Below are positions 1 through 64,000 of a DNA stretch of 64,000 nucleotides, one piece after another; the stretch's first letter is position 1, and each line of letters starts with the position of its first letter. The DNA lies in NCBI RefSeq assembly GCF_014640155.1, contig NZ_BMGK01000001.1, forward strand, positions 1-64,000. The letters are read 5' to 3'. Under the pieces are notes generated by a model. The model searched no databases. It was not told the origin of the DNA and saw nothing but the letters and a program-made list of their open reading frames with translations. This DNA is from Planktosalinus lacus. Its GTDB lineage: Bacteria; Bacteroidota; Bacteroidia; Flavobacteriales; Flavobacteriaceae. The translations under genes and the position numbers were made by a program.

Positions 1-1710
1 TAAATCTACACTGGTCTGTGTGACATCAGATGCCGTTAGGTTTGTGGGCGCTGTGGGTGCCTCTGTATCTGAAGAACTAAGTCCGGTCACAATTAAGGTA
101 TAGTCTTGACTACCCCCTGAAAGGGATCCTTTGTGTGAAACAGTTATGGTATAAGTTCCTGATGCATTTGCAACATCAACTCTCTCAAAAGGGTCTTTTG
201 TATTATCTCCTTTACCGTTTGCATTCACAGCAGTAAGTCTCCAAGGTAAGTTTGTTGTCCCACCTTGAGATACTCTTATATCTAAATCATTTACCAATCG
301 CGCTATAGTAGAGTTTGTTGAAGAAGTTGATGTTCCAGCAGGGTCTGTCCAGGAAATAGAAGCCAATAAATCATTAATTCCGTCACTATTCACCTGAACG
401 GTGTATGACTGACCCGGCATTAACGTTAATTCACTAATAAGTGATTCTTCCCCATCAAGTGTTATGGCTTCAGCAGCTCTCTTAGTATTTAACAAACCCC
501 AACCAAAGATAGCATCGGGTCCTGTTGCACCCGCATCATCCGCAGTGTGTAAAGCAAGTCCTTTTAAGGTTGCAGAACGCATGAAATTACCGCTCAGATT
601 GTTGACATGTTCTTGTAAAAGCAATAAAGAGCCCGTGACATTTGGCGAAGCCATAGATGTTCCTGAGATAGAACTGTATGCAGAGTTGCTATTTTCAAAG
701 GTTGAGTAAACACCATGGCCGTTTCCGGTGATATCGGGTTTGATACGCAAATCGTCTGTCGGTCCCTGGCTACTGAACGAGCTTATACTAACTGAAATTA
801 AATTTCCGTTGCTGTCTATATTTGCATCCTGTGCACTGGCTACAACCAAGTTGTTTTTTGAGGTAGCATGCCCGGTAAGTTTATCATATTGTGGATTTGA
901 AGGGCTCAATGGTGATCCGTTGTAGTTAGTATACCCATCATTACCTGCTGCCACGACCATCAAATAGTAAGGGGCATTGTAATGAAGTGCATCCCAATTT
1001 CTGGAGTTTGTAATGTAAGCTCCAAAGTAATAATGAGGAACTAAATCTGAACGATAACCATAGGAATGGTTTGATATAAGCATACCGTTCCCAGCAGCAG
1101 CAGTAGCTTCAGATAAGTCATTGTTCCAATCGTAACCGGAAACTAGTGAATGAGGGGCCATACCTTTCGCATTAGACACCACACCTGAAGCCATAATGGT
1201 TCCAGCTACGTGGGCAGCATGATAATGCAAGGCGCTACTACCATCAGCCACAGAAAACCTGTTTGAACCTCCAGCTCCATCATATTCCTGATGTGAAGCT
1301 CTTGCAAGTCCTCCATCCCATACGTGGGCCCTCATATTTTGACCCATTAAGTTTAAGCCAAGAGAACCGCCGGCATTTAAATGGTTTACTCTGGTTGAAC
1401 GTGCTGCAGAAACATTCAAGGTTCTATAGTAAATTAGGCTTCCATCGGGTTCTATTCTTTGCAACTCAGCTAAGCCACCGTCATCTAGGGTAATTTTTGT
1501 TTGAATTCCCCTTTGTTGAGCATATTGAATGGCGGCTTGTCTTTCCTGAGATACTTTGCTGGAAAATTGCCTTTCAAGTTGATTTAATTTTTGAAAGTCA
1601 TATCTGGAAGTGATTAAATCTCGTTGTTCATCGGTTTGAGAAAAAACAAATGAATTACTAAGGAGCAAAACTGTTAACACAATTTTACTCAGGGATACAA
1701 AATATTTCAT
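1..1710 (-). CDS. Secreted subtilisin-like serine protease (S8), 3' end cut by window edge
   Basis: Read leftward from an ATG at 1708-1710; the frame stays open to base 1, so about 570 residues are visible and the C-terminus is missing. The N-terminus is a signal peptide (hydrophobic stretch about residues 9-23, then FSQTDEQR). The S8 catalytic triad is visible: Asp in VWDGG (about residue 132), His in HAAHVAGT (about 167) and Ser in SGTSMASPN (about 352). A beta-rich region resembling a P/PPC domain follows (about 400-540). Then a fibronectin type III-like domain begins at DTEAPTAPTNLTA. In Flavobacteriia such proteases usually end in a T9SS sorting domain, which would lie outside the window; this is inference. 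It is divergent from the ABC ATPase gene. The product is probably an extracellular or cell-surface protease. Confidence 0.9.
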   Translation of the reverse strand, partial: MKYFVSLSKIVLTVLLLSNSFVFSQTDEQRDLITSRYDFQKLNQLERQFSSKVSQERQAAIQYAQQRGIQTKITLDDGGLAELQRIEPDGSLIYYRTLNVSAARSTRVNHLNAGGSLGLNLMGQNMRAHVWDGGLARASHQEYDGAGGSNRFSVADGSSALHYHAAHVAGTIMASGVVSNAKGMAPHSLVSGYDWNNDLSEATAAAGNGMLISNHSYGYRSDLVPHYYFGAYITNSRNWDALHYNAPYYLMVVAAGNDGYTNYNGSPLSPSNPQYDKLTGHATSKNNLVVASAQDANIDSNGNLISVSISSFSSQGPTDDLRIKPDITGNGHGVYSTFENSNSAYSSISGTSMASPNVTGSLLLLQEHVNNLSGNFMRSATLKGLALHTADDAGATGPDAIFGWGLLNTKRAAEAITLDGEESLISELTLMPGQSYTVQVNSDGINDLLASISWTDPAGTSTSSTNSTIARLVNDLDIRVSQGGTTNLPWRLTAVNANGKGDNTKDPFERVDVANASGTYTITVSHKGSLSGGSQDYTLIVTGLSSSDTEAPTAPTNLTASDVTQTSVDL

Positions 1711-1818
1711 AAATTTCGTGTAGATTAATTATACAATTATGGGTTTGGGGATTATTTTAGAAGAGGATTTTCCTAGAAAAAACAATCAGGCAAATTAACT
1801 CGTAATATTGACCAAATG

Positions 1819-1851
1819 CAAATATATTCGATGTAATGCACATATTAACAA
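1819..1851 (-). promoter_or_regulatory. Predicted promoter of the subtilase gene
   Basis: On the minus strand, TTG (1849-1851) is followed after 22 bases by TATATTTG (1819-1826), an exact match to the Bacteroidota -7 element TAnnTTTG. The spacer is slightly longer than the usual 19 or so. It would give a leader of roughly 105 nt before the ATG at 1710. Confidence 0.45.
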
Positions 1852-1926
1852 TATTTTAAAGTCATTTTCAATTTTTAAACGAATTTTATTTATGAGGTAA
1901 ACTTCACAAGAAACCATTTATTTGAG

Positions 1927-1934
1927 TATATTTG
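1927..1934 (+). promoter_or_regulatory. Predicted -7 promoter element of the ABC ATPase gene
   Basis: TATATTTG matches the Bacteroidota -7 consensus exactly and overlaps the upstream TTG that could otherwise be taken as the start codon. No clear -33 TTG is seen at the usual distance. It favours translation from the ATG at 1947. Confidence 0.35.
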
Positions 1935-1946
1935 AATGGTCAAGTC

Positions 1947-3623
1947 ATGCTAAAAGTCACAAACCTCTCATTATCTTTTTTTTCGAAAAAAAAAGAAACC
2001 AAAGTTTTAAATTCGGTTTCATTCTATCTGGGTAAAAATGAAATCTTGGGAATCGTGGGTGAATCAGGTTCCGGGAAATCTGTTACAACTTTGGCAATTA
2101 TGGGTCTACTCCCAAAAAAGATTTCCAAAATTACTTCTGGAGAAATTCTATTTGAAAATAAGCCCCTCCAAAACTTATCAGAAAAAGAATTTCAAAATAT
2201 TCGCGGTAACAACATTTCGATGATTTTCCAGGAACCTATGAGTGCTTTAAATCCTTCTATGTGTTGTGGTAAACAGGTTTCTGAAATTTTATTGCACCAT
2301 AAAAAAATGTCAAAAAAATCAGCCAAAAGTGAAACCCTTCTACTCTTTGAAAAAGTTAAGTTGCCAAATCCCGAAGAGCTTTACAACAAATACCCCCATC
2401 AAATCAGCGGCGGGCAAATGCAACGGGTAATGATAGCTATGGCTATTGCCTGTAAACCAAAAATATTGATTGCAGATGAGCCCACAACTGCTCTTGATGT
2501 TACGGTTCAAAAAGAAATTATTCAGCTACTTAAAGACTTGCAAAAAGAGACCCAAATGAGTATTATTTTTATCTCTCATGACTTGGCTCTGGTATCTGAA
2601 ATAGCAGATCGGGTTGTAGTAATGTATCAAGGAAAAGTGGTAGAGCAGGATGCTATTGAACAGATATTTCATTCCCCAAATGAATCTTACACTAAAGCCT
2701 TATTAAATGCCAGACCATCACTGAGCGAACGGACAGAAAAACTGGCTACCATCAAGGATTTTTTAGACAGTAATTTTAAAAAATATATCATTTCTAAAGA
2801 GCAAAGAACTCAAAAACACAAAAGCATTTACAATCAAAAACCGCTTCTAGAAGTTTTAAATCTTGAAAAAGAATACTTTTCAAATGCCGGAATTTTTAGG
2901 GCAAAAAAAATTACAAAGGCTGTTAATGATGTAAGCTTTCAACTATATGAAGGCGAAACCCTAGGGCTAGTTGGTGAATCGGGTTGTGGAAAATCTACTT
3001 TAGGTAAAGCCATTCTTCAACTTGACAAAGCCACAAAAGGTAAGATATACTACAGGGGCAAGGAAATTTCGGCTTTAAGTGAAAATGAATTCAGAAAATA
3101 CAGAAAGGAAATTCAGATAATTTTTCAAGACCCCTATTCTTCCTTAAATCCAAGATTGCTTATAGGTGAAGCTATTTTAGAACCGATGAAAGTGCATAAT
3201 CTCTATTGGAGCAAAAAGAAAAGAAAGGAACGTGTTCTGACTCTTTTAGATCAGGTGGGGCTGGATGCTAGTTTTTATTATCGATACCCTCACCAATTAT
3301 CAGGCGGTCAAAGACAACGCGTAGGTATTGCCCGCACAATCGCAATGGAACCCAAACTTATCATTTGTGATGAATCGGTTTCTGCGCTGGATATTTCTGT
3401 TCAGGCACAGGTCTTGAATTTGCTGAATGATTTGAAGAAAACCTATCAATTCAGTTATTTGTTTATTTCTCATGATCTTGCCGTTGTAAAATATATGGCT
3501 GATCAATTGATGGTAATGAATGCCGGAAAAATTGAAGAAATGGGTGAAGCTGATGAAATTTATGCCAATCCATTGAAAAGCTACACCAAAAAGTTAATAG
3601 AAGCAATTCCTAAGGGAAAATAG
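1947..3623 (+). CDS. Dipeptide/oligopeptide-type ABC transporter, fused double ATP-binding protein
   Basis: Two complete ABC ATPase domains lie in one chain, like DppD-DppF/YejF fusions that energise import of peptides or similar solutes. Domain 1 has Walker A GESGSGKS (about residues 38-45), signature SGGQMQR and Walker B ILIADEPTTALD. Domain 2 has Walker A GESGCGKS (about 342-349), signature SGGQRQR and Walker B LIICDESVSALD. A short linker with the oligopeptide-ABC type C-terminal extension separates them. The reading frame is open from a TTG at 1932, but a TATATTTG promoter element overlaps that codon. The ATG at 1947 (MLKVTNLSLSF) is therefore preferred, and it matches where this family normally begins. 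No permease or binding-protein gene is adjacent, so the membrane partners must be encoded elsewhere. The substrate cannot be told from sequence. Confidence 0.93.
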   Translation: MLKVTNLSLSFFSKKKETKVLNSVSFYLGKNEILGIVGESGSGKSVTTLAIMGLLPKKISKITSGEILFENKPLQNLSEKEFQNIRGNNISMIFQEPMSALNPSMCCGKQVSEILLHHKKMSKKSAKSETLLLFEKVKLPNPEELYNKYPHQISGGQMQRVMIAMAIACKPKILIADEPTTALDVTVQKEIIQLLKDLQKETQMSIIFISHDLALVSEIADRVVVMYQGKVVEQDAIEQIFHSPNESYTKALLNARPSLSERTEKLATIKDFLDSNFKKYIISKEQRTQKHKSIYNQKPLLEVLNLEKEYFSNAGIFRAKKITKAVNDVSFQLYEGETLGLVGESGCGKSTLGKAILQLDKATKGKIYYRGKEISALSENEFRKYRKEIQIIFQDPYSSLNPRLLIGEAILEPMKVHNLYWSKKKRKERVLTLLDQVGLDASFYYRYPHQLSGGQRQRVGIARTIAMEPKLIICDESVSALDISVQAQVLNLLNDLKKTYQFSYLFISHDLAVVKYMADQLMVMNAGKIEEMGEADEIYANPLKSYTKKLIEAIPKGK

Positions 3624-3677
3624 GAATTAAAGAAAGTTTACGATTCCTGTCTATACGAGAATTTTGGACATAAAAAA

Positions 3678-3707
3678 ATCCCGCTCTAACCTCACAAAGA
3701 GCGGGAT
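3678..3707 (-). terminator. Intrinsic terminator, T-tract on the minus strand
   Basis: A perfect 10-bp stem (ATCCCGCTCT / AGAGCGGGAT, arms 3678-3687 and 3698-3707) encloses a 10-nt loop. Reading leftward it is followed at once by a run of seven T. On the plus strand no T-run follows, so it is built mainly for a leftward transcript. The only candidate leftward gene just upstream of it is the small ORF at 3756-3866. It may also act weakly behind the ABC ATPase gene, which ends at 3623. Confidence 0.7.
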
Positions 3708-3755
3708 TGACCTTTAAATCTGAAAATGTCAAACAGATTCGGGGTTTATTTTTAG

Positions 3756-3866
3756 TTACATCAGAAAAAAAACTTTTTTTGTGATATACAGCACACTACT
3801 TATTAAGATAAAAGTAGGTTTTACTTTTTGGCGCCATACTTGAAACTGTTTTTTGACTTTAGCCAT
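3756..3866 (-). CDS. Putative small single-membrane-span peptide, 36 residues
   Basis: ATG at 3864-3866, TAA at 3756-3758. The product has a basic N-terminal half (MAKVKKQFQVWRQKVK) followed by one hydrophobic stretch (PTFILISSVLYITKKVFFLM), the layout of a small inner-membrane peptide. It lies in the otherwise empty 474-bp gap 3624-4097, between the leftward terminator at 4056-4074 and the leftward terminator at 3678-3707. That placement implies a transcription unit of its own. A second weak hairpin (AATCTG/CAGATT, 3717-3739) lies between the ORF and the terminator. No convincing promoter was found, and I recognise no family. Chance is possible for so short an ORF. Confidence 0.35.
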   Translation of the reverse strand: MAKVKKQFQVWRQKVKPTFILISSVLYITKKVFFLM

Positions 3867-4055
3867 AATTTCAATTTCTATTTGTCTTTTTACTACTTGT
3901 AACTTACATAGCTTAGGTTAAGTAAGCCGGTTAAATTTGGGACTGCTAATATGCAAACAAAATTCTGTTTTTAACGATAAAAAACATATTAATTCGTTGA
4001 AATGCACTTAATTTTAACATTTATGTGCTATTTATCCTCAATTGAGTATAAAAAA

Positions 4056-4074
4056 AGCTCCTTTTAGAGGAGCT
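4056..4074 (-). terminator. Bidirectional intrinsic terminator after the CoA transferase operon
   Basis: Stem AGCTCCT / AGGAGCT (4056-4062 and 4068-4074) with a 5-nt loop, flanked by A-runs on the left and T-runs on the right, so it can act in both directions. It lies 24 bases beyond the end of the leftward CoA transferase subunit B gene. Confidence 0.75.
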
Positions 4075-4097
4075 TTTGTTTTAAGGATTATATAATT

Positions 4098-4754
4098 TTA
4101 CAAGTTCATATCAGGAATATTTCCTTCAATAATTAAAGTTCCTTCTGTAGCATTTTTGATTTGTTCTACACTTACTCCCGGAGCTTTTTCCAGTAACTTA
4201 AAACCTTTTGGTGTTATTTCTAATACAGCAAGGTCTGTTACAACTTTTTTTACACAATGCACACCTGTGAGTGGAAGTGAGCATTGTTTTAGTAATTTTG
4301 ATTCACCTGCTCTATTTGTATGCATCATAGCAACAATTATATTTTCTGCTGAAGCAACAAGATCCATAGCGCCACCCATCCCTTTAACCATTTTTCCCGG
4401 AATTTTCCAATTTGCTATATCTCCATTTTCTGCAACTTCCATTGCACCCAGGATAGTTAAATCGACGTGTTGACCTCGAATCATAGAAAAACTCATCGCC
4501 GAATCAAAAAAAGATGCACCGGGCAATGTTGTAATGGTTTGTTTACCGGCATTGATTAAGTCTGGATCTTCTTCCCCTTCAAATGGAAAAGGGCCCATTC
4601 CCAGCACTCCGTTTTCACTTTGAAATTCAACATCGATATCGTCACGCACAAAGTTGGCCACTAAAGTGGGTATCCCTATTCCCAGATTTACATAGTAGCC
4701 GTCCTTAACTTCTTTTGCTATGCGTTGTGCTATTTGTTCTTTTGTTAGTCCCAT
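4098..4754 (-). CDS. scoB: CoA transferase subunit B (3-oxoacid/acetoacetate type)
   Basis: 218 residues, the usual length for the beta subunit of two-subunit 3-oxoacid CoA-transferases (ScoB/AtoA type). The motif SENGVLGMGP holds the catalytic glutamate (about residue 47), which forms the enzyme-CoA thioester. The glycine-rich NLGIGIPTLV stretch is also typical. It lies 2 bases behind subunit A, so the two are co-transcribed and probably co-translated. The enzyme moves CoA between succinyl-CoA and acetoacetate or a related 3-oxoacid in the cytoplasm. The exact acid substrate cannot be fixed from sequence. Confidence 0.92.
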   Translation of the reverse strand: MGLTKEQIAQRIAKEVKDGYYVNLGIGIPTLVANFVRDDIDVEFQSENGVLGMGPFPFEGEEDPDLINAGKQTITTLPGASFFDSAMSFSMIRGQHVDLTILGAMEVAENGDIANWKIPGKMVKGMGGAMDLVASAENIIVAMMHTNRAGESKLLKQCSLPLTGVHCVKKVVTDLAVLEITPKGFKLLEKAPGVSVEQIKNATEGTLIIEGNIPDMNL

Positions 4755-4756
4755 AG

Positions 4757-5458
4757 TTAATTTCGTTTTCTTACTGTGAGTTGCTCAATTCTCTTTTCAT
4801 AATTTTCACCTTGAAATATACGTTGAACAAAAATGCCCGGAATATGAATTTGATTTGGATCAAGTTCGCCTGCTGGGACAAGTTCCTCAACTTCGGCGAC
4901 AGTTATTTTTGCTGCACCACACATATTTGGGTTAAAATTTCTGGCAGTGCCTTTAAAAATTAAGTTCCCAGCAGTATCACCCTTCCACGCTTTCACGAAA
5001 GCAAAATCAGCATCAAACGCTTTTTCGAGCACATACCATTTCCCATTGAATTCTCTTGTTTCTTTCCCTTCAGCCACTTCAGTTCCATATCCAGCCGGTG
5101 TAAAAAAGGCCGGAAAACCAGCTTGAGCAGCCTGGCATCTTTGCGCGAGTGTTCCTTGAGGAATTAATTCAACATCCAGTTCGCCACTCAGCATTTGTCT
5201 TTCAAACTCAGCATTTTCACCTACATATGAAGAAATCATTTTTTTAATTTGCTTTTTGTGAAGCAACAAGCCCAAGCCAAAATCATCTACCCCCGCATTG
5301 TTTGAAATACAGGTCAAATCACGAATTTCTCTTTTCACAAGTTCAGCAATTGCCTTTTCAGGAATTCCGCTTAAGCCAAACCCTCCTAACATTAGTGTCA
5401 TTCCATTTTGAACTCCTTCACAAGCAGTATGTACGTCAGAAACTACTTTATTTATCAT
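4757..5458 (-). CDS. scoA: CoA transferase subunit A (3-oxoacid/acetoacetate type)
   Basis: 233 residues, matching the alpha subunit of ScoA/AtoD-type CoA transferases. The [13 protein letters not shown] loop near the N-terminus and the YGTEVAEGK segment mid-chain are family hallmarks. It lies 10 bases downstream of the PBP1A gene and 2 bases upstream of subunit B, in a leftward run that begins with ricT. It forms a heteromer with subunit B. Its position behind a cell-wall gene seems to be shared transcription and says nothing about function. Confidence 0.92.
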
Positions 5459-5468
5459 ATTTCTAATT

Positions 5469-7763
5469 TTAAAAACTAAATTCGTCTAAAATGTTATCTT
5501 CTTCATTTGCTTCTTTCCATTTACTGCAATCTGTTTCAATAGAGAGGTTTTCAGGTCTTTTAAAGTCTTCTTTTGAGACCCCTAAATCTTCATTTTCATA
5601 GCATTTTTTCATGTAGAGCCCCCAAATCGGCAAGGCCATGGTTGCTCCCTGACCGTAGGTGATGGTTGGGAATCTGGCAGATCTGTCTTCAGCTCCCACC
5701 CAAACGCCGGTAACTAAATTGGGAACCATTCCCATAAACCATCCGTCACTTTGGTTTTGAGTAGTTCCTGTTTTTCCTGCAATAGGGTTTGTAAAACCAT
5801 AGGGATAACCGGTAATTAAGTTTTCATAAAAGTCATTGGGCCAGGTCCTTCTCAATCTACCTCCTGAGCCACCTTGAGTTACTCCTTCCAATAGCTTTGT
5901 GGTAACATAAGCACTTTCTGCACTTATCACATCACGGGTATTAGGAACGTGTTGAAACAACACTGTGCCGTTTTTGTCTTCTATTCTAAAAATCATTACG
6001 GGTTCCACATAAATCCCTTCATTGGCAAAAACAGCATAAGCTGCTACCATTTCAAATAGGCTTATATCGGTAGTTCCCAAGGCAATTGCCGGAACCGGCG
6101 ACATTTCAGATGTATTTATCCCAAGTTTACTTACCAAATCAATAACGGGTTGTGGTCCTGTTTTATCTATCAAGTTTGCAGAGATTACGTTATGAGATTC
6201 TGCAAGCGCCTGAATTAAATTTACCATACCACCATATTTATCTCCAGCGTTTTTTGGTGTCCAGGGTTTTAGAAGTCCGTATTTTCCTTCTTCAATTGTA
6301 TAGGGTGTATTTGGAAGTGTGTCACAAGGTGACATATGTAGCTGGTCTATGGCAGTTGCATAAACGAAAGGCTTGAAGGTAGAACCCACCTGACGTTTAC
6401 CTTGCTTTACCATGTCATATTTAAAATGTTTGTAATTGACCCCTCCAACCCAGGCTTTTACTTCTCCTGTTTGTGGATTCATAGACATTAAAGACGATTG
6501 AAGATATGACTTATAATATTTAATGGAATCTATGGGTTTCATTATCGTGTCAATATCTCCTTTCCAGGAAAATACTTTCATTTCTCTTTCTACATTAAAC
6601 GAAGCTATAATTTCTTCTTCAGTTTTGCCTAATGCTGTTAAATTGCGCCATCTGTCACTTCTTCGCATTGCATTTTTGATAATGCCTTCAGTTTCTTCTA
6701 TGGTTATTCCTCTAAATGGAGCAGTATTATTATTTTTATTTTGTCTGTCAAATTCCTTTTGGAGATTTGTAAGATGTGCATGAACAGATTCTTCTGCATA
6801 CTGCTGCATTTTTGAATCTATAGTAGTAAAGATTTTGAGACCGTCTCTGTAAATATTGTATTTGCTACCATCAGGTCTTGGATTATCATTAATCCAATTT
6901 TGTATTTCTGCTCTAGCGAATTCTCTAAAATAAGTTGCTAAGCCTTCGTCATGGCCTTCAGGAGAATAATTTAATCCTAACGGGAGTTGTTGTAGAGAGT
7001 CTTTTACTTCAGCAGATAGAAAGTTATTTTTTTCCATTTGTTTTAAAACAACATTTCTTCGGTTTAAGACCATTTCTTCTCTTCTTAAAGGGTTAAAAAG
7101 AGAGGAGTTTTTTAACATTCCTACCAACATAGCACTTTCAGCCGTAGTTAATTCTTTTGGTTCTTTGCCAAAATATATTCGCGAAGCAGACCTGATTCCA
7201 ACTGCTTGATTTAAAAAATCATATTTGTTGAGGTACATCGTGAGGATTTCATCTTTAGTATATTGACGTTCCAATCGGGTTGCTATCACCCATTCTTTAA
7301 TTTTTTGGATTACCCTTGATATTGTATTTCTGGAGCGCACACCTGTAAACAATTGTGTGGCCAATTGTTGTGTAATGGTACTTGCACCTCCTTTTTGGCC
7401 TAAAAAGGCTAGGGCTCTTAAAGTCCCTCTGGCGTCTATGCCGGCGTGATTGTAGAAACGTTCGTCTTCAGTAGCAATTAATGCCTGAACCAGATGTTCC
7501 GGCAGGTCTTCATAATTAACGGGAGTTCTGTTTTCTCGGTAAAACTTACCAAGAGTTTCCCCATCTGAAGATAGAATTTCGGTGGCAAGGTTGGTTTCAG
7601 GGTTTTCCAGTTCTTCAAAAGTGGGCAAAGTTCCAAAAGCACCCCAGGATGCTAATAAAAACAAAAGGACTATAACTAAAAGTCCTATTCCAATGAGCGA
7701 CCAGAACCATTTAATGTATTTCCAGTTTCCGCCAGTATTGTTTTTTTCTGCTTTTTTTGTCAT
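5469..7763 (-). CDS. mrcA: Class A penicillin-binding protein 1A (transglycosylase/transpeptidase)
   Basis: 764 residues. One N-terminal membrane anchor (about 17-40) precedes a GT51 glycosyltransferase domain with [14 protein letters not shown] (catalytic Glu, about residue 98) and the [11 protein letters not shown] motif. A transpeptidase domain follows with the SxxK motif in GSTFKPF (about 460), an SHN motif in AESHNVIS and the KTGTTQ box (about 660). It polymerises glycan strands and cross-links stem peptides in the periplasm. The C-terminus is short, with no extra domain. It lies 5 bases after gldH and upstream of the CoA transferase genes. All catalytic motifs are intact. Confidence 0.95.
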
Positions 7764-7768
7764 TTGTA

Positions 7769-8260
7769 CTACTCTCTTTCTTCCTGAGTTTCTTCAATTA
7801 TAACTCCAACATCTGTGATGCCTTCAAGATTTTTAACGCCCTCGACTGATGCATTATTGCGCATTGCCTGCCGTATTTTAATGCTATATAAACCTTCTTC
7901 AAAAAAATGTACGTTTTCTTTGTACCAAAGTTTGTTTTCCTTTATCCTGTTTCCGGAACCCAACCAAGTCCCGTCAGGGAGTGCCATTTGATATTCAAGT
8001 GTGTCAATCACCACCTTTCCATTTGGAAAGTTCATAGAGGTAATTAAAAACAGGTTATTAAAGTTATAATCATTGGTGTTTCTTATGTTAAAAAACAAGT
8101 TAAAAGATTTTAACGAATCCAGTTCAGGTAATTGAAACTCCAGTGTTTGATCTATCGGCCAATGATTTGGAAGAGACTTGTATTCACTGTGAATTTGATT
8201 AGAATCACATGAGCTCATCATCACTCCAAAAAATAATAAAACGAATATCTTTTTATCCAT
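7769..8260 (-). CDS. gldH: Gliding motility lipoprotein GldH
   Basis: 163 residues from the ATG at 8258-8260. The frame is open further upstream, but those codons overlap the preceding gene and only this start places a lipoprotein signal peptide first (MDKKIFVLLFFGVMMSSC, lipobox MSSC). The remainder matches the GldH family: HWPIDQTLEFQLPELDS, FNIRNTNDYNFNNLFL and LPDGTWLGSG. GldH is an outer-membrane-associated lipoprotein needed for gliding in Flavobacterium. Its start overlaps the ricT stop by 8 bases, implying translational coupling. Presence of the gene does not prove that the cells glide. Confidence 0.9.
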   Translation of the reverse strand: MDKKIFVLLFFGVMMSSCDSNQIHSEYKSLPNHWPIDQTLEFQLPELDSLKSFNLFFNIRNTNDYNFNNLFLITSMNFPNGKVVIDTLEYQMALPDGTWLGSGNRIKENKLWYKENVHFFEEGLYSIKIRQAMRNNASVEGVKNLEGITDVGVIIEETQEERE

Positions 8261-9407
8261 TTTTTTGAGAGTTTCTTTTTCTTCGCTTTTTATTTTTTGA
8301 TCTTTTTTTAGAACTTTTTGGTTTGTCAAACCTTGTAAGACTGTCCTGGCCAACCACGTTGTTATAAACGGCTTCTCTTGAAACTGAAATTTCATTTACA
8401 TAAATTTCAAGGCTTTGAGCCTTTTTATTTTGTTTGTTTAGTTCGATAATTTCATTTGCTTTTTCAGCTGTAATTTCAAACCAATTCATCCATTCACCCT
8501 CGTAAGCATACCACAAAACACCTTTAAAAATATCTAACTTTTGACAAACTGCCGTTCCTTTTTCGGTTTCAAGTTTGGTGTCAGCACTGGGAAAGTATTT
8601 TAACGCTTCCAAATAAGTGTCTAATTCATAATTGAGACAACATTTTAGCTTCCCACATTGTCCGGCTAATTTTTGAGGATTAAGAGAAAGTTGCTGGTAT
8701 CTCGCGGCAGCTGTGTTTACTGACCTAAAATCTGTTAACCATGTGGAACAACACAATTCTCTTCCGCAGGAACCTATGCCACCCAATCTGGCAGCTTCCT
8801 GTCTGAAACCTACTTGTTTCATTTCAATGCGTGTACTAAACTCGTGTGCAAACTCTTTAATAAGCTCTCTAAAGTCTACACGTTCTTCTGCAGTGTAATA
8901 AAAGATTGCTTTCGAGGCATCACCCTGAAACTCAACATCAGAGATTTTCATTTTTAAATTGAGCCTGATTGCTATTTGACGCGCTCTAACTTTAACGCTC
9001 TCTTCACGATCTCGTGCTTTTTGCCAGATGTCAATGTCGCGTTGTGAAGCTTTTCTGTAAATTTTTGGACTTGTGTCTTCAATTTTTTGTTTTTTCTTTT
9101 TCATTTGGATACGCACCAACTCACCTGTTAAGGAAATGAGTCCAATATCGTGTCCTGAAGGGGCTTCGGTAGCAACCACATCACCTACTTGTAGAGAAAG
9201 TTTTTCAAAATTGTGAAAGAAGTCTTTCCTCCCGTTTTTGAAACGTACCTCAACAACATCAAACGCTTCTTGTTCTGCAGGCAATTTCATGTTTGCCAGC
9301 CAGTCAAAAACCGTGAGTTTATTGCAGCCATCGGTGCCGCAGGTACCGTTATTTTTACAGCCTTTGGGTTGACCGTCTTTTGAAGTTGAACAGCTTGTAC
9401 AGCCCAT
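8253..9407 (-). CDS. ricT: PSP1-domain regulatory protein, RicT/YaaT-like
   Basis: 384 residues. The N-terminal 30 residues are rich in cysteine and glycine (CTSCSTSKDG, CGTDGCNK). The PSP1 domain follows, with RQEAARLGGIGSCGRELCCSTWL and KLAGQCGKLKCCLNYE, whose cysteines are conserved in the family. The C-terminus is a Lys/Arg-rich tail. In Bacillus, RicT forms a complex with RicA and RicF that binds iron-sulfur clusters and influences RNA maturation; its role in Bacteroidota is not well established. It is the first gene of the leftward run ricT-gldH-mrcA-scoAB. The 271-bp region upstream (9408-9678) is AT-rich and shows no gene. Confidence 0.85.
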   Translation of the reverse strand: MGCTSCSTSKDGQPKGCKNNGTCGTDGCNKLTVFDWLANMKLPAEQEAFDVVEVRFKNGRKDFFHNFEKLSLQVGDVVATEAPSGHDIGLISLTGELVRIQMKKKKQKIEDTSPKIYRKASQRDIDIWQKARDREESVKVRARQIAIRLNLKMKISDVEFQGDASKAIFYYTAEERVDFRELIKEFAHEFSTRIEMKQVGFRQEAARLGGIGSCGRELCCSTWLTDFRSVNTAAARYQQLSLNPQKLAGQCGKLKCCLNYELDTYLEALKYFPSADTKLETEKGTAVCQKLDIFKGVLWYAYEGEWMNWFEITAEKANEIIELNKQNKKAQSLEIYVNEISVSREAVYNNVVGQDSLTRFDKPKSSKKRSKNKKRRKRNSQKNG

Positions 9408-9678
9408 AAAATATATATCTTGAAGTGACCTTAAGCCAGCTTTTTGTTAAAAGAATACTGAAGGGTAAAGATACTATTTTTTATTTCACTGAAAACTTCA
9501 ATGAATAACTGATTGCTGTATATTACTGTTTAGTGGGTTTCATTTACAAAAATAAAATATATAAGACAGGTTTAATCTGCTTTAGTCTTTCGTTTTAAAG
9601 ATTGTCAGATAAATAAATTCTAATTTGAATAATATATTTTTCTTGCATTTTTATTTGAAGCTCAATTACAAATATTTG

Positions 9679-11043
9679 TTATGTTGTTTCCAAAACTTTA
9701 TAGATTTTATCTGAAAGTCTTAATTTAAAGGGAAGTTGAAGCGTTACTTTATCACCTTTTGAAGCTTTATCAGATACCGTTCCATTGACATAAAATGTGT
9801 CCAACTTGACTTTTTGTTTGCCTGTAGTTGGTCCATAAATCAATAAAGTGTCTCCGTTATGAATGCACCCGTTTTCCATAATAAATAAGCCCACTTTTGA
9901 CTTTGAGTAGTAATGTTGTCCATTACCGACGATTTCTTTTTTTAAAGCGGTTTTTATAATGGTTTCTTTTTTCTTAGTCGCTTTTGCCAAAGAAGTATTG
10001 GTTAAGCTTCCGGAGGTTTTAAATTTTAACGCGGGTGATTTTCCTTTTCTAAATATTTTATTTCCCAGTTGTTTTCCTTTACGTAATTTAATTTGTTCAA
10101 CCAAAGGAAGCTGAACAACATCTAAACAATCTGTAGAACAACAGTTTTGCATTTTATCTTTACAAGATTCACACTGAATAAACAATAAATGGCAGCCATC
10201 ATTGGCACAATTGGTGTGATCGTCACATGGGGCTCCACATTGATGGCATCTTGAAATGATATCATCTGTGATGCGTTCACCTAAACGGTTGTCAAACACA
10301 AAGTTTTTTCCGATAAAATTATTAGTAAGTTCTTCATTCTTTATTTGACGAGCATATTCAATGATACCGCCTTCAAGCTGATACACATTTTTAAAACCTT
10401 TGTGTTTGAAAAATGCACTTGCTTTTTCACATCGAATTCCACCAGTACAATACATCAACAAGTTTTTATTTTCCTTGTGTTGGGCTAGTTGTTTCTCTAT
10501 TATTGGAAGTGATTCTCTAAAAGTTTCAACATCGGGGGTAATGGCTCCTTTGAAGTGTCCGATTTCACTTTCGTAGTGATTTCTCATATCAACCACAATA
10601 GTGTTTGGATCCTCTAAAAGCTGATTAAATTCTTTCGCTTTTAAATGAACACCTTTATTAGTAACGTCAAAAGTTTCGTCGTTTAAACCGTCTGCAACAA
10701 TTTTTTTTCTCACTTTAATTGTGAGTTTCAAGAAGGAGAAGTCATCTTGTTCTACTGCCACATTTAGTCGTATTCCCCTCATAAAAGAATATTCTTCAAT
10801 TCGATTTTTAAACTCGTAGAAATTATCTGCAGGCAACGATAGTTGAGCATTGATTCCTTCCTGAGCAACATAAATTCTGCCGAGAACCTCCAGTGGATTC
10901 CAAGCCAGGAATAATGCGTCTCTAAAAGCTTTTGGGTTTTCAATTTTGGCATAGGCATAGAAAGACAACGTAAGGCGTTGTTTTCCGGCTTTATCGATAA
11001 GCTCGGCTCTTTCATTTGCGCTTAAAGTGTTGTACAGTTGCAT
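9679..11043 (-). CDS. trhO: tRNA uridine(34) hydroxylase TrhO (rhodanese family) with C-terminal extension
   Basis: 454 residues. The N-terminal part matches TrhO/YceA: an acylphosphatase-like region (VAQEGINAQLS) then a rhodanese domain with CTGGIRCEKA (Cys199, Cys205). A cysteine-rich segment (CHQCGAPCDD to CCSTDC, about 268-308) is typical of the family. Family members use oxygen to hydroxylate U34 of certain tRNAs. After a Lys-rich linker, residues about 370-454 form a further domain with NGDTLLIYGPTTGKQKV and KGDKVTLQLPFKLRLSDKIYKV. This resembles the EF-Tu-domain-II-like C-terminus of U32 peptidases, the family of the TrhP enzyme that serves the same tRNA position. Its own promoter lies at 11099-11128. 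Confidence 0.9.
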   Translation of the reverse strand: MQLYNTLSANERAELIDKAGKQRLTLSFYAYAKIENPKAFRDALFLAWNPLEVLGRIYVAQEGINAQLSLPADNFYEFKNRIEEYSFMRGIRLNVAVEQDDFSFLKLTIKVRKKIVADGLNDETFDVTNKGVHLKAKEFNQLLEDPNTIVVDMRNHYESEIGHFKGAITPDVETFRESLPIIEKQLAQHKENKNLLMYCTGGIRCEKASAFFKHKGFKNVYQLEGGIIEYARQIKNEELTNNFIGKNFVFDNRLGERITDDIISRCHQCGAPCDDHTNCANDGCHLLFIQCESCKDKMQNCCSTDCLDVVQLPLVEQIKLRKGKQLGNKIFRKGKSPALKFKTSGSLTNTSLAKATKKKETIIKTALKKEIVGNGQHYYSKSKVGLFIMENGCIHNGDTLLIYGPTTGKQKVKLDTFYVNGTVSDKASKGDKVTLQLPFKLRLSDKIYKVLETT

Positions 11044-11098
11044 GCTATAAACGTTTTAAGTGAGAAATAAAATTTGTTCTAAATGGAAGAACAGGCTG

Positions 11099-11128
11099 CA
11101 AAAATAATGGTTTTGCTGCTTTATTCAA
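11099..11128 (-). promoter_or_regulatory. Predicted trhO promoter
   Basis: Minus strand: TTG (11126-11128), a 19-base spacer, then TATTTTTG (11099-11106), an exact match to TAnnTTTG at the preferred spacing. It predicts a transcript start near 11094 and a leader of about 50 nt. Confidence 0.7.
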
Positions 11129-11130
11129 CA

Positions 11131-11165
11131 AAAAAAGCATCAAATATTCATTTGATGCTTTTTTT
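11131..11165 (-). terminator. Isolated bidirectional terminator inside a divergent intergenic region
   Basis: Perfect stem AGCATCAAAT / ATTTGATGCT (11136-11145 and 11150-11159) with a 4-nt loop, flanked by six A on one side and seven T on the other. It lies between two genes that both read away from it (trhO leftward, recA rightward) and just upstream of the trhO promoter. It therefore cannot end either gene. It most simply ends the small leftward unit at 11228-11320. Confidence 0.8.
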
Positions 11166-11227
11166 GAATGGCTAATTCGTTATTACTTGTTTTTTAATTA
11201 AATCGGTCAAAAAAAAGTAGTGCCGAG

Positions 11228-11320
11228 CTAGCCCCCATCAATTTTACTACCATTGCAAACTGCAATTGTAACAGTAAAGCCACTTGAATTAATCAGTATG
11301 TTTTTTCTTGAAGATTTCAT
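11228..11320 (-). CDS. Putative small peptide gene, 30 residues
   Basis: ATG at 11318-11320, TAG at 11228-11230. The product starts MKSSRKNILINSSG, continues with a small-residue and beta-branched stretch (FTVTIAVCNG) and ends in KIDGG. One cysteine is present. The ORF lies 63 bases upstream of a strong terminator that has no other gene to serve. A near-consensus -7 element (TACATTTA) lies 7 bases before the ATG. No homologue is recognised. The C-terminal Gly-Gly recalls peptide leaders, but no modification or export gene is adjacent. The rest of the 403-bp gap 11044-11446 holds only the promoters and terminator listed here. Confidence 0.4.
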   Translation of the reverse strand: MKSSRKNILINSSGFTVTIAVCNGSKIDGG

Positions 11321-11385
11321 TCAGATTTTAAATGTAGTCATTTAATTTCAAGATGAAAAATTATTGAAAAGGTTGCGCTCATCTA

Positions 11386-11416
11386 TTGGTATGCACAAAA
11401 AGAAATAGTATTTTAG
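11386..11416 (+). promoter_or_regulatory. Predicted recA promoter
   Basis: TTG (11386-11388), a 20-base spacer, then TATTTTAG (11409-11416), one base from TAnnTTTG. It lies 30 bases upstream of the recA ATG. No SOS operator could be assigned. Confidence 0.5.
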
Positions 11417-11446
11417 CAACAACTATTTTTTATTAAAATCTTAAAG

Positions 11447-12457
11447 ATGAGCAAGGAAAAAGACGCAAAACTAAAGGCATTAAAACTTACTTTAGACAAA
11501 TTAGATAAGACATATGGCAAGGGAGCTGTAATGAAACTTGGAGATCAAGCTGTACAGGAAGTAGATTCTATTTCAACCGGTTCACTTGGTTTAGATATTG
11601 CATTGGGAGTTGGAGGCTTACCCAAAGGTCGTGTAATTGAAATTTACGGACCTGAATCATCAGGTAAAACAACTTTAACATTACACGCGATTGCCGAAAG
11701 TCAAAAAGCTGGTGGTATAGCTGCATTTATTGATGCAGAGCACGCTTTTGACCGCGGCTATGCGAAAAAACTGGGTGTGGATATTGAAGAGTTAATAATC
11801 TCCCAGCCCGATAATGGTGAACAAGCACTTGAAATTGCTGATAATTTAATTAGAAGTGGTGCTATAGATATTGTGGTTATTGACTCTGTTGCTGCCTTGA
11901 CACCCAAGAGCGAGATTGAAGGTGAAATGGGTGATTCAAAAATGGGATTGCATGCTCGATTGATGTCACAAGCCCTAAGAAAATTAACTGGGTCAATTAG
12001 TAAAACGCATTGCACTGTTATTTTTATAAACCAATTGAGAGAAAAAATTGGTGTTATGTTTGGAAACCCTGAAACCACTACCGGTGGAAATGCATTAAAA
12101 TTTTATGCGTCGGTTAGATTAGATATTAGGCGCTCTACCCAAATTAAAGACAGCAATGGTGATGTCCAAGGCAATAGAACACGTGTAAAAGTCGTTAAGA
12201 ATAAAGTAGCGCCTCCTTTTAAAACTGCCGAATTTGACATTATGTATGGCACCGGGATTTCAAAAGTGGGTGAAATTATTGACTTGGGTGTAGATTATGA
12301 AATCATCAAAAAAAGCGGCTCCTGGTTTAGTTATGGAGACACCAAATTGGGCCAAGGAAGAGATGCCGTAAAAGCTTTAATACTTGATAATCCTGAACTC
12401 TTGGAAGAACTTGAGATAAAAATTAAAGAAGCAATTGCATTGTTGAAAACAACTTAA
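11447..12457 (+). CDS. recA: Recombinase RecA
   Basis: 336 residues, close to the normal RecA length. Walker A is GPESSGKTT (about 69-77), the LIDAEHAFD-like segment reads [11 protein letters not shown], and the L2 region [27 protein letters not shown] is fully conserved. RecA forms filaments on single-stranded DNA, drives strand exchange and triggers LexA-type cleavage. The acidic C-terminal tail of E. coli RecA is short here. It is transcribed alone, with a long-stem terminator behind it. The nearby dprA suggests competence functions in the genome, but the two genes are not linked in an operon. Confidence 0.98.
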
Positions 12458-12559
12458 TGAATAATCAAACTTTTGATGAAATTTTAGAAAAACAAAACCA
12501 TTTAAAACTTTAGATTAAAAGTTAAAAAAAACACAACAACGCAACCCAACATAATAATT

Positions 12560-12618
12560 TGCATCTACAAATAAAGACCCTTATTTATAAGTGAAATTTA
12601 TGTAGATGCATTTTTTTT
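12560..12618 (+). terminator. Terminator after recA
   Basis: Outer stem TGCATCTACA / TGTAGATGCA (12560-12569 and 12601-12610), 10 bp perfect, followed by eight T (12611-12618). The 31-nt loop can fold internally (ATAAA/TTTAT). It separates recA from the ECF sigma gene. Confidence 0.75.
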
Positions 12619-12655
12619 AAATTTCAACTATATTTTCACATTAAAAAGGGAATTA

Positions 12656-13195
12656 TTGGCTTTAGAAGAGCTCATAGAAAAATGTAAAAACGAGGACAGA
12701 AAAGCACAAGGAGAGCTTTACACGTTGTTTTCGAACAAGTTGTATGCTGTTTGCTTAAAATATTCTCGCAATGCTGAAGAGGCTCAGGATAACCTCCAAG
12801 ACGCTTTTTTAACTATTTTTAAAAGCATAGGCCAATTCAAGTTCAAAGGCTCTTTTGAAGGATGGATAAAACGCATTACTGTAAATACAGTCTTACAGAA
12901 ATACCGCAAAGAGCGTTTTTTTGAAATAGTGAATGAAGAACTTCTTGAAGAACCCGAAGTTGAAATCGATGAGCAGAGCTTGTCGCTAGATTTTCTCCTA
13001 AGATTGATTCAGGAGTTGCCAGACAGATACCGGATGGTGTTTAACCTGTATGTTTTAGATGATTATTCACATCAGGAAGTGGCCGAAATGCTTGAAATTA
13101 CTGTTGGCACATCAAAATCAAACCTTGCAAGGGCAAGAATGATTTTAAAAAATAAAATTGAAGAAAGTAAACCTGCTCAGGCAAAGAGCAATTAA
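12656..13195 (+). CDS. RNA polymerase ECF-type sigma factor
   Basis: 179 residues. The sigma-70 region 2 reads YSRNAEEAQDNLQDAFLTIFKSIGQF (split: AEEAQDNLQDAF and TIFKSIGQFKF) and region 4 reads LPDRYRMVFNLYVLDDYSHQEVAE then LEITVGTSKSNLARAR, the helix-turn-helix that reads the -35. The start is TTG at 12656; the open frame upstream has no other plausible start codon. The next gene begins 5 bases later and encodes a protein with an anti-sigma-like N-terminus, the usual regulator-partner layout of Bacteroidota. Target genes are unknown; autoregulation is likely but not shown. Confidence 0.9.
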   Translation: MALEELIEKCKNEDRKAQGELYTLFSNKLYAVCLKYSRNAEEAQDNLQDAFLTIFKSIGQFKFKGSFEGWIKRITVNTVLQKYRKERFFEIVNEELLEEPEVEIDEQSLSLDFLLRLIQELPDRYRMVFNLYVLDDYSHQEVAEMLEITVGTSKSNLARARMILKNKIEESKPAQAKSN

Positions 13196-13200
13196 CTAAT

Positions 13201-14664
13201 ATGAAAACAAAAAAGCAAATAGACCGGCTTTTTAAAGAGCAATTCAAAAATCTGGAGACGGCTCCACCATCTTCTGTTTGGGAAAATATCGATGCTGCTC
13301 TTGAAAAAAGACAAAACAAAAAGCGTGTTGTGCCTTTATGGTACAAACTGGCCGGTGTTGCTGCATCTCTTTTTATTATATTGAGTGTAGGAAGTTTATT
13401 TTTTAACTCTTCTGAAGATTCTCAAATAACTTCTGAAGATAGTATTGAAAATGTTGAAAGTAAGTTTTCTGACCCAAATAGCAATTCATTAAAGCCGTCA
13501 GAAAAAAGCTCAGATGCTTTGGTTGAAAACAATCAAACAACTCAAAAGGATTCTAAATCAAATAATTTAAATACAGGTTCTGAATCTAACAAGTTAAATT
13601 CACAAATCTCAGAAACAACTAGTTCTCCTAAATCTGATTTGGTTAAAGACTCAAAAAACAATTTTGTTTCAAACAGTTCGAAATCTGATGAAAATGAAAC
13701 TTTTACAGATATTGCTGAGGTTTCAAAGTCAAAAATTAAAGAAAAAGAAACTGACGAAAAAGAAACTGACAAAGATTACATTTCAAATACAACATTTGTT
13801 GAAACTACCATAGCCAATACAGATGTTACAGAGGAGGATACGTCGGAAGAAAATAAAAAATCACTCATTGAATATATTGCAGAAAAAAATGAGGAAGCTT
13901 TAATTGTTGAAAATTCTGAAAAGGAAAACAAATGGGAAGTTAGCCCAAACTTTGCTCCTGTATATTATAACACATTGGGTGACGGTTCATCAATAGACCC
14001 TCAGTTTTCAAACAATTCAAAATCGGGAGATATTAATTACAGCTATGGAGTGAAGGTGAGTTATGCCATTAATGATAAACTAAGTGTCAGAACAGGCTTC
14101 AACAAAGTTGACCTTAGCTACTCCACCAATAATATAGAATTTGCTGTAGCCAGCTCTTTTGAAGACGGGCTTCAAGCAGTTAATTATAAAAATAAAGATA
14201 TTATAGTCGCAGTAGGACCCCGTGGCAGCCTAACACCTCCTCCTGCCGGAACTCCAACAATGACAGAAGATGGTATTCAAATAGTTCCTAGAAACGGGAT
14301 TACTTCCGGTTCTATGAAGCAAGAGCTAGACTATTTTGAAATCCCCCTTGAATTAAAATACAATTTAACAAACAATCGATTAGGTGTTAATTTAATTGGT
14401 GGTTTGAGCACCCTTTTATTGAACAACAATCAGGTAAGTGTACTTTCAAATGGTTTTCAATCTGAAATTGGAAGTGCCAACAATTTGAATGATTTAAGTT
14501 TTAGCACCAATATTGGATTGGGTCTTGATTATAAGCTCAGCAATAGCTTTGTGTTTAACCTTGAGCCCATGTTTAAATACCAGCTCAACACTTATTCAGA
14601 CAATGCCATTGACTTTAAACCTTATTACTTAGGGGTTTATAGTGGATTTAGTTATAAGTTTTAG
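13201..14664 (+). CDS. Anti-sigma-like, envelope-spanning protein with C-terminal beta-barrel domain
   Basis: 487 residues. Residues 1-45 (FKEQFKNLETAPPSSVWENI) are the cytoplasmic motif seen in Bacteroidota proteins that pair with ECF sigma factors. One transmembrane helix follows (about 45-66, LAGVAASLFIILSVGSLFF). A low-complexity Ser/Asn/Lys/Glu linker occupies about 70-235. The C-terminal 250 residues look like a PorT-type outer-membrane beta-barrel: alternating aromatic/polar strands, NYSYGVKVSYAINDKLSVRTGFN, and a terminal YSGFSYKF. The gene lies 5 bases behind the sigma factor gene, so it probably controls it. The topology suggests that a signal passes from the outer to the inner membrane in one chain; that is inference. 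Confidence 0.75.
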   Translation: MKTKKQIDRLFKEQFKNLETAPPSSVWENIDAALEKRQNKKRVVPLWYKLAGVAASLFIILSVGSLFFNSSEDSQITSEDSIENVESKFSDPNSNSLKPSEKSSDALVENNQTTQKDSKSNNLNTGSESNKLNSQISETTSSPKSDLVKDSKNNFVSNSSKSDENETFTDIAEVSKSKIKEKETDEKETDKDYISNTTFVETTIANTDVTEEDTSEENKKSLIEYIAEKNEEALIVENSEKENKWEVSPNFAPVYYNTLGDGSSIDPQFSNNSKSGDINYSYGVKVSYAINDKLSVRTGFNKVDLSYSTNNIEFAVASSFEDGLQAVNYKNKDIIVAVGPRGSLTPPPAGTPTMTEDGIQIVPRNGITSGSMKQELDYFEIPLELKYNLTNNRLGVNLIGGLSTLLLNNNQVSVLSNGFQSEIGSANNLNDLSFSTNIGLGLDYKLSNSFVFNLEPMFKYQLNTYSDNAIDFKPYYLGVYSGFSYKF

Positions 14665-14730
14665 TTAAGTTTAATTAGTTGAATGGTTTATTATTTAATT
14701 GTAATGTATGACAAATGATAAACTTATAAA

Positions 14731-14764
14731 AAGCCGCTCATTGTGCCAAAGAGCGGCTTTTTTG
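14731..14764. terminator. Bidirectional terminator between convergent genes
   Basis: Stem AAGCCGCTC / GAGCGGCTT (14731-14739 and 14751-14759), 11-nt loop, A-run on the left and T-run on the right. It serves both the anti-sigma-like gene (rightward) and plsC (leftward). Confidence 0.85.
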
Positions 14765-14766
14765 TT

Positions 14767-15507
14767 TTAAATTGATGGAGTCTGTAATTCGTTTAATATT
14801 GTATTTCTCACCACTTCTTTAATATTTTTTTTATCATCTTTGAGTTGGTTTATTGTATGTACAAAACGGTGACTTTTCACCCTCATTAAACCTGGACCAC
14901 CACTTAAAAATGTATAGGGAAATCGTTTTTTATTGTCGTGAAATGTCATTGGCACTATGGGAATTTGATGATCAATAGCTAGTCTAAATGCTCCGTCCTT
15001 GAAGGTGTCAAGCAAAATGGTTTCGTCTTCGGGCACTCCTCCTTCTGGAAAAATACAAATACTCAAGCCAGAATGAATGCGTTGTTGGGCAGCATCAAAA
15101 ACTTCTTTTCTGCTTTTGGCATTATTTCTGTCAACCAAAATACAGGTCCGTTTATAAAAAAAGCCAAACAAAGGTATTTTTGCCAACTCTTTTTTACCCA
15201 CAAAAACAAACGGATTTTTCACTGCATAAAGCATCAACATAATGTCTGTCATAGAAGTGTGATTGGCAACAAACATGTAACTTTTTGAGGTGTCTGGCTC
15301 CTCTTCCTTTTTGATTTTTGGAAAAAACCCCATACCAAACAGTATCATAGTTGCCCAGACTCGTGCAACTACGAAAAATTGTGGATACCATTCCTTCTTA
15401 GAAATACTAACTAGCAGAAAAGGAAAAAGTATCACAATCGTGAGTGCAATTAATATATAAAACCACACCCGCCAAATTGGAATAAACACATAGGTTTTTA
15501 AAAACAT
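14767..15507 (-). CDS. plsC: 1-acyl-sn-glycerol-3-phosphate acyltransferase (PlsC family)
   Basis: 246 residues from the ATG at 15505-15507. The acyltransferase block I motif NHTSMTD (about residues 82-88) carries the catalytic His and Asp, and block III is FPEGG (about 153-157). A hydrophobic N-terminal helix (about 10-35) anchors it to the inner membrane, where it makes phosphatidic acid. The frame extends to a TTG at 15525, but a TACTTTTG promoter-like element (15513-15520) overlaps that stretch, so the ATG is preferred. A strong bidirectional terminator follows. It is not in an operon. Confidence 0.9.
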   Translation of the reverse strand: MFLKTYVFIPIWRVWFYILIALTIVILFPFLLVSISKKEWYPQFFVVARVWATMILFGMGFFPKIKKEEEPDTSKSYMFVANHTSMTDIMLMLYAVKNPFVFVGKKELAKIPLFGFFYKRTCILVDRNNAKSRKEVFDAAQQRIHSGLSICIFPEGGVPEDETILLDTFKDGAFRLAIDHQIPIVPMTFHDNKKRFPYTFLSGGPGLMRVKSHRFVHTINQLKDDKKNIKEVVRNTILNELQTPSI

Positions 15508-15530
15508 AACATCAAAAGTACACAATTGTA

Positions 15531-15561
15531 TTGAGCCATAAGAACAAAAAAAGTACCTTTG
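15531..15561 (+). promoter_or_regulatory. Predicted trpS promoter
   Basis: TTG (15531-15533), a 20-base spacer, then TACCTTTG (15554-15561), an exact TAnnTTTG. The predicted leader before the ATG at 15589 is only about 20-25 nt, so no room exists for a tryptophan attenuator. Confidence 0.7.
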
Positions 15562-15588
15562 TGACCATATTTTTCAGACCTATAAGCT

Positions 15589-16560
15589 ATGGCACGAATT
15601 TTAACAGGTATTCAAAGTACAGGAACCCCTCATTTGGGAAATTTGTTAGGAGCTATTATCCCCGCGATTGAAATGGCAAATCAACCAGAAAACAATAGTT
15701 TTCTTTTTATTGCAGACCTGCATTCACTCACCCAAATTAAGGATGCTGAAGAATTACGTGAAAACACATATCGTGTTGCAGCTACATGGTTGGCTTTTGG
15801 TTTAGACATCAATAAATCTGTTTTTTACAGGCAAAGTGATATCCCACAAGTAACTGAGCTTTCTTGGTATTTGAGCTGTTTGTTTCCTTATCAGCGATTA
15901 ACACTTGCCCATTCCTTTAAAGATAAAGCTGACCGATTGGAAGATGTTAATGCGGGATTGTTTATATACCCCATGTTAATGGCTGCTGATATTTTATTGT
16001 ATGATGCCGAATATGTGCCTGTAGGGAAAGACCAATTACAACACCTAGAAATGACTCGCGATGTAGCAATGCGCTTTCACGCAAAATATGGTGAAACATT
16101 TGTAATTCCAGAGTCTTCGGTTCAGGAAGAAAACATGTATATTCCGGGAACCGATGGTGCAAAAATGAGTAAATCAAAAGGGAATATCATCAATATATTT
16201 TTAGAAGACAAACCTTTAAAAAAACAAATACTGAGTATTGAAACAGACAGTACTCCTCTTGAAGAACCTAAAGATCCTGATAATTGCAATGTGTTTGCCC
16301 TCTTTAAACTCCTTGCATCGAAAGACGATATAAATCAAATGCGAAAAAACTACGAAGGTGGTAATTATGGTTATGGTCACGCCAAACAAGCTTTGTTTGA
16401 ACTCATAAAAACCCGTTTTGATAAAGAACGAACAAAGTTTTGGTATTTGATGCAACACAAAGAGGAAATAGATGAATCCCTAAAGTTTGGCGCTGAAAAA
16501 GCAAGGATTACCGCTATGGAAGTCTTGAGTCGTGTAAGAGAAAAAGTGGGTTATCAATAA
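15589..16560 (+). CDS. trpS: Tryptophanyl-tRNA synthetase
   Basis: 323 residues, a compact class I synthetase. The HIGH-like motif is TGTPHLGN (about 11-18) and the KMSKS motif is intact (about 192-196, followed by KGN). GKDQLQHLEMTRD, which forms part of the tryptophan/ATP pocket, is conserved. It charges tRNA-Trp in the cytoplasm. It is transcribed alone from its own promoter. Confidence 0.97.
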   Translation: MARILTGIQSTGTPHLGNLLGAIIPAIEMANQPENNSFLFIADLHSLTQIKDAEELRENTYRVAATWLAFGLDINKSVFYRQSDIPQVTELSWYLSCLFPYQRLTLAHSFKDKADRLEDVNAGLFIYPMLMAADILLYDAEYVPVGKDQLQHLEMTRDVAMRFHAKYGETFVIPESSVQEENMYIPGTDGAKMSKSKGNIINIFLEDKPLKKQILSIETDSTPLEEPKDPDNCNVFALFKLLASKDDINQMRKNYEGGNYGYGHAKQALFELIKTRFDKERTKFWYLMQHKEEIDESLKFGAEKARITAMEVLSRVREKVGYQ

Positions 16561-16588
16561 AAAAAGCCTCTTTCTCAAGAAGCTTTTT
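16561..16588. terminator. Bidirectional terminator between trpS and the T9SS cargo gene
   Basis: Arms AAAAAGCCTCTT (16561-16572) and AAGAAGCTTTTT (16577-16588) pair with one mismatch around a 4-nt loop. A-run and T-run flanks allow use from both sides, ending trpS and the leftward gene whose stop is at 16611. Confidence 0.7.
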
Positions 16589-16610
16589 GTTAATTTAAAT
16601 TCTATTGTTG

Positions 16611-17642
16611 TTATTTCTTTATAACATTAAAAGTTCCTACGGTTCCATTTACAGTTGCTTTCATAACATACATCCCTGTGCTTAAGTTTGAAATATTAAT
16701 TTTCGCGCTTACACTGTCAGGTGAGGCAGTTAATAACTCTTGTCCAAGCATATTGTAAATAGTTAAATTCTCAATAGTGGATTTTGCAGAGATGTTTAAT
16801 ACCCCAGAAGTTGGGTTTGGATAAAAACTGAACCCTTCGATGGTATTATCTGCTAAACTTAAGACTGTCCCTGTAACGTCAAAAGGAAAGCCTAGCGGAT
16901 TTCCTGAGCCACCATCAACAGCATCTTGCCAAACCCCTGCTAGAGATTGTTTTGCATTTCCAATTGGACCAGGCCCTAAAATTGAAATAGGAGGCGCCCA
17001 TGGACCGGAACCTAGTGTTCCATCTGCATCCCAATCAATCCAATATGTTCCGGGAGTTAATGTTAAACCAGGGGTCTCAACTGTATTTCTCATAATTGGT
17101 CTTGTATCATCCTGAGGTGAAGTTTCAGATGCTCTGTACACACCACTCCACTCAGTATTTACCATTGCGCTTATCGCGTCATCACCAAAAATAATATTGC
17201 TAGCCGGGTCAGATGGGTCACCATCCCATACTAAAATTGTTACACCTGTCATTGTTGAAGTGGTAGTTGACCCTGTTTGATAAGCATAAAAGTCGATTGA
17301 AGTTACTTCCACGGTCTCTGTCACTTCCCAGTCATCTGCTATTCTGTTTGCACTGGCGGTTTGGTGACCTGCACCAAGGGTCGTATTCCCCACTGTATTG
17401 TTCTCTAGTAGACTTAAATCAGCACCACCAAATCCACCTCCTTCTACATTAAAAATAGGACCATTTGAGTAAATTACTCCACCCATTACTTGATAGTTTG
17501 TTCCGGTAAGTGGAGCTTCTTGGGCTGAAACTTCAACTGGGTTTTGGTTGTACTCAGTAACATTTTCTGCTTGCTGAGCCGTCATTTGACTTGTTGTTGC
17601 AAGTAATGCAACTGCAAATAATAAAAATGTAATTTTTTTCAT
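16611..17642 (-). CDS. Secreted protein with T9SS type A C-terminal sorting domain
   Basis: 343 residues from the ATG at 17640-17642, which places a signal peptide first (MKKITFLLFAVALLATTSQ, cleavage probably near TAQQA). An earlier in-frame start would add 26 non-signal residues that overlap dprA, so it was rejected. The middle (about 60-260) is a beta-rich extracellular region with ILVWDGDPSDPASNI and PGTYWIDWDADGTLG, with no enzymatic motif that I recognise. The last 75 residues are a type A sorting domain: FYPNPTSGVLNISA, LTIYNMLGQEL and LSTGMYVMKATVNG. It should be exported by the type IX system and anchored or released at the cell surface. The ligand or function is unknown. Confidence 0.88.
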   Translation of the reverse strand: MKKITFLLFAVALLATTSQMTAQQAENVTEYNQNPVEVSAQEAPLTGTNYQVMGGVIYSNGPIFNVEGGGFGGADLSLLENNTVGNTTLGAGHQTASANRIADDWEVTETVEVTSIDFYAYQTGSTTTSTMTGVTILVWDGDPSDPASNIIFGDDAISAMVNTEWSGVYRASETSPQDDTRPIMRNTVETPGLTLTPGTYWIDWDADGTLGSGPWAPPISILGPGPIGNAKQSLAGVWQDAVDGGSGNPLGFPFDVTGTVLSLADNTIEGFSFYPNPTSGVLNISAKSTIENLTIYNMLGQELLTASPDSVSAKINISNLSTGMYVMKATVNGTVGTFNVIKK

Positions 17643-17706
17643 AATGTTATATTGTTTAATTAATAAGAGTAAATGTAATAAATATTTTATATAATTCTTA
17701 ATATTT

Positions 17707-18810
17707 TTAACATGATTCAAATATTTTGCCCGGTAATGGTCTTACGACTCCCTTCAGTTCAAGTTTTAAAAGCTCTGTAGTTATTTTAAAAATGGGCATA
17801 TTGCAGTTAATCGCTATGTCATCAATATGAGCTTTATTCTGGGTTTTTAAATAATTATAAATTATTTGTTCGTCCTCTTCCAGTTCTATAAAAAGTTGTT
17901 TTTGAATGGTTTTTACCTTTTTATCATCTAGTTTCCAATTGAGTAAATAAACTAAATCTGCTGCAGATGTTAACAAGTTTGCTCGTTGTGTTTTTATCAG
18001 GTTGTTGCAGCCTTGGCTTTGGGAGTCTGTGACTCTCCCGGGTACAGCAAAGACATCTCTGTTGTATGAGTTTGCAAGTTCGGCTGTGACAAGGCTTCCT
18101 CCTTTTTCTGCTGATTCTATAACAATCGTTGCTTCCGAAATGCCTGCAATGATTCGGTTGCGTTTTAAAAAATTATTTCTGTCGAAAACATCACTGCTCC
18201 AAAATTCGGTTATAAAACCCCCATTGTATTCCACATCTTTAACATACTTTTGATGTATTTTAGGGTAAATTTGATTCAAACCGTGAGCCAGACAGCCTAT
18301 TGTTTGTAAATTGTTTTTCAATGCCGCTTTATGGGCCGCTATATCGACTCCATATGCAAATCCTGATACAATTAAAGGGTTTAAAGGGCTCAGCTCTTCA
18401 ATTAATTGCTCACAGAATTTGGCGCCATAAGTGGTTACTTTTCGGGTTCCAACGATGCTAATGATTCGCTTTTTATTGAGATTTATAGCCCCCTTTTGGA
18501 AAAATAAAATGGGGCCATCCAAACAATGTTTTAGCTTTTCTGGATATTTATCATCTTTAAAATAGGTGGTTGAAATATCGTTGGACTCAATAAATTTTAT
18601 TTCATCTTCTGCCAGTGTGTAGAAATCTTTTGAATAAAGATCTTTTAACTTAAAAGAACCAATACCATCTATTTTCATAAGTGTGGATTTCTTTTCAGTG
18701 AAAACTGCTTTGGGACTCCCTGTTTTTTGAATTAGTTTTTTTGCAGAAGCATCCCCAAGTTTAGGGACTTTTTGTAAAATTAAGGTATAAAATAACTCTT
18801 CTTTGGTCAC
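17707..18810 (-). CDS. dprA: DNA processing protein DprA
   Basis: 367 residues, GTG start at 18808-18810. The Rossmann-like DprA core carries SIVGTRKVTTYG, SGFAYGVDIAAHKAAL and GGSLVTAELANSYNRDVFAVPG. An N-terminal helical region and a C-terminal winged-helix-like domain (DDIAINCNMPIFKITTELLKLELKG) complete the normal architecture. DprA loads RecA on incoming single-stranded DNA during natural transformation. It is transcribed leftward, alone or with the T9SS cargo gene, whose start lies 64 bases beyond its stop. Confidence 0.95.
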   Translation of the reverse strand: MTKEELFYTLILQKVPKLGDASAKKLIQKTGSPKAVFTEKKSTLMKIDGIGSFKLKDLYSKDFYTLAEDEIKFIESNDISTTYFKDDKYPEKLKHCLDGPILFFQKGAINLNKKRIISIVGTRKVTTYGAKFCEQLIEELSPLNPLIVSGFAYGVDIAAHKAALKNNLQTIGCLAHGLNQIYPKIHQKYVKDVEYNGGFITEFWSSDVFDRNNFLKRNRIIAGISEATIVIESAEKGGSLVTAELANSYNRDVFAVPGRVTDSQSQGCNNLIKTQRANLLTSAADLVYLLNWKLDDKKVKTIQKQLFIELEEDEQIIYNYLKTQNKAHIDDIAINCNMPIFKITTELLKLELKGVVRPLPGKIFESC

Positions 18811-18881
18811 TGTATTTGAATTATAATTAATTGCATTACAAGATAATAAAGAATTGTTAAAAACTTATGGGTTCCTATAAT

Positions 18882-18909
18882 TTGAAACAGAAAAAAAATA
18901 GTAAATTTG
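18882..18909 (+). promoter_or_regulatory. Predicted promoter of the HU-SPOR gene
   Basis: TTG (18882-18884), a 17-base spacer, then TAAATTTG (18902-18909), an exact -7 match. The -7 element ends 6 bases before the ATG at 18916, so the transcript would be almost leaderless. It also rules out the TTG at 18907, which lies inside the element. Confidence 0.6.
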
Positions 18910-18915
18910 TTATTA

Positions 18916-19839
18916 ATGGATATTTCACGTTACATAGGCGATTTACTTTACAGGTATGAATGTGTCATTCTTCCCGGTTTAGGTGCTTTTTTGACCCAAA
19001 ACAATTCTGCAAAGATTGATTTTGAGAAACATACTTTTTATCCACCCGGCAAAAGCATCTCTTTCAACAGTCATTTACAAACCAATGATGGTCTGCTTGC
19101 AAACCATATTGCCAGTGTTGAAAACATTGCCTATGAAGAAGCCCTTTCAAAAGTTAGAGCTGAAATTAAACTATTGAAAAAAAGCCTGGAAACAGGCAAT
19201 ACTATATCCCTGAAAAATATTGGTGATTTGAAAACCGATAAAAATCACTATGTGGTATTTCTTCCAGATGTTAATTCCAATTTTCTTATTGACTCTTTTG
19301 GACTTTCATCTTTTACATCTTCTAATGTTGTTAGGGAAAATTTAGGGTCAAACACAGAAAAAGTAGCGCCATTACTCACTCCGAAAAAGAAAACCACTCC
19401 AATATTTAGATATGCTGCCATTGGGTTGCTGGCTATTGGACTTTCAAGTCTTGGCGGACTTTATATTTATAACAGTGGTGTGCAGGAACACAATTTGGTT
19501 GAAAAGCAAAAAGCCAACTCCATGGTTGAAAATCAAATTCAACAGGCCACTTTTATTGTTAATCCACCCTTACCTTCCTTAAATGTAACTGTTAAAAAGC
19601 CTCTTGGAAAGTATCATATTGTAGCAGGTGCTTTCAGGGTTGAGGAAAACGCACATTCAAAAGTTGAAGAGCTCAGGGAAAAAGGATATCCTTCTAGATT
19701 TATTGGTGTTAATAAATATGGTCTTCATCAGGTTGTTTACAACAGTTTTACCACAAAAAATGAGGCGCTTTCGACGCTAAGGTCTGTAAAACAAACCGAA
19801 AACCAGGACGCCTGGTTACTTGTTCAGGAGTTGGAATAA
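18916..19839 (+). CDS. HU-like (CCDC81-type) domain protein with transmembrane helix and C-terminal SPOR domain
   Basis: 307 residues from the ATG at 18916. The N-terminal about 130 residues match the two HU-CCDC81 bacterial domains (DISRYIGDLLYRYECVILPG, GAFLTQNNSAKID; NIAYEEALSKVRAEIK, GDLKTDK). One transmembrane helix follows (about 165-186, AAIGLLAIGLSSLGGLYIY). A periplasmic SPOR domain ends the protein (about 232-307, KYHIVAGAFRVEENAHSKVE). SPOR domains bind denuded septal peptidoglycan, so a role in division or septal wall turnover is likely. What the cytoplasmic HU-like part binds is not known. The gene is transcribed alone. Confidence 0.85.
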   Translation: MDISRYIGDLLYRYECVILPGLGAFLTQNNSAKIDFEKHTFYPPGKSISFNSHLQTNDGLLANHIASVENIAYEEALSKVRAEIKLLKKSLETGNTISLKNIGDLKTDKNHYVVFLPDVNSNFLIDSFGLSSFTSSNVVRENLGSNTEKVAPLLTPKKKTTPIFRYAAIGLLAIGLSSLGGLYIYNSGVQEHNLVEKQKANSMVENQIQQATFIVNPPLPSLNVTVKKPLGKYHIVAGAFRVEENAHSKVEELREKGYPSRFIGVNKYGLHQVVYNSFTTKNEALSTLRSVKQTENQDAWLLVQELE

Positions 19840-19894
19840 CACACTTCACCTCATAAATTATAGTTGTTTTTAGAAACCCATATCTCAAAAGGGT

Positions 19895-19902
19895 TACCTT
19901 TG
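19895..19902 (+). promoter_or_regulatory. Predicted -7 element of the acyl-CoA thioesterase gene
   Basis: TACCTTTG, an exact TAnnTTTG, 12 bases upstream of the chosen ATG at 19915. No -33 TTG at standard spacing is present (nearest 19864-19866, spacer 28). It argues against the upstream start at 19864. Confidence 0.4.
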
Positions 19903-19914
19903 CAAAAAAAGTTT

Positions 19915-20424
19915 ATGTCATCAAATACTGCCAAAGAAACCCTTACCATATTAACTGATATTGTTTTGCCAAGTGAAACCAACCCTATTGGAAATATGTT
20001 TGGTGGCGAATTACTTGCACGTATGGATCGTGCAGCCAGTATCACTGCTAGAAGGCATTCAAGAAGAATTGTGGTTACGGCTTCTGTAAACCACGTTGCT
20101 TTTAATAAAATGATTCCTGTAGGGAGTGTGGTAACTATTGAAGCCAAAGTTTCAAGAGCATTTAAAACTTCAATGGAGGTCTATATGGATGTATGGATTG
20201 AAGATCGTGAAAGCGGCATCAAATCTAAAGCCAATGAAGCCATTTACACTTTTGTTGCTGTAGACGAAATGGGAACACCCGTTCAAGTACCCGATTTGAT
20301 TCCTGAGAGTGATTTAGAAAAACAGCGGTTTGCAGCAGCTTTGCGCCGAAAGCAACTCAGCTTGGTTCTTGCCGGAAAAATGAAACCCAAAGATGCTACG
20401 GAGTTAAAAGCACTGTTTGAATAA
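19915..20424 (+). CDS. Acyl-CoA thioesterase, hotdog fold (YciA-like)
   Basis: 169 residues from the ATG at 19915. The frame is open from 19864, but the extra residues do not match the family and a promoter element lies between. The hotdog signature NPIGNMFGGELLARMD (about 23-38, catalytic Asp about 38) is followed by VVTASVNHVAF. It hydrolyses acyl-CoA thioesters in the cytoplasm; chain preference is not visible. The gene is convergent with the EnvC-like gene, with adjacent stop codons and no room for a terminator. Confidence 0.9.
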   Translation: MSSNTAKETLTILTDIVLPSETNPIGNMFGGELLARMDRAASITARRHSRRIVVTASVNHVAFNKMIPVGSVVTIEAKVSRAFKTSMEVYMDVWIEDRESGIKSKANEAIYTFVAVDEMGTPVQVPDLIPESDLEKQRFAAALRRKQLSLVLAGKMKPKDATELKALFE

Positions 20425-21657
20425 TTACATTTGATATACCCAATCTGCCGGGTTGAGTTTATTTGTATTTTTAAATATTAAGAATTTAAGAATAGTTTTT
20501 CCTGTACTGGGGTTGGTATGGATTTTTCCTATTGGTTGTTTAGTCGCTAGTTTATCTCCTTTTTTTACATAAAGATCAGTTATATTTTGGTAGACCGTAA
20601 TGTAGTCTCCGTGTCTAACGTGGACCGCTTTTACGGTTCCTCTAATAACGCTCACTGCCAGAACTTCACCTTCAAAAGCTGAGCGGGCTGTAGCGCCTTC
20701 TTCTGTGGCAATTTCAACGCCACTACTGGTAGTTTTTACATTTGGGAGTGTTGGGTGCTGTGTGGTGCCAAAACGAGTCACCACAATGCCCCGTTCCACC
20801 GGCCAGGGCAGTTGTCCTTTGTTGCTGGTAAAATTTGCTGCAAGTGCTTTGGCTTCAGCAGTCATAGCAAACGTAGAGGTTGTTCTTTCTCTTCTTTCAC
20901 CTCCAGCTGCTTCGTTTGATTCTGCAATGGCGGCACGAATCAAGTCTTCAATTTGTTTGTCAATTACAGCGGCCTCCCTTTGTCGTTCTTTAATTTGTTT
21001 GGTGTATTTACTTTCATCTTGCTTAAGCGTTGCCATTAATTGTTCCTGCTGTTTGCGCTCTTCCTGCAATTCATTTCTCGCAATTCTGTTTTCTTCAATG
21101 AGTGCTTGTTTTTCTTTTTGCTGTACCAAAAGATTTTTGTTTAGTTCTTGTATTTCAGCAGTTTTTAACTGAATTTCCTCTCCCTGTTTTTTTCTGTGGT
21201 TTGCATATTGTTGCATATACTGAACTCGTTTATACGCTTGCAAAAAGCTTTCTGAGGAAAGCAGGAACATCACCCGGCTTTTATCTGATTTACTTTTATA
21301 TGTTCGGTTAATTAGGTTTGCATATTCTTTCTTAATCACCTGAAGCTCTTTTCGTAACTGATCAATTTTCGCCATGTTGGAATTGATTTCGCGTGTTATC
21401 AGGTTGGCTTGTTGGTTGGTGACTTTTATAAGGTTTTCCCTTGCTTGAATTCTACTGGCAATATTTTCAACTTTGGTTAATACTGTTTGTTCTTTTTTTA
21501 TAGTTGAAAAAAGAAGGTTGTTTATTTGCCTGATCTCCTCTTGCAGTTGTTGTCGTTTCTTCTCGAGTTCTGCTTGTTTATCTACCTGCGCAAAAGATGT
21601 ATGACAAGTGAAGGTCAAAAGTAAAACAAAAAATATATTTAGGGAGCTATTTCTCAT
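20425..21657 (-). CDS. EnvC/LytM-like murein hydrolase activator (M23 fold, degenerate)
   Basis: 410 residues. A signal peptide (MRNSSLNIFFVLLLTFTC to SFAQ) precedes a long coiled coil (about 25-250, rich in Gln, Glu and Lys) and a C-terminal LytM/M23 domain (about 285-410, starting LPWPVERGIVVTRFG). The zinc ligands of active M23 peptidases are not conserved: TTSSGVEIA stands where HxxxD is expected, and VRHGDYITVYQNI lacks the HxH pattern. It therefore resembles EnvC, which activates amidases at the septum and has no hydrolase activity. It overlaps the DUF4292 gene by 1 base in the operon that starts with the flippase. Confidence 0.87.
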   Translation of the reverse strand: MRNSSLNIFFVLLLTFTCHTSFAQVDKQAELEKKRQQLQEEIRQINNLLFSTIKKEQTVLTKVENIASRIQARENLIKVTNQQANLITREINSNMAKIDQLRKELQVIKKEYANLINRTYKSKSDKSRVMFLLSSESFLQAYKRVQYMQQYANHRKKQGEEIQLKTAEIQELNKNLLVQQKEKQALIEENRIARNELQEERKQQEQLMATLKQDESKYTKQIKERQREAAVIDKQIEDLIRAAIAESNEAAGGERRERTTSTFAMTAEAKALAANFTSNKGQLPWPVERGIVVTRFGTTQHPTLPNVKTTSSGVEIATEEGATARSAFEGEVLAVSVIRGTVKAVHVRHGDYITVYQNITDLYVKKGDKLATKQPIGKIHTNPSTGKTILKFLIFKNTNKLNPADWVYQM

Positions 21658-22433
21658 TAATCAACAGTTATTTCATCATATCCGTTAGGAATTTTAAACG
21701 GAAAACTTATACGTGCATTGAGGTCTATTTGTCTAAAATCTAAAGCAATTTTTGTTTGGTTGTTTATTTCTAATGCATCTATTCTTATTTCTTTTGGAAA
21801 AACATAATTTCCCGCTGGTTGATAGGAAAGATAATCAACCTTCAAGATACGTTGTTCCTTCGGCTGCATAATTTGTTGTGAAGCCATTTTAAAATTATCA
21901 GGGTTTATTAAAAACAAATGTTGCAGCAACCCATTATTGTTTTTTGGTGTTAGAATGTAATTCGATTCAGAAAATGATGTTGTGTACTGATATTCATCGA
22001 CATTAAAAACGCTGTTACCCAATAAGATATTTTGTACCATATTAAAATCTACATCCACGGCAAGCCAATCACTCAACAGGCTGAAATCTCCATCAAAGTA
22101 GGTCTTTCCAATTGTTTCATAATAACTGACGTGCTGGGGAGTAATGTACATTTTTGCCATTGTGATCCCTAGTATTGATGCGCTCACCCAAATAGCCTTG
22201 TCTTTTTCCATTCTTAGACTTATCGTCATGCTTTGTGAAGAGCTTCCATCGTCATAATTCACCTGAACCCGAGTTGCCAAAGTGGTGAAATTTGCTTCAC
22301 TTTTTTTGTGTAAATCAATTAGCTTTTCGGTTTTGATTTTTGAGTTTAAATTTCCTGTGGTTTTTTTGGCTGCACTACAGGAAACCAAAATAATTCCTGC
22401 GATTGTTAAAACTAAAAACTTGAAATAGTTCAT
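21657..22433 (-). CDS. DUF4292 lipoprotein
   Basis: 258 residues. Lipoprotein signal with lipobox LVSC (Cys about 19). The rest is a LolA/LolB-like antiparallel sheet pattern with a conserved KAIWVSASILGITMAKMYITP stretch (split: KAIWVSASILG, MAKMYITP), typical of DUF4292. It probably faces the periplasm from the outer membrane, where such folds bind lipid-like ligands; that role is inferred from fold. It lies between the TPR protein and the EnvC-like protein, an order that recurs in Flavobacteriia. Confidence 0.8.
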   Translation of the reverse strand: MNYFKFLVLTIAGIILVSCSAAKKTTGNLNSKIKTEKLIDLHKKSEANFTTLATRVQVNYDDGSSSQSMTISLRMEKDKAIWVSASILGITMAKMYITPQHVSYYETIGKTYFDGDFSLLSDWLAVDVDFNMVQNILLGNSVFNVDEYQYTTSFSESNYILTPKNNNGLLQHLFLINPDNFKMASQQIMQPKEQRILKVDYLSYQPAGNYVFPKEIRIDALEINNQTKIALDFRQIDLNARISFPFKIPNGYDEITVD

Positions 22434-22442
22434 AAAGAAGTC

Positions 22443-23810
22443 TTACTCGTTTTGGGAAATTTTATTTGCTTTATTTTGAAATTCTTCAGCTTTTTGAGCA
22501 TTGCCTTCTGAATCATAAACTTTAGAAAGTTGAAGGTAAAAATCACGCTCCATTTGTGTGTCATCAATAAGGTAATCAAGACCGGTTTCCAGCATTGTTT
22601 TGGCTTTTGACACATTTTCAAGATTCAAATTGGCGACACCATTCAACAGGTATAACAAAGATTGAGACGGAAATAAATCCAGGCTTTGGCTGCTGAGTGT
22701 TTCGGCTTCTTCAAATTTTTTAAAATCAATTTGAAGCAGTAAGGTATTTTTTATCAGATTGAAATTCCCCTGGTTAATTTCTACTCCCAGTTCAAAATAT
22801 TGGAGCGCCTCTTCAGGCATTTCTTTCTTCAAATAATAGTCGGCTAACTTCTCGTAAACCTGATCGGTTTTTGATTCTGTTGAAAAAAGAGCGACCATTT
22901 CTTCAAGCTTTTCTTCATAACCGGGATTGTCATTCACAAAAAGGAGAAAGTCATTCAAAACTTTGAATTTATTTTCTGCATCAATCTTATCTGACCTGAA
23001 AACAACTTCCATAGATTTTACAGCTTCTTGAGGCTGGTCTGCATCGAGATAAAATTTATACAAAGCCAGATGCGCCACATCTGAATCCGGTTTGGCTTGT
23101 ATGAGTTTTTTTGCTGTAGCGAAAGCGGCTTCCTTATTGTCAGCCTCACTATAAAGGAGAATGAGGTTTAGAAAATCTTGTTCGTTGGAAGGTGTACGTT
23201 TGATCCGTTCTTCCAAATCTGAAATCTGGGTACCTGAATCGTCGCTTTTAATATAAATTTGCTGACGCAACTGATTTCTATAATCGCTGTTTCCCAACTC
23301 CCTGTCCAGCTCATCCAAAATTTGCAATGCTTTGCCATATTGCTCCGTGCGTTCATAGAGGTTTGCAAGGTCTTCTTTATAGTCTTTATCAAAAGGAATT
23401 AATTTTTTTACAACTTCAATGGCTTTTGAGTAATCATTTGTATTGTAGTAGATATCATAGAGGCCTTCATACGCTTCGGGTTTTCCGGGTTCCATTTGAA
23501 GCACTTTGTTGTAATTTTCTTCGGCTTGCTGCCATTGTTTTAAATAAGCGTGGTTTTTTGCCATTTCAAAATAAACTGCAAGTTCATTTGGGGATTCCTT
23601 GGCTGCTTTTTCAAGAGACTCGAGTGCACGGTCATAGTTTTCAATGGCTTTTTGCTTAAGTGCTTCAAAAAAATGCTCCTGAAAAACATCGGTTACATTT
23701 CCTAAATCATCGAGTACCACTTCTTCATCTTTTTCCTGGGCAAACGAAATTGCCGGAATGAAGTTCATTCCAAAAAACAATAAAAGGATGTATGTAAGGT
23801 TTCTTTTCAA
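22443..23810 (-). CDS. Secreted tetratricopeptide-repeat protein
   Basis: 455 residues. A signal peptide (MKRNLTYILLLFFGMNFI to SFAQ) is followed by about nine to eleven TPR-like helical hairpins spread across the chain (for example KQKAIENYDRALESLEKA, AVYFEMAKNHAYLKQW and KPEAYEGLYDIYYNTND). No catalytic motif is present. It is likely a periplasmic or outer-membrane-associated scaffold. The gene begins 21 bases after the sugar nucleotidyltransferase gene and ends 9 bases before the DUF4292 gene, so it is part of the same leftward operon. The partner is unknown, but its envelope neighbours suggest lipoprotein or wall assembly. Confidence 0.82.
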   Translation of the reverse strand: MKRNLTYILLLFFGMNFIPAISFAQEKDEEVVLDDLGNVTDVFQEHFFEALKQKAIENYDRALESLEKAAKESPNELAVYFEMAKNHAYLKQWQQAEENYNKVLQMEPGKPEAYEGLYDIYYNTNDYSKAIEVVKKLIPFDKDYKEDLANLYERTEQYGKALQILDELDRELGNSDYRNQLRQQIYIKSDDSGTQISDLEERIKRTPSNEQDFLNLILLYSEADNKEAAFATAKKLIQAKPDSDVAHLALYKFYLDADQPQEAVKSMEVVFRSDKIDAENKFKVLNDFLLFVNDNPGYEEKLEEMVALFSTESKTDQVYEKLADYYLKKEMPEEALQYFELGVEINQGNFNLIKNTLLLQIDFKKFEEAETLSSQSLDLFPSQSLLYLLNGVANLNLENVSKAKTMLETGLDYLIDDTQMERDFYLQLSKVYDSEGNAQKAEEFQNKANKISQNE

Positions 23811-23831
23811 TATCTTTTTAATAGTAATGTA

Positions 23832-24842
23832 TCATTCCATCACAGAATAATCGCCCAAACTCACCGAAGTGAAGTTTCCATCAAAGATAACGTGATTTCC
23901 TATCATTGCATTGTCCAGATGTGCATTTTTAATGGTCGCGTTTGTTTGTATCAAACTGTTTTTGATGGTGCTGTTTTCAACCACACAACCATCGCCCAAA
24001 GAAACATTTGGGCCAATCGTAGTGTTTTTTAACGTTACATTTTCACCAATATAACACGGCTCAATAATGGTCGCGTTATCTTCTTTAATTTTACTCGAGA
24101 TTAACGGCATTCCTTCTTTTGAAAGGTGATTGAGCATGCGGGTATTGGTTTCAACAGTGACATTTTTGTTGCCGCAATCCATCCATTCATCAATTTTTCC
24201 GGGAACGAAAACTTTTCCCTGCTCCATCATGGCTTTGATACCATCATTTATTTGATATTCACCACCGTGGGTTAAATTGGCATCCAGCACTTTTTGCAGC
24301 TCGTCTTTTAAAACCGAAGCTTCTTTGAAATAATAAATCCCAATTACAGCAAATTTGGAAACAAATTCTTTTGGTTTTTCAACCAAGCCGGTGATATGAT
24401 TGTTTTCGTTTAAACTCACCACACCATACTGTGAAGGGTCTTGCACTTCCTTGACCCAAATGACGCTGTCAGCATTTTCATCTAACTGGAAATCTGCCCT
24501 AAAAAGCGTGTCAGCATAAGCAATTACACAGGGGCCGCTCAAGGAATTTTTTGCGCGCATAATTGCATGACCGGTGCCCAGGGGTTTGTCCTGATAATAA
24601 ATAGTGCCTTTGGCGCCCATCGTTTTTGCAATATCCAATAGGTTTTCTTCCACTTCCTTTCCAAAATCTTCAGCAATGATAAAGGCAACTTCATCAATTT
24701 TTTGGTTCAGCACTTTGGCAATGTCTTTGACCAAACGATGTACAATGGGCTTTCCCGCTACCGGGATTAAAGGTTTTGGAACAGTGAGTGTATGAGGGCG
24801 CAAGCGGCTTCCACGGCCTGCCATGGGTACTATTATTTTCAT
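23832..24842 (-). CDS. Sugar-phosphate nucleotidyltransferase with C-terminal hexapeptide region
   Basis: 336 residues. The N-terminal nucleotidyltransferase signature is PMAGRGSRLRPHT with LTVPKPLIPVAGKP (about 5-31). The C-terminus (about 250-336) has left-handed beta-helix hexapeptide repeats (ATIIEPCYIGENV, NTTIGPNVSLGDG). It activates a hexose-1-phosphate to an NDP-sugar; glucose-1-phosphate or a relative is likely, but the base is not determinable. It starts right after a palindromic repeat (24848-24867). It shares an operon with dut and the flippase. Confidence 0.87.
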   Translation of the reverse strand: MKIIVPMAGRGSRLRPHTLTVPKPLIPVAGKPIVHRLVKDIAKVLNQKIDEVAFIIAEDFGKEVEENLLDIAKTMGAKGTIYYQDKPLGTGHAIMRAKNSLSGPCVIAYADTLFRADFQLDENADSVIWVKEVQDPSQYGVVSLNENNHITGLVEKPKEFVSKFAVIGIYYFKEASVLKDELQKVLDANLTHGGEYQINDGIKAMMEQGKVFVPGKIDEWMDCGNKNVTVETNTRMLNHLSKEGMPLISSKIKEDNATIIEPCYIGENVTLKNTTIGPNVSLGDGCVVENSTIKNSLIQTNATIKNAHLDNAMIGNHVIFDGNFTSVSLGDYSVME

Positions 24843-24847
24843 ATTTA

Positions 24848-24867
24848 ATGCCCGCTTAGGCGGGTAT
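24848..24867 (-). repeat. Short palindromic repeat just upstream of a start codon (copy 1)
   Basis: ATGCCCGCTTAGGCGGGTAT. CCCGC pairs with GCGGG around a 4-nt loop. It ends 5 bases before the nucleotidyltransferase ATG, so it would form a hairpin at the ribosome entry site. A related copy (15 of 20 bases identical) lies at 49655-49674 in the same position relative to another nucleotide-sugar gene. Confidence 0.55.
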
Positions 24868-24955
24868 CATTTTTATAGTTATACTTCAGTTTTTAATAAG
24901 TTTTACAATTTAAAAATTTAGTTTCTATATACTAAGATTTCCGCCTTCGCGGAAA

Positions 24956-25390
24956 TTATTTTGTCCCGGTGCTTCCAAATCCGCCTTCGCCTCTTGATGT
25001 TTCAGATAGTGTTTCCACTTCAGTCCACTCGGCACGTTCATGGTTTGCAATGACGAGTTGGGCGATACGCTCGCCGTTTTCAATAGTGAATGCTTCGTTT
25101 GAAAGATTGACCAGTATCACTCCAATCTCGCCGCGATAATCTGCATCGATCGTTCCGGGAGCGTTTAGGACAGTTATTCCTTTTTTTGCTGCCAAGCCAC
25201 TGCGCGGCCTTACTTGTGCCTCTGTGCCCAAGGGAAGCTCTATAAAGAGCCCTGTTTTTACTATGGCGCGTTCCAATGGTTGCAATGTGATGGCCTCTTC
25301 AATAAAAGCCCGCAAATCCATTCCCGCTGACGCGATGGTTTCATAATGTGGAAGGGGGTGATTTGATTTATTGATGATTTTTATGTTCAT
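24956..25390 (-). CDS. dut: dUTP diphosphatase
   Basis: 144 residues from the ATG at 25388-25390; the frame continues upstream only inside the flippase gene. All five trimeric dUTPase motifs are present: SAGMDLRA (I), [12 protein letters not shown] (II), [11 protein letters not shown] (III), GERIAQLVI (IV) and [12 protein letters not shown] (V). It removes dUTP and supplies dUMP for thymidylate synthesis. It overlaps the flippase stop by 4 bases (ATGA). The downstream gap holds a hairpin (CCGCCTTCGCGG, near 24941-24955). Confidence 0.96.
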
Positions 25391-26844
25391 TTTATTCGTA
25401 ATAAAAGTTTTACAGCTTGTTTTTCCTGAACGAGTACCAAAGTTAAAAAAGCAATCCATAACGGAATGGTGAACTCATAAGTATTTCTGAAAATATAGAA
25501 ACAAATTCCTGATACAAGGATAGAACCGAAGAAATACAAACTTATTTTTTTAATCGCATAGGGAATGGGGAAATATTTTTGACCATAATAAAACGAAAGC
25601 AACATCATGGTTCCATAAGCCGCCACAGTCGCTATGGCCGAGCCCATAAAACTCATCGAGGGAATGAGGATAAAGTTTACCGCAAGTGTAATAATCGCGC
25701 CCACAATTGAAATATAAGCCCCAAATTTTGTGCGGTCTGTAACTTTATACCATACAGACAGGTTGTGATAAATTCCCAGACAAAAATTGGCCAGTAGAAT
25801 CAGAGGTACAATTTGCATCGCCACCCAGTAATCGCTGTCGCGAATGAGGATGATTTTCAGTACATCTGCAAATACAACCACGGTAATCAAAATAACCGAC
25901 CCAAAGGCTATAAAATAGCGGGTTATCAGCGCGTAGGTTTCAGGAGCGTTTTTTTCTTTTGCCTGGCTAAAGAAAAAGGGTTCGATTCCCAACCGGAACG
26001 CTGTCGCGAAAAGGGTCATAAAGATTGCAAGTTTGTAGCAAGCGGCATAAGCCCCTACAGCTTCATCGGCGATATCGGCGGGTAGTAACCATCCTAAAAG
26101 AATTCTGTCGAAAGCCTCATTTACGGCAAATGCAATCCCCGCAATTAAAACAGGAACTGCATACCGCATCATTTCCTTCCAAAGTGGTTTGCTGAATTTA
26201 TAAATGGTCTTAAAGTAAAACGGAAGCAACAATAAAAAAGTGATTGCACTTGCCACCACCATGGAAAGAAAAATGTAGGAAATTTGATAGTCTTCTATAT
26301 ACAATTTTCCCCAAAAAGAGTCAGATGCCAAACGGGGTAGCGCGACGAGGAAAAACACATTTAAGCCAAGATTTACCGCAACATTAAAAATTTTAATAAT
26401 CGCATAACGCACAGGTTGTTCATTGGCGCGCAACCACGCAAATGGAATAATCACGAGAGCATCGAGCGTGAGCACAAAAATCGTAAAGGTGATATACTCA
26501 ACCGGAATGCCTGAAATAGTTGAAAGTCCATTTCTGAAAGTAAATGCCGCTAACAAAAACAGCAGCGAAGTAAAGATGAGTGAAATGGTTGCTGTTGAAA
26601 CAACCGTTTTTTTATCGTCTTCTTTGGTAAAAAACCTAAAAAAAGCTGTTTCCATTCCATACGCCAGGATGACGTTAAAGAGGATGATCCACGAGAAAAT
26701 AATGGAAATTTCACCATATTCACTTGTGGGAAGCACAGCCGTGTAAAGCGGTACCAGAAGAAAACTCAGCATTCTGGGCAATACCGTTGCCAGACCGTAA
26801 ATAAAAGTGTGTTGAAAGAGTTTTTTTAAAGCCGTCAAAAGCAA
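25387..26844 (-). CDS. Polysaccharide flippase (MOP/Wzx-like)
   Basis: 485 residues, with about 12-14 hydrophobic segments across the chain. The N-terminal segment [20 protein letters not shown] and the pattern of paired helices fit the polysaccharide transporter family of the MOP superfamily. It should flip a lipid-linked saccharide across the inner membrane. It is the first gene of the operon flippase-dut-nucleotidyltransferase-TPR-DUF4292-EnvC. The cargo is unknown. A second flippase is encoded at 56098-57300 in the polysaccharide locus, so the two presumably differ in substrate. Confidence 0.88.
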
Positions 26845-26902
26845 GGGTTGTTAGAAACGATAAATGTATTTAAAACGACTTAGTTCCGCAAAATATTATG
26901 GA

Positions 26903-27394
26903 TTAGTTATCATCGGGTTTTGAAGACGGATAGGCCACCTCATCCTTTTCGCTAATGTTCTCAATTTTGTGGTAAAAGGTTTTAGTGCCTTTTTGATATT
27001 GTATCACTGCTTCATTGGCTTTTAGCTCAAAAGGGATTTCCGAAACCAATGACGGTCTGGAGTTATCCATTTCCTTAACAGGATTGCTGTCTAAAACGAC
27101 ATCTTCTTTTGGCTTGTCAACAAAGGTCGCCCGGTATTCATTGGGGTTTTGCGGGTTTTGCTTCAGAATTTCTTCTTTTCCGCGGAAGTATATTTTTTTA
27201 ATAAGAACTTCTTCTGAAATTTCAGAGAATATGAGCGTAAAATGAATTCCTTTACCGGCTTCGGACGTGCCCCCAAACCATTTCTGAAAGCTTGCCGCTT
27301 CAATTTCAAAGGGAGGGTTTTCCTGAAGTACTACTTTATTACTGTTGCATGAAAAAATAAAAACTGAGATGATGATGATTGTGAATGGGCGCAT
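26903..27394 (-). CDS. Uncharacterised lipoprotein
   Basis: 163 residues. Lipoprotein signal MRPFTIIIISVFIFSC (Cys16). The remainder has the conserved-looking segments ASFQKWFGGTSEAGKGIHFT, KIYFRGKEEIL and PSLVSEIPFELKANEAVIQY, which suggest a beta-sandwich. I recognise no named family with certainty. It lies between the atp operon terminator and the flippase operon. The terminator upstream and the 58-bp gap downstream suggest that it may be the first gene of the flippase operon or stand alone. Confidence 0.7.
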   Translation of the reverse strand: MRPFTIIIISVFIFSCNSNKVVLQENPPFEIEAASFQKWFGGTSEAGKGIHFTLIFSEISEEVLIKKIYFRGKEEILKQNPQNPNEYRATFVDKPKEDVVLDSNPVKEMDNSRPSLVSEIPFELKANEAVIQYQKGTKTFYHKIENISEKDEVAYPSSKPDDN

Positions 27395-27475
27395 AGGTTT
27401 CTTTTTAAGTCAGCATAACTCAAATGATATGCCATAAAGGTATTGAAAAATCACCATTAGTTCTTGGAAATAAGA

Positions 27476-27508
27476 AACCCTCTCAGGGTTTAAAAACCTG
27501 AGAGGGTT
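27476..27508 (-). terminator. Terminator of the atp operon
   Basis: Perfect 12-bp stem AACCCTCTCAGG / CCTGAGAGGGTT (27476-27487 and 27497-27508) around a 9-nt loop. Reading leftward it is followed by TTCTTATTT, a weak T-tract. It lies between atpG and the lipoprotein gene. Confidence 0.65.
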
Positions 27509-27520
27509 GAATATGCTTTT

Positions 27521-27594
27521 AAATTTGGCTCCACCTAATTGTTCAGCGCTTCGCCGTTGTGAAAATTTAGCTTCGCCTAATTGTTCAGCGCTTC
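27521..27594 (-). repeat. Duplicated atpG 3' end (two 32-bp direct copies, 42-bp period)
   Basis: Copy at 27563-27594 contains the last codons and stop of atpG. A second copy at 27521-27552 lies outside the gene and matches at 29 of 32 positions. The spacing between copies is 42 bases. The outer copy looks like a tandem duplication remnant of the gene end. Confidence 0.8.
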
Positions 27595-28446
27595 CGCTCC
27601 ACCAACAATTTCAAGAATTTCATTGGTAATTGCAGCTTGTCGCGCTTTGTTGTAGGACAATTTAAGTGCGTCCCTAAGCTCGGTTGCGTTGTCTGTTGCT
27701 TTATGCATCGCGGTCATACGTGCACCGTGCTCGCTGGCTACAGAATCCCTGATGCCGGTAAACAATTGTGTTTTTAAGCTTTTTGGGATCAATTGTTCAA
27801 CAATTTCTTCTTTTGATGGCTCAAAAATATAATCCTGATTTTTCATTGAAGGCACTTCTTCTGTCGATTCCATAGGAACAATAGGAAGGAATTGCTCTTT
27901 GGCAACAATTTGTGTCGCTGCGTTTTTAAACTGGTTGTACACCAAAATAATTTTGTCATACTTTCCAGTAGTGAACAGCTCCATTAGTTTTTCTGCAATC
28001 GTAGAAACGTTTTCAAAGTTCAGGTCATCAAAAATATCGTTGTTATTTTCAGCGATGGTATGGGTTTTCTTTAAAATGTCATTCCCTTTTTTACCCAAGG
28101 TGAAAAAATCTACTTTTTTACCTTGAAAACCGGCAGCAATTGTTTTTGCTTCCTTAACAATATTTGAGTTAAACGCACCGGCAAGTCCTCTGTTTGAAGT
28201 AATGGCAACGACCAAAACACTTTTTACTTCGCGTTGATCTGCATATTTACTTGCGCTGTCACCTTCCATTGTGGCACTAAGGCTTTGTAATAATTGCGTT
28301 AGTTTATCAGCATAAGGACGCATGGCGGTAATGGCGTCTTGCGCTTTCTTCAGTTTTGCAGCAGATACCATTTTCATGGCACTGGTAATCTGCATCGTTG
28401 AAGATACTGATGTAATCCTGTTGCGTATTTCTTTTAAGTTTGCCAT
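27577..28446 (-). CDS. atpG: ATP synthase F1 subunit gamma
   Basis: 289 residues. The N-terminal coiled-coil segment LKEIRNRITSVSSTMQITSAMKMVSAAKLKKA (LKEIRNRITSV, MQITSAMKMVSAAK) and the C-terminal RMTAMHKATDNATEL are hallmark gamma-subunit sequences. It is the rotor shaft that couples proton flow in Fo to catalysis in F1. It is the last gene of atpBEFHAG. The 70-bp gap to atpA holds a strong 14-bp hairpin, and the 3' end of the gene is partly duplicated downstream. Confidence 0.97.
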   Translation of the reverse strand: MANLKEIRNRITSVSSTMQITSAMKMVSAAKLKKAQDAITAMRPYADKLTQLLQSLSATMEGDSASKYADQREVKSVLVVAITSNRGLAGAFNSNIVKEAKTIAAGFQGKKVDFFTLGKKGNDILKKTHTIAENNNDIFDDLNFENVSTIAEKLMELFTTGKYDKIILVYNQFKNAATQIVAKEQFLPIVPMESTEEVPSMKNQDYIFEPSKEEIVEQLIPKSLKTQLFTGIRDSVASEHGARMTAMHKATDNATELRDALKLSYNKARQAAITNEILEIVGGAEALNN

Positions 28447-28473
28447 TTTAATAGAGTATCAAGTATTGAGGAG

Positions 28474-28506
28474 TGAGTATTGAGAAACAGCATTTCTCAA
28501 TACTCA
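28474..28506 (-). repeat. Strong intercistronic hairpin between atpA and atpG
   Basis: Arms at 28474-28487 and 28493-28506 (TGAGTATTGAGAAA and its exact reverse complement) give a perfect 14-bp stem with a 5-nt loop. There is no T-tract in the leftward direction, so it is not a classical terminator. Short direct repeats of GAGTAT/AGTATTGAG flank it (28453-28485). Confidence 0.75.
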
Positions 28507-28516
28507 TGTCTCAAAT

Positions 28517-30094
28517 CTAATTGTATTTCGCTGAAAGCTCTTTTGCAACATTTGCAAGTGTATCCATCACCTCATCGGTTAATTTACCTGCTTTGATATC
28601 ATCAAGTATGTTTCTGTGTTTTGAGTTCAGGAATTCAAGGTATTGGATTTCAAATTCTTTTACTTTATCAACCGGCACATTTCTCAGAAGGTTTTTAGAA
28701 CCTGCATAAATGATAGCTACCTGATCTTCTACTGTAAAAGGACTTCCCTCTGCTTGCTTTAAGATCTCAACGTTGCGCTTTCCTTTTTCGATAACGTTCA
28801 TCGTCGCAGCATCCAGGTCAGAACCAAACTTTGCAAAAGCTTCCAATTCACGATATTGTGCCTGGTCAAGTTTTAATGTTCCTGCTACTTTCTTCATCGA
28901 TTTAATCTGAGCGTTACCACCCACACGCGATACTGAAATACCCACGTTAATAGCCGGACGAACACCCGCGTTAAATAAATCTGATTCCAGGAAGATCTGA
29001 CCATCTGTAATCGAAATTACGTTGGTAGGGATATATGCAGAAACGTCACCTGCTTGTGTTTCAATAATAGGCAATGCCGTTAAAGAACCACCACCTTTTA
29101 CTTTGTCTTTTAAAACTTCCGGAAGGTCGTTCATGTTTGCAGCAATACTATCATCATTGATGATTTTAGCCGAACGCTCTAACAATCTTGAGTGTAAGTA
29201 GAAAACGTCACCGGGATATGCTTCACGTCCCGGAGGTCTTCTTAAAAGAAGGGATACCTCACGGTATGCAACTGCTTGTTTTGATAAATCATCATAGATG
29301 ATCAATGCGGGACGACCTGTATCTCTGAAATATTCACCAATTGCAGCACCGGCAAAAGGAGCATACACCTGCATCGGGGCAGGGTCACTCGCATTTGCAG
29401 CAACAATAGTGGTGTATGCCATAGCGCCTTTGTCTTCAAGAACTTTGGCGATGTTAGCAACGGTTGATGCTTTTTGACCAATGGCTACATAGATACAATA
29501 AACCGGTTCGCCGGCATCATAAAATTCTTTCTGGTTGATAATGGTATCGATACAAACGGTTGTTTTACCGGTTTGACGGTCACCAATTACCAATTCACGC
29601 TGTCCTCTTCCCACAGGAATCATCGCGTCAATCGCTTTGATACCGGTTTGAAGCGGCTCTGTTACAGGCTCTCTGTAAATTACACCGGGAGCTTTGCGCT
29701 CAAGAGGCAATTCATATGTTTCACCAACAATAGGACCTTTTCCGTCAATTGGAATACCAAGTGTATCCACAACACGTCCAGTGATTCCTTCTCCCACCTT
29801 GATAGAAGCGATGCGTTGTGTACGTTTTACGATAGAACCTTCTTTAATTTGTTTTGAAGGTCCTAAAAGTACCACCCCAACGTTGTCTTCCTCAAGGTTA
29901 AGTACAATTCCTTCCAAACCGCCACCAAACTCTACAAGTTCGCCGTATTGTACATTTGAAAGTCCATACACGCGGGCAATACCATCACCCACGGTTAAAA
30001 CAGTTCCTACTTCATCAAGGGAAGCTGATGCTTCAAATCCTGAAAGTTGTTTCTTTAAAATTGCTGATACTTCAGCCGGTTTTACTTCTGCCAT
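28517..30094 (-). CDS. atpA: ATP synthase F1 subunit alpha
   Basis: 525 residues. Walker A is GDRQTGKTT (about 170-178). The alpha-subunit signature [14 protein letters not shown] is intact. Alpha subunits carry the non-catalytic nucleotide sites of the F1 hexamer. The catalytic beta subunit (atpD) and epsilon (atpC) are absent from the window; in Bacteroidota they are normally encoded in a separate atpDC pair. It lies 46 bases after atpH. Confidence 0.98.
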
Positions 30095-30140
30095 TGTATT
30101 AAAATATAAAGTTAAAGTCGTCTAAGACGGCTTTTTATAA

Positions 30141-30677
30141 TTATATGCTTGATTTAAATTCTTTTCTTAATTCTTCAAAATTGTTTGCAATACTCGCATC
30201 ATATTGTGTGTCGCCTACACGCAAAACAAATCCTCCAATAATTGCCGGGTCTACTTTATTGATTAAAGTAACTTCAGTTGCCCCGGTAAGCTCCTTTACT
30301 TTGTTTAAAACTTTTTGCTCTAAAGCATCATCAAGGTCAATTGCAGTGGTCACTATAGCTTCAACCGCATTGATACTTGTGTTGTAAAGGGAAATATAAT
30401 TTTCGGCAACCTTTTCCAAAATACCTCCGCGCTTGTTGTCAATCAATATATCCATCAAACTCAAAACGGTTTCAGAATAATTGCTGAACACTTCTTTTAA
30501 AACAGCACGTTTGTCTTCTTGTTTTATTAAAGGGCTTTTCAACATCAATTCCAATTCTTTGCTGCCTTGAAGGGTGTTTAAAACGTCTTTCATTTCAGTA
30601 AAGGTCTCTTTAGAGGTTCCGTTCTGTGATGAAAGGTCTAAAACTGCTTTTGCATATCTTATGGCTGCTCTGCTCAT
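30141..30677 (-). CDS. atpH: ATP synthase F1 subunit delta (OSCP)
   Basis: 178 residues. RAAIRYAKAVLDLS at the N-terminus and the C-terminal VDPAIIGGFVLRVGDTQYDASI match the delta/OSCP family. It ties the F1 head to the peripheral stalk. It sits 7 bases downstream of atpF, within the operon. Confidence 0.95.
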   Translation of the reverse strand: MSRAAIRYAKAVLDLSSQNGTSKETFTEMKDVLNTLQGSKELELMLKSPLIKQEDKRAVLKEVFSNYSETVLSLMDILIDNKRGGILEKVAENYISLYNTSINAVEAIVTTAIDLDDALEQKVLNKVKELTGATEVTLINKVDPAIIGGFVLRVGDTQYDASIANNFEELRKEFKSSI

Positions 30678-30684
30678 GAATTGC

Positions 30685-31179
30685 TTAGTTTAAGGTTGCT
30701 TTTCCTAACATATCCTCAACAAGTTTTTCTTGCTGGCCCTTGTTAGACAATTCTTGTTTTACAACTTTTTCTGCGATTTCCAGAGAAAGTGATGCTACCT
30801 GACCTTTCAGTTCGGCGATTGCAGCTTTTTTCTCACTCTGGATTGCTTCCTGAGCCTGTGCAATCATTTTGTCTGCAGTAAGTTTAGCATCCTCTTTTGC
30901 GTCTGCGATCATTTTATTTTTCATGTCGCGCGCTTCTTTCAACATAGCTTCACGTTCAGCACGGGCTTCTTGTAGAATTCTTTCATTGTCTGCCTGAAGG
31001 TTTTCCATTTCGCGACGGGCAGCTTCTGCAGCAGCAAGAGCGTCTTTAATAGATTCTTCACGAGAGCTAACAGCACCTAGAATAGGTTTCCAGGCAAATT
31101 TCTTTAAAATAAAAAGGAGTATAAGGAAAGTGATTGCCGTCCAAAATACAAGTCCAAATCCGGGAGTTACTAAATCCAT
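30685..31179 (-). CDS. atpF: ATP synthase Fo subunit b
   Basis: 164 residues. One N-terminal transmembrane helix (about 6-26, FGLVFWTAITFLILLFILKK) is followed by a long charged helix (AAAEAARREMENLQADNERI, ARAEREAMLKEARDMKNK). This is the classic b-subunit layout of the peripheral stalk. Only one b gene is present here, so the stalk is probably a homodimer. Confidence 0.96.
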   Translation of the reverse strand: MDLVTPGFGLVFWTAITFLILLFILKKFAWKPILGAVSSREESIKDALAAAEAARREMENLQADNERILQEARAEREAMLKEARDMKNKMIADAKEDAKLTADKMIAQAQEAIQSEKKAAIAELKGQVASLSLEIAEKVVKQELSNKGQQEKLVEDMLGKATLN

Positions 31180-31255
31180 TTCTAATTTTTTTTAATCATT
31201 TAAATTTTTTAAAAACACAGAAGCAACCAACCGTTACTTCTGTGCTTTTTGATTT

Positions 31256-31480
<225 letters not shown>

Positions 31481-31484
31481 TTAA

Positions 31485-32597
31485 TTAATGATGTTCATGT
31501 TCTTCTGTTGCCATTCCAAAATAAAGGGCTGACAAGATGGTAAATATATAAGCCTGAATTGCGGTTACCACAATTTCAATTAATATTATAAAGAGTGAAA
31601 ATGCCACTGAAACAGGAGCAATTGCTACTGTCTGGAAAATAAAAACAAGTGACATCAATGCCAATATTATAATGTGTCCTGCCGTAATGTTTGCAAAAAG
31701 ACGTATCATAAGCGAGATAGGTTTGGTAAACATCCCTACTATCTCAATGGGCATTAAGAAAATTTTCATTGGTACCGGAACACCAGGCATCCAGAAAATG
31801 TGTTTCCAGTAGCTTTTGTTTCCGCTAAATGTTGTGATGATAAAAGTGAATACTGCCAGAGTCATTGTAAAAGCAATGTTTCCGGAAAGGTTTGCACCGT
31901 TAACGATGGGAATCAATCCAAAAATATTATTTAACCATATGAAAAAGAAAATAGTCAACAAGTAAGGCATAAACCTTTTGTATTTCTTTTCCCCAATCAT
32001 AGGAATGGCAATGTCATCTCTTATAAACAACACCAAAGGCTCTACAAAACTGGCGATACCTTTTGGTATGAAATTTTCAGATTTTTTGTATTTTCTGGCG
32101 GCTCCTATAAAGATGAGAAACAATACCAAAACTGAAACCCACATCATAAAGACGTTTTTGGTAACAGAAATATCGAGGGGTTTTGCCGCGTTTACAGGAT
32201 AGCCGTCTTCTCCTAACTGAAGTGTTTCAGCGCCTGCATCCAGTTGATATACTTTTTCGTGGTAGTTGACAAATTTGCCACCGTTTTTTTCAACGACAAC
32301 CTTTCCGTCGTAATCGTGGTGAAATTCTGAGGACAAAAACGTTGTCAAACCATTGTCTGTCCAAAGGATTACAGGTAGCGGGATAGAGTATTTATTTTCT
32401 CCAATATCAATGATGTGAAAGCCATAAGCATCCTTGACGTGATGCATGATCATTTCTTTGGGGTCAAACTTTTTATCTTCAGTCTTTTCCTCTAGGAGAG
32501 TTTCCTCTATCATAGAATCTTCATCTTGTGCGACGGAAGCAAAAGACATAACTAAAAAAATACCTAAAAACAGAGTTCTAACTGCGCTTAATTTCAT
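31485..32597 (-). CDS. atpB: ATP synthase Fo subunit a
   Basis: 370 residues from the ATG at 32595-32597. The frame opens with a TTG at 32606, but the ATG gives a clean signal-like N-terminus (MKLSAVRTLFLGIFLVMSFA, then SVAQDED). About 120 residues of extra periplasmic domain precede the a-subunit core. Such an N-terminal extension is common in Bacteroidota. The core has the essential arginine in PISLMIRLFANITAGHII. It forms the proton half-channels against the c ring. The C-terminus is His-rich (EEHEHH). Confidence 0.94.
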   Translation of the reverse strand: MKLSAVRTLFLGIFLVMSFASVAQDEDSMIEETLLEEKTEDKKFDPKEMIMHHVKDAYGFHIIDIGENKYSIPLPVILWTDNGLTTFLSSEFHHDYDGKVVVEKNGGKFVNYHEKVYQLDAGAETLQLGEDGYPVNAAKPLDISVTKNVFMMWVSVLVLFLIFIGAARKYKKSENFIPKGIASFVEPLVLFIRDDIAIPMIGEKKYKRFMPYLLTIFFFIWLNNIFGLIPIVNGANLSGNIAFTMTLAVFTFIITTFSGNKSYWKHIFWMPGVPVPMKIFLMPIEIVGMFTKPISLMIRLFANITAGHIIILALMSLVFIFQTVAIAPVSVAFSLFIILIEIVVTAIQAYIFTILSALYFGMATEEHEHH

Positions 32598-32683
32598 TGC
32601 TTTCAATAAGATAATAATGCGTTCCTTAAAATCGGTGCAAATGTAGTAATACTAAATGAATTGTCAAACATTAAAATTAAGGT

Positions 32684-33082
32684 TTATTCTTCTTTTAGTA
32701 AAAGGGTGATATTGACGATTTCAAAAGCCAAATAAAGAAAATAAGGAATGAAAAAATTAAACACTTCCAAGGTTGCATTTTCATTAGGATTTAAAAGTAC
32801 TGGAAGCAAAAAAACTATGCAAAGAATCATTTTAAAAAGGGTAGCCCCCATAAACAATGGAAAAATTTCTTTTTTGCCTGACGAAAACTTAAAGTTCACA
32901 ATAGAGTATACGATTAATACTGTAATAAAATGAAACCCATAAATGGTATATAAGGGTAGTATGAGGTCTACTCCTGAAAAAAAATGAAATAAAATATACC
33001 AATGAACAGCAAATACTAATAAGGTAAAAGTTAACAATAATAAGAGAAAATTGGTTTCTCTTTTTATAAACCTGGCATTCAT
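32684..33082 (-). CDS. DUF6168-like membrane protein of the atp cluster
   Basis: 132 residues with four predicted transmembrane helices (about 12-34, 42-62, 75-97 and 108-128). It occupies the place of AtpI in many atp operons, but its sequence resembles the DUF6168 family of Flavobacteriia; this assignment is from memory. Its start overlaps the atpZ stop by 1 base (TAATG). A role in Fo assembly or Mg2+/Ca2+ handling, as proposed for AtpI, would be speculation. Confidence 0.6.
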   Translation of the reverse strand: MNARFIKRETNFLLLLLTFTLLVFAVHWYILFHFFSGVDLILPLYTIYGFHFITVLIVYSIVNFKFSSGKKEIFPLFMGATLFKMILCIVFLLPVLLNPNENATLEVFNFFIPYFLYLAFEIVNITLLLKEE

Positions 33083-33330
33083 TATTCGTCTTTTTTGGAG
33101 TTGGAAAGAAATTGTCTTATGGCGACAAAAATAGCAATTAAAACAGAAAATAGAGAAATTCCTGCTGTTAGAATAGGTTTACTTGTATTGAAATAATCGT
33201 CTAAAAGTGTTCCAAGATAGGTGCCTCCGGCAATGATTGCAATCATTTGAAATGCAATAGCTGAATAAACCGCATAACTACTATACGCTTTGCTCTGTTT
33301 TTGGTTTTGAGTTTCTTTCTTGTTTTTCAA
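33082..33330 (-). CDS. atpZ: AtpZ/AtpI family protein
   Basis: 82 residues, TTG start. Two transmembrane helices (about 20-40 and 52-72) with GGTYLGTLLDDYF between them match the AtpZ/AtpI domain, which assists ATP synthase assembly. The first 50 bases overlap the end of the bactofilin gene in another frame. The next possible ATG start would remove the first helix, so the overlapping TTG start is preferred. Confidence 0.75.
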   Translation of the reverse strand: MKNKKETQNQKQSKAYSSYAVYSAIAFQMIAIIAGGTYLGTLLDDYFNTSKPILTAGISLFSVLIAIFVAIRQFLSNSKKDE

Positions 33331-33751
33331 AAAGGTGATTTTGCGATTTTAAATCTTCTTCGGTTTTTGTTTCTTTCTCAACCATTTGTTTTACTGAACC
33401 CTTCATAACACATGTTGCGTTAAATGCTGCTCCCGGTTCTATAGCCAGTTTTCCTGCAACAACATCTCCGTCAACACGGGCTGTAGCTCTTAAAGTGAGT
33501 GTTCCTGAGATGGTCATATTTCCAGAAAAGCTTCCTTCTAAATCAGCATTTTCACATTCCAATGTTCCTTTTATGACACCTTTTTCACCCAACACAACTT
33601 TTGAGGGTGTTTTGACATTGCCCTTTACATTGCCATCAATTCGCATTCCAGACTTTGAGATTAAGTCTCCGGTAATGGTAGTGCCTTCTGTTATTCTATT
33701 TTGTTGATTACCTACAATGGCTGGAGCCTTGGGTTTTTTGTCAGTAAACAT
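33281..33751 (-). CDS. Bactofilin (polymer-forming cytoskeletal protein)
   Basis: 156 residues. The central beta-helix (about 18-120) has regular repeats (TITGDLISKSGMRIDGNVKG, GVIKGTLECENADLEG, ISGTLTLRATARVDGDV). The ends are polar and low in complexity. Bactofilins self-assemble into filaments without nucleotides and organise envelope synthesis. It lies 1 base after porW and overlaps atpZ by 50 bases. This chromosomal link between a bactofilin and a T9SS/gliding lipoprotein gene is suggestive but not proof of joint function. Confidence 0.9.
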   Translation of the reverse strand: MFTDKKPKAPAIVGNQQNRITEGTTITGDLISKSGMRIDGNVKGNVKTPSKVVLGEKGVIKGTLECENADLEGSFSGNMTISGTLTLRATARVDGDVVAGKLAIEPGAAFNATCVMKGSVKQMVEKETKTEEDLKSQNHLFEKQERNSKPKTEQSV

Positions 33752-33752
33752 A

Positions 33753-36296
33753 TCAATTGATTTTATCGTTATACAAATCTAAGTTTTTATGCACTTGAAC
33801 AACCGCATAATTGGGTGATGAAATTTCAATGTATGGATTGGAAATTTTAAATTTCTTATTCTCTTTTAACGTTTCGGCAAAACCTTTTGCTCCCTCCTGA
33901 CTATATAGCCCATGGACCACTACAAATTTTTTGGAAGTGTTGTAATAATCTATTGATGTGTCAAGATAATCAAAATTAAGTTCTTTAATTGCCTCATCAA
34001 GTTTTTCACGGAAAGCTATTGCGTCTTCTGAGGTATTTGAGTTAAATTCATAAATTAATTTCCACCTGTCGGTATCATTATTGGCTTTAAAGTCAAAGTT
34101 TTCGAGTTTAGGAATTTGAGCGTTATAAATGTTATTTGCTTTTTTACCTTCTTCTGTGTTTGGATAATTGAGAGAAATAAAATTAATAGCCTTTTTATAT
34201 GCTTCAAGTCCGTCTTGTTTTCCTATAGCTGTGGCTTTCAACATTTCGAATTTTGGAACAATTGCATCACCAATATATTGCGTGATATATTTATCAGACT
34301 GTTCAATAACCTCGGTATACTGTTGCTCTTCAAAAAGACGGTAAAGTTGATTGTATTTAAACTCAGGGCTAGACTCGTCTTCAGCTAGAACTGCTTCGGG
34401 GTTGCTGATAATTTCGGCATACCTTGAATCAGGATGGTTTGTTACGATATCGTTTTTGTACTGTTGCACTTTTGAAGAATTACCGAGTAATTCATAGGCT
34501 TTATAAAGATGATATTTTGAAGGCACAACCAATCTTTCTTCCAGCTGAAATGTCAGCAGGGTTTCTAAACGGTCTATGGCCAGATTATACTCCTTAAATT
34601 TTTCTTTATAGATTAACCCTAATTGATAATATGCCATGTTTCTCTCACCTACTATACTGTCAATAACCTTTTGATCTGAAGGAATTTCTGCCAAGTAACT
34701 CTCTGCGTTGAATGCCTCATTTTCTGAGATTGGTTTGCCCTTAGCAATCAAAGCATCAGACTGGATATCACTTTGTGATGTCCTTTTATTTGATCTTCTC
34801 CAATCGTCTTCCAGCTCTCTATCTCCCCATTGGCGTCTAAATTGTAATTTTCCTGACGCAACGGCAGTTGAATTGTAAAAGTAGAAGTTTCCAGAAGATT
34901 TTTCACCATCTTCGCCTCGTTGGTTACCTTTAAAAAATTCGTTGCTTCTAAACGTTTCTTTCTCTTTCACCATTGCAATAGAGTCTGAAATGGCTTTGTT
35001 TTTAAGGTTGTTTGTATATTCGGTAAAATATGCCAATCGCTCAGATTCATCCATCTTTATTATTGAAATAATACTATCATTTCTCGTGACAATATCTTCA
35101 TATCTGATAACATCTTCCAGGTTATCTCTTTTCTTCTTGATTAAACGATGTTCTCTTGTGTTTTCAACCAATCTTTGAAGGGTACTATCATAATAGCTAC
35201 CGGCAGTTTTATATTCAGAATTGTCAAAATAGATATCACCCAAAGAAGAATAGTTAAGAGCTTGCAGTTTTTGATTTTGCCTAAATTCCTTAATCGATTT
35301 GTTGTAGGCTGTGATTGCTTCATCAGTTTCGCCAATATTTAAATAAAACTCACCTTTTTGGTGGTGAATAACATCAAGGTATGGACGGTTTTCTCGATCC
35401 TCTATTAAATCTTCAAATTGTTCTTTTTGTGCTAATTTATCACCCTTTTCGTAATCAAAATTTTTGATTTTTTGAATTTTAGAATGAATAAAGTAGATTC
35501 TGGGTGATTTTCTGTTTAATTCAATTACTTCATTAAAAGCAATGTTTGCGCTGTCTTTTTGGTTTAAAATATTGTAAAGCTGACCTTTAATAAAAAGTAG
35601 CCTCCCTTTAGTTTCGTTATCTTTTGTGGACTTTGCAGCATTTTTTATATGCACCAGTGCGCTGTCAGGGTGTTCCATATTAATATATGCCTGACCAATC
35701 ATTGCAGAGGCATCTGCAAAATCTTCATCCTCTAGTTCTGCATTTTCAAAAAGCTCTTTAAGGTTTTTTAGCGCAACATCTTCATTCTTGAGTCGGATAT
35801 TGGTTTTTTCTCTCCAAATTTTTGCCTTGTTTACGCTGTTACTGGTTGGGTATCTGTGAAGAACAAAATTGAAAGCTTCAATTGCGGGGATAAATCTGGA
35901 TTCATAATATCGGGCTTTTCCTAAAAGCATATAGGCTTCATCAATTTGAGGATTGTGTTCTTTCCCATTAAAATAAATCGAATGCTTTTGAATGGCGATT
36001 ACAGCTTTTTCTTCGGCGCGCTCAAAGTCTGTATTTCTGTTTTCTCCAGGTAATTGAATTTCTTCAGAAAGTTGAATGCGTTCTACCGGTAAGACTTCAA
36101 AATAGTCATCTTTAACATTTTGAACCAAGGCTTGTTTACCTTGCTCAAGCGCAAGATTACCATTGTAAATTGCATTAAACTCTGCATTAACGGCTCTGAA
36201 GTTTCTGGTCATAAATGTGCTTTTTTTACGGGAGCAAGAAGAAGCCACCAAAAAAAACACTAAAAGTATTGCTGAAAATTTATATATGCCTCTCAA
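33753..36296 (-). CDS. porW: T9SS periplasmic lipoprotein PorW/SprE
   Basis: 847 residues from a TTG at 36294-36296, the only start before an in-frame stop upstream. It gives a lipoprotein signal (FSAILLVFFLVASSC, Cys about 21). Many TPR repeats follow (for example AYMLLGKARYYESRFIPAIE and GEFYLNIGETDEAITAYNKS). The C-terminus has a compact domain with KFVVVHGLYSQEGAKGFAE. The overall plan matches SprE of Flavobacterium johnsoniae and PorW of Porphyromonas, which are needed for type IX secretion. It should act in the periplasm, linking inner- and outer-membrane parts of the machine. It is followed by bactofilin and the atp genes. Confidence 0.85.
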   Translation of the reverse strand: MRGIYKFSAILLVFFLVASSCSRKKSTFMTRNFRAVNAEFNAIYNGNLALEQGKQALVQNVKDDYFEVLPVERIQLSEEIQLPGENRNTDFERAEEKAVIAIQKHSIYFNGKEHNPQIDEAYMLLGKARYYESRFIPAIEAFNFVLHRYPTSNSVNKAKIWREKTNIRLKNEDVALKNLKELFENAELEDEDFADASAMIGQAYINMEHPDSALVHIKNAAKSTKDNETKGRLLFIKGQLYNILNQKDSANIAFNEVIELNRKSPRIYFIHSKIQKIKNFDYEKGDKLAQKEQFEDLIEDRENRPYLDVIHHQKGEFYLNIGETDEAITAYNKSIKEFRQNQKLQALNYSSLGDIYFDNSEYKTAGSYYDSTLQRLVENTREHRLIKKKRDNLEDVIRYEDIVTRNDSIISIIKMDESERLAYFTEYTNNLKNKAISDSIAMVKEKETFRSNEFFKGNQRGEDGEKSSGNFYFYNSTAVASGKLQFRRQWGDRELEDDWRRSNKRTSQSDIQSDALIAKGKPISENEAFNAESYLAEIPSDQKVIDSIVGERNMAYYQLGLIYKEKFKEYNLAIDRLETLLTFQLEERLVVPSKYHLYKAYELLGNSSKVQQYKNDIVTNHPDSRYAEIISNPEAVLAEDESSPEFKYNQLYRLFEEQQYTEVIEQSDKYITQYIGDAIVPKFEMLKATAIGKQDGLEAYKKAINFISLNYPNTEEGKKANNIYNAQIPKLENFDFKANNDTDRWKLIYEFNSNTSEDAIAFREKLDEAIKELNFDYLDTSIDYYNTSKKFVVVHGLYSQEGAKGFAETLKENKKFKISNPYIEISSPNYAVVQVHKNLDLYNDKIN

Positions 36297-36558
36297 ATTA
36301 AATCGAATTTATTTATGATAACTAACTAAAAATCTAAGATTTTAGTATATGAAATGTTTGCAAGTTGTAAAAATACGTTTCTTTTTGAAAAAATCAGAAA
36401 ACTAGGCTTAAATTTTGACTTTTGTACTATTCTTAGCCTTTTCATATGCAATCAAATTCAGGTAATTACAATTGACTGATTTTGTAAAGTATATGCATTT
36501 GAGAATTTACATTTAGTTTTTAATTCAATTTAAAGGTTTTCATTTTCAAACAAGATTG

Positions 36559-36566
36559 TATTTTTG
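36559..36566 (+). promoter_or_regulatory. Predicted -7 element of the ferredoxin reductase gene
   Basis: TATTTTTG, an exact TAnnTTTG, 12 bases before the ATG at 36579. No clear -33 TTG is present. The remainder of the 282-bp gap 36297-36578 is AT-rich and shows no gene. Confidence 0.45.
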
Positions 36567-36578
36567 TAAAAAAAAAGA

Positions 36579-37631
36579 ATGTCAAAACTTCATCCACTTA
36601 AAGTACATAAAATAATCAGGGAAACCAAGGATGCCGTTTCATTGCACTTTTTAGTACCTGAAAACTTACAGTCAGAGTTTAAATACAATGCCGGTCAATA
36701 TTTAACTTTAGAAACCGAAATTCAAGGAGCAAAAATAAGGAGAGCATATTCTCTTTGTTCAGCACCTTTTGAAGAAACACTTTCGGTAGTGGTAAAAGAA
36801 GTGAAAAACGGCCGCTTTTCAAAATTTGCAAATCGTGAATTGCGTGAGGGTGACATGCTTTCTGTCCTTCCGCCGGAAGGCAAATTTATTTTAGAGCCCA
36901 ACAAAAACTCACAAAATACCTATGCTGCATTTGCGGCGGGTAGTGGAATTACTCCCGTTATCTCCATTATCAAGACCGTTATGGAAGAAGAACCCGAAAG
37001 TAAATTTCTTTTGGTTTACGGAAACAAATCGCCCGAAGACACCATTTTTATGAAGTCGTTGATGGATTTACAACAAAAATTTTCTCAGCGATTCATGCTT
37101 GAGTTTGTTTTTAGCCGAAAAGAGCTTGAGGGGTATCAATTTGGAAGGATTAGCCGATCGATTGCCAATTATTTTCTAAAAAATAAATACAAAGCACACA
37201 CGTTCAACAGTTATTTTCTTTGTGGTCCCGAGCCTATGATTGAAGAACTTAGGGAAACACTTTCTTCAAACGGTATTTCGAAAGAAAAAATACAATTTGA
37301 ATTGTTTTCGAGCTCATCAGTACCTGAACAAACATTAGAAGTATCTGAAGGAAACACTGCTTTATCAGTCATGCTTGATGATGAAGAAACTGAATTTATA
37401 ATGCCTCAAAACAAAACTGTTTTAGAGGTGGTGCTGGAGCAAAACCTAGACGCCCCCTATTCCTGTCAGGGAGGGATTTGCAGTACCTGCATCGCCCGAA
37501 TCACTGAAGGTGCCGCGACAATGCGCAAAAACCAAATTCTCACAGACGATGAAATTGCAGAAGGTTTGGTCTTGACGTGCCAGGCACAACCCACTACTTC
37601 GGTATTGAAGGTGGATTATGATGATGTGTAA
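36579..37631 (+). CDS. Ferredoxin--NAD(P)H reductase-type flavoprotein with C-terminal 2Fe-2S domain (PaaE-like)
   Basis: 350 residues. An FAD-binding domain (RRAYSLCSAP, about 50-60) is followed by an NAD(P)-binding domain (AAGSGITPVISII, about 114-126; YFLCGPEPMIEEL). A plant-type ferredoxin domain ends the protein, with the cluster ligands CQGGICSTC and a fourth Cys in LTCQAQP. The layout matches PaaE and related reductases that feed electrons from NAD(P)H to an oxygenase or desaturase. No oxygenase gene is adjacent. A fatty-acid desaturase or similar may be the partner, but that is a guess. Confidence 0.88.
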   Translation: MSKLHPLKVHKIIRETKDAVSLHFLVPENLQSEFKYNAGQYLTLETEIQGAKIRRAYSLCSAPFEETLSVVVKEVKNGRFSKFANRELREGDMLSVLPPEGKFILEPNKNSQNTYAAFAAGSGITPVISIIKTVMEEEPESKFLLVYGNKSPEDTIFMKSLMDLQQKFSQRFMLEFVFSRKELEGYQFGRISRSIANYFLKNKYKAHTFNSYFLCGPEPMIEELRETLSSNGISKEKIQFELFSSSSVPEQTLEVSEGNTALSVMLDDEETEFIMPQNKTVLEVVLEQNLDAPYSCQGGICSTCIARITEGAATMRKNQILTDDEIAEGLVLTCQAQPTTSVLKVDYDDV

Positions 37632-37649
37632 TCTAAGCATTAAGTTAAT

Positions 37650-38693
37650 TTATACTTCCAAAATTTCTTTAAGTTTTATAATAACCTGGTCCGGCGTAAT
37701 ACTTTTTAACGCATTTTCATATCCTTTAGGCAATTTATTCCCATAAACAGAAGTTGGAATCAACGGAAACGCTTCTCTATTTGCCAACAATGCGTTTTCT
37801 GCAGGTTGATTGAAGGGGTAAAACCCTGCATAAGGATGTGTCATTCCCCAAATTGTGATGGTAGGCACGTCATAAATCGCAGCCAAATGTGCATTACCAC
37901 TATCCATTGCCAGCATGGCATCCAGATTTGAAATCATCGCCAATTCCTGGTCAAAGGACAGCTCGCCTGCTAAATTTGTAACTGAAGAATGTTTTTGTCC
38001 TATCGATTTTAGCAATTCTACTTCTTTTTTCCCGCCACCAAAAAGAAAAATTTGGATGTTTTTTTCACTATCGAGCTGCGCTATAACTTCTTTCATTAAA
38101 TCCAACGGATACATTTTCCCTTGATGTGCTGCAAAAGGGGCGATGCCAATGTGTTTTTTATATGTTTTGTCAAAAAGTGGAATCATTATGGGCGGAATTT
38201 CCTTTCGAACAGGAAAGGTATGCTGATCCATATCTATTGGGAAGCCCAATTTTTCAAACACTTCGGCATAACGCTCAACAGTTGTCTTTAAAGGTTGAAA
38301 GATTTTATTTCTAGCCCTTGTCAACGCTTTTTTTTCCGCTCTGCCTTTGTTAATTCTTGCTACCTGAATTCCATTGAGTTTAAAAAATGCGTTCATCACA
38401 TTGGACCGCAATACATCATGAATGTCAGCTACAGCATCAACCTTATTTTTTTTTAGCTGTCGAGCAAGTTTTAAAAGTCCCTTGATGCCTTTATGCTTTC
38501 CACTAACATCAGCAGGAAAAAAATGAACATTGGGCAGTTCTTCAAATAATGGTTTGTGAAAAGGTTTTGAAAGCATTGTTATTTGTAAGCCGGGGTAAGT
38601 TGTACAAAGTACTCTTAATACCGGAATGCTCATGGCCACATCTCCTAAAGCAGACAGTCTAACAACAAGAATATGTGTTGGTTTTGGGTTCAA
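37650..38693 (-). CDS. Glycosyltransferase family 9 (heptosyltransferase-like)
   Basis: 347 residues. The N-terminus ILVVRLSALGDVAMSIPVLR and the C-terminal NLAGELSFDQELAMISNLDAMLAMDSGNAHLAA (AGELSFDQELAMI, MDSGNAHLAA) with TIWGMTHPYAGF are GT9 hallmarks. GT9 enzymes add heptose or related sugars to the lipopolysaccharide core at the inner-membrane cytoplasmic face. It is convergent with the reductase gene. It lies 50 bases downstream of the DUF4254 gene, a pairing common in Flavobacteriia. Confidence 0.9.
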   Translation of the reverse strand: MNPKPTHILVVRLSALGDVAMSIPVLRVLCTTYPGLQITMLSKPFHKPLFEELPNVHFFPADVSGKHKGIKGLLKLARQLKKNKVDAVADIHDVLRSNVMNAFFKLNGIQVARINKGRAEKKALTRARNKIFQPLKTTVERYAEVFEKLGFPIDMDQHTFPVRKEIPPIMIPLFDKTYKKHIGIAPFAAHQGKMYPLDLMKEVIAQLDSEKNIQIFLFGGGKKEVELLKSIGQKHSSVTNLAGELSFDQELAMISNLDAMLAMDSGNAHLAAIYDVPTITIWGMTHPYAGFYPFNQPAENALLANREAFPLIPTSVYGNKLPKGYENALKSITPDQVIIKLKEILEV

Positions 38694-38743
38694 ACCCTAA
38701 GTTTTTGATTTTTTTCTCTAAGCCTTTTAACCTAGTTAATCTG

Positions 38744-39349
38744 CTATTTTTTCCTTAACACAGGGTTCATCTCCTCGTCATTATACATCTTCATTTGCTT
38801 GTAAACTTTCATATACTTATCTCCATTGGCAATGTCTTCCAATAATTGATCGATGGCTTTAGATAAATCGATGCGTTGTTCGAGTAAAGTATCTAATTTC
38901 TCTTTGCATTTCAGTCTATATTCAGGGCTGGCATCTGCTCTGTTGGCTTCTTCGTCCATATGATAGATTTTTAATGCTAGAATTGATAGCCTGTCAATTC
39001 CCCAAGCCGGGCTTTCGGTATTGATTTTTGCATTTTTCTTTACCTCTACATCTTTGAATTTTTCCAGAAAATAGCTGTCAATATACTCAACGGTATCAGT
39101 GCGGTCTTGATTGGATGCATCAATTTGACGCTTTAGCTTTAAGGCTGCCACAGGATCAATTTGAAGATCACGAATAATATCTTCATAGTGCCATTGCACA
39201 GTGTCTATCCAACATTTTCTGTATAGTAAATGTTCAATAAGTTGCGCGTTTCTGTCAAATGGATTTTCAAAAGGCTGGTCAACGGTGTTAACAATGTGGT
39301 ACTTTTTGATTACGTCTTGAAATATCTTGTTTGCTTTTTGTGTAAACAT
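38744..39349 (-). CDS. DUF4254 protein
   Basis: 201 residues, highly charged and predicted all-helical (DNRNAQLIEHLLYRKCWIDT-like segment FDRNAQLIEHLLYRKCWID, then WHYEDIIRDLQIDP and RQIDASNQDRTDTVEYID). It matches the DUF4254 family, which is often next to GT9 genes in Bacteroidota and has no assigned activity. It has no signal or membrane segment, so it is cytoplasmic. It begins 3 bases after the methyltransferase gene. Confidence 0.8.
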   Translation of the reverse strand: MFTQKANKIFQDVIKKYHIVNTVDQPFENPFDRNAQLIEHLLYRKCWIDTVQWHYEDIIRDLQIDPVAALKLKRQIDASNQDRTDTVEYIDSYFLEKFKDVEVKKNAKINTESPAWGIDRLSILALKIYHMDEEANRADASPEYRLKCKEKLDTLLEQRIDLSKAIDQLLEDIANGDKYMKVYKQMKMYNDEEMNPVLRKK

Positions 39350-39352
39350 AGT

Positions 39353-40351
39353 TTATTGTTTTTCTAAAATATGCAAATACTCAACGGTGGCATCTGCTTT
39401 ATGGTTTCTGTTTTCAGTTTTATCTGCTTTAAAACGCTGGTATTTTGTTGTTTCCAAACCATACCTTCCATAGCGTTCCATAATTGACTGCACTTCATTT
39501 TTTGTCATCAGCCCTTCATTATTGTAACTTAAAAACACATATTGAAATTCTGCGTTTTTTATTAGTTCTTCAAAAGATTTTGAAACTTCACGTTTTTTAC
39601 AATAAGTGCTCTTTTCATAGTTACGCAAACCGGTTTTTCCTTGTGGTACAAAGGTATCATATTTTGCGATGGTATTCAACAGGTGATAATTAGCACCATA
39701 TTGACGGGCGTTATAGGGGGGGTCAAGGTATAAAATATCTCCGCTGATTTTTTTTATTAGCAAATTGGCTTCCTCCTGAAATACCCGATGTGTTGTGTTA
39801 GTGGTTTCAAAATGAGCAGGCTCCAGTATCAATGGCTTTGCGGCTGATTTTTTTATTTTTTTTAAAAAAGCACCATAAACCGAAGCTGTGTTAGCTACTT
39901 TATCTGCACTTTCAATGAGTGATGCTAAAAGAAAAAAATAGAGTTCCTGGTTTATTTCTTTGTTTTTTTTCCAATTTTCTATTTGTTGCCGGATGGCGTC
40001 AATTTTTTGACCATTTTCTTTTGAAAAATAAAGCCTTCCTTCACTTCCGCCTTCTGAGTAATTTTCAAAAATAAAGCCTTTGTTGCCTGATAGCGCATTT
40101 AACTCTTTGACGGGCTTTTCAAAATCTAAAGGGTTGTGGTTTCCAATGTAGTTTTGGAGCAAAATATAGCTGTAGAATTCGATATCATTTGCGATCACAT
40201 TTTTAACCAGTGGTTTAAACTTTCTGCCAACGGCACCCGTTCCGGCAAAAAGGTCGCAAAAGATAGATTCTTTAAGTGGGCTTCTAATTATTTTGGATAT
40301 AGTTTCTAAAATCCAGGGATTGAGTTTGTGTTTGGAGCCTATATAATTCAT
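39353..40351 (-). CDS. D12-class DNA adenine N6-methyltransferase (type II modification enzyme)
   Basis: 332 residues. The N-terminal MNYIGSKHKL is motif X, FCDLFAGTGAVG (about 32-42) is the AdoMet-binding motif I, and LDPPYNARQYG (Asp210) is the catalytic motif IV. That order marks an alpha-group D12 enzyme. The DPPY motif is encoded across a run of seven C. It overlaps the preceding nuclease-like gene by 4 bases (ATGA), the layout of a restriction-modification pair. The recognition sequence is not known. Confidence 0.9.
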   Translation of the reverse strand: MNYIGSKHKLNPWILETISKIIRSPLKESIFCDLFAGTGAVGRKFKPLVKNVIANDIEFYSYILLQNYIGNHNPLDFEKPVKELNALSGNKGFIFENYSEGGSEGRLYFSKENGQKIDAIRQQIENWKKNKEINQELYFFLLASLIESADKVANTASVYGAFLKKIKKSAAKPLILEPAHFETTNTTHRVFQEEANLLIKKISGDILYLDPPYNARQYGANYHLLNTIAKYDTFVPQGKTGLRNYEKSTYCKKREVSKSFEELIKNAEFQYVFLSYNNEGLMTKNEVQSIMERYGRYGLETTKYQRFKADKTENRNHKADATVEYLHILEKQ

Positions 40352-40989
40352 CGTGTTACCCAGATTATATCTGATAGTGTTGTCTTGTTGTCTGAAAATT
40401 TCAGTGATGTGAGTTGACCGGATTCAAAAGTAGTAACATAATTGGAAATCACCTGATGTAAAAACGAGATTTCTGCCTTTAGTTTCCAATGAGCTCCATT
40501 TTCTGAATATACAATTATAAACAATCGATTGGCAAAATGATGCCTTTGTTGAGAACTTTGATTGTTGTATAGCCAGGTTAATAATTGTTTTTGATTTGCT
40601 TTCGCGAAAGCTAAACTTTCTCCAAAACCTTTAGGAAAAACGGACGTTTTAAGATCAAAGGCAACGTTTTTGATTGAAAAATCAACCAGCCTGTCCTTGT
40701 TATTTTTTGCAGGAATCACATTGGGAAGCGAACAAAATATTTCTTCAACTGCCATTGCACTCCAGAAATTATACCAACGATTAACTGCGTAATAGAAGGC
40801 CTCCTTTTTGTCGAGATTTTGGTTTTTAACCAACGCGGCTATGGCTTGTATTAATTCTTTCCAATTTAAAATTTCATAGATAAACTTAGTGTGGTTGTCC
40901 CATATATCATTCTGTTTTCTAAACCATTTATAGGGGTAATCCCATCGGTTTTTTAATTCTTTTTCAATATTTTTAAGCCGCTCATTCAT
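40348..40989 (-). CDS. Probable type II restriction endonuclease (PD-(D/E)XK fold)
   Basis: 213 residues from the ATG at 40987-40989. The frame opens at 41031, but those codons lie inside the DUF6427 gene. No named family is recognised. A PD-(D/E)XK-like site is visible: Glu82/Glu83 in AVEEIFCSL, Asp103 in DRLVDFSIKN, and Asp112-Leu-Lys114 in FDLKTSVFP. Spacing and hydrophobic context fit a restriction nuclease core. Together with the overlapping methyltransferase gene this makes a type II system the simplest reading. Both ends of the gene use ATGA overlaps with neighbours. Function as a nuclease is inference. Confidence 0.65.
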   Translation of the reverse strand: MNERLKNIEKELKNRWDYPYKWFRKQNDIWDNHTKFIYEILNWKELIQAIAALVKNQNLDKKEAFYYAVNRWYNFWSAMAVEEIFCSLPNVIPAKNNKDRLVDFSIKNVAFDLKTSVFPKGFGESLAFAKANQKQLLTWLYNNQSSQQRHHFANRLFIIVYSENGAHWKLKAEISFLHQVISNYVTTFESGQLTSLKFSDNKTTLSDIIWVTR

Positions 40990-41912
40990 TGAATAAATAA
41001 AATCAGAAAAGGCAACAGCACCAACAACCATAACAGAAGCTCCTTAAATCCTTTTTCTTCTTTCGTTTCCAGATAATTGGTTGTCAATACGGCAAATGGC
41101 ATTGCTGAAAACGCCAGTTCAGAGCCGTTTTTATGTGGAGTAAAAATTACAATTGCCAGAGCAATTAAAGTCAAACTATATAATTGAAAATTTTTGGTTT
41201 TTTGTTTTTTGTTTTTAACTTTTCGTTTAAAGAGAAAATGCCCTGACAACCAAAGCATCACTGTAAAAAATACAGATGCCGGAAGCAATAAGGAAAACTG
41301 ATTGTAACTGGTAAAGTCAAATCCGGGAATCTCAATCCAGTCTAATGGTGAGTAAAATGTGTTTTGAACCAAAAGTGTATAGACATTACTTAAAATAATC
41401 ACAGTGGCCATTCCCACAAAAGGAATGACATAATTTTTAAAATTTCTTCCAACAAGAGCCACAATGGAACCAAACAAGAAAATCACAAAAAGAAAGGACC
41501 AAAAGTAAAAACAGGAAGCCAATGAAATCCACAAAGCAGCATCAAAGAGTTTCTTTTGAACGTCTTTTTGCGATCTCAAGCTAATCATACGTCTTAATGC
41601 CAGCAATATGAAAAAGTGTGCCACAAGCACTTTGGCATTTAAAAATGAAGCAGGTATTGTGGTAATAAAAATTCCAAAAACAACAATTAAATATGTGTTG
41701 TTATATGTTAATTTATTTTTCCTGGAAATAAAATCAACCAGTAGCATTGTCAACAAAAAAATCAAAAGCATACCTACTTGAAAGGCAATTTCAGAGAAGC
41801 TTTCAATTGTTTCAGTGCTTTTAAAATAGTGCCCCAGAAAAAAAAGGGCCATAAAAGCAGCAACTAATACATAATTTACCGGCTTTGATTTTCCAAAAAA
41901 GCTTGTTAGCAT
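40986..41912 (-). CDS. DUF6427 polytopic membrane protein
   Basis: 308 residues with about nine to ten transmembrane helices spread over the whole chain (first about 12-30). It resembles the DUF6427 family of Flavobacteriia, usually found next to the DUF6341 gene, as here. There are no catalytic motifs. The C-terminus is Leu-rich (LLLWLLVLLPFLILFIQ). It overlaps the putative restriction endonuclease gene by 4 bases. Its role is unknown. Confidence 0.7.
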   Translation of the reverse strand: MLTSFFGKSKPVNYVLVAAFMALFFLGHYFKSTETIESFSEIAFQVGMLLIFLLTMLLVDFISRKNKLTYNNTYLIVVFGIFITTIPASFLNAKVLVAHFFILLALRRMISLRSQKDVQKKLFDAALWISLASCFYFWSFLFVIFLFGSIVALVGRNFKNYVIPFVGMATVIILSNVYTLLVQNTFYSPLDWIEIPGFDFTSYNQFSLLLPASVFFTVMLWLSGHFLFKRKVKNKKQKTKNFQLYSLTLIALAIVIFTPHKNGSELAFSAMPFAVLTTNYLETKEEKGFKELLLWLLVLLPFLILFIQ

Positions 41913-41932
41913 TACTTTATTTTATACTTTTG
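41903..41932 (+). promoter_or_regulatory. Predicted promoter of the DUF6341 gene
   Basis: TTG (41903-41905), a 19-base spacer, then TACTTTTG (41925-41932), an exact consensus at the preferred spacing. It overlaps the start of the divergent DUF6427 gene. Confidence 0.65.
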
Positions 41933-41952
41933 TACTGTAAATATAAGAACTT

Positions 41953-42189
41953 ATGAGTTGGAAAGGTTTTTTTGAAGGCATCGAATCTGTAACAGAAACA
42001 ATTTTGTTGCAACCCTTAGATGGAATTCGCGAAATGGAATTAAGTAATTGGTTTTTATCCAATGGTTTAAACTGGTTGTTTATGTTGATTGGTTTTGTGG
42101 CCTTAATCTATTGGTTAATACAGCTTAAGAAATATAATGACGAAGATACAGAAGATAAAACATCTACTTCGCATTCCTACTTAGGATAG
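41953..42189 (+). CDS. DUF6341 small membrane protein
   Basis: 78 residues. The N-terminal part (MSWKGFFEGIESVTETILLQ) and one membrane helix (about 36-58, NWLFMLIGFVALIYWLIQL) match the DUF6341 family conserved in Flavobacteriia, almost always between DUF6427 and purD. The C-terminal tail is acidic then Ser/Thr-rich. Its last 9 bases overlap the end of purD on the opposite strand. Function unknown. Confidence 0.8.
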   Translation: MSWKGFFEGIESVTETILLQPLDGIREMELSNWFLSNGLNWLFMLIGFVALIYWLIQLKKYNDEDTEDKTSTSHSYLG

Positions 42190-43455
42190 GTCAAAGCCAA
42201 TATCTCTTCTAAAATATTTCCTGTCAAAGTTGATTAACTCAGCGTTTTGATAGGATTTTTTTAGTGCCTTTTGCCAGGTAGTGTCCAGCGAGGTTATTGC
42301 AAGGACACGCCCTCCGTTTGTAACAACTTTTCCATTCTTTTCTGTTGTCCCGGCGTGAAAAATAATTGCGTTTTCAACCTCTTCAATCCCGGTAATTTCT
42401 TTCCCTTTTTCATATGCTTCAGGATACCCGCCCGAAACGAGCATGACTGTTGTAGTAGCTCTTGAGTCAATGTCGATGGTGTGTTTGTTAAGGCTCTGTT
42501 TAAAGGTTGACTCCAGCAGCGAAACTAAATCAGTTTTTATGCGAGGTAGGACTACTTCCGTTTCGGGGTCACCCATGCGCACGTTGTATTCTATTACATA
42601 AGGCTCGTCACCCACTTTAATCAAACCGATAAAAACAAAACCTTTGTAGTTCATGTTTCTCTTTTGGATACCTGCGATGGTGGGTTTTACGATTCTTTCC
42701 TCAATTTTTTCCATCAATACTTCATCAGCAAATGGAACCGGTGAAATGGCTCCCATCCCGCCAGTGTTAAGACCGGTGTCACCTTCACCGATGCGCTTGT
42801 AATCTTTGGCTGTAGGTAATATCTTGTAGTTTTTCCCATCAGTCAATACAAAAACAGAAAGCTCAATTCCTTTTAAAAACTGTTCAATCACGACTGTTTT
42901 ACTTGCTGCACCAAATTTCTCATCAACCAACATGCGCTGTAATTCGGCTTTGGCCTCATCGGCAGTTTCAAGGATGACCACACCTTTCCCTGCAGCGAGA
43001 CCGTCGGCCTTTAAAACATAGGGGGCAACATTGTTTTCAATATATTGAAGCCCTTTGATCAGGGTTTCTTTCGTAAAACTTTTATAAGAAGCAGTAGGGA
43101 TTTTAAATTCTTCCATAAACTCCTTGGCAAACTCTTTACTGCCTTCCAGCTTTGCTCCTTTCTCTGAAGGGCCTATAATCATAACATCTTTTAAGTCAGT
43201 GTCTGAAGCAAAAAAATCAACAATACCATTAACAAGCGGATCTTCCGGTCCAACGATGACCATTCCCACTTTATTTTTTAGAACAAAGGTTTTAATGACT
43301 TCAAAATCATTTACATCCATATTTACATTCTCGGCAATCTGAGAGGTGCCGGCATTTCCCGGTGCTACATATAGTTTACTGCATTGCGAGCTTTTAGCGG
43401 CTTGATGCGCAAAAGCGTGTTCTCTTCCTCCGGAACCTAAAATCAGGATGTTCAT
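42181..43455 (-). CDS. purD: Phosphoribosylamine--glycine ligase
   Basis: 424 residues, the normal PurD length. The N-terminus MNILILGSGGREHAFAHQ, the ATP-grasp core (YVLKADGLAAGKGVVI) and NTGGMGAISPVP with EYNVRMGDPETEVVLPR are diagnostic. It makes glycinamide ribonucleotide in de novo purine synthesis. It is convergent with DUF6341. A TATTTTTG -7 element lies upstream at 43488-43495 (minus strand). Confidence 0.97.
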   Translation of the reverse strand: MNILILGSGGREHAFAHQAAKSSQCSKLYVAPGNAGTSQIAENVNMDVNDFEVIKTFVLKNKVGMVIVGPEDPLVNGIVDFFASDTDLKDVMIIGPSEKGAKLEGSKEFAKEFMEEFKIPTASYKSFTKETLIKGLQYIENNVAPYVLKADGLAAGKGVVILETADEAKAELQRMLVDEKFGAASKTVVIEQFLKGIELSVFVLTDGKNYKILPTAKDYKRIGEGDTGLNTGGMGAISPVPFADEVLMEKIEERIVKPTIAGIQKRNMNYKGFVFIGLIKVGDEPYVIEYNVRMGDPETEVVLPRIKTDLVSLLESTFKQSLNKHTIDIDSRATTTVMLVSGGYPEAYEKGKEITGIEEVENAIIFHAGTTEKNGKVVTNGGRVLAITSLDTTWQKALKKSYQNAELINFDRKYFRRDIGFDLS

Positions 43456-43487
43456 GGTAGTATTTTTTAAAGTGTGAATTGTGACTT

Positions 43488-43495
43488 CAAAAATA
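43488..43495 (-). promoter_or_regulatory. Predicted -7 element of purD
   Basis: Minus-strand TATTTTTG, an exact TAnnTTTG, giving a leader of about 30 nt. No exact TTG at standard spacing. It lies back to back with the possible promoter of the divergent CapK-like gene (TTG 43497-43499, TAATTTTT near 43517). Confidence 0.4.
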
Positions 43496-43529
43496 ATTGT
43501 TTGTAACTTGTCCTACTAATTTTTTAGTG

Positions 43530-44843
43530 TTGAATTTATTTGATTTTACATTGCGTTTCAAAGGTTTTCCCATTGAGGAAGCAACGCGTCATTTAAATGA
43601 AATTCAATCCCTTTCTGATGATGCATTTGCCAATAGTTTAGAAAAAAGAAAACAAGACATTGTCCATTTTCACCTCAACAACAATGCCTTTTATACCGAT
43701 TTGGTCCGAGGAATTAACCCCAAAGATTGGAACTCAATTCCTGTATTGACAAAGTCCGACCTGCAACAACCCCTGGAAAAGCGACTTTCAAATGGGGTTT
43801 CAAAAAAGAAAGTATATATTAATAAAACATCAGGATCTGGAGGACATCCTTTTACTTTTGCTAAAGACAAGTTTACACATGCACTTACCTGGGCAATGAT
43901 TCAAAATCGGTTTTCGTGGCATGGTATTAATTTAAAAAAATCATTTCAGGCACGATTTTATGGCATCCCTTTGGATTTTGTGGGGTATCAAAAAGAACGT
44001 TTGAAAGATTCTTTAAGCAACAGATACCGGTTTCCCATTTTTGACCTTTCTGAAGAAAAGTTGGAACAGTTTTTTCAAAAGTTTATCAAAATGCCTTTTG
44101 ATTATATCAACGGATATACCAGTTCAATTGTACTTTTTGCAAAATTCCTTCAGCATAAAAATGTGATTCTTAAAGACGTCTGCCCAACATTGAAAGTATG
44201 TATGGTCACTTCTGAGATGCTGTTTGAAAGTGATAAAAAACTGCTCGAAGCCTGGCTGGGAGTCCCAATCGTCAACGAATATGGGGCTTCAGAGCTTGAT
44301 TTGATTGCTTATACTGATACGAATGATGATTTTATCGTTAATTCCGAAACCTTGTTTGTTGAAATTCTGGATGAAAACAACCGGCCGGTTCCTAAAGGTA
44401 AAGTAGGCAGGATTGTCATTACATCGCTATACAACAAGGCTCATCCATTTATCAGATATGATATCGGTGATTGGGGAAGTTTTAATCCCAATGGAACACT
44501 TAAAAAACCCATTCTAAAATCACTCACCGGCAGAACCAATGATGTAGCGCTACTTCCCAACGGAAAAAAAGTGCCTGGACTTACATTTTATTACGTTACT
44601 AAAAGCATTATTGAAGACAACAGCAATGTAACTGAATTTGTTGTAGTACAAACCAAAACTGATGCTTTTGAAATTACATACACTTCCAGAATTCCATTAA
44701 GAAAAAAAGAAAAAGAAGACATTAAAAACGCTCTTGAAAAATATCTTGGAACAGGCTTAAATCTTACACTTAATCGGGTGGAAACACTTGACAGGAGCCG
44801 CAGGGGCAAGTTAAAGCAATTTACAACTTTGGTCAATGAGTAA
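43530..44843 (+). CDS. CapK/phenylacetate-CoA-ligase-like adenylate-forming protein
   Basis: 437 residues from a TTG at 43530, giving MNLFDFTLRFKGFPIEEA, the usual beginning of this family in polysaccharide loci. The frame also allows a TTG at 43497. Adenylation motifs include KTSGSGGHPFTFAKD (ATP-binding loop, about 102-116), VNEYGASELDLIAY and RYDIGDWG. CapK-like proteins are common in capsule clusters and are thought to activate an acid that decorates the glycan; the substrate is unknown. It overlaps the next glycosyltransferase gene by 8 bases. Confidence 0.82.
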   Translation: MNLFDFTLRFKGFPIEEATRHLNEIQSLSDDAFANSLEKRKQDIVHFHLNNNAFYTDLVRGINPKDWNSIPVLTKSDLQQPLEKRLSNGVSKKKVYINKTSGSGGHPFTFAKDKFTHALTWAMIQNRFSWHGINLKKSFQARFYGIPLDFVGYQKERLKDSLSNRYRFPIFDLSEEKLEQFFQKFIKMPFDYINGYTSSIVLFAKFLQHKNVILKDVCPTLKVCMVTSEMLFESDKKLLEAWLGVPIVNEYGASELDLIAYTDTNDDFIVNSETLFVEILDENNRPVPKGKVGRIVITSLYNKAHPFIRYDIGDWGSFNPNGTLKKPILKSLTGRTNDVALLPNGKKVPGLTFYYVTKSIIEDNSNVTEFVVVQTKTDAFEITYTSRIPLRKKEKEDIKNALEKYLGTGLNLTLNRVETLDRSRRGKLKQFTTLVNE

Positions 44844-46008
44844 GCAAATAACCATCATCACCAATTATTTCCCGCCGGAGAGCGGTGCGGCCTCAAACCG
44901 TATTTCTGCAATGGTTGATGCGTTTCTTGACAACGGTTATGTTGTGACCGTCATTTGCCCTTTACCCAGTTATCCGCTTGGAAAAGTTTTTATAAGCTAT
45001 CGAGGTAAGTTGTTTGACAAGGAAAGGAAAGAGTCTTTAACAATTTATCGTTTGTGGCATATGCCCAGCAACTCCTCTTCAAAGTTTATACGGCTTTTCT
45101 CTATGCTGAGTTTCTGCTTCAGCTTGTTTTGGTTTGTGTTGTTTAAAAAACTTTCCCCTGTGGTTTTTGTTCAAATGTCTCCACTTTTTATAGGTTTTAC
45201 CGGTGTTTTTATTTCGCGCTTAAAGCGAAAAAAAATAGTGCTTAATGTTTCAGACTTATGGCCCCTGGCAGGACTTGAAATGGGTGTATTAAAAAGGGGG
45301 TTTTATTACAACATATTGGAAAGCATAGAAAAATACTGCTACAAAAAAACCGATTTAATATTGGGACAATCTGAAGAAATTTTAACTCATATTGAAAAAG
45401 ACTTTTCGCCTAAAGATTTCTTTCTGTATCGAAATTTTCCACAAGACAAATCAAACTATACATCAAACACCAAACCGCCCTCAAATGAACTAAAAATAGT
45501 CTATGCCGGCTTGCTGGGAGTGGCACAAGGAATTTCAAATTTAATTAAAGGTTTAAACATTCCTGATGGCGTTTCAATCTCCATTTACGGTGATGGCCCT
45601 GAAGCTAAAAATGTGGCTCAAATAGCACTTTCAAACCCAAAAATCAATTATTACGGCGTTTTGGAAAAAGGTGAACTTGACAAAAAGTTATTGAGCTATG
45701 ATCTGGCGTTGATTCCTCTTGTTAACAGGATTTACGGCTCTGTACCTTCAAAAATATTTGAATTGAGTCGTTTGGGTATTCCTATAGTATATTTTTCAGA
45801 GGGTGAAGGGGCATTATTGGTCGAACAACTTGAACTTGGCTTTGTTATTAAAAACAATTTTAAAACTGAGTTAGAGCAATTAATTCAGGATATAAAGCAC
45901 GGAAATAAAAAGTTACCGATGTCAAATCAGATAAAAGAAACTGCAAAAAATCACTTTGATTTTAACACACAGTTTGAACAGCTTTTAAAGCAAATTCAAG
46001 CTGTTTAA
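44836..46008 (+). CDS. Glycosyltransferase family 4 (WbuB-like)
   Basis: 390 residues. The N-terminus ITIITNYFPPESGAASNRIS and the C-terminal IYGDGPEAKNVAQ with YGSVPSKIFELSRLGIPIVY are typical of GT4 retaining transferases in O-antigen and capsule loci. It acts at the cytoplasmic face on a lipid-linked sugar. It forms a two-gene rightward unit with the CapK-like gene, and it is convergent with the phosphoglycosyltransferase gene, overlapping by 4 bases. Confidence 0.9.
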   Translation: MSKQITIITNYFPPESGAASNRISAMVDAFLDNGYVVTVICPLPSYPLGKVFISYRGKLFDKERKESLTIYRLWHMPSNSSSKFIRLFSMLSFCFSLFWFVLFKKLSPVVFVQMSPLFIGFTGVFISRLKRKKIVLNVSDLWPLAGLEMGVLKRGFYYNILESIEKYCYKKTDLILGQSEEILTHIEKDFSPKDFFLYRNFPQDKSNYTSNTKPPSNELKIVYAGLLGVAQGISNLIKGLNIPDGVSISIYGDGPEAKNVAQIALSNPKINYYGVLEKGELDKKLLSYDLALIPLVNRIYGSVPSKIFELSRLGIPIVYFSEGEGALLVEQLELGFVIKNNFKTELEQLIQDIKHGNKKLPMSNQIKETAKNHFDFNTQFEQLLKQIQAV

Positions 46009-47360
46009 TATGCTTTTTCTTCCCCTTTCAGGGCATTATAGATTGTTTGAAAGACTATTTTAAGGTCGAGGAGTAATGACCAGTTTTCGAGATAGAATAT
46101 ATCGAGACGCACGCGGTTGATAATATCATCGTCTGTCTCCACTTCGCCGCGATAGCCACTCACCTGAGCCAGCCCTGTGATACCCGGTTTAATAAAGTGC
46201 CGTACCATAAATTTGTCGATGCGTTCTGCATACATGTGGGTGTGACTTACCATATGCGGTCTGGGACCCACTACTGACATATCGCCTTTTAATACGTTGA
46301 TGAATTGAGGCAATTCATCAATACTGGTTTTTCTTAAAAATCTGCCCATACGGGTAATTCTTTGATCACCCTTTGTTACCTGATATAAATCAGCTACCGG
46401 GTTGGGTTTCATAGAGCGGAATTTGAAACAGAAAAACTCTTCATAGTCGAGACCGTTTCGCTTTTGTTTAAAGAAAACGGGGCCTTTAGAGTCAAGTTTA
46501 ATTAAAATTGCCAAAATGGGTGTTAACCAGGATAAAAGACCCACTATTACCAGCACAGAAATGATAATATCAAAAACGCGCTTGATAAAAAGATTAAAAG
46601 GTTCCTGAATAGGTATTTTTCTTAAAGAGAGTATCGGCAAATAACCATAATAATCAAACTCCAGCTTTTTGGTATAAATTTCTTTATTATCAGGTAGAAA
46701 TTTTAGGATTTTAAGATTGTTATCTGCAAAATCAATTAGCATTAAAATTTCTTTGTTGGTAAGTTCTGCTACTGAAGAATAAATTTCATCTACCTGATTT
46801 TTTTGGATATACTCAAAACAATCTTCAATTTCAACTTTATTATCACCTCTAAGGTCAAAAGTTATTTGATGTTGGTAGCCATATTCCGGATTATCTTTAA
46901 AAAACTTTTCTAACTGTTCGGTTTTTTTGTTTTTTCCGATAATTATGGTGTTTCTATAGTTTCCTCCTAATAAGGTTCTGTATTTTTTGAGAAGGTAATA
47001 GATGGTAAGCTTAAAAAGTGTTATGAACAGAAAAGAATAGACTATGTATTTAATCACAGTATTGGGGTGAATGCTCATTTCATTGTAAAACCCAAAAAAG
47101 GCAAATACTACCAAAATAAACAACACCATTTGTTTTCCAATAAGAGAAAGGATTTTCACCAACTGTGTATAACGGTATATTTCATAAAAATTAGATTTTA
47201 GTGACATAAAAACCCAAACCGCTGATATAAATACTATATAGTTGAGATTAATTTCTTTATTAAAAAAAAGAAGGTAAGCCATCACCTGAATCACAACAAG
47301 GTCAATGGTATATGAAATGGGTCTTAAAAGCCCTGAATATCTTCCTCTTTTAAATAGCAT
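46005..47360 (-). CDS. Undecaprenyl-phosphate sugar phosphotransferase (polyprenyl glycosylphosphotransferase)
   Basis: 451 residues. Four to five N-terminal membrane helices, a central nucleotide-binding-like domain (about 150-245) and a C-terminal bacterial sugar transferase domain are present. The catalytic part has KRVFDIIISVLVIVGLLSWL, FKQKRNGLDYEEFFCFKFRSM (split: FKQKRNGLDYEEF, CFKFRSM), DELPQFINVLKGDMSVVGPR and GITGLAQVSGYRG. It transfers a sugar-1-phosphate to undecaprenyl phosphate and so starts each glycan repeat. It lies 1 base after the UDP-glucuronate decarboxylase gene. Confidence 0.92.
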   Translation of the reverse strand: MLFKRGRYSGLLRPISYTIDLVVIQVMAYLLFFNKEINLNYIVFISAVWVFMSLKSNFYEIYRYTQLVKILSLIGKQMVLFILVVFAFFGFYNEMSIHPNTVIKYIVYSFLFITLFKLTIYYLLKKYRTLLGGNYRNTIIIGKNKKTEQLEKFFKDNPEYGYQHQITFDLRGDNKVEIEDCFEYIQKNQVDEIYSSVAELTNKEILMLIDFADNNLKILKFLPDNKEIYTKKLEFDYYGYLPILSLRKIPIQEPFNLFIKRVFDIIISVLVIVGLLSWLTPILAILIKLDSKGPVFFKQKRNGLDYEEFFCFKFRSMKPNPVADLYQVTKGDQRITRMGRFLRKTSIDELPQFINVLKGDMSVVGPRPHMVSHTHMYAERIDKFMVRHFIKPGITGLAQVSGYRGEVETDDDIINRVRLDIFYLENWSLLLDLKIVFQTIYNALKGEEKAY

Positions 47361-48350
47361 TTATTTTCTGATGTGTTTTGAAAAATCTTTGTGTTCGCTT
47401 TTTTCAAGCTCTTCTTTTGTGAGTCCTTTAAAATAATTGTAGGTTATTTTCATTCCCTCTTTTCTATAAACTTTGGGTTCCCAGCCTAAAATTTCTCTTG
47501 CCCTGCTAATATCGGGCTGTCTTTGAAGTGGGTCGTCTTGTGGAAGGGGTTTAAAAATAATTTTTTTATTGATTCCTGTGAGGTTGATGATTTCTTCAGC
47601 AAAATCAAGAATGGTGATTTCATCAGGGTTTCCAATGTTTACAGGATCTGAATAATCACTCATCAAAAGCCTGAATAATCCTTCTACTTGATCGTCTACA
47701 AAGCAAAAAGAACGCGTTTGTTTACCGTCACCAAAAACAGTTAAATCCTCTCCCCGCAAAGCTTGCCCAATAAATGCCGGAATCACTCTTCCGTCATTCA
47801 ATCGCATTCGGGGACCATAGGTATTAAATATCCGGGCTATTCTGGTTTCAAGACCATGAAAACGATGGTATGCCATTGTAATAGATTCCTGAAATCGTTT
47901 TGCTTCGTCATATACACCTCTTGGTCCAATGGTGTTTACATTGCCATAATAATCTTCAGATTGTGGATGCACTTCAGGGTCTCCATAGACTTCTGAGGTA
48001 GATGCTATGAGTATTCTTGCATTTTTCTCCTTTGCCAGACCCAATAAATTGTGCGTGCCTAAAGAACCTACTTTAAGTGTTTGAATTGGAATTTTTAAAT
48101 AATCAATGGGACTCGCAGGTGAAGCAAAATGGAGAATATAGTCTAAGCTTCCCGGGACATAAACAAAAGTAGTGACATCATGGTGATGAAATTCGAAATT
48201 TGGATGTTTGAAAAGGTGTTCAATGTTTTTTAAGTCTCCGGTAATTAGGTTATCCATACCAATAACAAAAAAACCTTCTTTTATAAATCTATCGCATAAA
48301 TGAGACCCTAAAAATCCTGCGGCACCAGTAATTAAAATCCGTTTTTTCAT
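47361..48350 (-). CDS. uxs: UDP-glucuronate decarboxylase (UDP-xylose synthase)
   Basis: 329 residues. An extended SDR fold with [14 protein letters not shown] (NAD binding, about 8-21) and the catalytic YDEAKR (Y-x3-K). [15 protein letters not shown] and the C-terminal [18 protein letters not shown] match UXS enzymes closely. It converts UDP-glucuronate, made by the upstream dehydrogenase, to UDP-xylose. It abuts that dehydrogenase gene by a 1-base overlap, which fits the two-step route. Confidence 0.9.
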
Positions 48351-49654
48351 TATCGACCGATTGAAAAATAATTAAACCCCATTTCTTTCATTTCATTTAC
48401 TTCATATAAATTCCTACCATCAAAAATCACCTTATTTGTAAGGTGCTCTTTAATCTTTTCAAAATCGGGGGTTCTAAAAATGCTCCATTCTGTACAAATT
48501 ACAAGAGCATCAGCATTTTCGACAGCTTTATACATAGATGCAGCATATTCAATTTGGTTGCCTAGTTTTCTCTCTACATTTGTCATTGCTTCGGGGTCAA
48601 AAGCTATAACAGAGGCGCCTTTTTTAAGAAGAGCATCTATAATATCGAGAGCCGGTGCTTCTCTAATATCGTCTGTTTCAGGCTTGAATGACAAGCCCCA
48701 AAGGGCTATTTTTTTTCCTGTGAGTTGGTTATTAAAATAACTTTCAATTTTTGGAATTAGTACAGTTTTTTGATTTTTATTGATATCAATTACTGCGCTT
48801 AAAATTTTAAACTCGTGGTTTTCGTCTTTTCCGGACTTATGGAGGGCTTTTACATCTTTAGGAAAGCAAGAGCCTCCATATCCAATTCCCGGAAAAAGAA
48901 AACGCTTTCCTATTCTGGAGTCTGTACCCATCCCAATGCGCACTTTGTCCACATCAGCACCAACGAGTTCGCAATAATTTGCGATTTCGTTCATAAAGGT
49001 AATTTTTGTTGCTAGAAATGAGTTAGCAGCATATTTTGTAAGCTCTGCAGAGCGTTCATCCATGATAATAATGGGGTTTCCTGAACGCACAAAAGGGCCA
49101 TAAAGTCTCTTCATCAATGCGGTGGCTCGATCACTGCTTGATCCAACAACAATGCGCTCGGGCTTCATAAAATCATCAACAGCAAAACCTTCTCTTAAAA
49201 ACTCCGGGTTGGAGACCACGTCAAATTCACTTTTTGCGTGTTTAGCAATCGTTGCCTTTACCTTGTCTGAAGTTCCTACAGGAACAGTGCTTTTGTCTAC
49301 TATCACTTTATAAGAAGTGATTTTTTTTCCGATTTCATCAGCAACACCCAGCACATATTGTAAATCTGCTGATCCATCTTCGTCTTCAGGAGTGGGGAGT
49401 GCCAAAAAAATGATTTCGCCATGTGCTAAGCCTTCATCAAGTGAAGTGGTAAAGCTCAATCTTCCGGCTTTGATATTCCGGTCAAAAAGCACATCAAGGT
49501 GGGGTTCATAAATGGGAACCTCGCCGTTTTTCATACGTTCAATTTTACTTGCATCTATGTCAACACACACAACTTCATTTCCTGTTTCTGCCAAGCAGGT
49601 GCCTGTTACAAGGCCCACGTATCCTGTTCCTATTACTGCTATTTTCATATTCAT
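48350..49654 (-). CDS. ugd: UDP-glucose 6-dehydrogenase
   Basis: 434 residues; ATG at 49654 or 49648 (both in frame: MNMKIAV). The Rossmann motif [14 protein letters not shown], the [14 protein letters not shown] segment and [12 protein letters not shown] with the catalytic Cys identify UDP-glucose dehydrogenase. It supplies UDP-glucuronate to the decarboxylase that follows. A palindromic repeat (49655-49674) lies directly before the start codon. Confidence 0.92.
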
Positions 49655-49674
49655 ATACCCACGCAGGCGGGTAT
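49655..49674 (-). repeat. Short palindromic repeat just upstream of a start codon (copy 2)
   Basis: ATACCCACGCAGGCGGGTAT. The arms pair with one mismatch around a 4-nt loop. It directly abuts the ATG at 49654. It belongs to the same family as the repeat at 24848-24867. The rest of the 133-bp gap 49655-49787 shows no gene. Confidence 0.55.
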
Positions 49675-49787
49675 CTCGTTATTTAAAATTCCCGATTTTC
49701 TTTTAAAGTTTACAAAACAAGCCGTTAGCGCTATAAACCACATTGGGCAAGGTGAAATTTTTAAATAAAAGCCGGAACAATCAGTTT

Positions 49788-50528
49788 TTATTTTTTGAAT
49801 TTTTCTTTCAGCACCAAAAATAAGAATTTTGTATTGCCTACGAGGTATCTTTTCCACATTCTTTTAGGCTCTTGCAGAAAGCGATAGAACCATTCCAGAC
49901 CCATTTTTTGCATCCAAAGGGGTGCGCGTTTGGTTTTTCCGGCAAAGACGTCAAAGCTGCCGCCCACGCCCATAATAAAATTCACTTTAGAAAGTGATGT
50001 TTTGTGTTTGTGAAGAAAGTTTTCTTTTTTAGGGGAAGTCATAGCCACAAAAAGCATTTGAGCACCTGAGTTTACAATGTCATTCACAATATCACATTCT
50101 TCCTCTTCAGAAAAATAGCCGTTTCTGTAACCTGCAATTATGGAGGGATTGTATTTTTCTTTGTAAATATTGACCAATTTGGAAACAATCTCTTCTTTTG
50201 CACCAAGTAGGTAAATTTTATAGTTTTTCTTGTTTGCCAGTTCCACCAGGCTTGCCATTAAGTCAATCCCCGCTACACGTTCTTTAAGCGGTACCCCCAG
50301 AAACTTTGATGCCCAGACAACAGCCTGCCCGTCTGCGTTGATAATATCGGCGCTATTGACGCTTTCGCGGAGTTTACCGTCCTTTTGAAGTGTCACCAGT
50401 TTCCCGGCATTTACTACCATATGATGTAGTTGTTTGTTTTCAGCAATGGCTTGCTCAACCAATGCCAGCGTATCCTGCAAAGAGAGGTTGTGAATATTGG
50501 TTTTTAACAAACTGATTTTAGGGGTCAT
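49788..50528 (-). CDS. WecG/TagA/CpsF family glycosyltransferase
   Basis: 246 residues from the ATG at 50526-50528; the longer frame adds a stretch unlike the family. NADGQAVVWASKFLG, ERVAGIDLM and VGGSFDVFAGKTKRAPLWMQKMGLEWFYRFLQEP (GGSFDVFAGKTKRAP, GLEWFYRFLQEP) are hallmark segments of GT26. Family members transfer ManNAc or ManNAcA to a lipid-linked acceptor. This fits the wecB and wecC genes in the same locus, which make UDP-ManNAcA. Confidence 0.92.
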   Translation of the reverse strand: MTPKISLLKTNIHNLSLQDTLALVEQAIAENKQLHHMVVNAGKLVTLQKDGKLRESVNSADIINADGQAVVWASKFLGVPLKERVAGIDLMASLVELANKKNYKIYLLGAKEEIVSKLVNIYKEKYNPSIIAGYRNGYFSEEEECDIVNDIVNSGAQMLFVAMTSPKKENFLHKHKTSLSKVNFIMGVGGSFDVFAGKTKRAPLWMQKMGLEWFYRFLQEPKRMWKRYLVGNTKFLFLVLKEKFKK

Positions 50529-50590
50529 ACTGCTATAAAGGATGGATGCAAAAGTAAGTGTATTTAAGGAGATAAAAAACAACTTTAAAA

Positions 50591-51745
50591 TTATTGTTTT
50601 AAAGGTGTGCGCATACTTTCTTCAAGTTTTAATTTCAAAGTTACCATAAACAAGGCAACAAATGAATACACAAAAAAGTTGCCCGCCAAAAGCACTATGA
50701 AAGCTAAAAAGGATATAAACAGCCAACCGGTCGTATTCATTTTGAAGGGTAAAAAAAGCTTTAAAAAAATAAATAAATAAAAAGCTCCACCCAAAATCCC
50801 CCAAAAGAAAAACACATCAATAATATCCATTTGTGAGCGTAAGTCAAAATCAGAAACGCCACCAAATAAGTAATTAACCCATCCCCAGCTTTCTTGAATA
50901 AAAGGCAAGGTTTTTTCCAGAAGCAACTGGTCTCTGAATGACAATAAAGCGGAAAGTAAACCATCACTTTGTCTTATGGAATTAAAAATTCCATATTGGA
51001 AAAAGAAATAATAGGCCAGTAGCAACCCTATTAGGATTGCTACGACAAGTAAAGTTCTTTTAAATGGAATCTTTGAAACATAAGCAAGATAGCCAAGAGT
51101 AAATAACATTGAAAGATAAACAGCTTTTGTTCCAATAAAAATACAGGAAATAAAAATGAAAATAAATTTCCAATTTTTAATTACTCTTTCCTTATATCTT
51201 AGAAGAAAATAGAACAAGGTGATAATATACCCATAACTTCCGTTGGAAACGGCAGCAAACATTCCATTATATCCAAATCTATTTCCTTGGTAGGTGTTAA
51301 AAAGTTTTATCGATAAGAGAGCACCTATGAAAATCAAAATTGAATTAACCACCATTACCCACTCAAAGGTTTTATAAAACTCTGGAGAAAGTTTGTTAAT
51401 TTTAATCCTTTTGTTAACAAAAGAAAAGAGTAAAATTGGAAATAAAAATTTAAAAAAAGTCAACAGGGAATTCCTTGTAAAAGAAGTCTCTAAAAATAGC
51501 TGCCCAATTGAAAAAAAGATAAACGTAACTAATGCAATCAGAATGAACTTATAGTCCTTAATTGCAATTTGAAAGATCAAAAACCCTATCAAAACTACTG
51601 CTTTTATGAATTGTGAAAAAGAAAATTCTGGGAAAAAATAATACGTTAATTTATCTGAAATTTCTAACCCCCAAAAGAGCAAAAACAGTATAATTAAACT
51701 GATCGTTAAATGATTTTTTTTGATATGTGAATCATTAGAAGTCAA
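50591..51745 (-). CDS. Polytopic membrane protein, probable polysaccharide polymerase (Wzy-like)
   Basis: 384 residues with about ten transmembrane helices. It lacks the HN-type motif seen in the two ligase-like proteins of the locus, but its size and helix pattern, with a long periplasmic loop near residues 255-300, fit Wzy polymerases. Codon content is very AT-rich. It overlaps the adjacent GT4 gene by 4 bases. Polymerase function is inferred from topology and context. Confidence 0.6.
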   Translation of the reverse strand: MTSNDSHIKKNHLTISLIILFLLFWGLEISDKLTYYFFPEFSFSQFIKAVVLIGFLIFQIAIKDYKFILIALVTFIFFSIGQLFLETSFTRNSLLTFFKFLFPILLFSFVNKRIKINKLSPEFYKTFEWVMVVNSILIFIGALLSIKLFNTYQGNRFGYNGMFAAVSNGSYGYIITLFYFLLRYKERVIKNWKFIFIFISCIFIGTKAVYLSMLFTLGYLAYVSKIPFKRTLLVVAILIGLLLAYYFFFQYGIFNSIRQSDGLLSALLSFRDQLLLEKTLPFIQESWGWVNYLFGGVSDFDLRSQMDIIDVFFFWGILGGAFYLFIFLKLFLPFKMNTTGWLFISFLAFIVLLAGNFFVYSFVALFMVTLKLKLEESMRTPLKQ

Positions 51746-52818
51746 TACAGGTGTTTTTCTATTATTTTGCTTGCAGTTTCAAAATTAAAATCTTTTATCT
51801 GCTCTGATGCTTCCATCATTTTCTTGACCTTGTCAGGATTTTGCGCCAATATTTTTATTTTTTCAGCTAATTCATTTTCGTTTTGGGTTTCAAAATACAA
51901 TTTGTTTTCAAATGGATCGAGTATGTTTTTGTTTTCCTTTATGTCACTTGAAATGATAGCCATTTTTGCAGCAATGGCCTCTTTCAGAACAATCGGTGAG
52001 TTTTCAAAATAAGAAGGGAATATAAAAACAGCACATTTTTTAAACAACTCATTCTTTTCATGCCCCGTTTTTGAACCATAAAAAATAAAGTTTTCAATTT
52101 TGTGGTTTTCTATTAAGGATATTACTTTTTGCTCAAATATTTCATTTTCAAACTCACCCAAGACATGGACTTTCAAACCTTTAAAAGCATTTTTGTGAAG
52201 TGTTAGTGCTTTAACTAAAGTAAAGAACCCCTTTTTTTCAGACAAACGGCCCACATAAAGAAAATCATTTGTTTTTTGCTCAATATCATTTTCAAATTCT
52301 TTATAGTCAATAAAATTTTCAAGAACAACTAGCTTTTTAGGTTTTATATACTGTACATAAAACTTTTTGTGAAAGTTTTCTGAGAGTACGAAAATCACAT
52401 CACCAAGTGAAAGTATCTTTGTGAAAAGCTTTAACTTCATTCCACTCAAAAAAAAGTCATCTTCAGTTTTTGCATGTAAATGGATTACTAGTTTTTTAGA
52501 GGTTAATTTTAAAATAAAAATAAAAAGGGCTTCGCGAATAAATGAAATATTTGGAACAACAAATACATTACTTACGTGTATTTTATGTTTAAATACAAAC
52601 CCAATAATTCCGAAGATGTTTTTAATAAAATGTAATAGTTCATAAAACCCCTTCTTCTTATACAAATCAGCTCTTTCACCCCCCTTTGAAGTGTTATAAT
52701 TTAAAATGGTATGGTTTTGGGAGTTTAGTCCAACAATTTGTTGCACCCTTAGATTTGCTAGTGCAACACCACCAACTGGAGGGGGTAGGGGGCCAATAAA
52801 AGCAATTGTTTTACTCAT
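51742..52818 (-). CDS. Glycosyltransferase family 4
   Basis: 358 residues from the ATG at 52816-52818. The frame continues upstream only across the neighbouring gene. The N-terminal GPLPPPVGGVALANLRVQQ and the C-terminal domain with FLYVGRLSEKKGFFTLVKAL and PSYFENSPIVLKEAIAAKMA are characteristic of GT4 (EX7E-type motif in ENSPIVLKEA). It adds one sugar of the repeat at the cytoplasmic face. It overlaps the following ligase-like gene by 8 bases and the polymerase-like gene by 4. Confidence 0.9.
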   Translation of the reverse strand: MSKTIAFIGPLPPPVGGVALANLRVQQIVGLNSQNHTILNYNTSKGGERADLYKKKGFYELLHFIKNIFGIIGFVFKHKIHVSNVFVVPNISFIREALFIFILKLTSKKLVIHLHAKTEDDFFLSGMKLKLFTKILSLGDVIFVLSENFHKKFYVQYIKPKKLVVLENFIDYKEFENDIEQKTNDFLYVGRLSEKKGFFTLVKALTLHKNAFKGLKVHVLGEFENEIFEQKVISLIENHKIENFIFYGSKTGHEKNELFKKCAVFIFPSYFENSPIVLKEAIAAKMAIISSDIKENKNILDPFENKLYFETQNENELAEKIKILAQNPDKVKKMMEASEQIKDFNFETASKIIEKHLY

Positions 52819-54019
52819 TTTTAGTGATATAGCTTTTATTGTTGGAATAAATATAGGCAAAAACCATAAAAAACATATAGGCAGCTTGTGGTCTAACAGC
52901 AAAACCATTACTAAGCAGTGATGTTAATAAGTAACCTATTATTAAGGTGGCGAGTATCATTGAAACTCTTTTTGAAAGAAAAAGAAGGGAAAGTAAAAGA
53001 AGGGTAAACACAATCATAAAAGGGATTCCATTTTCAACCACATAGGTTAAAAAGTCATTATGTGAGCCCTTTTTTTCCCACCACCACTCTTTGGTTTTTA
53101 TCAAATCTGACCCCCACCCTCTTCCTAAAAGATAATCTTTAAAACCATAGTCTTCTAAAATATCCAGCTTTTCCTCATACATTGTTAATCTTCCTGAGGA
53201 AAAGCGGTTCCAATCAAAATCTCTTAAGTAAATAAGTGCCAAGCCTAAGACAAATGGAATAAATAATAGTGCTTTGGCATATAAATATCTAAAAAACCCG
53301 GAAGTGAGATAAAGCATAACCACTATAAACAAGAAATAGAATACAATTACTGTTCTCACATTGTATCCTATAATTAAAAAAAGAAAAGAGGCCAGCATAA
53401 AAGAATACATGTACCATTTTTTGTTTTTCAACATATAAGAAACTCCAACAAAAAGTGCCGCCAAAACATAGTTGTGAGTATGTAAACCACTAAAAAAAAC
53501 AGGCCACCTAAATGACCCCCTATTGAATGTTGGGTTAAATAAAAGTAGTGCAATGACAGATAAAAATGCACAAATTGCAACAAATATCACCAGTTCATTT
53601 TTGATGCTTTTACCGGTTAACTTTGTATGAACCACTAACACACAGAAAAAATAAATGGGAGTACTTATCTTAAGTGCATATTTTAAAGAATCTAAGAGTT
53701 CGCTTGAAGTATAAAACGCCGTAAATAAATTCAGTATATATAAAATAAATGTTATGAAAATAGGAATCAACAGAATCCCTACTTTTCTAAAATATACCGT
53801 CAAGTAAATAAACATTAAAGGGATTAAAAGATACTCTACATACTCTGTAGTGTTAACGGGCATTCCTAACGGATTGTATTTTATATAGTTGGGTGTAAAG
53901 TGTCTGGTCCACCACGCTAACTCTTCGTTCAAATAAGAAAACAACAGTTTGATTACAAGCAAGCTGAGAATGCCGTAAAACATTAAGGACTCAAATGTTA
54001 TTTTTTTATTTAAATTCAC
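52811..54019 (-). CDS. O-antigen ligase/polymerase family membrane protein
   Basis: 402 residues with about eleven transmembrane helices. The long periplasmic loop carries LLGRGWGSDLIKTKEWWWEK and the KGSHNDFLTYVVENG motif, in which the His-Asn pair matches O-antigen ligase/polymerase (Wzy_C) proteins. It joins or polymerises lipid-linked glycan units at the periplasmic face. Whether it is the polymerase or the ligase cannot be decided; two similar proteins are encoded nearby. Confidence 0.78.
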   Translation of the reverse strand: MNLNKKITFESLMFYGILSLLVIKLLFSYLNEELAWWTRHFTPNYIKYNPLGMPVNTTEYVEYLLIPLMFIYLTVYFRKVGILLIPIFITFILYILNLFTAFYTSSELLDSLKYALKISTPIYFFCVLVVHTKLTGKSIKNELVIFVAICAFLSVIALLLFNPTFNRGSFRWPVFFSGLHTHNYVLAALFVGVSYMLKNKKWYMYSFMLASFLFLIIGYNVRTVIVFYFLFIVVMLYLTSGFFRYLYAKALLFIPFVLGLALIYLRDFDWNRFSSGRLTMYEEKLDILEDYGFKDYLLGRGWGSDLIKTKEWWWEKKGSHNDFLTYVVENGIPFMIVFTLLLLSLLFLSKRVSMILATLIIGYLLTSLLSNGFAVRPQAAYMFFMVFAYIYSNNKSYITKNE

Positions 54020-54021
54020 TA

Positions 54022-54780
54022 TTAATTAAAATTAAACTTCTTTAGCTCAAAAGCCTTGTTAAACTCAGAGATGTCTTCATAGCTTTCCACGCTTAAGGAG
54101 TATATTTCATTTTCATTCAGCGTTCTATTAAAGAGGGTTAAGTTTCTAATATTCCCAATTAAAGGGTTTCTGAATTCATTCTCATAACGCTCTGTCCCAA
54201 GATAAATTTGGTGAAAATTGATCTTTCCGTCATTAATATTCTCAAATTGCTGATACAATTCTGCATTAATATATATTTGAACTTTTTGTGGTGTGTAATT
54301 TACTGAAAGAAAATAAAATTTACCCGGCTCAAGTATATATGAATCGTAATAAGTTTTACTTCTGCCCTTTGAGTAATCATATTCATTTGCCCATAAAGGA
54401 TTGCCGTTTAAAACAGCTGTTACTCTTCTTCCGGCTATCCACATGTTGAAGCGTTTTCTGATGTCTGTAGTGTCTTTTATAGAAAATATCATTTGAGGAA
54501 TTCTGGCATCTTCACCCTCAAATTTCAACCACATACTAATGTTTTTTGGTGTTGACTCCTCAAGGCTCAATGAGTCCAAAAAAATATATGCTGGAACATC
54601 ATTGCCAATAAATTCCGCCCCTTTTTCAGAAAACTGGACATCGCCCACAACATTTCCTAATGGTTTTATCAACTCATATTCTTGCGCCCTATTTGAAACA
54701 TCAACAACCTTTCTCATTTTTTTCTCTCCACAAGAATAAAAAGCAAGAATTATCAGAAAAAAAATTAAAACATTTCTCAT
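54022..54780 (-). CDS. LamG-like (concanavalin A fold) lipoprotein of the polysaccharide locus
   Basis: 252 residues. Lipoprotein signal MRNVLIFFLIILAFYSC (Cys17). The mature part resembles a LamG/laminin-G jelly-roll: NISMWLKFEGEDARIPQMIF, ILEPGKFYFLSVNYTPQKVQ, IYINAELYQQFENI and PLIGNIRNLTLFNRTLNENE, the last being the standard LamG end motif. No catalytic residues of glycosidases are seen. It is embedded by a 4-base overlap with the upstream ligase-like gene and a 2-base gap to the next, so it is made with them. A glycan-binding role at the envelope is inferred. Confidence 0.72.
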   Translation of the reverse strand: MRNVLIFFLIILAFYSCGEKKMRKVVDVSNRAQEYELIKPLGNVVGDVQFSEKGAEFIGNDVPAYIFLDSLSLEESTPKNISMWLKFEGEDARIPQMIFSIKDTTDIRKRFNMWIAGRRVTAVLNGNPLWANEYDYSKGRSKTYYDSYILEPGKFYFLSVNYTPQKVQIYINAELYQQFENINDGKINFHQIYLGTERYENEFRNPLIGNIRNLTLFNRTLNENEIYSLSVESYEDISEFNKAFELKKFNFN

Positions 54781-56036
54781 TCTAAATTTTGAAATTTAAT
54801 GTTCCACGAAAGTATGCATACTATAAGAAATCCATAATACATAACTCCCCAAGATCTCACCAAAATTGATTCTGTGATCATTGCAATCAGAAAACAACCA
54901 CATAAGTACATTAGTAAAACCGAATGTTGTCGAAAGGTGCTTTTAATTAAGTAAAACACCATCAAAATAAATAAGATTGCGCCCACAAAACCATAGGTGC
55001 TTAAATATTCCACAAATTGGTTGTGTGCGTTGTAGCCTTCATTATAAGCTTCGCTGTCCAGGTTAATTAAATATTGTTCTTTTCTAAATTCTTCAGCTCC
55101 CGCAGTGCCCGGACCCAATATTGGAAATTGCTTAAAAACTTCAACTGAAGCTTGCCAGCGAGAAAAACGATTGTCTTTTTTACTAAATATGGTTTCTTCT
55201 TCAAATATATTTATTCCATAAATAAAGCGGTCTCTTAAAAAGTTTTTTTCAGTGTTGTAAATATAGATTGTAAGCGCGCTAATTACTACAAAAAAACTAA
55301 GCAAAAGTAGATAGTTTTTGCTTTTTACTAAAAAGATAAATCCAAAAAATAAATAACAAAATATGGCGTTCCTTGCCATTAGATTAAATAAAAAAATGGT
55401 CAAAACAATAAAAATAAACCATAGAAATGGTTTAGATATTTTACTTTGTTTATCGTAAAAACTATAAACAATAAACCCTAAAGCAGCATTTATGAACAGC
55501 GCTAAGTATGGAGTATGAACACCCAGTTTTTCTGCCAAATTGTGATAGGCAAATTCTTGTGTAAATAATACAGATATGGGCAGTTTAAGTTTAAATATTT
55601 CTACCAAGGAAAGTCCCCAACTCAATCCGGCAGACAATAAACACCCAAAAACCAGAAACCAAAATGCAGGTTTTATCTTATCTGAAAACCAAGTATTATG
55701 ATATACAGCATAGTAAACAAAAAAAAGTAAAGGCGCTATTTTTCCTATCATTTTTAAAGCCCCTGATGGATTTGAAGAATAAATGCTCCCCAATAAAGTG
55801 AGTAAAAAAGGAACACTTAATATTAAAAATAAATGAAGTTTCTTTTTAAAGGTTTTTGTGAGTATCAATTTTTGATTTAGCAATAAATAAAAGCCAAAGG
55901 CAATCAAAAAAACCGTGGCAAAGAGGTTATTCAAAAACAAACTCAGCGGGAAGGTTGCTAACATAAAATAAAAACTCCACTTTGAAATTTGTTGAAGTGG
56001 ACTACTCATTTTTATTTGAAGCGTTGTTTCTGTCAT
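54777..56036 (-). CDS. O-antigen ligase family membrane protein
   Basis: 419 residues with about eleven transmembrane helices. The large periplasmic loop has RWQASVEVFKQFPILGPGTA and the conserved YNAHNQFVEYLSTYGFVG motif of the WaaL/Wzy_C family. It probably ligates or polymerises the glycan. It overlaps the LamG lipoprotein gene by 4 bases. An alternative start at 56009 would shorten it by nine residues. Confidence 0.82.
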   Translation of the reverse strand: MTETTLQIKMSSPLQQISKWSFYFMLATFPLSLFLNNLFATVFLIAFGFYLLLNQKLILTKTFKKKLHLFLILSVPFLLTLLGSIYSSNPSGALKMIGKIAPLLFFVYYAVYHNTWFSDKIKPAFWFLVFGCLLSAGLSWGLSLVEIFKLKLPISVLFTQEFAYHNLAEKLGVHTPYLALFINAALGFIVYSFYDKQSKISKPFLWFIFIVLTIFLFNLMARNAIFCYLFFGFIFLVKSKNYLLLLSFFVVISALTIYIYNTEKNFLRDRFIYGINIFEEETIFSKKDNRFSRWQASVEVFKQFPILGPGTAGAEEFRKEQYLINLDSEAYNEGYNAHNQFVEYLSTYGFVGAILFILMVFYLIKSTFRQHSVLLMYLCGCFLIAMITESILVRSWGVMYYGFLIVCILSWNIKFQNLE

Positions 56037-56097
56037 AATTTTTTAATTGCCAAGGTAGGGCTCGCGATATTTTTAATTCTGCAAATATAACCTCGAG

Positions 56098-57300
56098 TTA
56101 CAATTTTTTGTTAGCGTATATTATACTGTAATAAGTTCTATATAAAACGAATTGTCTGAATGTAAGCACTATTAAACTTGCAATTGCAACACCATAAACC
56201 CCCAGTAAATAGAAAAGAGGTATGCTTACAGCAATATTGAGTGTTAAGGAAATTAAGTTAATCCATAAGTTTTTGGCAAACCTCTTTTCGACAACAATCA
56301 AAGTTCCAAATAAAGGAGAAAATGCCTGTGCGACTTTAGCTAGCAAGACAATAACATACAACAAAAAAGTTTCTTGATAATCAACAAACAAAAATTGTGT
56401 TAAAATGACAAAAAATATGAGTAAAGCAATTGTCAATACTGCTGTTAATTTAAAAATCTTTTTATTTAAAACAGACACATATGCCTTGTTTGTTTTTAAT
56501 TTTTCAATGTCAACCTGAACCAATGTCATTGGTACCAACAACAACAAGGCAGCTATATTTAGTACAAAACTATAATTTGCAATATCCACATTGGCATTTT
56601 TTGATAAGAGTTTTATGATAAAAATATCAGTATATAGAAACATCAAGTTAGCAAAGTTGCTCACTACCAATGTAAAGGAGCTTAAAATAAGTTTTTTAAA
56701 TAAGCGCCAATATTTCTTTAACTGATAAATAACCAGTTTTTCTCTTTTTAATTCAATCCCAATAAAAACAACCAGGGGTAATATGAGCACATAATTAACA
56801 TATACAAACGCTTTGCCTTTAACATCAAAAAAATAGATTGAGCTAAAAACAACTAAATAAAATAAAAGTGAGACAATAATTTTAAAATATGATGCAAAAC
56901 CACTCCCTTTTTTTACTAAAAAATAGGAATGTGCAATACCTCCGGTAAAAAACAACGCATAAAAAACAAATGGGATTACAAAAATTATCCAGGGTGTAAA
57001 GGCAAAGATTACAGCACTTACTATTGATAATGCTAAAACAAAAATCAATGAAAGTGTGAAAAAGTGTGTTTTGCTATTTTGGCTTTTGGTGTAGCTTAAA
57101 ATAAGAGCAGGAAACCCAAACGCGAAAAAAGAAGAACCCACCTCTATTACTTTTTTATAAAATTCAAGTTCGCCATAATCACTTTTTGTAAGGTAATAAG
57201 CAGCGAAAAACAAAACCAAGTATTCTAACCCTCTGCTAAAAACAATGGAGCTTCCATAAATAAGATAGTTTTTATTTATTAATGTTTTTAGCCTGTTCAT
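56098..57300 (-). CDS. Wzx-type oligosaccharide flippase
   Basis: 400 residues with about twelve transmembrane helices in the paired pattern of MOP-superfamily flippases (GSSIVFSRGLEYLVLFFAAY at the N-terminus; YLTKSDYGELEFYKKVIEVG). It should move the undecaprenyl-linked repeat to the periplasm for polymerisation. Very AT-rich. It lies 10 bases downstream of wecC. Confidence 0.85.
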   Translation of the reverse strand: MNRLKTLINKNYLIYGSSIVFSRGLEYLVLFFAAYYLTKSDYGELEFYKKVIEVGSSFFAFGFPALILSYTKSQNSKTHFFTLSLIFVLALSIVSAVIFAFTPWIIFVIPFVFYALFFTGGIAHSYFLVKKGSGFASYFKIIVSLLFYLVVFSSIYFFDVKGKAFVYVNYVLILPLVVFIGIELKREKLVIYQLKKYWRLFKKLILSSFTLVVSNFANLMFLYTDIFIIKLLSKNANVDIANYSFVLNIAALLLLVPMTLVQVDIEKLKTNKAYVSVLNKKIFKLTAVLTIALLIFFVILTQFLFVDYQETFLLYVIVLLAKVAQAFSPLFGTLIVVEKRFAKNLWINLISLTLNIAVSIPLFYLLGVYGVAIASLIVLTFRQFVLYRTYYSIIYANKKL

Positions 57301-57310
57301 TTGTGCTATT

Positions 57311-58519
57311 TTATTCCTTTAAAACTCCACAAAAATCTAAAGTAGGCTTATCTGTTTTAATGTTTTGAAACTCCTTATGAGCCACCAGAAAAACTATAAT
57401 ATCAGATTTTTTAACGGCCTCTTTTTGATCCGTTAGACTTTCTGCACGTCCATTTTGCAAGTTGGGTTCTACTTTTAACAGCTCTAGGCCTTCCATTTTA
57501 AGTGCCTCAACCACTGTAACTGCAGGCGATTCACGTAAATCATCAATATTGGGTTTAAAGGCGAGTCCCATACACGCAATGAGGGGTTTGTGTTTGTTTT
57601 CAATTTCAAAAGCCAGGGCTTTATTTTTAATTTTTTCAATCACCCATTGGGTTTTGTAATTGTTTATTTCGCGAGCTGATCGCATTAATTTACTCTCCTC
57701 GGGAAACTCAGAAACTATAAACCAAGGGTCTACGGCGATGCAGTGACCTCCCACTCCGGTTCCGGGCTGTAAAATGTTTACACGAGGGTGTTTGTTGGCT
57801 AGATTAATCAATTTCCAAACATTGATGCCTGCTTTATCACAAATCATCGAGAGCTCATTGGCAAACGCAATCTGTCCATCTCTGGAAGCATTTTCAACCA
57901 GCTTACACATTTCCGCAGTGCGGGCATTAGTAGCATGGAGCTCTCCCTTCACAAAATGTTTGTAAAACGCCATGGCCTTTTGTGTTGATGATTCATTGAT
58001 TCCGCCAATAGCTCTATCATTATGCTCTAGTTCATAAATGATATTACCCGGTAGAACACGCTCGGGACAATAGGCCATAAAGATATTTCCTTTAAGCTCT
58101 GGGCGATGGCTAAGTATGATATCCTGCATCTTTTCCGTTGTTCCCACCGGGCTTGTGGATTCAATGATAATAAGTGCAGCAGGTTTTAAATAGGGGATGA
58201 TTGAATTAATTGCACTCTCAACAAACCTCAAATCAGGTTTGTGGTGTTCTTTAAAAGGCGTGGGGACGGCTATCAAATACACATCAGCTTCAACAGGTTT
58301 TGTGGATGCTTTAAGGCGTCCTTTTTTTACTACGTGATGTACCAGGCCGTCTAAGTCGGGTTCGACGATATGTATTTCACCTTTGTTGATGGTGTTTACT
58401 ACATCTTGACTGACATCAACTCCGGTCACCTGAAGTCCTTTTCCGGCAATTAAAGCGGCTGTGGGCAGGCCTATGTAGCCTAAACCAATCATCACAACTG
58501 TTGGCTTATTGTTAGTCAT
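57311..58519 (-). CDS. wecC: UDP-N-acetyl-D-mannosamine dehydrogenase
   Basis: 402 residues. GLGYIGLPTAALIAGKG is the NAD-binding loop. The GTGVGGHCIAVDPWFIV segment with catalytic Cys is the variant found in UDP-ManNAc dehydrogenases; UDP-glucose enzymes have [25 protein letters not shown] is also WecC-like. It oxidises UDP-ManNAc to UDP-ManNAcA. It overlaps wecB by 8 bases, consistent with consecutive steps. Confidence 0.93.
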   Translation of the reverse strand: MTNNKPTVVMIGLGYIGLPTAALIAGKGLQVTGVDVSQDVVNTINKGEIHIVEPDLDGLVHHVVKKGRLKASTKPVEADVYLIAVPTPFKEHHKPDLRFVESAINSIIPYLKPAALIIIESTSPVGTTEKMQDIILSHRPELKGNIFMAYCPERVLPGNIIYELEHNDRAIGGINESSTQKAMAFYKHFVKGELHATNARTAEMCKLVENASRDGQIAFANELSMICDKAGINVWKLINLANKHPRVNILQPGTGVGGHCIAVDPWFIVSEFPEESKLMRSAREINNYKTQWVIEKIKNKALAFEIENKHKPLIACMGLAFKPNIDDLRESPAVTVVEALKMEGLELLKVEPNLQNGRAESLTDQKEAVKKSDIIVFLVAHKEFQNIKTDKPTLDFCGVLKE

Positions 58520-59642
58520 ATTTTTCTTTTATATATTCAATTATTCGCTCACAGGCCTTGCCGTCACCATAAGGATTATGAGTCTTAGACATTGTTTGGT
58601 AATGATTTTTATTTTCTAATAATTTTTTGGTTTCTGAAACAATGTTTTGGGTATTTGTTCCAACTAAAATTACAGTTCCTGCTTCTACGGCTTCGGGGCG
58701 TTCAGTGGTGTTGCGCATCACAAGTACTGGTTTTCCCAGGCTAGGGGCTTCTTCCTGCACACCACCACTGTCTGTAATGATAATGTGTGATTTTTCCATT
58801 AACCAGACAAAAGCCGGATAACTTAACGGGTCAATTAATTTTATGTTGGTAATATTCCCGAGTAGTTCATAGACCGGTTTTTGCACATTGGGGTTTAAAT
58901 GCACGGGATACACAAGCTGTGTTTCTGGGTTGTTTTTGGCGATTGTTTTGAGTGCTTTACAAATATTTGCAAATCCTTCACCATGATTTTCACGACGATG
59001 ACCGGTAATTAAAATGAGTTTTTTTGAAAAATCAATAGATTCCTTTAATTGTTCAATCTCTGAATCAGTATAATGATGATTATTTAATTTATTTACACTA
59101 AATAGCAGCGCGTCAATCACTGTATTTCCGGTAACTGTAATGTCACTCGCAGGAATATTTTCCTTTAACAAGTTTTCTTTTGAAGTCTTTGTGGGAGCAA
59201 AGTGATAGTCAGTAAGTCTGCCGGCAATGCTCCTGTTCATTTCTTCAGGAAATGGGTTTCTTTTATTGAATGTTCGCAACCCGGCTTCCACATGACAAAC
59301 TTTAGCCCCGCTGTAAAATGAAGCCAAAGCGGCTGCCATTGTGGTGGTAGTGTCGCCATGAACATATACAAAATCGGGTTTAAACTCTTCCAGTACCGTC
59401 TTCATACTTTCAATGATCATCGCCGTAAGTGTGTATAAGTTTTGATTTGGCCGCATTAAATCTAAATCATAATGTGGCGTGATTTCAAAGAACTGCAAAA
59501 CTTGATCTAGCATTTCACGATGTTGTGCGGTGATACACACTCTGGTTTCAAATTCGTGTTTTTGTTCAAATGCCTTTACCAAAGGTGCCATTTTAATGGC
59601 TTCTGGCCTCGTTCCAAAAACAATGAGATTTTTCTTTTTCAT
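58512..59642 (-). CDS. wecB: UDP-N-acetylglucosamine 2-epimerase (non-hydrolysing)
   Basis: 376 residues. IVFGTRPEAIKMAPLVKAFE at the N-terminus, YVHGDTTTTMAAALASFYSG, HVEAGLRTFNKRNPFPEE and ITDSGGVQEEAPSLGKPVLV are all diagnostic of WecB. It converts UDP-GlcNAc to UDP-ManNAc for the dehydrogenase encoded by the next gene. It follows the Wzz-like gene after 18 bases. Confidence 0.96.
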   Translation of the reverse strand: MKKKNLIVFGTRPEAIKMAPLVKAFEQKHEFETRVCITAQHREMLDQVLQFFEITPHYDLDLMRPNQNLYTLTAMIIESMKTVLEEFKPDFVYVHGDTTTTMAAALASFYSGAKVCHVEAGLRTFNKRNPFPEEMNRSIAGRLTDYHFAPTKTSKENLLKENIPASDITVTGNTVIDALLFSVNKLNNHHYTDSEIEQLKESIDFSKKLILITGHRRENHGEGFANICKALKTIAKNNPETQLVYPVHLNPNVQKPVYELLGNITNIKLIDPLSYPAFVWLMEKSHIIITDSGGVQEEAPSLGKPVLVMRNTTERPEAVEAGTVILVGTNTQNIVSETKKLLENKNHYQTMSKTHNPYGDGKACERIIEYIKEKYD

Positions 59643-59660
59643 TAATTAATTTTCTGTGTT

Positions 59661-60641
59661 CTAATTGCTATTGGCAATTTTCTTAAGTTTGGAGTAACCA
59701 TACCTTAAAAAGAAAAATAAAGAATATAAAAAGACTAACAAAAGAGGATATTTTATTTTACTTGGAACACGAAATTTGCTGTTATCAATCAAGTTGTAAT
59801 CAATCTTCACGATTTTAATTGCACTTTCAAAATCAATTTTCTGAATTTGATGTTGAAGTAAATCATCCAAAACCATTCCTTTTCTTTCTATTAAAAAGTG
59901 AGTGTATGGATTTTCACTTATCTGAACACCTTGATTGGATGACAGGTTTTTACTTGTATATATTGAATATAAAACTGAATCTATTTGAGCCAACATCTTT
60001 TTGTGTTCTTTAATTTGTAGCTCATTATTTTCCTTATAAATGTTAGAGTATTTTTTTAGATGTTCATTGTTGTTCAAATAATCAAGAACTTTTGAAACAA
60101 CACCTTCGGTATTGTTCTCTCCAAAGATTTTTAAATTTAGTTTGTGGTATTTATAGTATTTATTATTTGAAAGTTCTTCTTTATAGTCAGTAATATCCTG
60201 ATTTTGTGTGATAATTCTAAAAATATCTATGTTTTCTCTCGATTTCGAAAGAAATTGATACATATCAATTATTGGCTCAATTTCTACTTTTTTGAGTCTT
60301 TTGTAGTCCTCTCCTAAAAAGCTTTTAAGATATAGGCTGTCTTTTTCGCCTATTTTAAAATTAATTGCATCAATTTTATCATATAAATAGTGTACACTTT
60401 CAAAATTTGGAACTACAATTGCTTGATTATCATAAAGAGTTGCTGCATTTTTTTCTTTAAAGTAACTATAGGCAATGCCAATAACTATTAGCAAAAGAAT
60501 TATGTATTTATGTTTTAAGAAAAATGAGATTATAGCATAAAGAAGTTTTAAGCATTTTATAAATAATTCGTTAATTTTATTTATCAAATACCCCAGGTCA
60601 ATTTCTTCTTGATGGCTATTGGTTGTTGGTGTGTTGCTCAT
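59661..60641 (-). CDS. Wzz-like chain-length determinant protein
   Basis: 326 residues. Two transmembrane helices (about 46-62 and 296-314) flank a large, mostly helical periplasmic domain, and the N-terminus (EEIDLGYLINKINEL) is the short cytoplasmic segment typical of Wzz/LPS_wzz proteins. There is no tyrosine-kinase domain. It sets glycan chain length together with the polymerase. Sequence similarity is weak, so the call rests on topology and locus. Confidence 0.75.
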   Translation of the reverse strand: MSNTPTTNSHQEEIDLGYLINKINELFIKCLKLLYAIISFFLKHKYIILLLIVIGIAYSYFKEKNAATLYDNQAIVVPNFESVHYLYDKIDAINFKIGEKDSLYLKSFLGEDYKRLKKVEIEPIIDMYQFLSKSRENIDIFRIITQNQDITDYKEELSNNKYYKYHKLNLKIFGENNTEGVVSKVLDYLNNNEHLKKYSNIYKENNELQIKEHKKMLAQIDSVLYSIYTSKNLSSNQGVQISENPYTHFLIERKGMVLDDLLQHQIQKIDFESAIKIVKIDYNLIDNSKFRVPSKIKYPLLLVFLYSLFFFLRYGYSKLKKIANSN

Positions 60642-60652
60642 GGTTTAAAAAA

Positions 60653-62344
60653 TTAGCTTAAAATTTGTTCAAGAATTTTTTCAGTAATTAAGTAAGTGGG
60701 TTTTACCCCGGTCATTCCCAGGCCGCCGGAGGCCAGTGTACTTCCGGTTTCCAAAGGATTGTCTGAAGCGTAATAAGCATAACGAACTTTCACACTATTA
60801 CTTATACTCCCTCTGATTTTTGATGCTGCTTGAATAGCTTTTTGATAATGGGCCCCTTCCATTTCTAGACCAATCACATTCCAGGTGGAGTCATGAAAAA
60901 ACTTCAAAATGTCTTTGTTTTGGAGTGATGTTCCTAAAACAGAAATCATACTTCCTTCATAAACCTTGAGGTTTTCTCCTTCAAAATTGGACATTTTTAG
61001 TTGGTTGTTGAATGGGTAATTATCTGCTGTGCCTTCAAATAAATGGGCATTTGGAATCATGATATCTCCTTTCCCTCCTTCAAGTATTCCGGCTTTTCCC
61101 ATTATTGAAATTGATTTTACATTCAGCAAGTGAGTGTTCTGTTTTTCGCATTTATAGGGCTTTAACAATTCATCCATTGTCTCATAAGCTTGTTCACCAA
61201 AAGCATAATCCATAACCAATATAACCGGTTTTTCTTCTTTTGAGTTTTCTTTTACCCTATTGGTGATAAGATGCGAACAATCTATTTGGGTTGCGTCAAA
61301 AATCTGTACATCTATATTTGTACCACTGCTGTCTTCAATGAAAATCATTCCACAGTTTTTGGCTGCTTTTTCTACTTTATTTCTGAGCTGAACATTCTGA
61401 CTATTGCTGAGTTGTTCAAATATCTGAAGTGTTGTTGCCTTTTTTAGTTCATTTTTTAGTACCAGAGGAGCAAAAAGGGTGTTCATCACACTGTGCATAT
61501 TGGCACTGATAATGTGAATGGGGCGCTCTAGTAAGTTTTTAGAATGGAGTGTTTTTTTTATTGTGTTTGCCCAAATCTCACCGTGAATATGATGTCCCAA
61601 ACGTTCTCTCAATACCGGACTGAATGTAATAACCCGCTTGTTGTCTTCAACAACTTCTTGCATGGCAATTTTACCTAAGTAGTAAATAATATTTAAAAAA
61701 CGATTGGGGTTTTCTTTGGTTGCAAATTGTGGGTAAATTGCACTTACTTCTGAAAACGTTCTGCCTAAAATATTTGCAGTGTGAGTTAAGGCAATCTCTC
61801 TATCCTTTTCAGAAAGATCACTGTTTTTTTGAACTGCTTCTTCAAGCTTTCTCCAGTCTCGGGTTACGGCTCCGTTATCATCAATCACAACACGTTTTAT
61901 AATTTTATGTGATTCAACATAAAGAAATGTAAGATGTGTGAGGATGTCATAAATTTCTGATCGGCCGCGCGTGATTTCTATATTCATTTGTTCATCGTCG
62001 ATGCGGTAACAGTTTCTTCTTCGCTTTGGTGGAATGATTACTTTAAAATGAGATTTTGAATATCCTTCATCGCTGGTTAAATTGATATAGCGACATTCTT
62101 CAATGCCGTTTGGAAGACGTTCTATCACATACAACAAACCTTGCAGCTCCAATTTATCTTCAGCAATTGAGCCGTATATTTCAGGCCTTAATGTGAGTAA
62201 AGCTTCTCTTAGGGTTTCGCCCGAAACACCCATAGGTTTGTAAAATCCTCTATTAAAAAGGTGACGCATGGTGATGTACATTCGCTCTATAGCGTTTGAG
62301 CTTTCTTGAGCACGCGTTCTGTTATGTGTAGTAATTTTTGTCAT
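60653..62344 (-). CDS. DUF6909 family protein with nucleosidase-like C-terminus
   Basis: 563 residues from the ATG at 62342-62344; the frame reaches a TTG at 62356, but a TATATTTG promoter element overlaps it. It matches DUF6909, a conserved but uncharacterised flavobacterial family (from memory). There are no signal or membrane segments. The C-terminal third has VIGLEMEGAHYQKA, resembling the ribose-binding MEGAA motif of purine nucleoside phosphorylase/nucleosidase enzymes, then VRYAYYASDNPLETGS, where those enzymes have a conserved Asp. It sits 22 bases after the GH3 gene and before the Wzz-like gene. Confidence 0.65.
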   Translation of the reverse strand: MTKITTHNRTRAQESSNAIERMYITMRHLFNRGFYKPMGVSGETLREALLTLRPEIYGSIAEDKLELQGLLYVIERLPNGIEECRYINLTSDEGYSKSHFKVIIPPKRRRNCYRIDDEQMNIEITRGRSEIYDILTHLTFLYVESHKIIKRVVIDDNGAVTRDWRKLEEAVQKNSDLSEKDREIALTHTANILGRTFSEVSAIYPQFATKENPNRFLNIIYYLGKIAMQEVVEDNKRVITFSPVLRERLGHHIHGEIWANTIKKTLHSKNLLERPIHIISANMHSVMNTLFAPLVLKNELKKATTLQIFEQLSNSQNVQLRNKVEKAAKNCGMIFIEDSSGTNIDVQIFDATQIDCSHLITNRVKENSKEEKPVILVMDYAFGEQAYETMDELLKPYKCEKQNTHLLNVKSISIMGKAGILEGGKGDIMIPNAHLFEGTADNYPFNNQLKMSNFEGENLKVYEGSMISVLGTSLQNKDILKFFHDSTWNVIGLEMEGAHYQKAIQAASKIRGSISNSVKVRYAYYASDNPLETGSTLASGGLGMTGVKPTYLITEKILEQILS

Positions 62345-62353
62345 AATTTTGAG

Positions 62354-62361
62354 CAAATATA
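62354..62361 (-). promoter_or_regulatory. Predicted -7 element of the DUF6909 gene
   Basis: Minus-strand TATATTTG, an exact consensus match, 9 bases before the chosen ATG. No clear -33 TTG. It implies a very short leader. Confidence 0.45.
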
Positions 62362-62365
62362 GGTT

Positions 62366-63868
62366 TTATTGGGCATTTAGCTTTAATAGGGTCTCTGCAA
62401 TTTTTCTGTCATTTGAAAGTCGGGGCAACTTATTTTGACCACCTAATTTTCCCTGAGTTTTCATATAATCATTAAAGCAATTTTTTCTTAAGGATACTAT
62501 CTGAAGTCTTTTTAGAATTTTACCTTTGATCAGGTCTTTGTAGTAACTGTTTTGTCTTTGTAAAGCTTCATCAATTTTTTTCGCGAAAGCACCTATATCT
62601 TGAGGGGCATTTTCAAACTCAATAAACCATTCGTGATAAGGCAAATTATCTTCAGGAGGCGTAACTTGTGGTGCTACTGTAAATTCATTGATACGCACTT
62701 CTTGGAAATATTCAACAGCCTCTTTAAGGGCTGATTCAACTTCATTGGCAATGACGTGTTCGCCAAATGCTGAAATAAAATGCTTAATCCTTCCTGAAAC
62801 AATCACTCTGTAGGGTTTTACAGAGGTAAACTGAACGGTATCACCAACGTTGTAACCCCATAATCCGGCGTTTGAGGAAATAATCAGCACATAATTCACT
62901 CCAATTTCTACCTCTCCAATGGTGAGGCGTGGTGGGTTTTCAGAATAAAACTCTGTTACAGGTATAAACTCGTAAAAAATTCCTGCATTTAGCAATAATA
63001 ACATCCCCTTCTCATTTTGTTTGTCCTGATAAGCAAAGAAGCCTTCTGATGCAGGAAACAACTCGATGCTGTCTACTTTTCTCCCTATCAGGTTTTCAAA
63101 TTTTGCACGGTAAGGTTCGTAGTTGACCCCACCGTAAATAAATAAGTCAAATCCAGGAAAAAGATCGCCAATTTTCTTGCCTGTTTTTTTCTGCAAACGT
63201 TCAAAATACATTTGTACCCAAGATGGAATACCACTGATAACAGTCATGTTTTTTTGGTAAGTTTCTTCTACAATAGCGTCAACTTTCGTTTCCCAATCGT
63301 CAATGCAATTTGTTTCCAAGCTTGGAAGGCGGTTAGTTTGTAAGTAACCGGGTACATAATGTGCTGCGATTCCTGAGAGCCGGCCTACCTTTATTCCGTT
63401 TTGTTCAGTCATTTCTGGACTACCTTGAAGAAAAATCATTTTTCCATCAACAAAACCAGCTTTACCGGTTTCTGCAATATACATTAAGATGGCGTTTCGT
63501 GCTGCCTCAATATGGTTGGGCATTGAGTCTTTAGTAATTGGTATATATTTAGCTCCTGAAGTTGTGCCAGAGGTTTTTGCAAAGTACAATGGTTTTCCGG
63601 GCCAGAGTACATTTTTTTCACCACCAACCACTCTGTCAACATAGTTCTTAAGCCCTTCATAATCTCTTATGGGGAGGTGTTTTATAAAATCTGAATGAGA
63701 TTTTATTCTTTCAAATTTGTGGTCTTTGCCAAATACCGTGTCTTTAGCTTTTGAAATCAGTTCTTCAAAAACCTTTTGCTGAGTTTCAATTGGTTTTGAC
63801 GCCCACCGATAGGTTTTTCGTTTGATATATCCTGCAAAAAGCCCTGCAGCAAAAGATTTTATTGACAT
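62366..63868 (-). CDS. GH3 family acyl-adenylating protein
   Basis: 500 residues, full length for bacterial GH3 proteins. The adenylation motifs are FAKTSGTTSGAKYIPITKDS (ATP loop, split at the Thr-Ser), LFPASEGFFAYQD and GRIKHFISAFGEHVI. In plants, GH3 enzymes conjugate amino acids to acyl hormones; bacterial members' substrates are mostly unknown. It lies just upstream of the DUF6909 gene. A palindrome TTTCGCGAAAGC occurs in the coding sequence at 62579-62590. Confidence 0.85.
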   Translation of the reverse strand: MSIKSFAAGLFAGYIKRKTYRWASKPIETQQKVFEELISKAKDTVFGKDHKFERIKSHSDFIKHLPIRDYEGLKNYVDRVVGGEKNVLWPGKPLYFAKTSGTTSGAKYIPITKDSMPNHIEAARNAILMYIAETGKAGFVDGKMIFLQGSPEMTEQNGIKVGRLSGIAAHYVPGYLQTNRLPSLETNCIDDWETKVDAIVEETYQKNMTVISGIPSWVQMYFERLQKKTGKKIGDLFPGFDLFIYGGVNYEPYRAKFENLIGRKVDSIELFPASEGFFAYQDKQNEKGMLLLLNAGIFYEFIPVTEFYSENPPRLTIGEVEIGVNYVLIISSNAGLWGYNVGDTVQFTSVKPYRVIVSGRIKHFISAFGEHVIANEVESALKEAVEYFQEVRINEFTVAPQVTPPEDNLPYHEWFIEFENAPQDIGAFAKKIDEALQRQNSYYKDLIKGKILKRLQIVSLRKNCFNDYMKTQGKLGGQNKLPRLSNDRKIAETLLKLNAQ

Positions 63869-63916
63869 TATTAGTTGGTTTTGGTGCTTAAATTTAGACC
63901 GTTTAAGGTTTTTTAA

Positions 63917-64000
63917 TTATTCAAAATCTATAAAGTTTGTTGGGTTGATGGGGTATCCATTACTCCAAAGTTCAAAGTGCAAATGTGGTCCGGTTGATAA
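63917..64000 (-). CDS. M23 family metallopeptidase, C-terminal end only
   Basis: The last 27 codons and a TAA (63917-63919) of a leftward gene whose 5' part lies outside the window. The visible end reads LSTGPHLHFELWSNGYPINP, containing the zinc-binding HxH motif (HLH) of active LytM/M23 peptidases, unlike the degenerate EnvC-like protein at 20425-21657. It is therefore likely a peptidoglycan endopeptidase. Nothing can be said about its N-terminus. Confidence 0.8.
   Translation of the reverse strand, partial: LSTGPHLHFELWSNGYPINPTNFIDFE

Follow-up and report, generated by a model that had tools for sequence, protein, structure and literature searches.

The window, by which we mean the whole 64,000-nucleotide stretch of Planktosalinus lacus DNA that was analysed, contains a gap between the divergently transcribed genes trhO and recA, in which an earlier note, made from the sequence alone, had placed a small leftward gene with its own terminator. 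The features of this gap and of the adjoining regions are:

9679..11043, minus strand: trhO (NCBIfam NF001133, TrhO equivalog), the same-strand downstream neighbour, outside the small-gene unit
11044-11446: the trhO-recA gap, separating trhO (minus) from recA (plus)
11099..11128, minus strand: sigma-A promoter of trhO, TTG-N19-TATTTTTG (from the comparison of -7 boxes)
11129..11166, minus strand: intrinsic terminator of the small gene, a bidirectional inverted repeat (fold z -6.0 on the minus strand)
11170..11233, minus strand: RNA hairpin with the stop codon inside (conserved across 56 loci)
11228..11320, minus strand: small ORF, 30 aa, MKSSRKNILINSSGFTVTIAVCNGSKIDGG, stop codon TAG (from family homologues and ps/pn)
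11321..11346, minus strand: predicted 5' UTR of ~25 nt (start site deduced from the position of the -10 element)
11351..11376, minus strand: ECF-type promoter, GCAACC (11376-11371), N15, CATCT (11355-11351) (exact motif, genome scan)
11447..12457, plus strand: recA, the constant divergent neighbour (protein search)
12541..12566, plus strand: the same ECF-type promoter, GCAACC-N15-CATCT, before the sigma gene (exact motif)
12656..13195, plus strand: ECF sigma factor, the proposed regulator (Pfam Sigma70_r2 and Sigma70_r4_2; NCBIfam sigma70-ECF)
13201..14664, plus strand: protein combining a hydrophobic segment at its N terminus with an outer-membrane beta-barrel domain (Pfam OMP_b-brl_2)

With a folding energy of about -19.5 kcal/mol on either strand (z -5.5 and -6.0), the inverted repeat at 11129-11166 agrees with its earlier description as a bidirectional terminator; a mechanical scanner missed it because of its A+T-rich stem. 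Both flanking genes diverge from it, as had been stated, and the promoter claimed for trhO beyond the terminator was recovered, with a -7 box TAnnTTTG in 55/55 trhO-adjacent loci compared to 6.0 in shuffles. Since trhO has its own -7 box beyond the terminator, the terminator belongs to something other than trhO. The 30-codon ORF is present at 11228-11320 on the minus strand as described. Using a profile built from 13 sequences (E < 1e-4), we identified a homologue in 61 of the 299 Flavobacteriaceae genomes that were sampled, one copy in each, among them Kordia jejudonensis (L290), Subsaxibacter sp. CAU 1640 (L297) and Haloflavibacter putidus (L299), while samples of the order and of the phylum yielded no convincing copy outside this family. 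Each of the 66 loci examined has a single copy of the ORF, divergent from recA; in almost all of them it encodes 28–31 residues, nearly all homologues end with K/R-x-D-G-G-stop, and in 63 of the 66 a terminator follows 48–91 nt after the stop codon.

Within the genus of the window, two genomes can be aligned at ~80% over the whole trhO-recA gap; in two others the DNA of the gap has diverged, yet the identical position codes for the same peptide. The comparison of synonymous and nonsynonymous changes, which the earlier note had proposed together with a search for homologues, revealed purifying selection on the ORF (ps 0.313 vs pn 0.080 in 16 close pairs, Fisher p ~6e-23). All four Gly codons are in use at Gly29 and Gly30 of the homologues, and all three stop codons occur. 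Both the ORF and the RNA structure discussed below are conserved in relatives, and the proposal of a separate leftward gene receives strong support from synteny, codon-level selection and terminators in ~60 genera. Judged by this comparison of genomes, which brings out its coding constraint as well as its promoter motif, hairpin and terminator, the small gene is a real, free-standing one. Neither of two ORF members searched against Pfam and NCBIfam matched any family up to E 10, on which grounds membership in a known protein family was rejected, and neither these two databases, nor Rfam, nor the openly accessible literature that was searched held a description of the protein or the RNA.

In the window, the ECF-type motif stands 31–56 nt before the ATG of the small ORF, with a spacer of exactly 15 nt, and the motif (with the -10 element as NATC[TA]) occurs at the matching position in 64 of the 66 homologous loci. 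The -35 element lies 64–71 nt from the recA start codon in 51 loci, and the distance from the -10 element to the ATG amounts to 18–42 nt in the short-leader class. Long-leader loci (L037, L066, L083, L090 and others) have a 5' UTR of 80–130 nt, which includes a mini-ORF from GCTATGAAA and its own hairpin; in L067, L068 and L076 an upstream mini-ORF overlaps the start of the small gene. The genus of the window retains the -35/-10 motif intact, but not the GCTATGAAA block. It is the ECF promoter that explains the region shared with recA; an SOS/LexA link to recA is an unsupported idea.

The same motif is found downstream of recA in nearly all loci that have the sigma gene, and its position before this gene suggests that the sigma factor may regulate its own expression. 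The exact N15 motif has 6 matches in the genome of the window, as opposed to 0 for the reversed pattern. They include the small gene, the sigma gene, a 36-aa membrane microprotein and a 132-aa lipoprotein-like protein, with the motif-to-gene distance alike for the latter two; the remaining two matches (window 48536 and 61269) are inside genes and are probably due to chance. In relatives, the motif precedes mostly genes of lipoproteins, and sometimes of outer-membrane proteins. A second microprotein (35–36 aa, MMTVLIIIGALxACNFLLLHFSCND...) follows this ECF motif in each of the five genomes of the genus (L197, at C6:94442 minus in the genome of the window itself, L191, L193, L194 and L195), and shows no match in Pfam or NCBIfam. 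The protein encoded at 13201-14664 has a long Ser/Glu-rich linker between its hydrophobic segment and its beta-barrel domain; it could possibly serve as a one-piece sensor or anti-sigma factor.

Co-occurrence was analyzed in 97 recA loci without a profile-search match. Of these 97, 11 have neither the ECF gene nor the ECF motif downstream of recA; the upstream promoter is found in 0/11 of these and the ORF also in 0/11, and the sigma orthologue is missing from 9 of the 11 genomes. Three ORF-bearing genomes seemingly devoid of the sigma gene turned out to carry it a few kb away. From these correlations we infer that the ECF sigma factor is paired with the GCAACC-N15-CATCT promoter, and the small gene most likely belongs to the regulon of the sigma factor encoded after recA, which probably serves envelope stress. 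The involvement in recA or trhO control presumed by the earlier note appears wrong or unsupported: because the gene after the terminator varies, whereas the recA side and the ECF motif stay, the small gene goes with the ECF sigma factor that follows recA and not with trhO. A terminator-like hairpin stands after recA (12541-12620, plus strand; TGCATCTACA...TGTAGATGCATTTTTTTT), and its 5' arm includes the -10 element of the sigma promoter, so that transcripts of recA could stop at this point and those of the sigma gene could get past it. This arrangement is seen in the genus of the window; overall, an inverted repeat of the -10 region occurs in 17 of 144 regions.

The small ORF ends within a conserved, covarying hairpin, GGYUAACUCG...CGAGUUAGUC, which includes its last Gly codon and its stop codon. 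This hairpin precedes the terminator, and in the window its 5' and 3' arms are at 11233-11222 (GGCTAGCTCGGC) and 11181-11170 (AACGAATTAGCC). In 56 loci, 85% of the pair cells are kept, compared to at most 51% with the arms slid; the MFE z-score averages -4.8 and falls below -2 in 55 of the 56, and in 53 of them the own arms pair better than swapped arms, which is clearest where the arms have diverged. The pair counts exceed those of shuffle controls only modestly, because bulges shift the register. The same bulges explain why RNAalifold returned no consensus fold on the hairpin alignment, and therefore the arm-swap and MFE tests were used instead. Rfam gave no match in the window at the gathering score and weak sub-threshold matches in five loci, by which a known RNA family was ruled out.

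Several other interpretations of this locus have to be considered. The earlier note had pointed to a -7-like string near the ATG, TACATTTA, which is indeed present in the window and has counterparts in relatives of the same genus (TATATTTA and TATATTTG). If it were the -7 box of a sigma-A promoter, the small ORF would be read from a leaderless mRNA; however, the relatives of the same genus lack a TTG at the right upstream distance, and outside the genus the -7 box is missing, while the ECF motif at 11351-11376 is kept in nearly all loci and represents the conserved promoter of the whole family. We regard the leaderless transcript as very unlikely, and propose that transcription most likely starts at the ECF-type promoter, ~30 nt upstream of the promoter indicated previously, although TACATTTA could act as a secondary promoter within this genus. 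In most loci the ORF, the hairpin and the terminator precede trhO in its own orientation, which might in turn suggest that the ORF encodes a leader peptide and that trhO is controlled by transcription attenuation. This candidate was rejected because trhO owns a promoter past the terminator in every trhO-adjacent locus and because the downstream gene varies: elsewhere the next gene encodes a U32 peptidase, a MetB-like enzyme or a PSP1-like protein, and the ORF, the hairpin and the terminator remain. Neither do the arms of the hairpin overlap with those of the terminator, and we find control of trhO by attenuation very improbable.

As for the peptide itself, it comprises a basic N terminus, a beta-prone middle part and a K-x-D-G-G C terminus, and AlphaFold2 models it as a low-confidence beta-hairpin with a free C-terminal tail (pLDDT 68, pTM 0.26). 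Besides the C terminus, no single biochemical feature is conserved, and hydropathy varies widely. One could regard it as a very small lipoprotein, lipidated at Cys25, given that the basic N terminus, the moderately hydrophobic middle and the SSCKADGG end resemble a Bacteroidetes lipoprotein signal and that lipoproteins are included in the regulon, or else as a membrane toxin of a type I toxin-antitoxin system. Yet 7 of the 58 homologues that were aligned have Ser or Phe in place of Cys25 (Ser in that of the window) and position -3 is usually Asn, and the lipoprotein was rejected because the lipobox Cys is not conserved. Peak hydropathy goes down to 0.07 in some members, too variable for a membrane-spanning toxin, which was likewise rejected; a single copy per genome in fixed synteny, with no antisense gene recognised, also speaks against these readings. 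Taken together, a lipoprotein or toxin nature of the peptide seems to us highly unlikely.

The question whether the transcript acts as a protein-coding or a regulatory RNA, both of which the earlier note had offered, is more intricate, and the answer is probably both. In 48 surveyed genomes we found an ECF promoter divergent from recA and a predicted short transcript, in many cases ended by a clear terminator, without a recognisable ORF. The block TGCTATGAAA is kept in 24 of these 48 loci (0.03 in shuffles) and CTAACTC in 21 (0.13 in shuffles), frequently at ~+25 and +58 after the -10 element. Where the ORF is present, the corresponding places are the regions of the start codon and the stop codon or, among long-leader loci, a separate 5' block. 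ORF-less transcripts with conserved blocks are found e.g. in Seonamhaeicola aphaedonensis (L289), Mariniflexile fucanivorans (L303) and Maribacter orientalis (L288). In one clade (L016, L017, L022, L023, L216, L221, L224, L231, L232 and L234) the ORF-less transcript contains a hairpin GGTGGTCATTTCC/GGAGTGGCC, followed by TGCTATGAAAAAG and a terminator; this hairpin looks homologous to the stop-codon hairpin. On the recA tree, the ORF label requires at least 12 changes on well-supported branches, in a sample of loci that was partly chosen for the ORF. Judging from these sequences, repeated losses appear to have removed the ORF and left the promoter and the transcript in place, which implies that the peptide is dispensable.

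It may thus be argued that the transcript is in essence an ECF-dependent regulatory RNA, similar in role to the sigma-E sRNAs, in which the ORF is a secondary passenger kept only in some lineages: the recA-divergent ECF promoter persists without the ORF, CTAACTC and TGCTATGAAA often keep a fixed spacing, a conserved hairpin surrounds the stop codon, and the losses of the ORF are scattered across the recA tree. Against this speak the strong synonymous bias over the whole ORF and the conservation of its length and C terminus in ~60 genera. Moreover, GCTATGAAA doubles as the start-codon context of other regulon genes and as such is no proof, so that only CTAACTC provides independent support for an RNA function. 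We consider this possibility a serious one, but lean against it. A further idea is a dual-function stress RNA, in which a ribosome at the Asp-Gly-Gly-stop would open the hairpin and bare UAACUC for pairing with mRNAs of envelope proteins, the peptide having a separate role and the RNA of ORF-less lineages being always open; ORF-less relatives do keep CUAACUC without the complementary arm. Such a mechanism appears unlikely.

We propose instead that a transcript of ~200 nt runs from the ECF-type promoter to the terminator at 11129-11166, and that it would be switched on, most likely in envelope stress, by the ECF sigma factor encoded after recA, along with lipoproteins and another tiny membrane protein. 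It would code for the conserved 30-residue protein, with the stop codon in the conserved hairpin just before the terminator, and would most likely act through this protein as a stress-induced microprotein, while the structured RNA may have a second, post-transcriptional role that persists where the ORF was lost. As a whole, a microprotein of the ECF regulon encoded by a structured RNA with a second role is, in our assessment, the best explanation and a likely one.

In enterobacteria, the sigma-E-dependent small transcripts MicA, RybB and MicL end at terminators and are made alongside envelope genes by a sigma factor of the ECF type that responds to envelope stress. The predicted transcript described here is likewise short and terminator-ended and associated with an envelope-gene regulon, but it belongs to Bacteroidetes, keeps a fixed synteny with recA and codes, in many genera, for a conserved protein of 30 aa. 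Bacteroidetes are not known to possess Hfq. Another parallel is SgrS/SgrT, a small, stress-induced dual-function RNA that combines a conserved short ORF with conserved non-coding elements. Our transcript, presumably also stress-induced, shares this combination; unlike in SgrS/SgrT, its stop codon is inside a conserved hairpin, and its ORF was apparently lost repeatedly with the promoter kept. Within the same bacterial family, small RNAs (e.g. Rfp18) and the ECF promoter motif SM6 were reported from F. psychrophilum (PMC9723704); small transcripts and ECF-type promoters are what they share with our locus.

Our analysis adds an apparently undescribed family of microproteins, together with a promoter code and a likely sigma factor, to a large family of environmental bacteria in which little is known about the response to envelope stress. 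The GCAACC-N15-CATCT motif predicts a small ECF regulon, and the occurrence of what appears to be the same stress transcript with and without the ORF offers a comparative system in which the functions of the peptide may be separated from those of the RNA.
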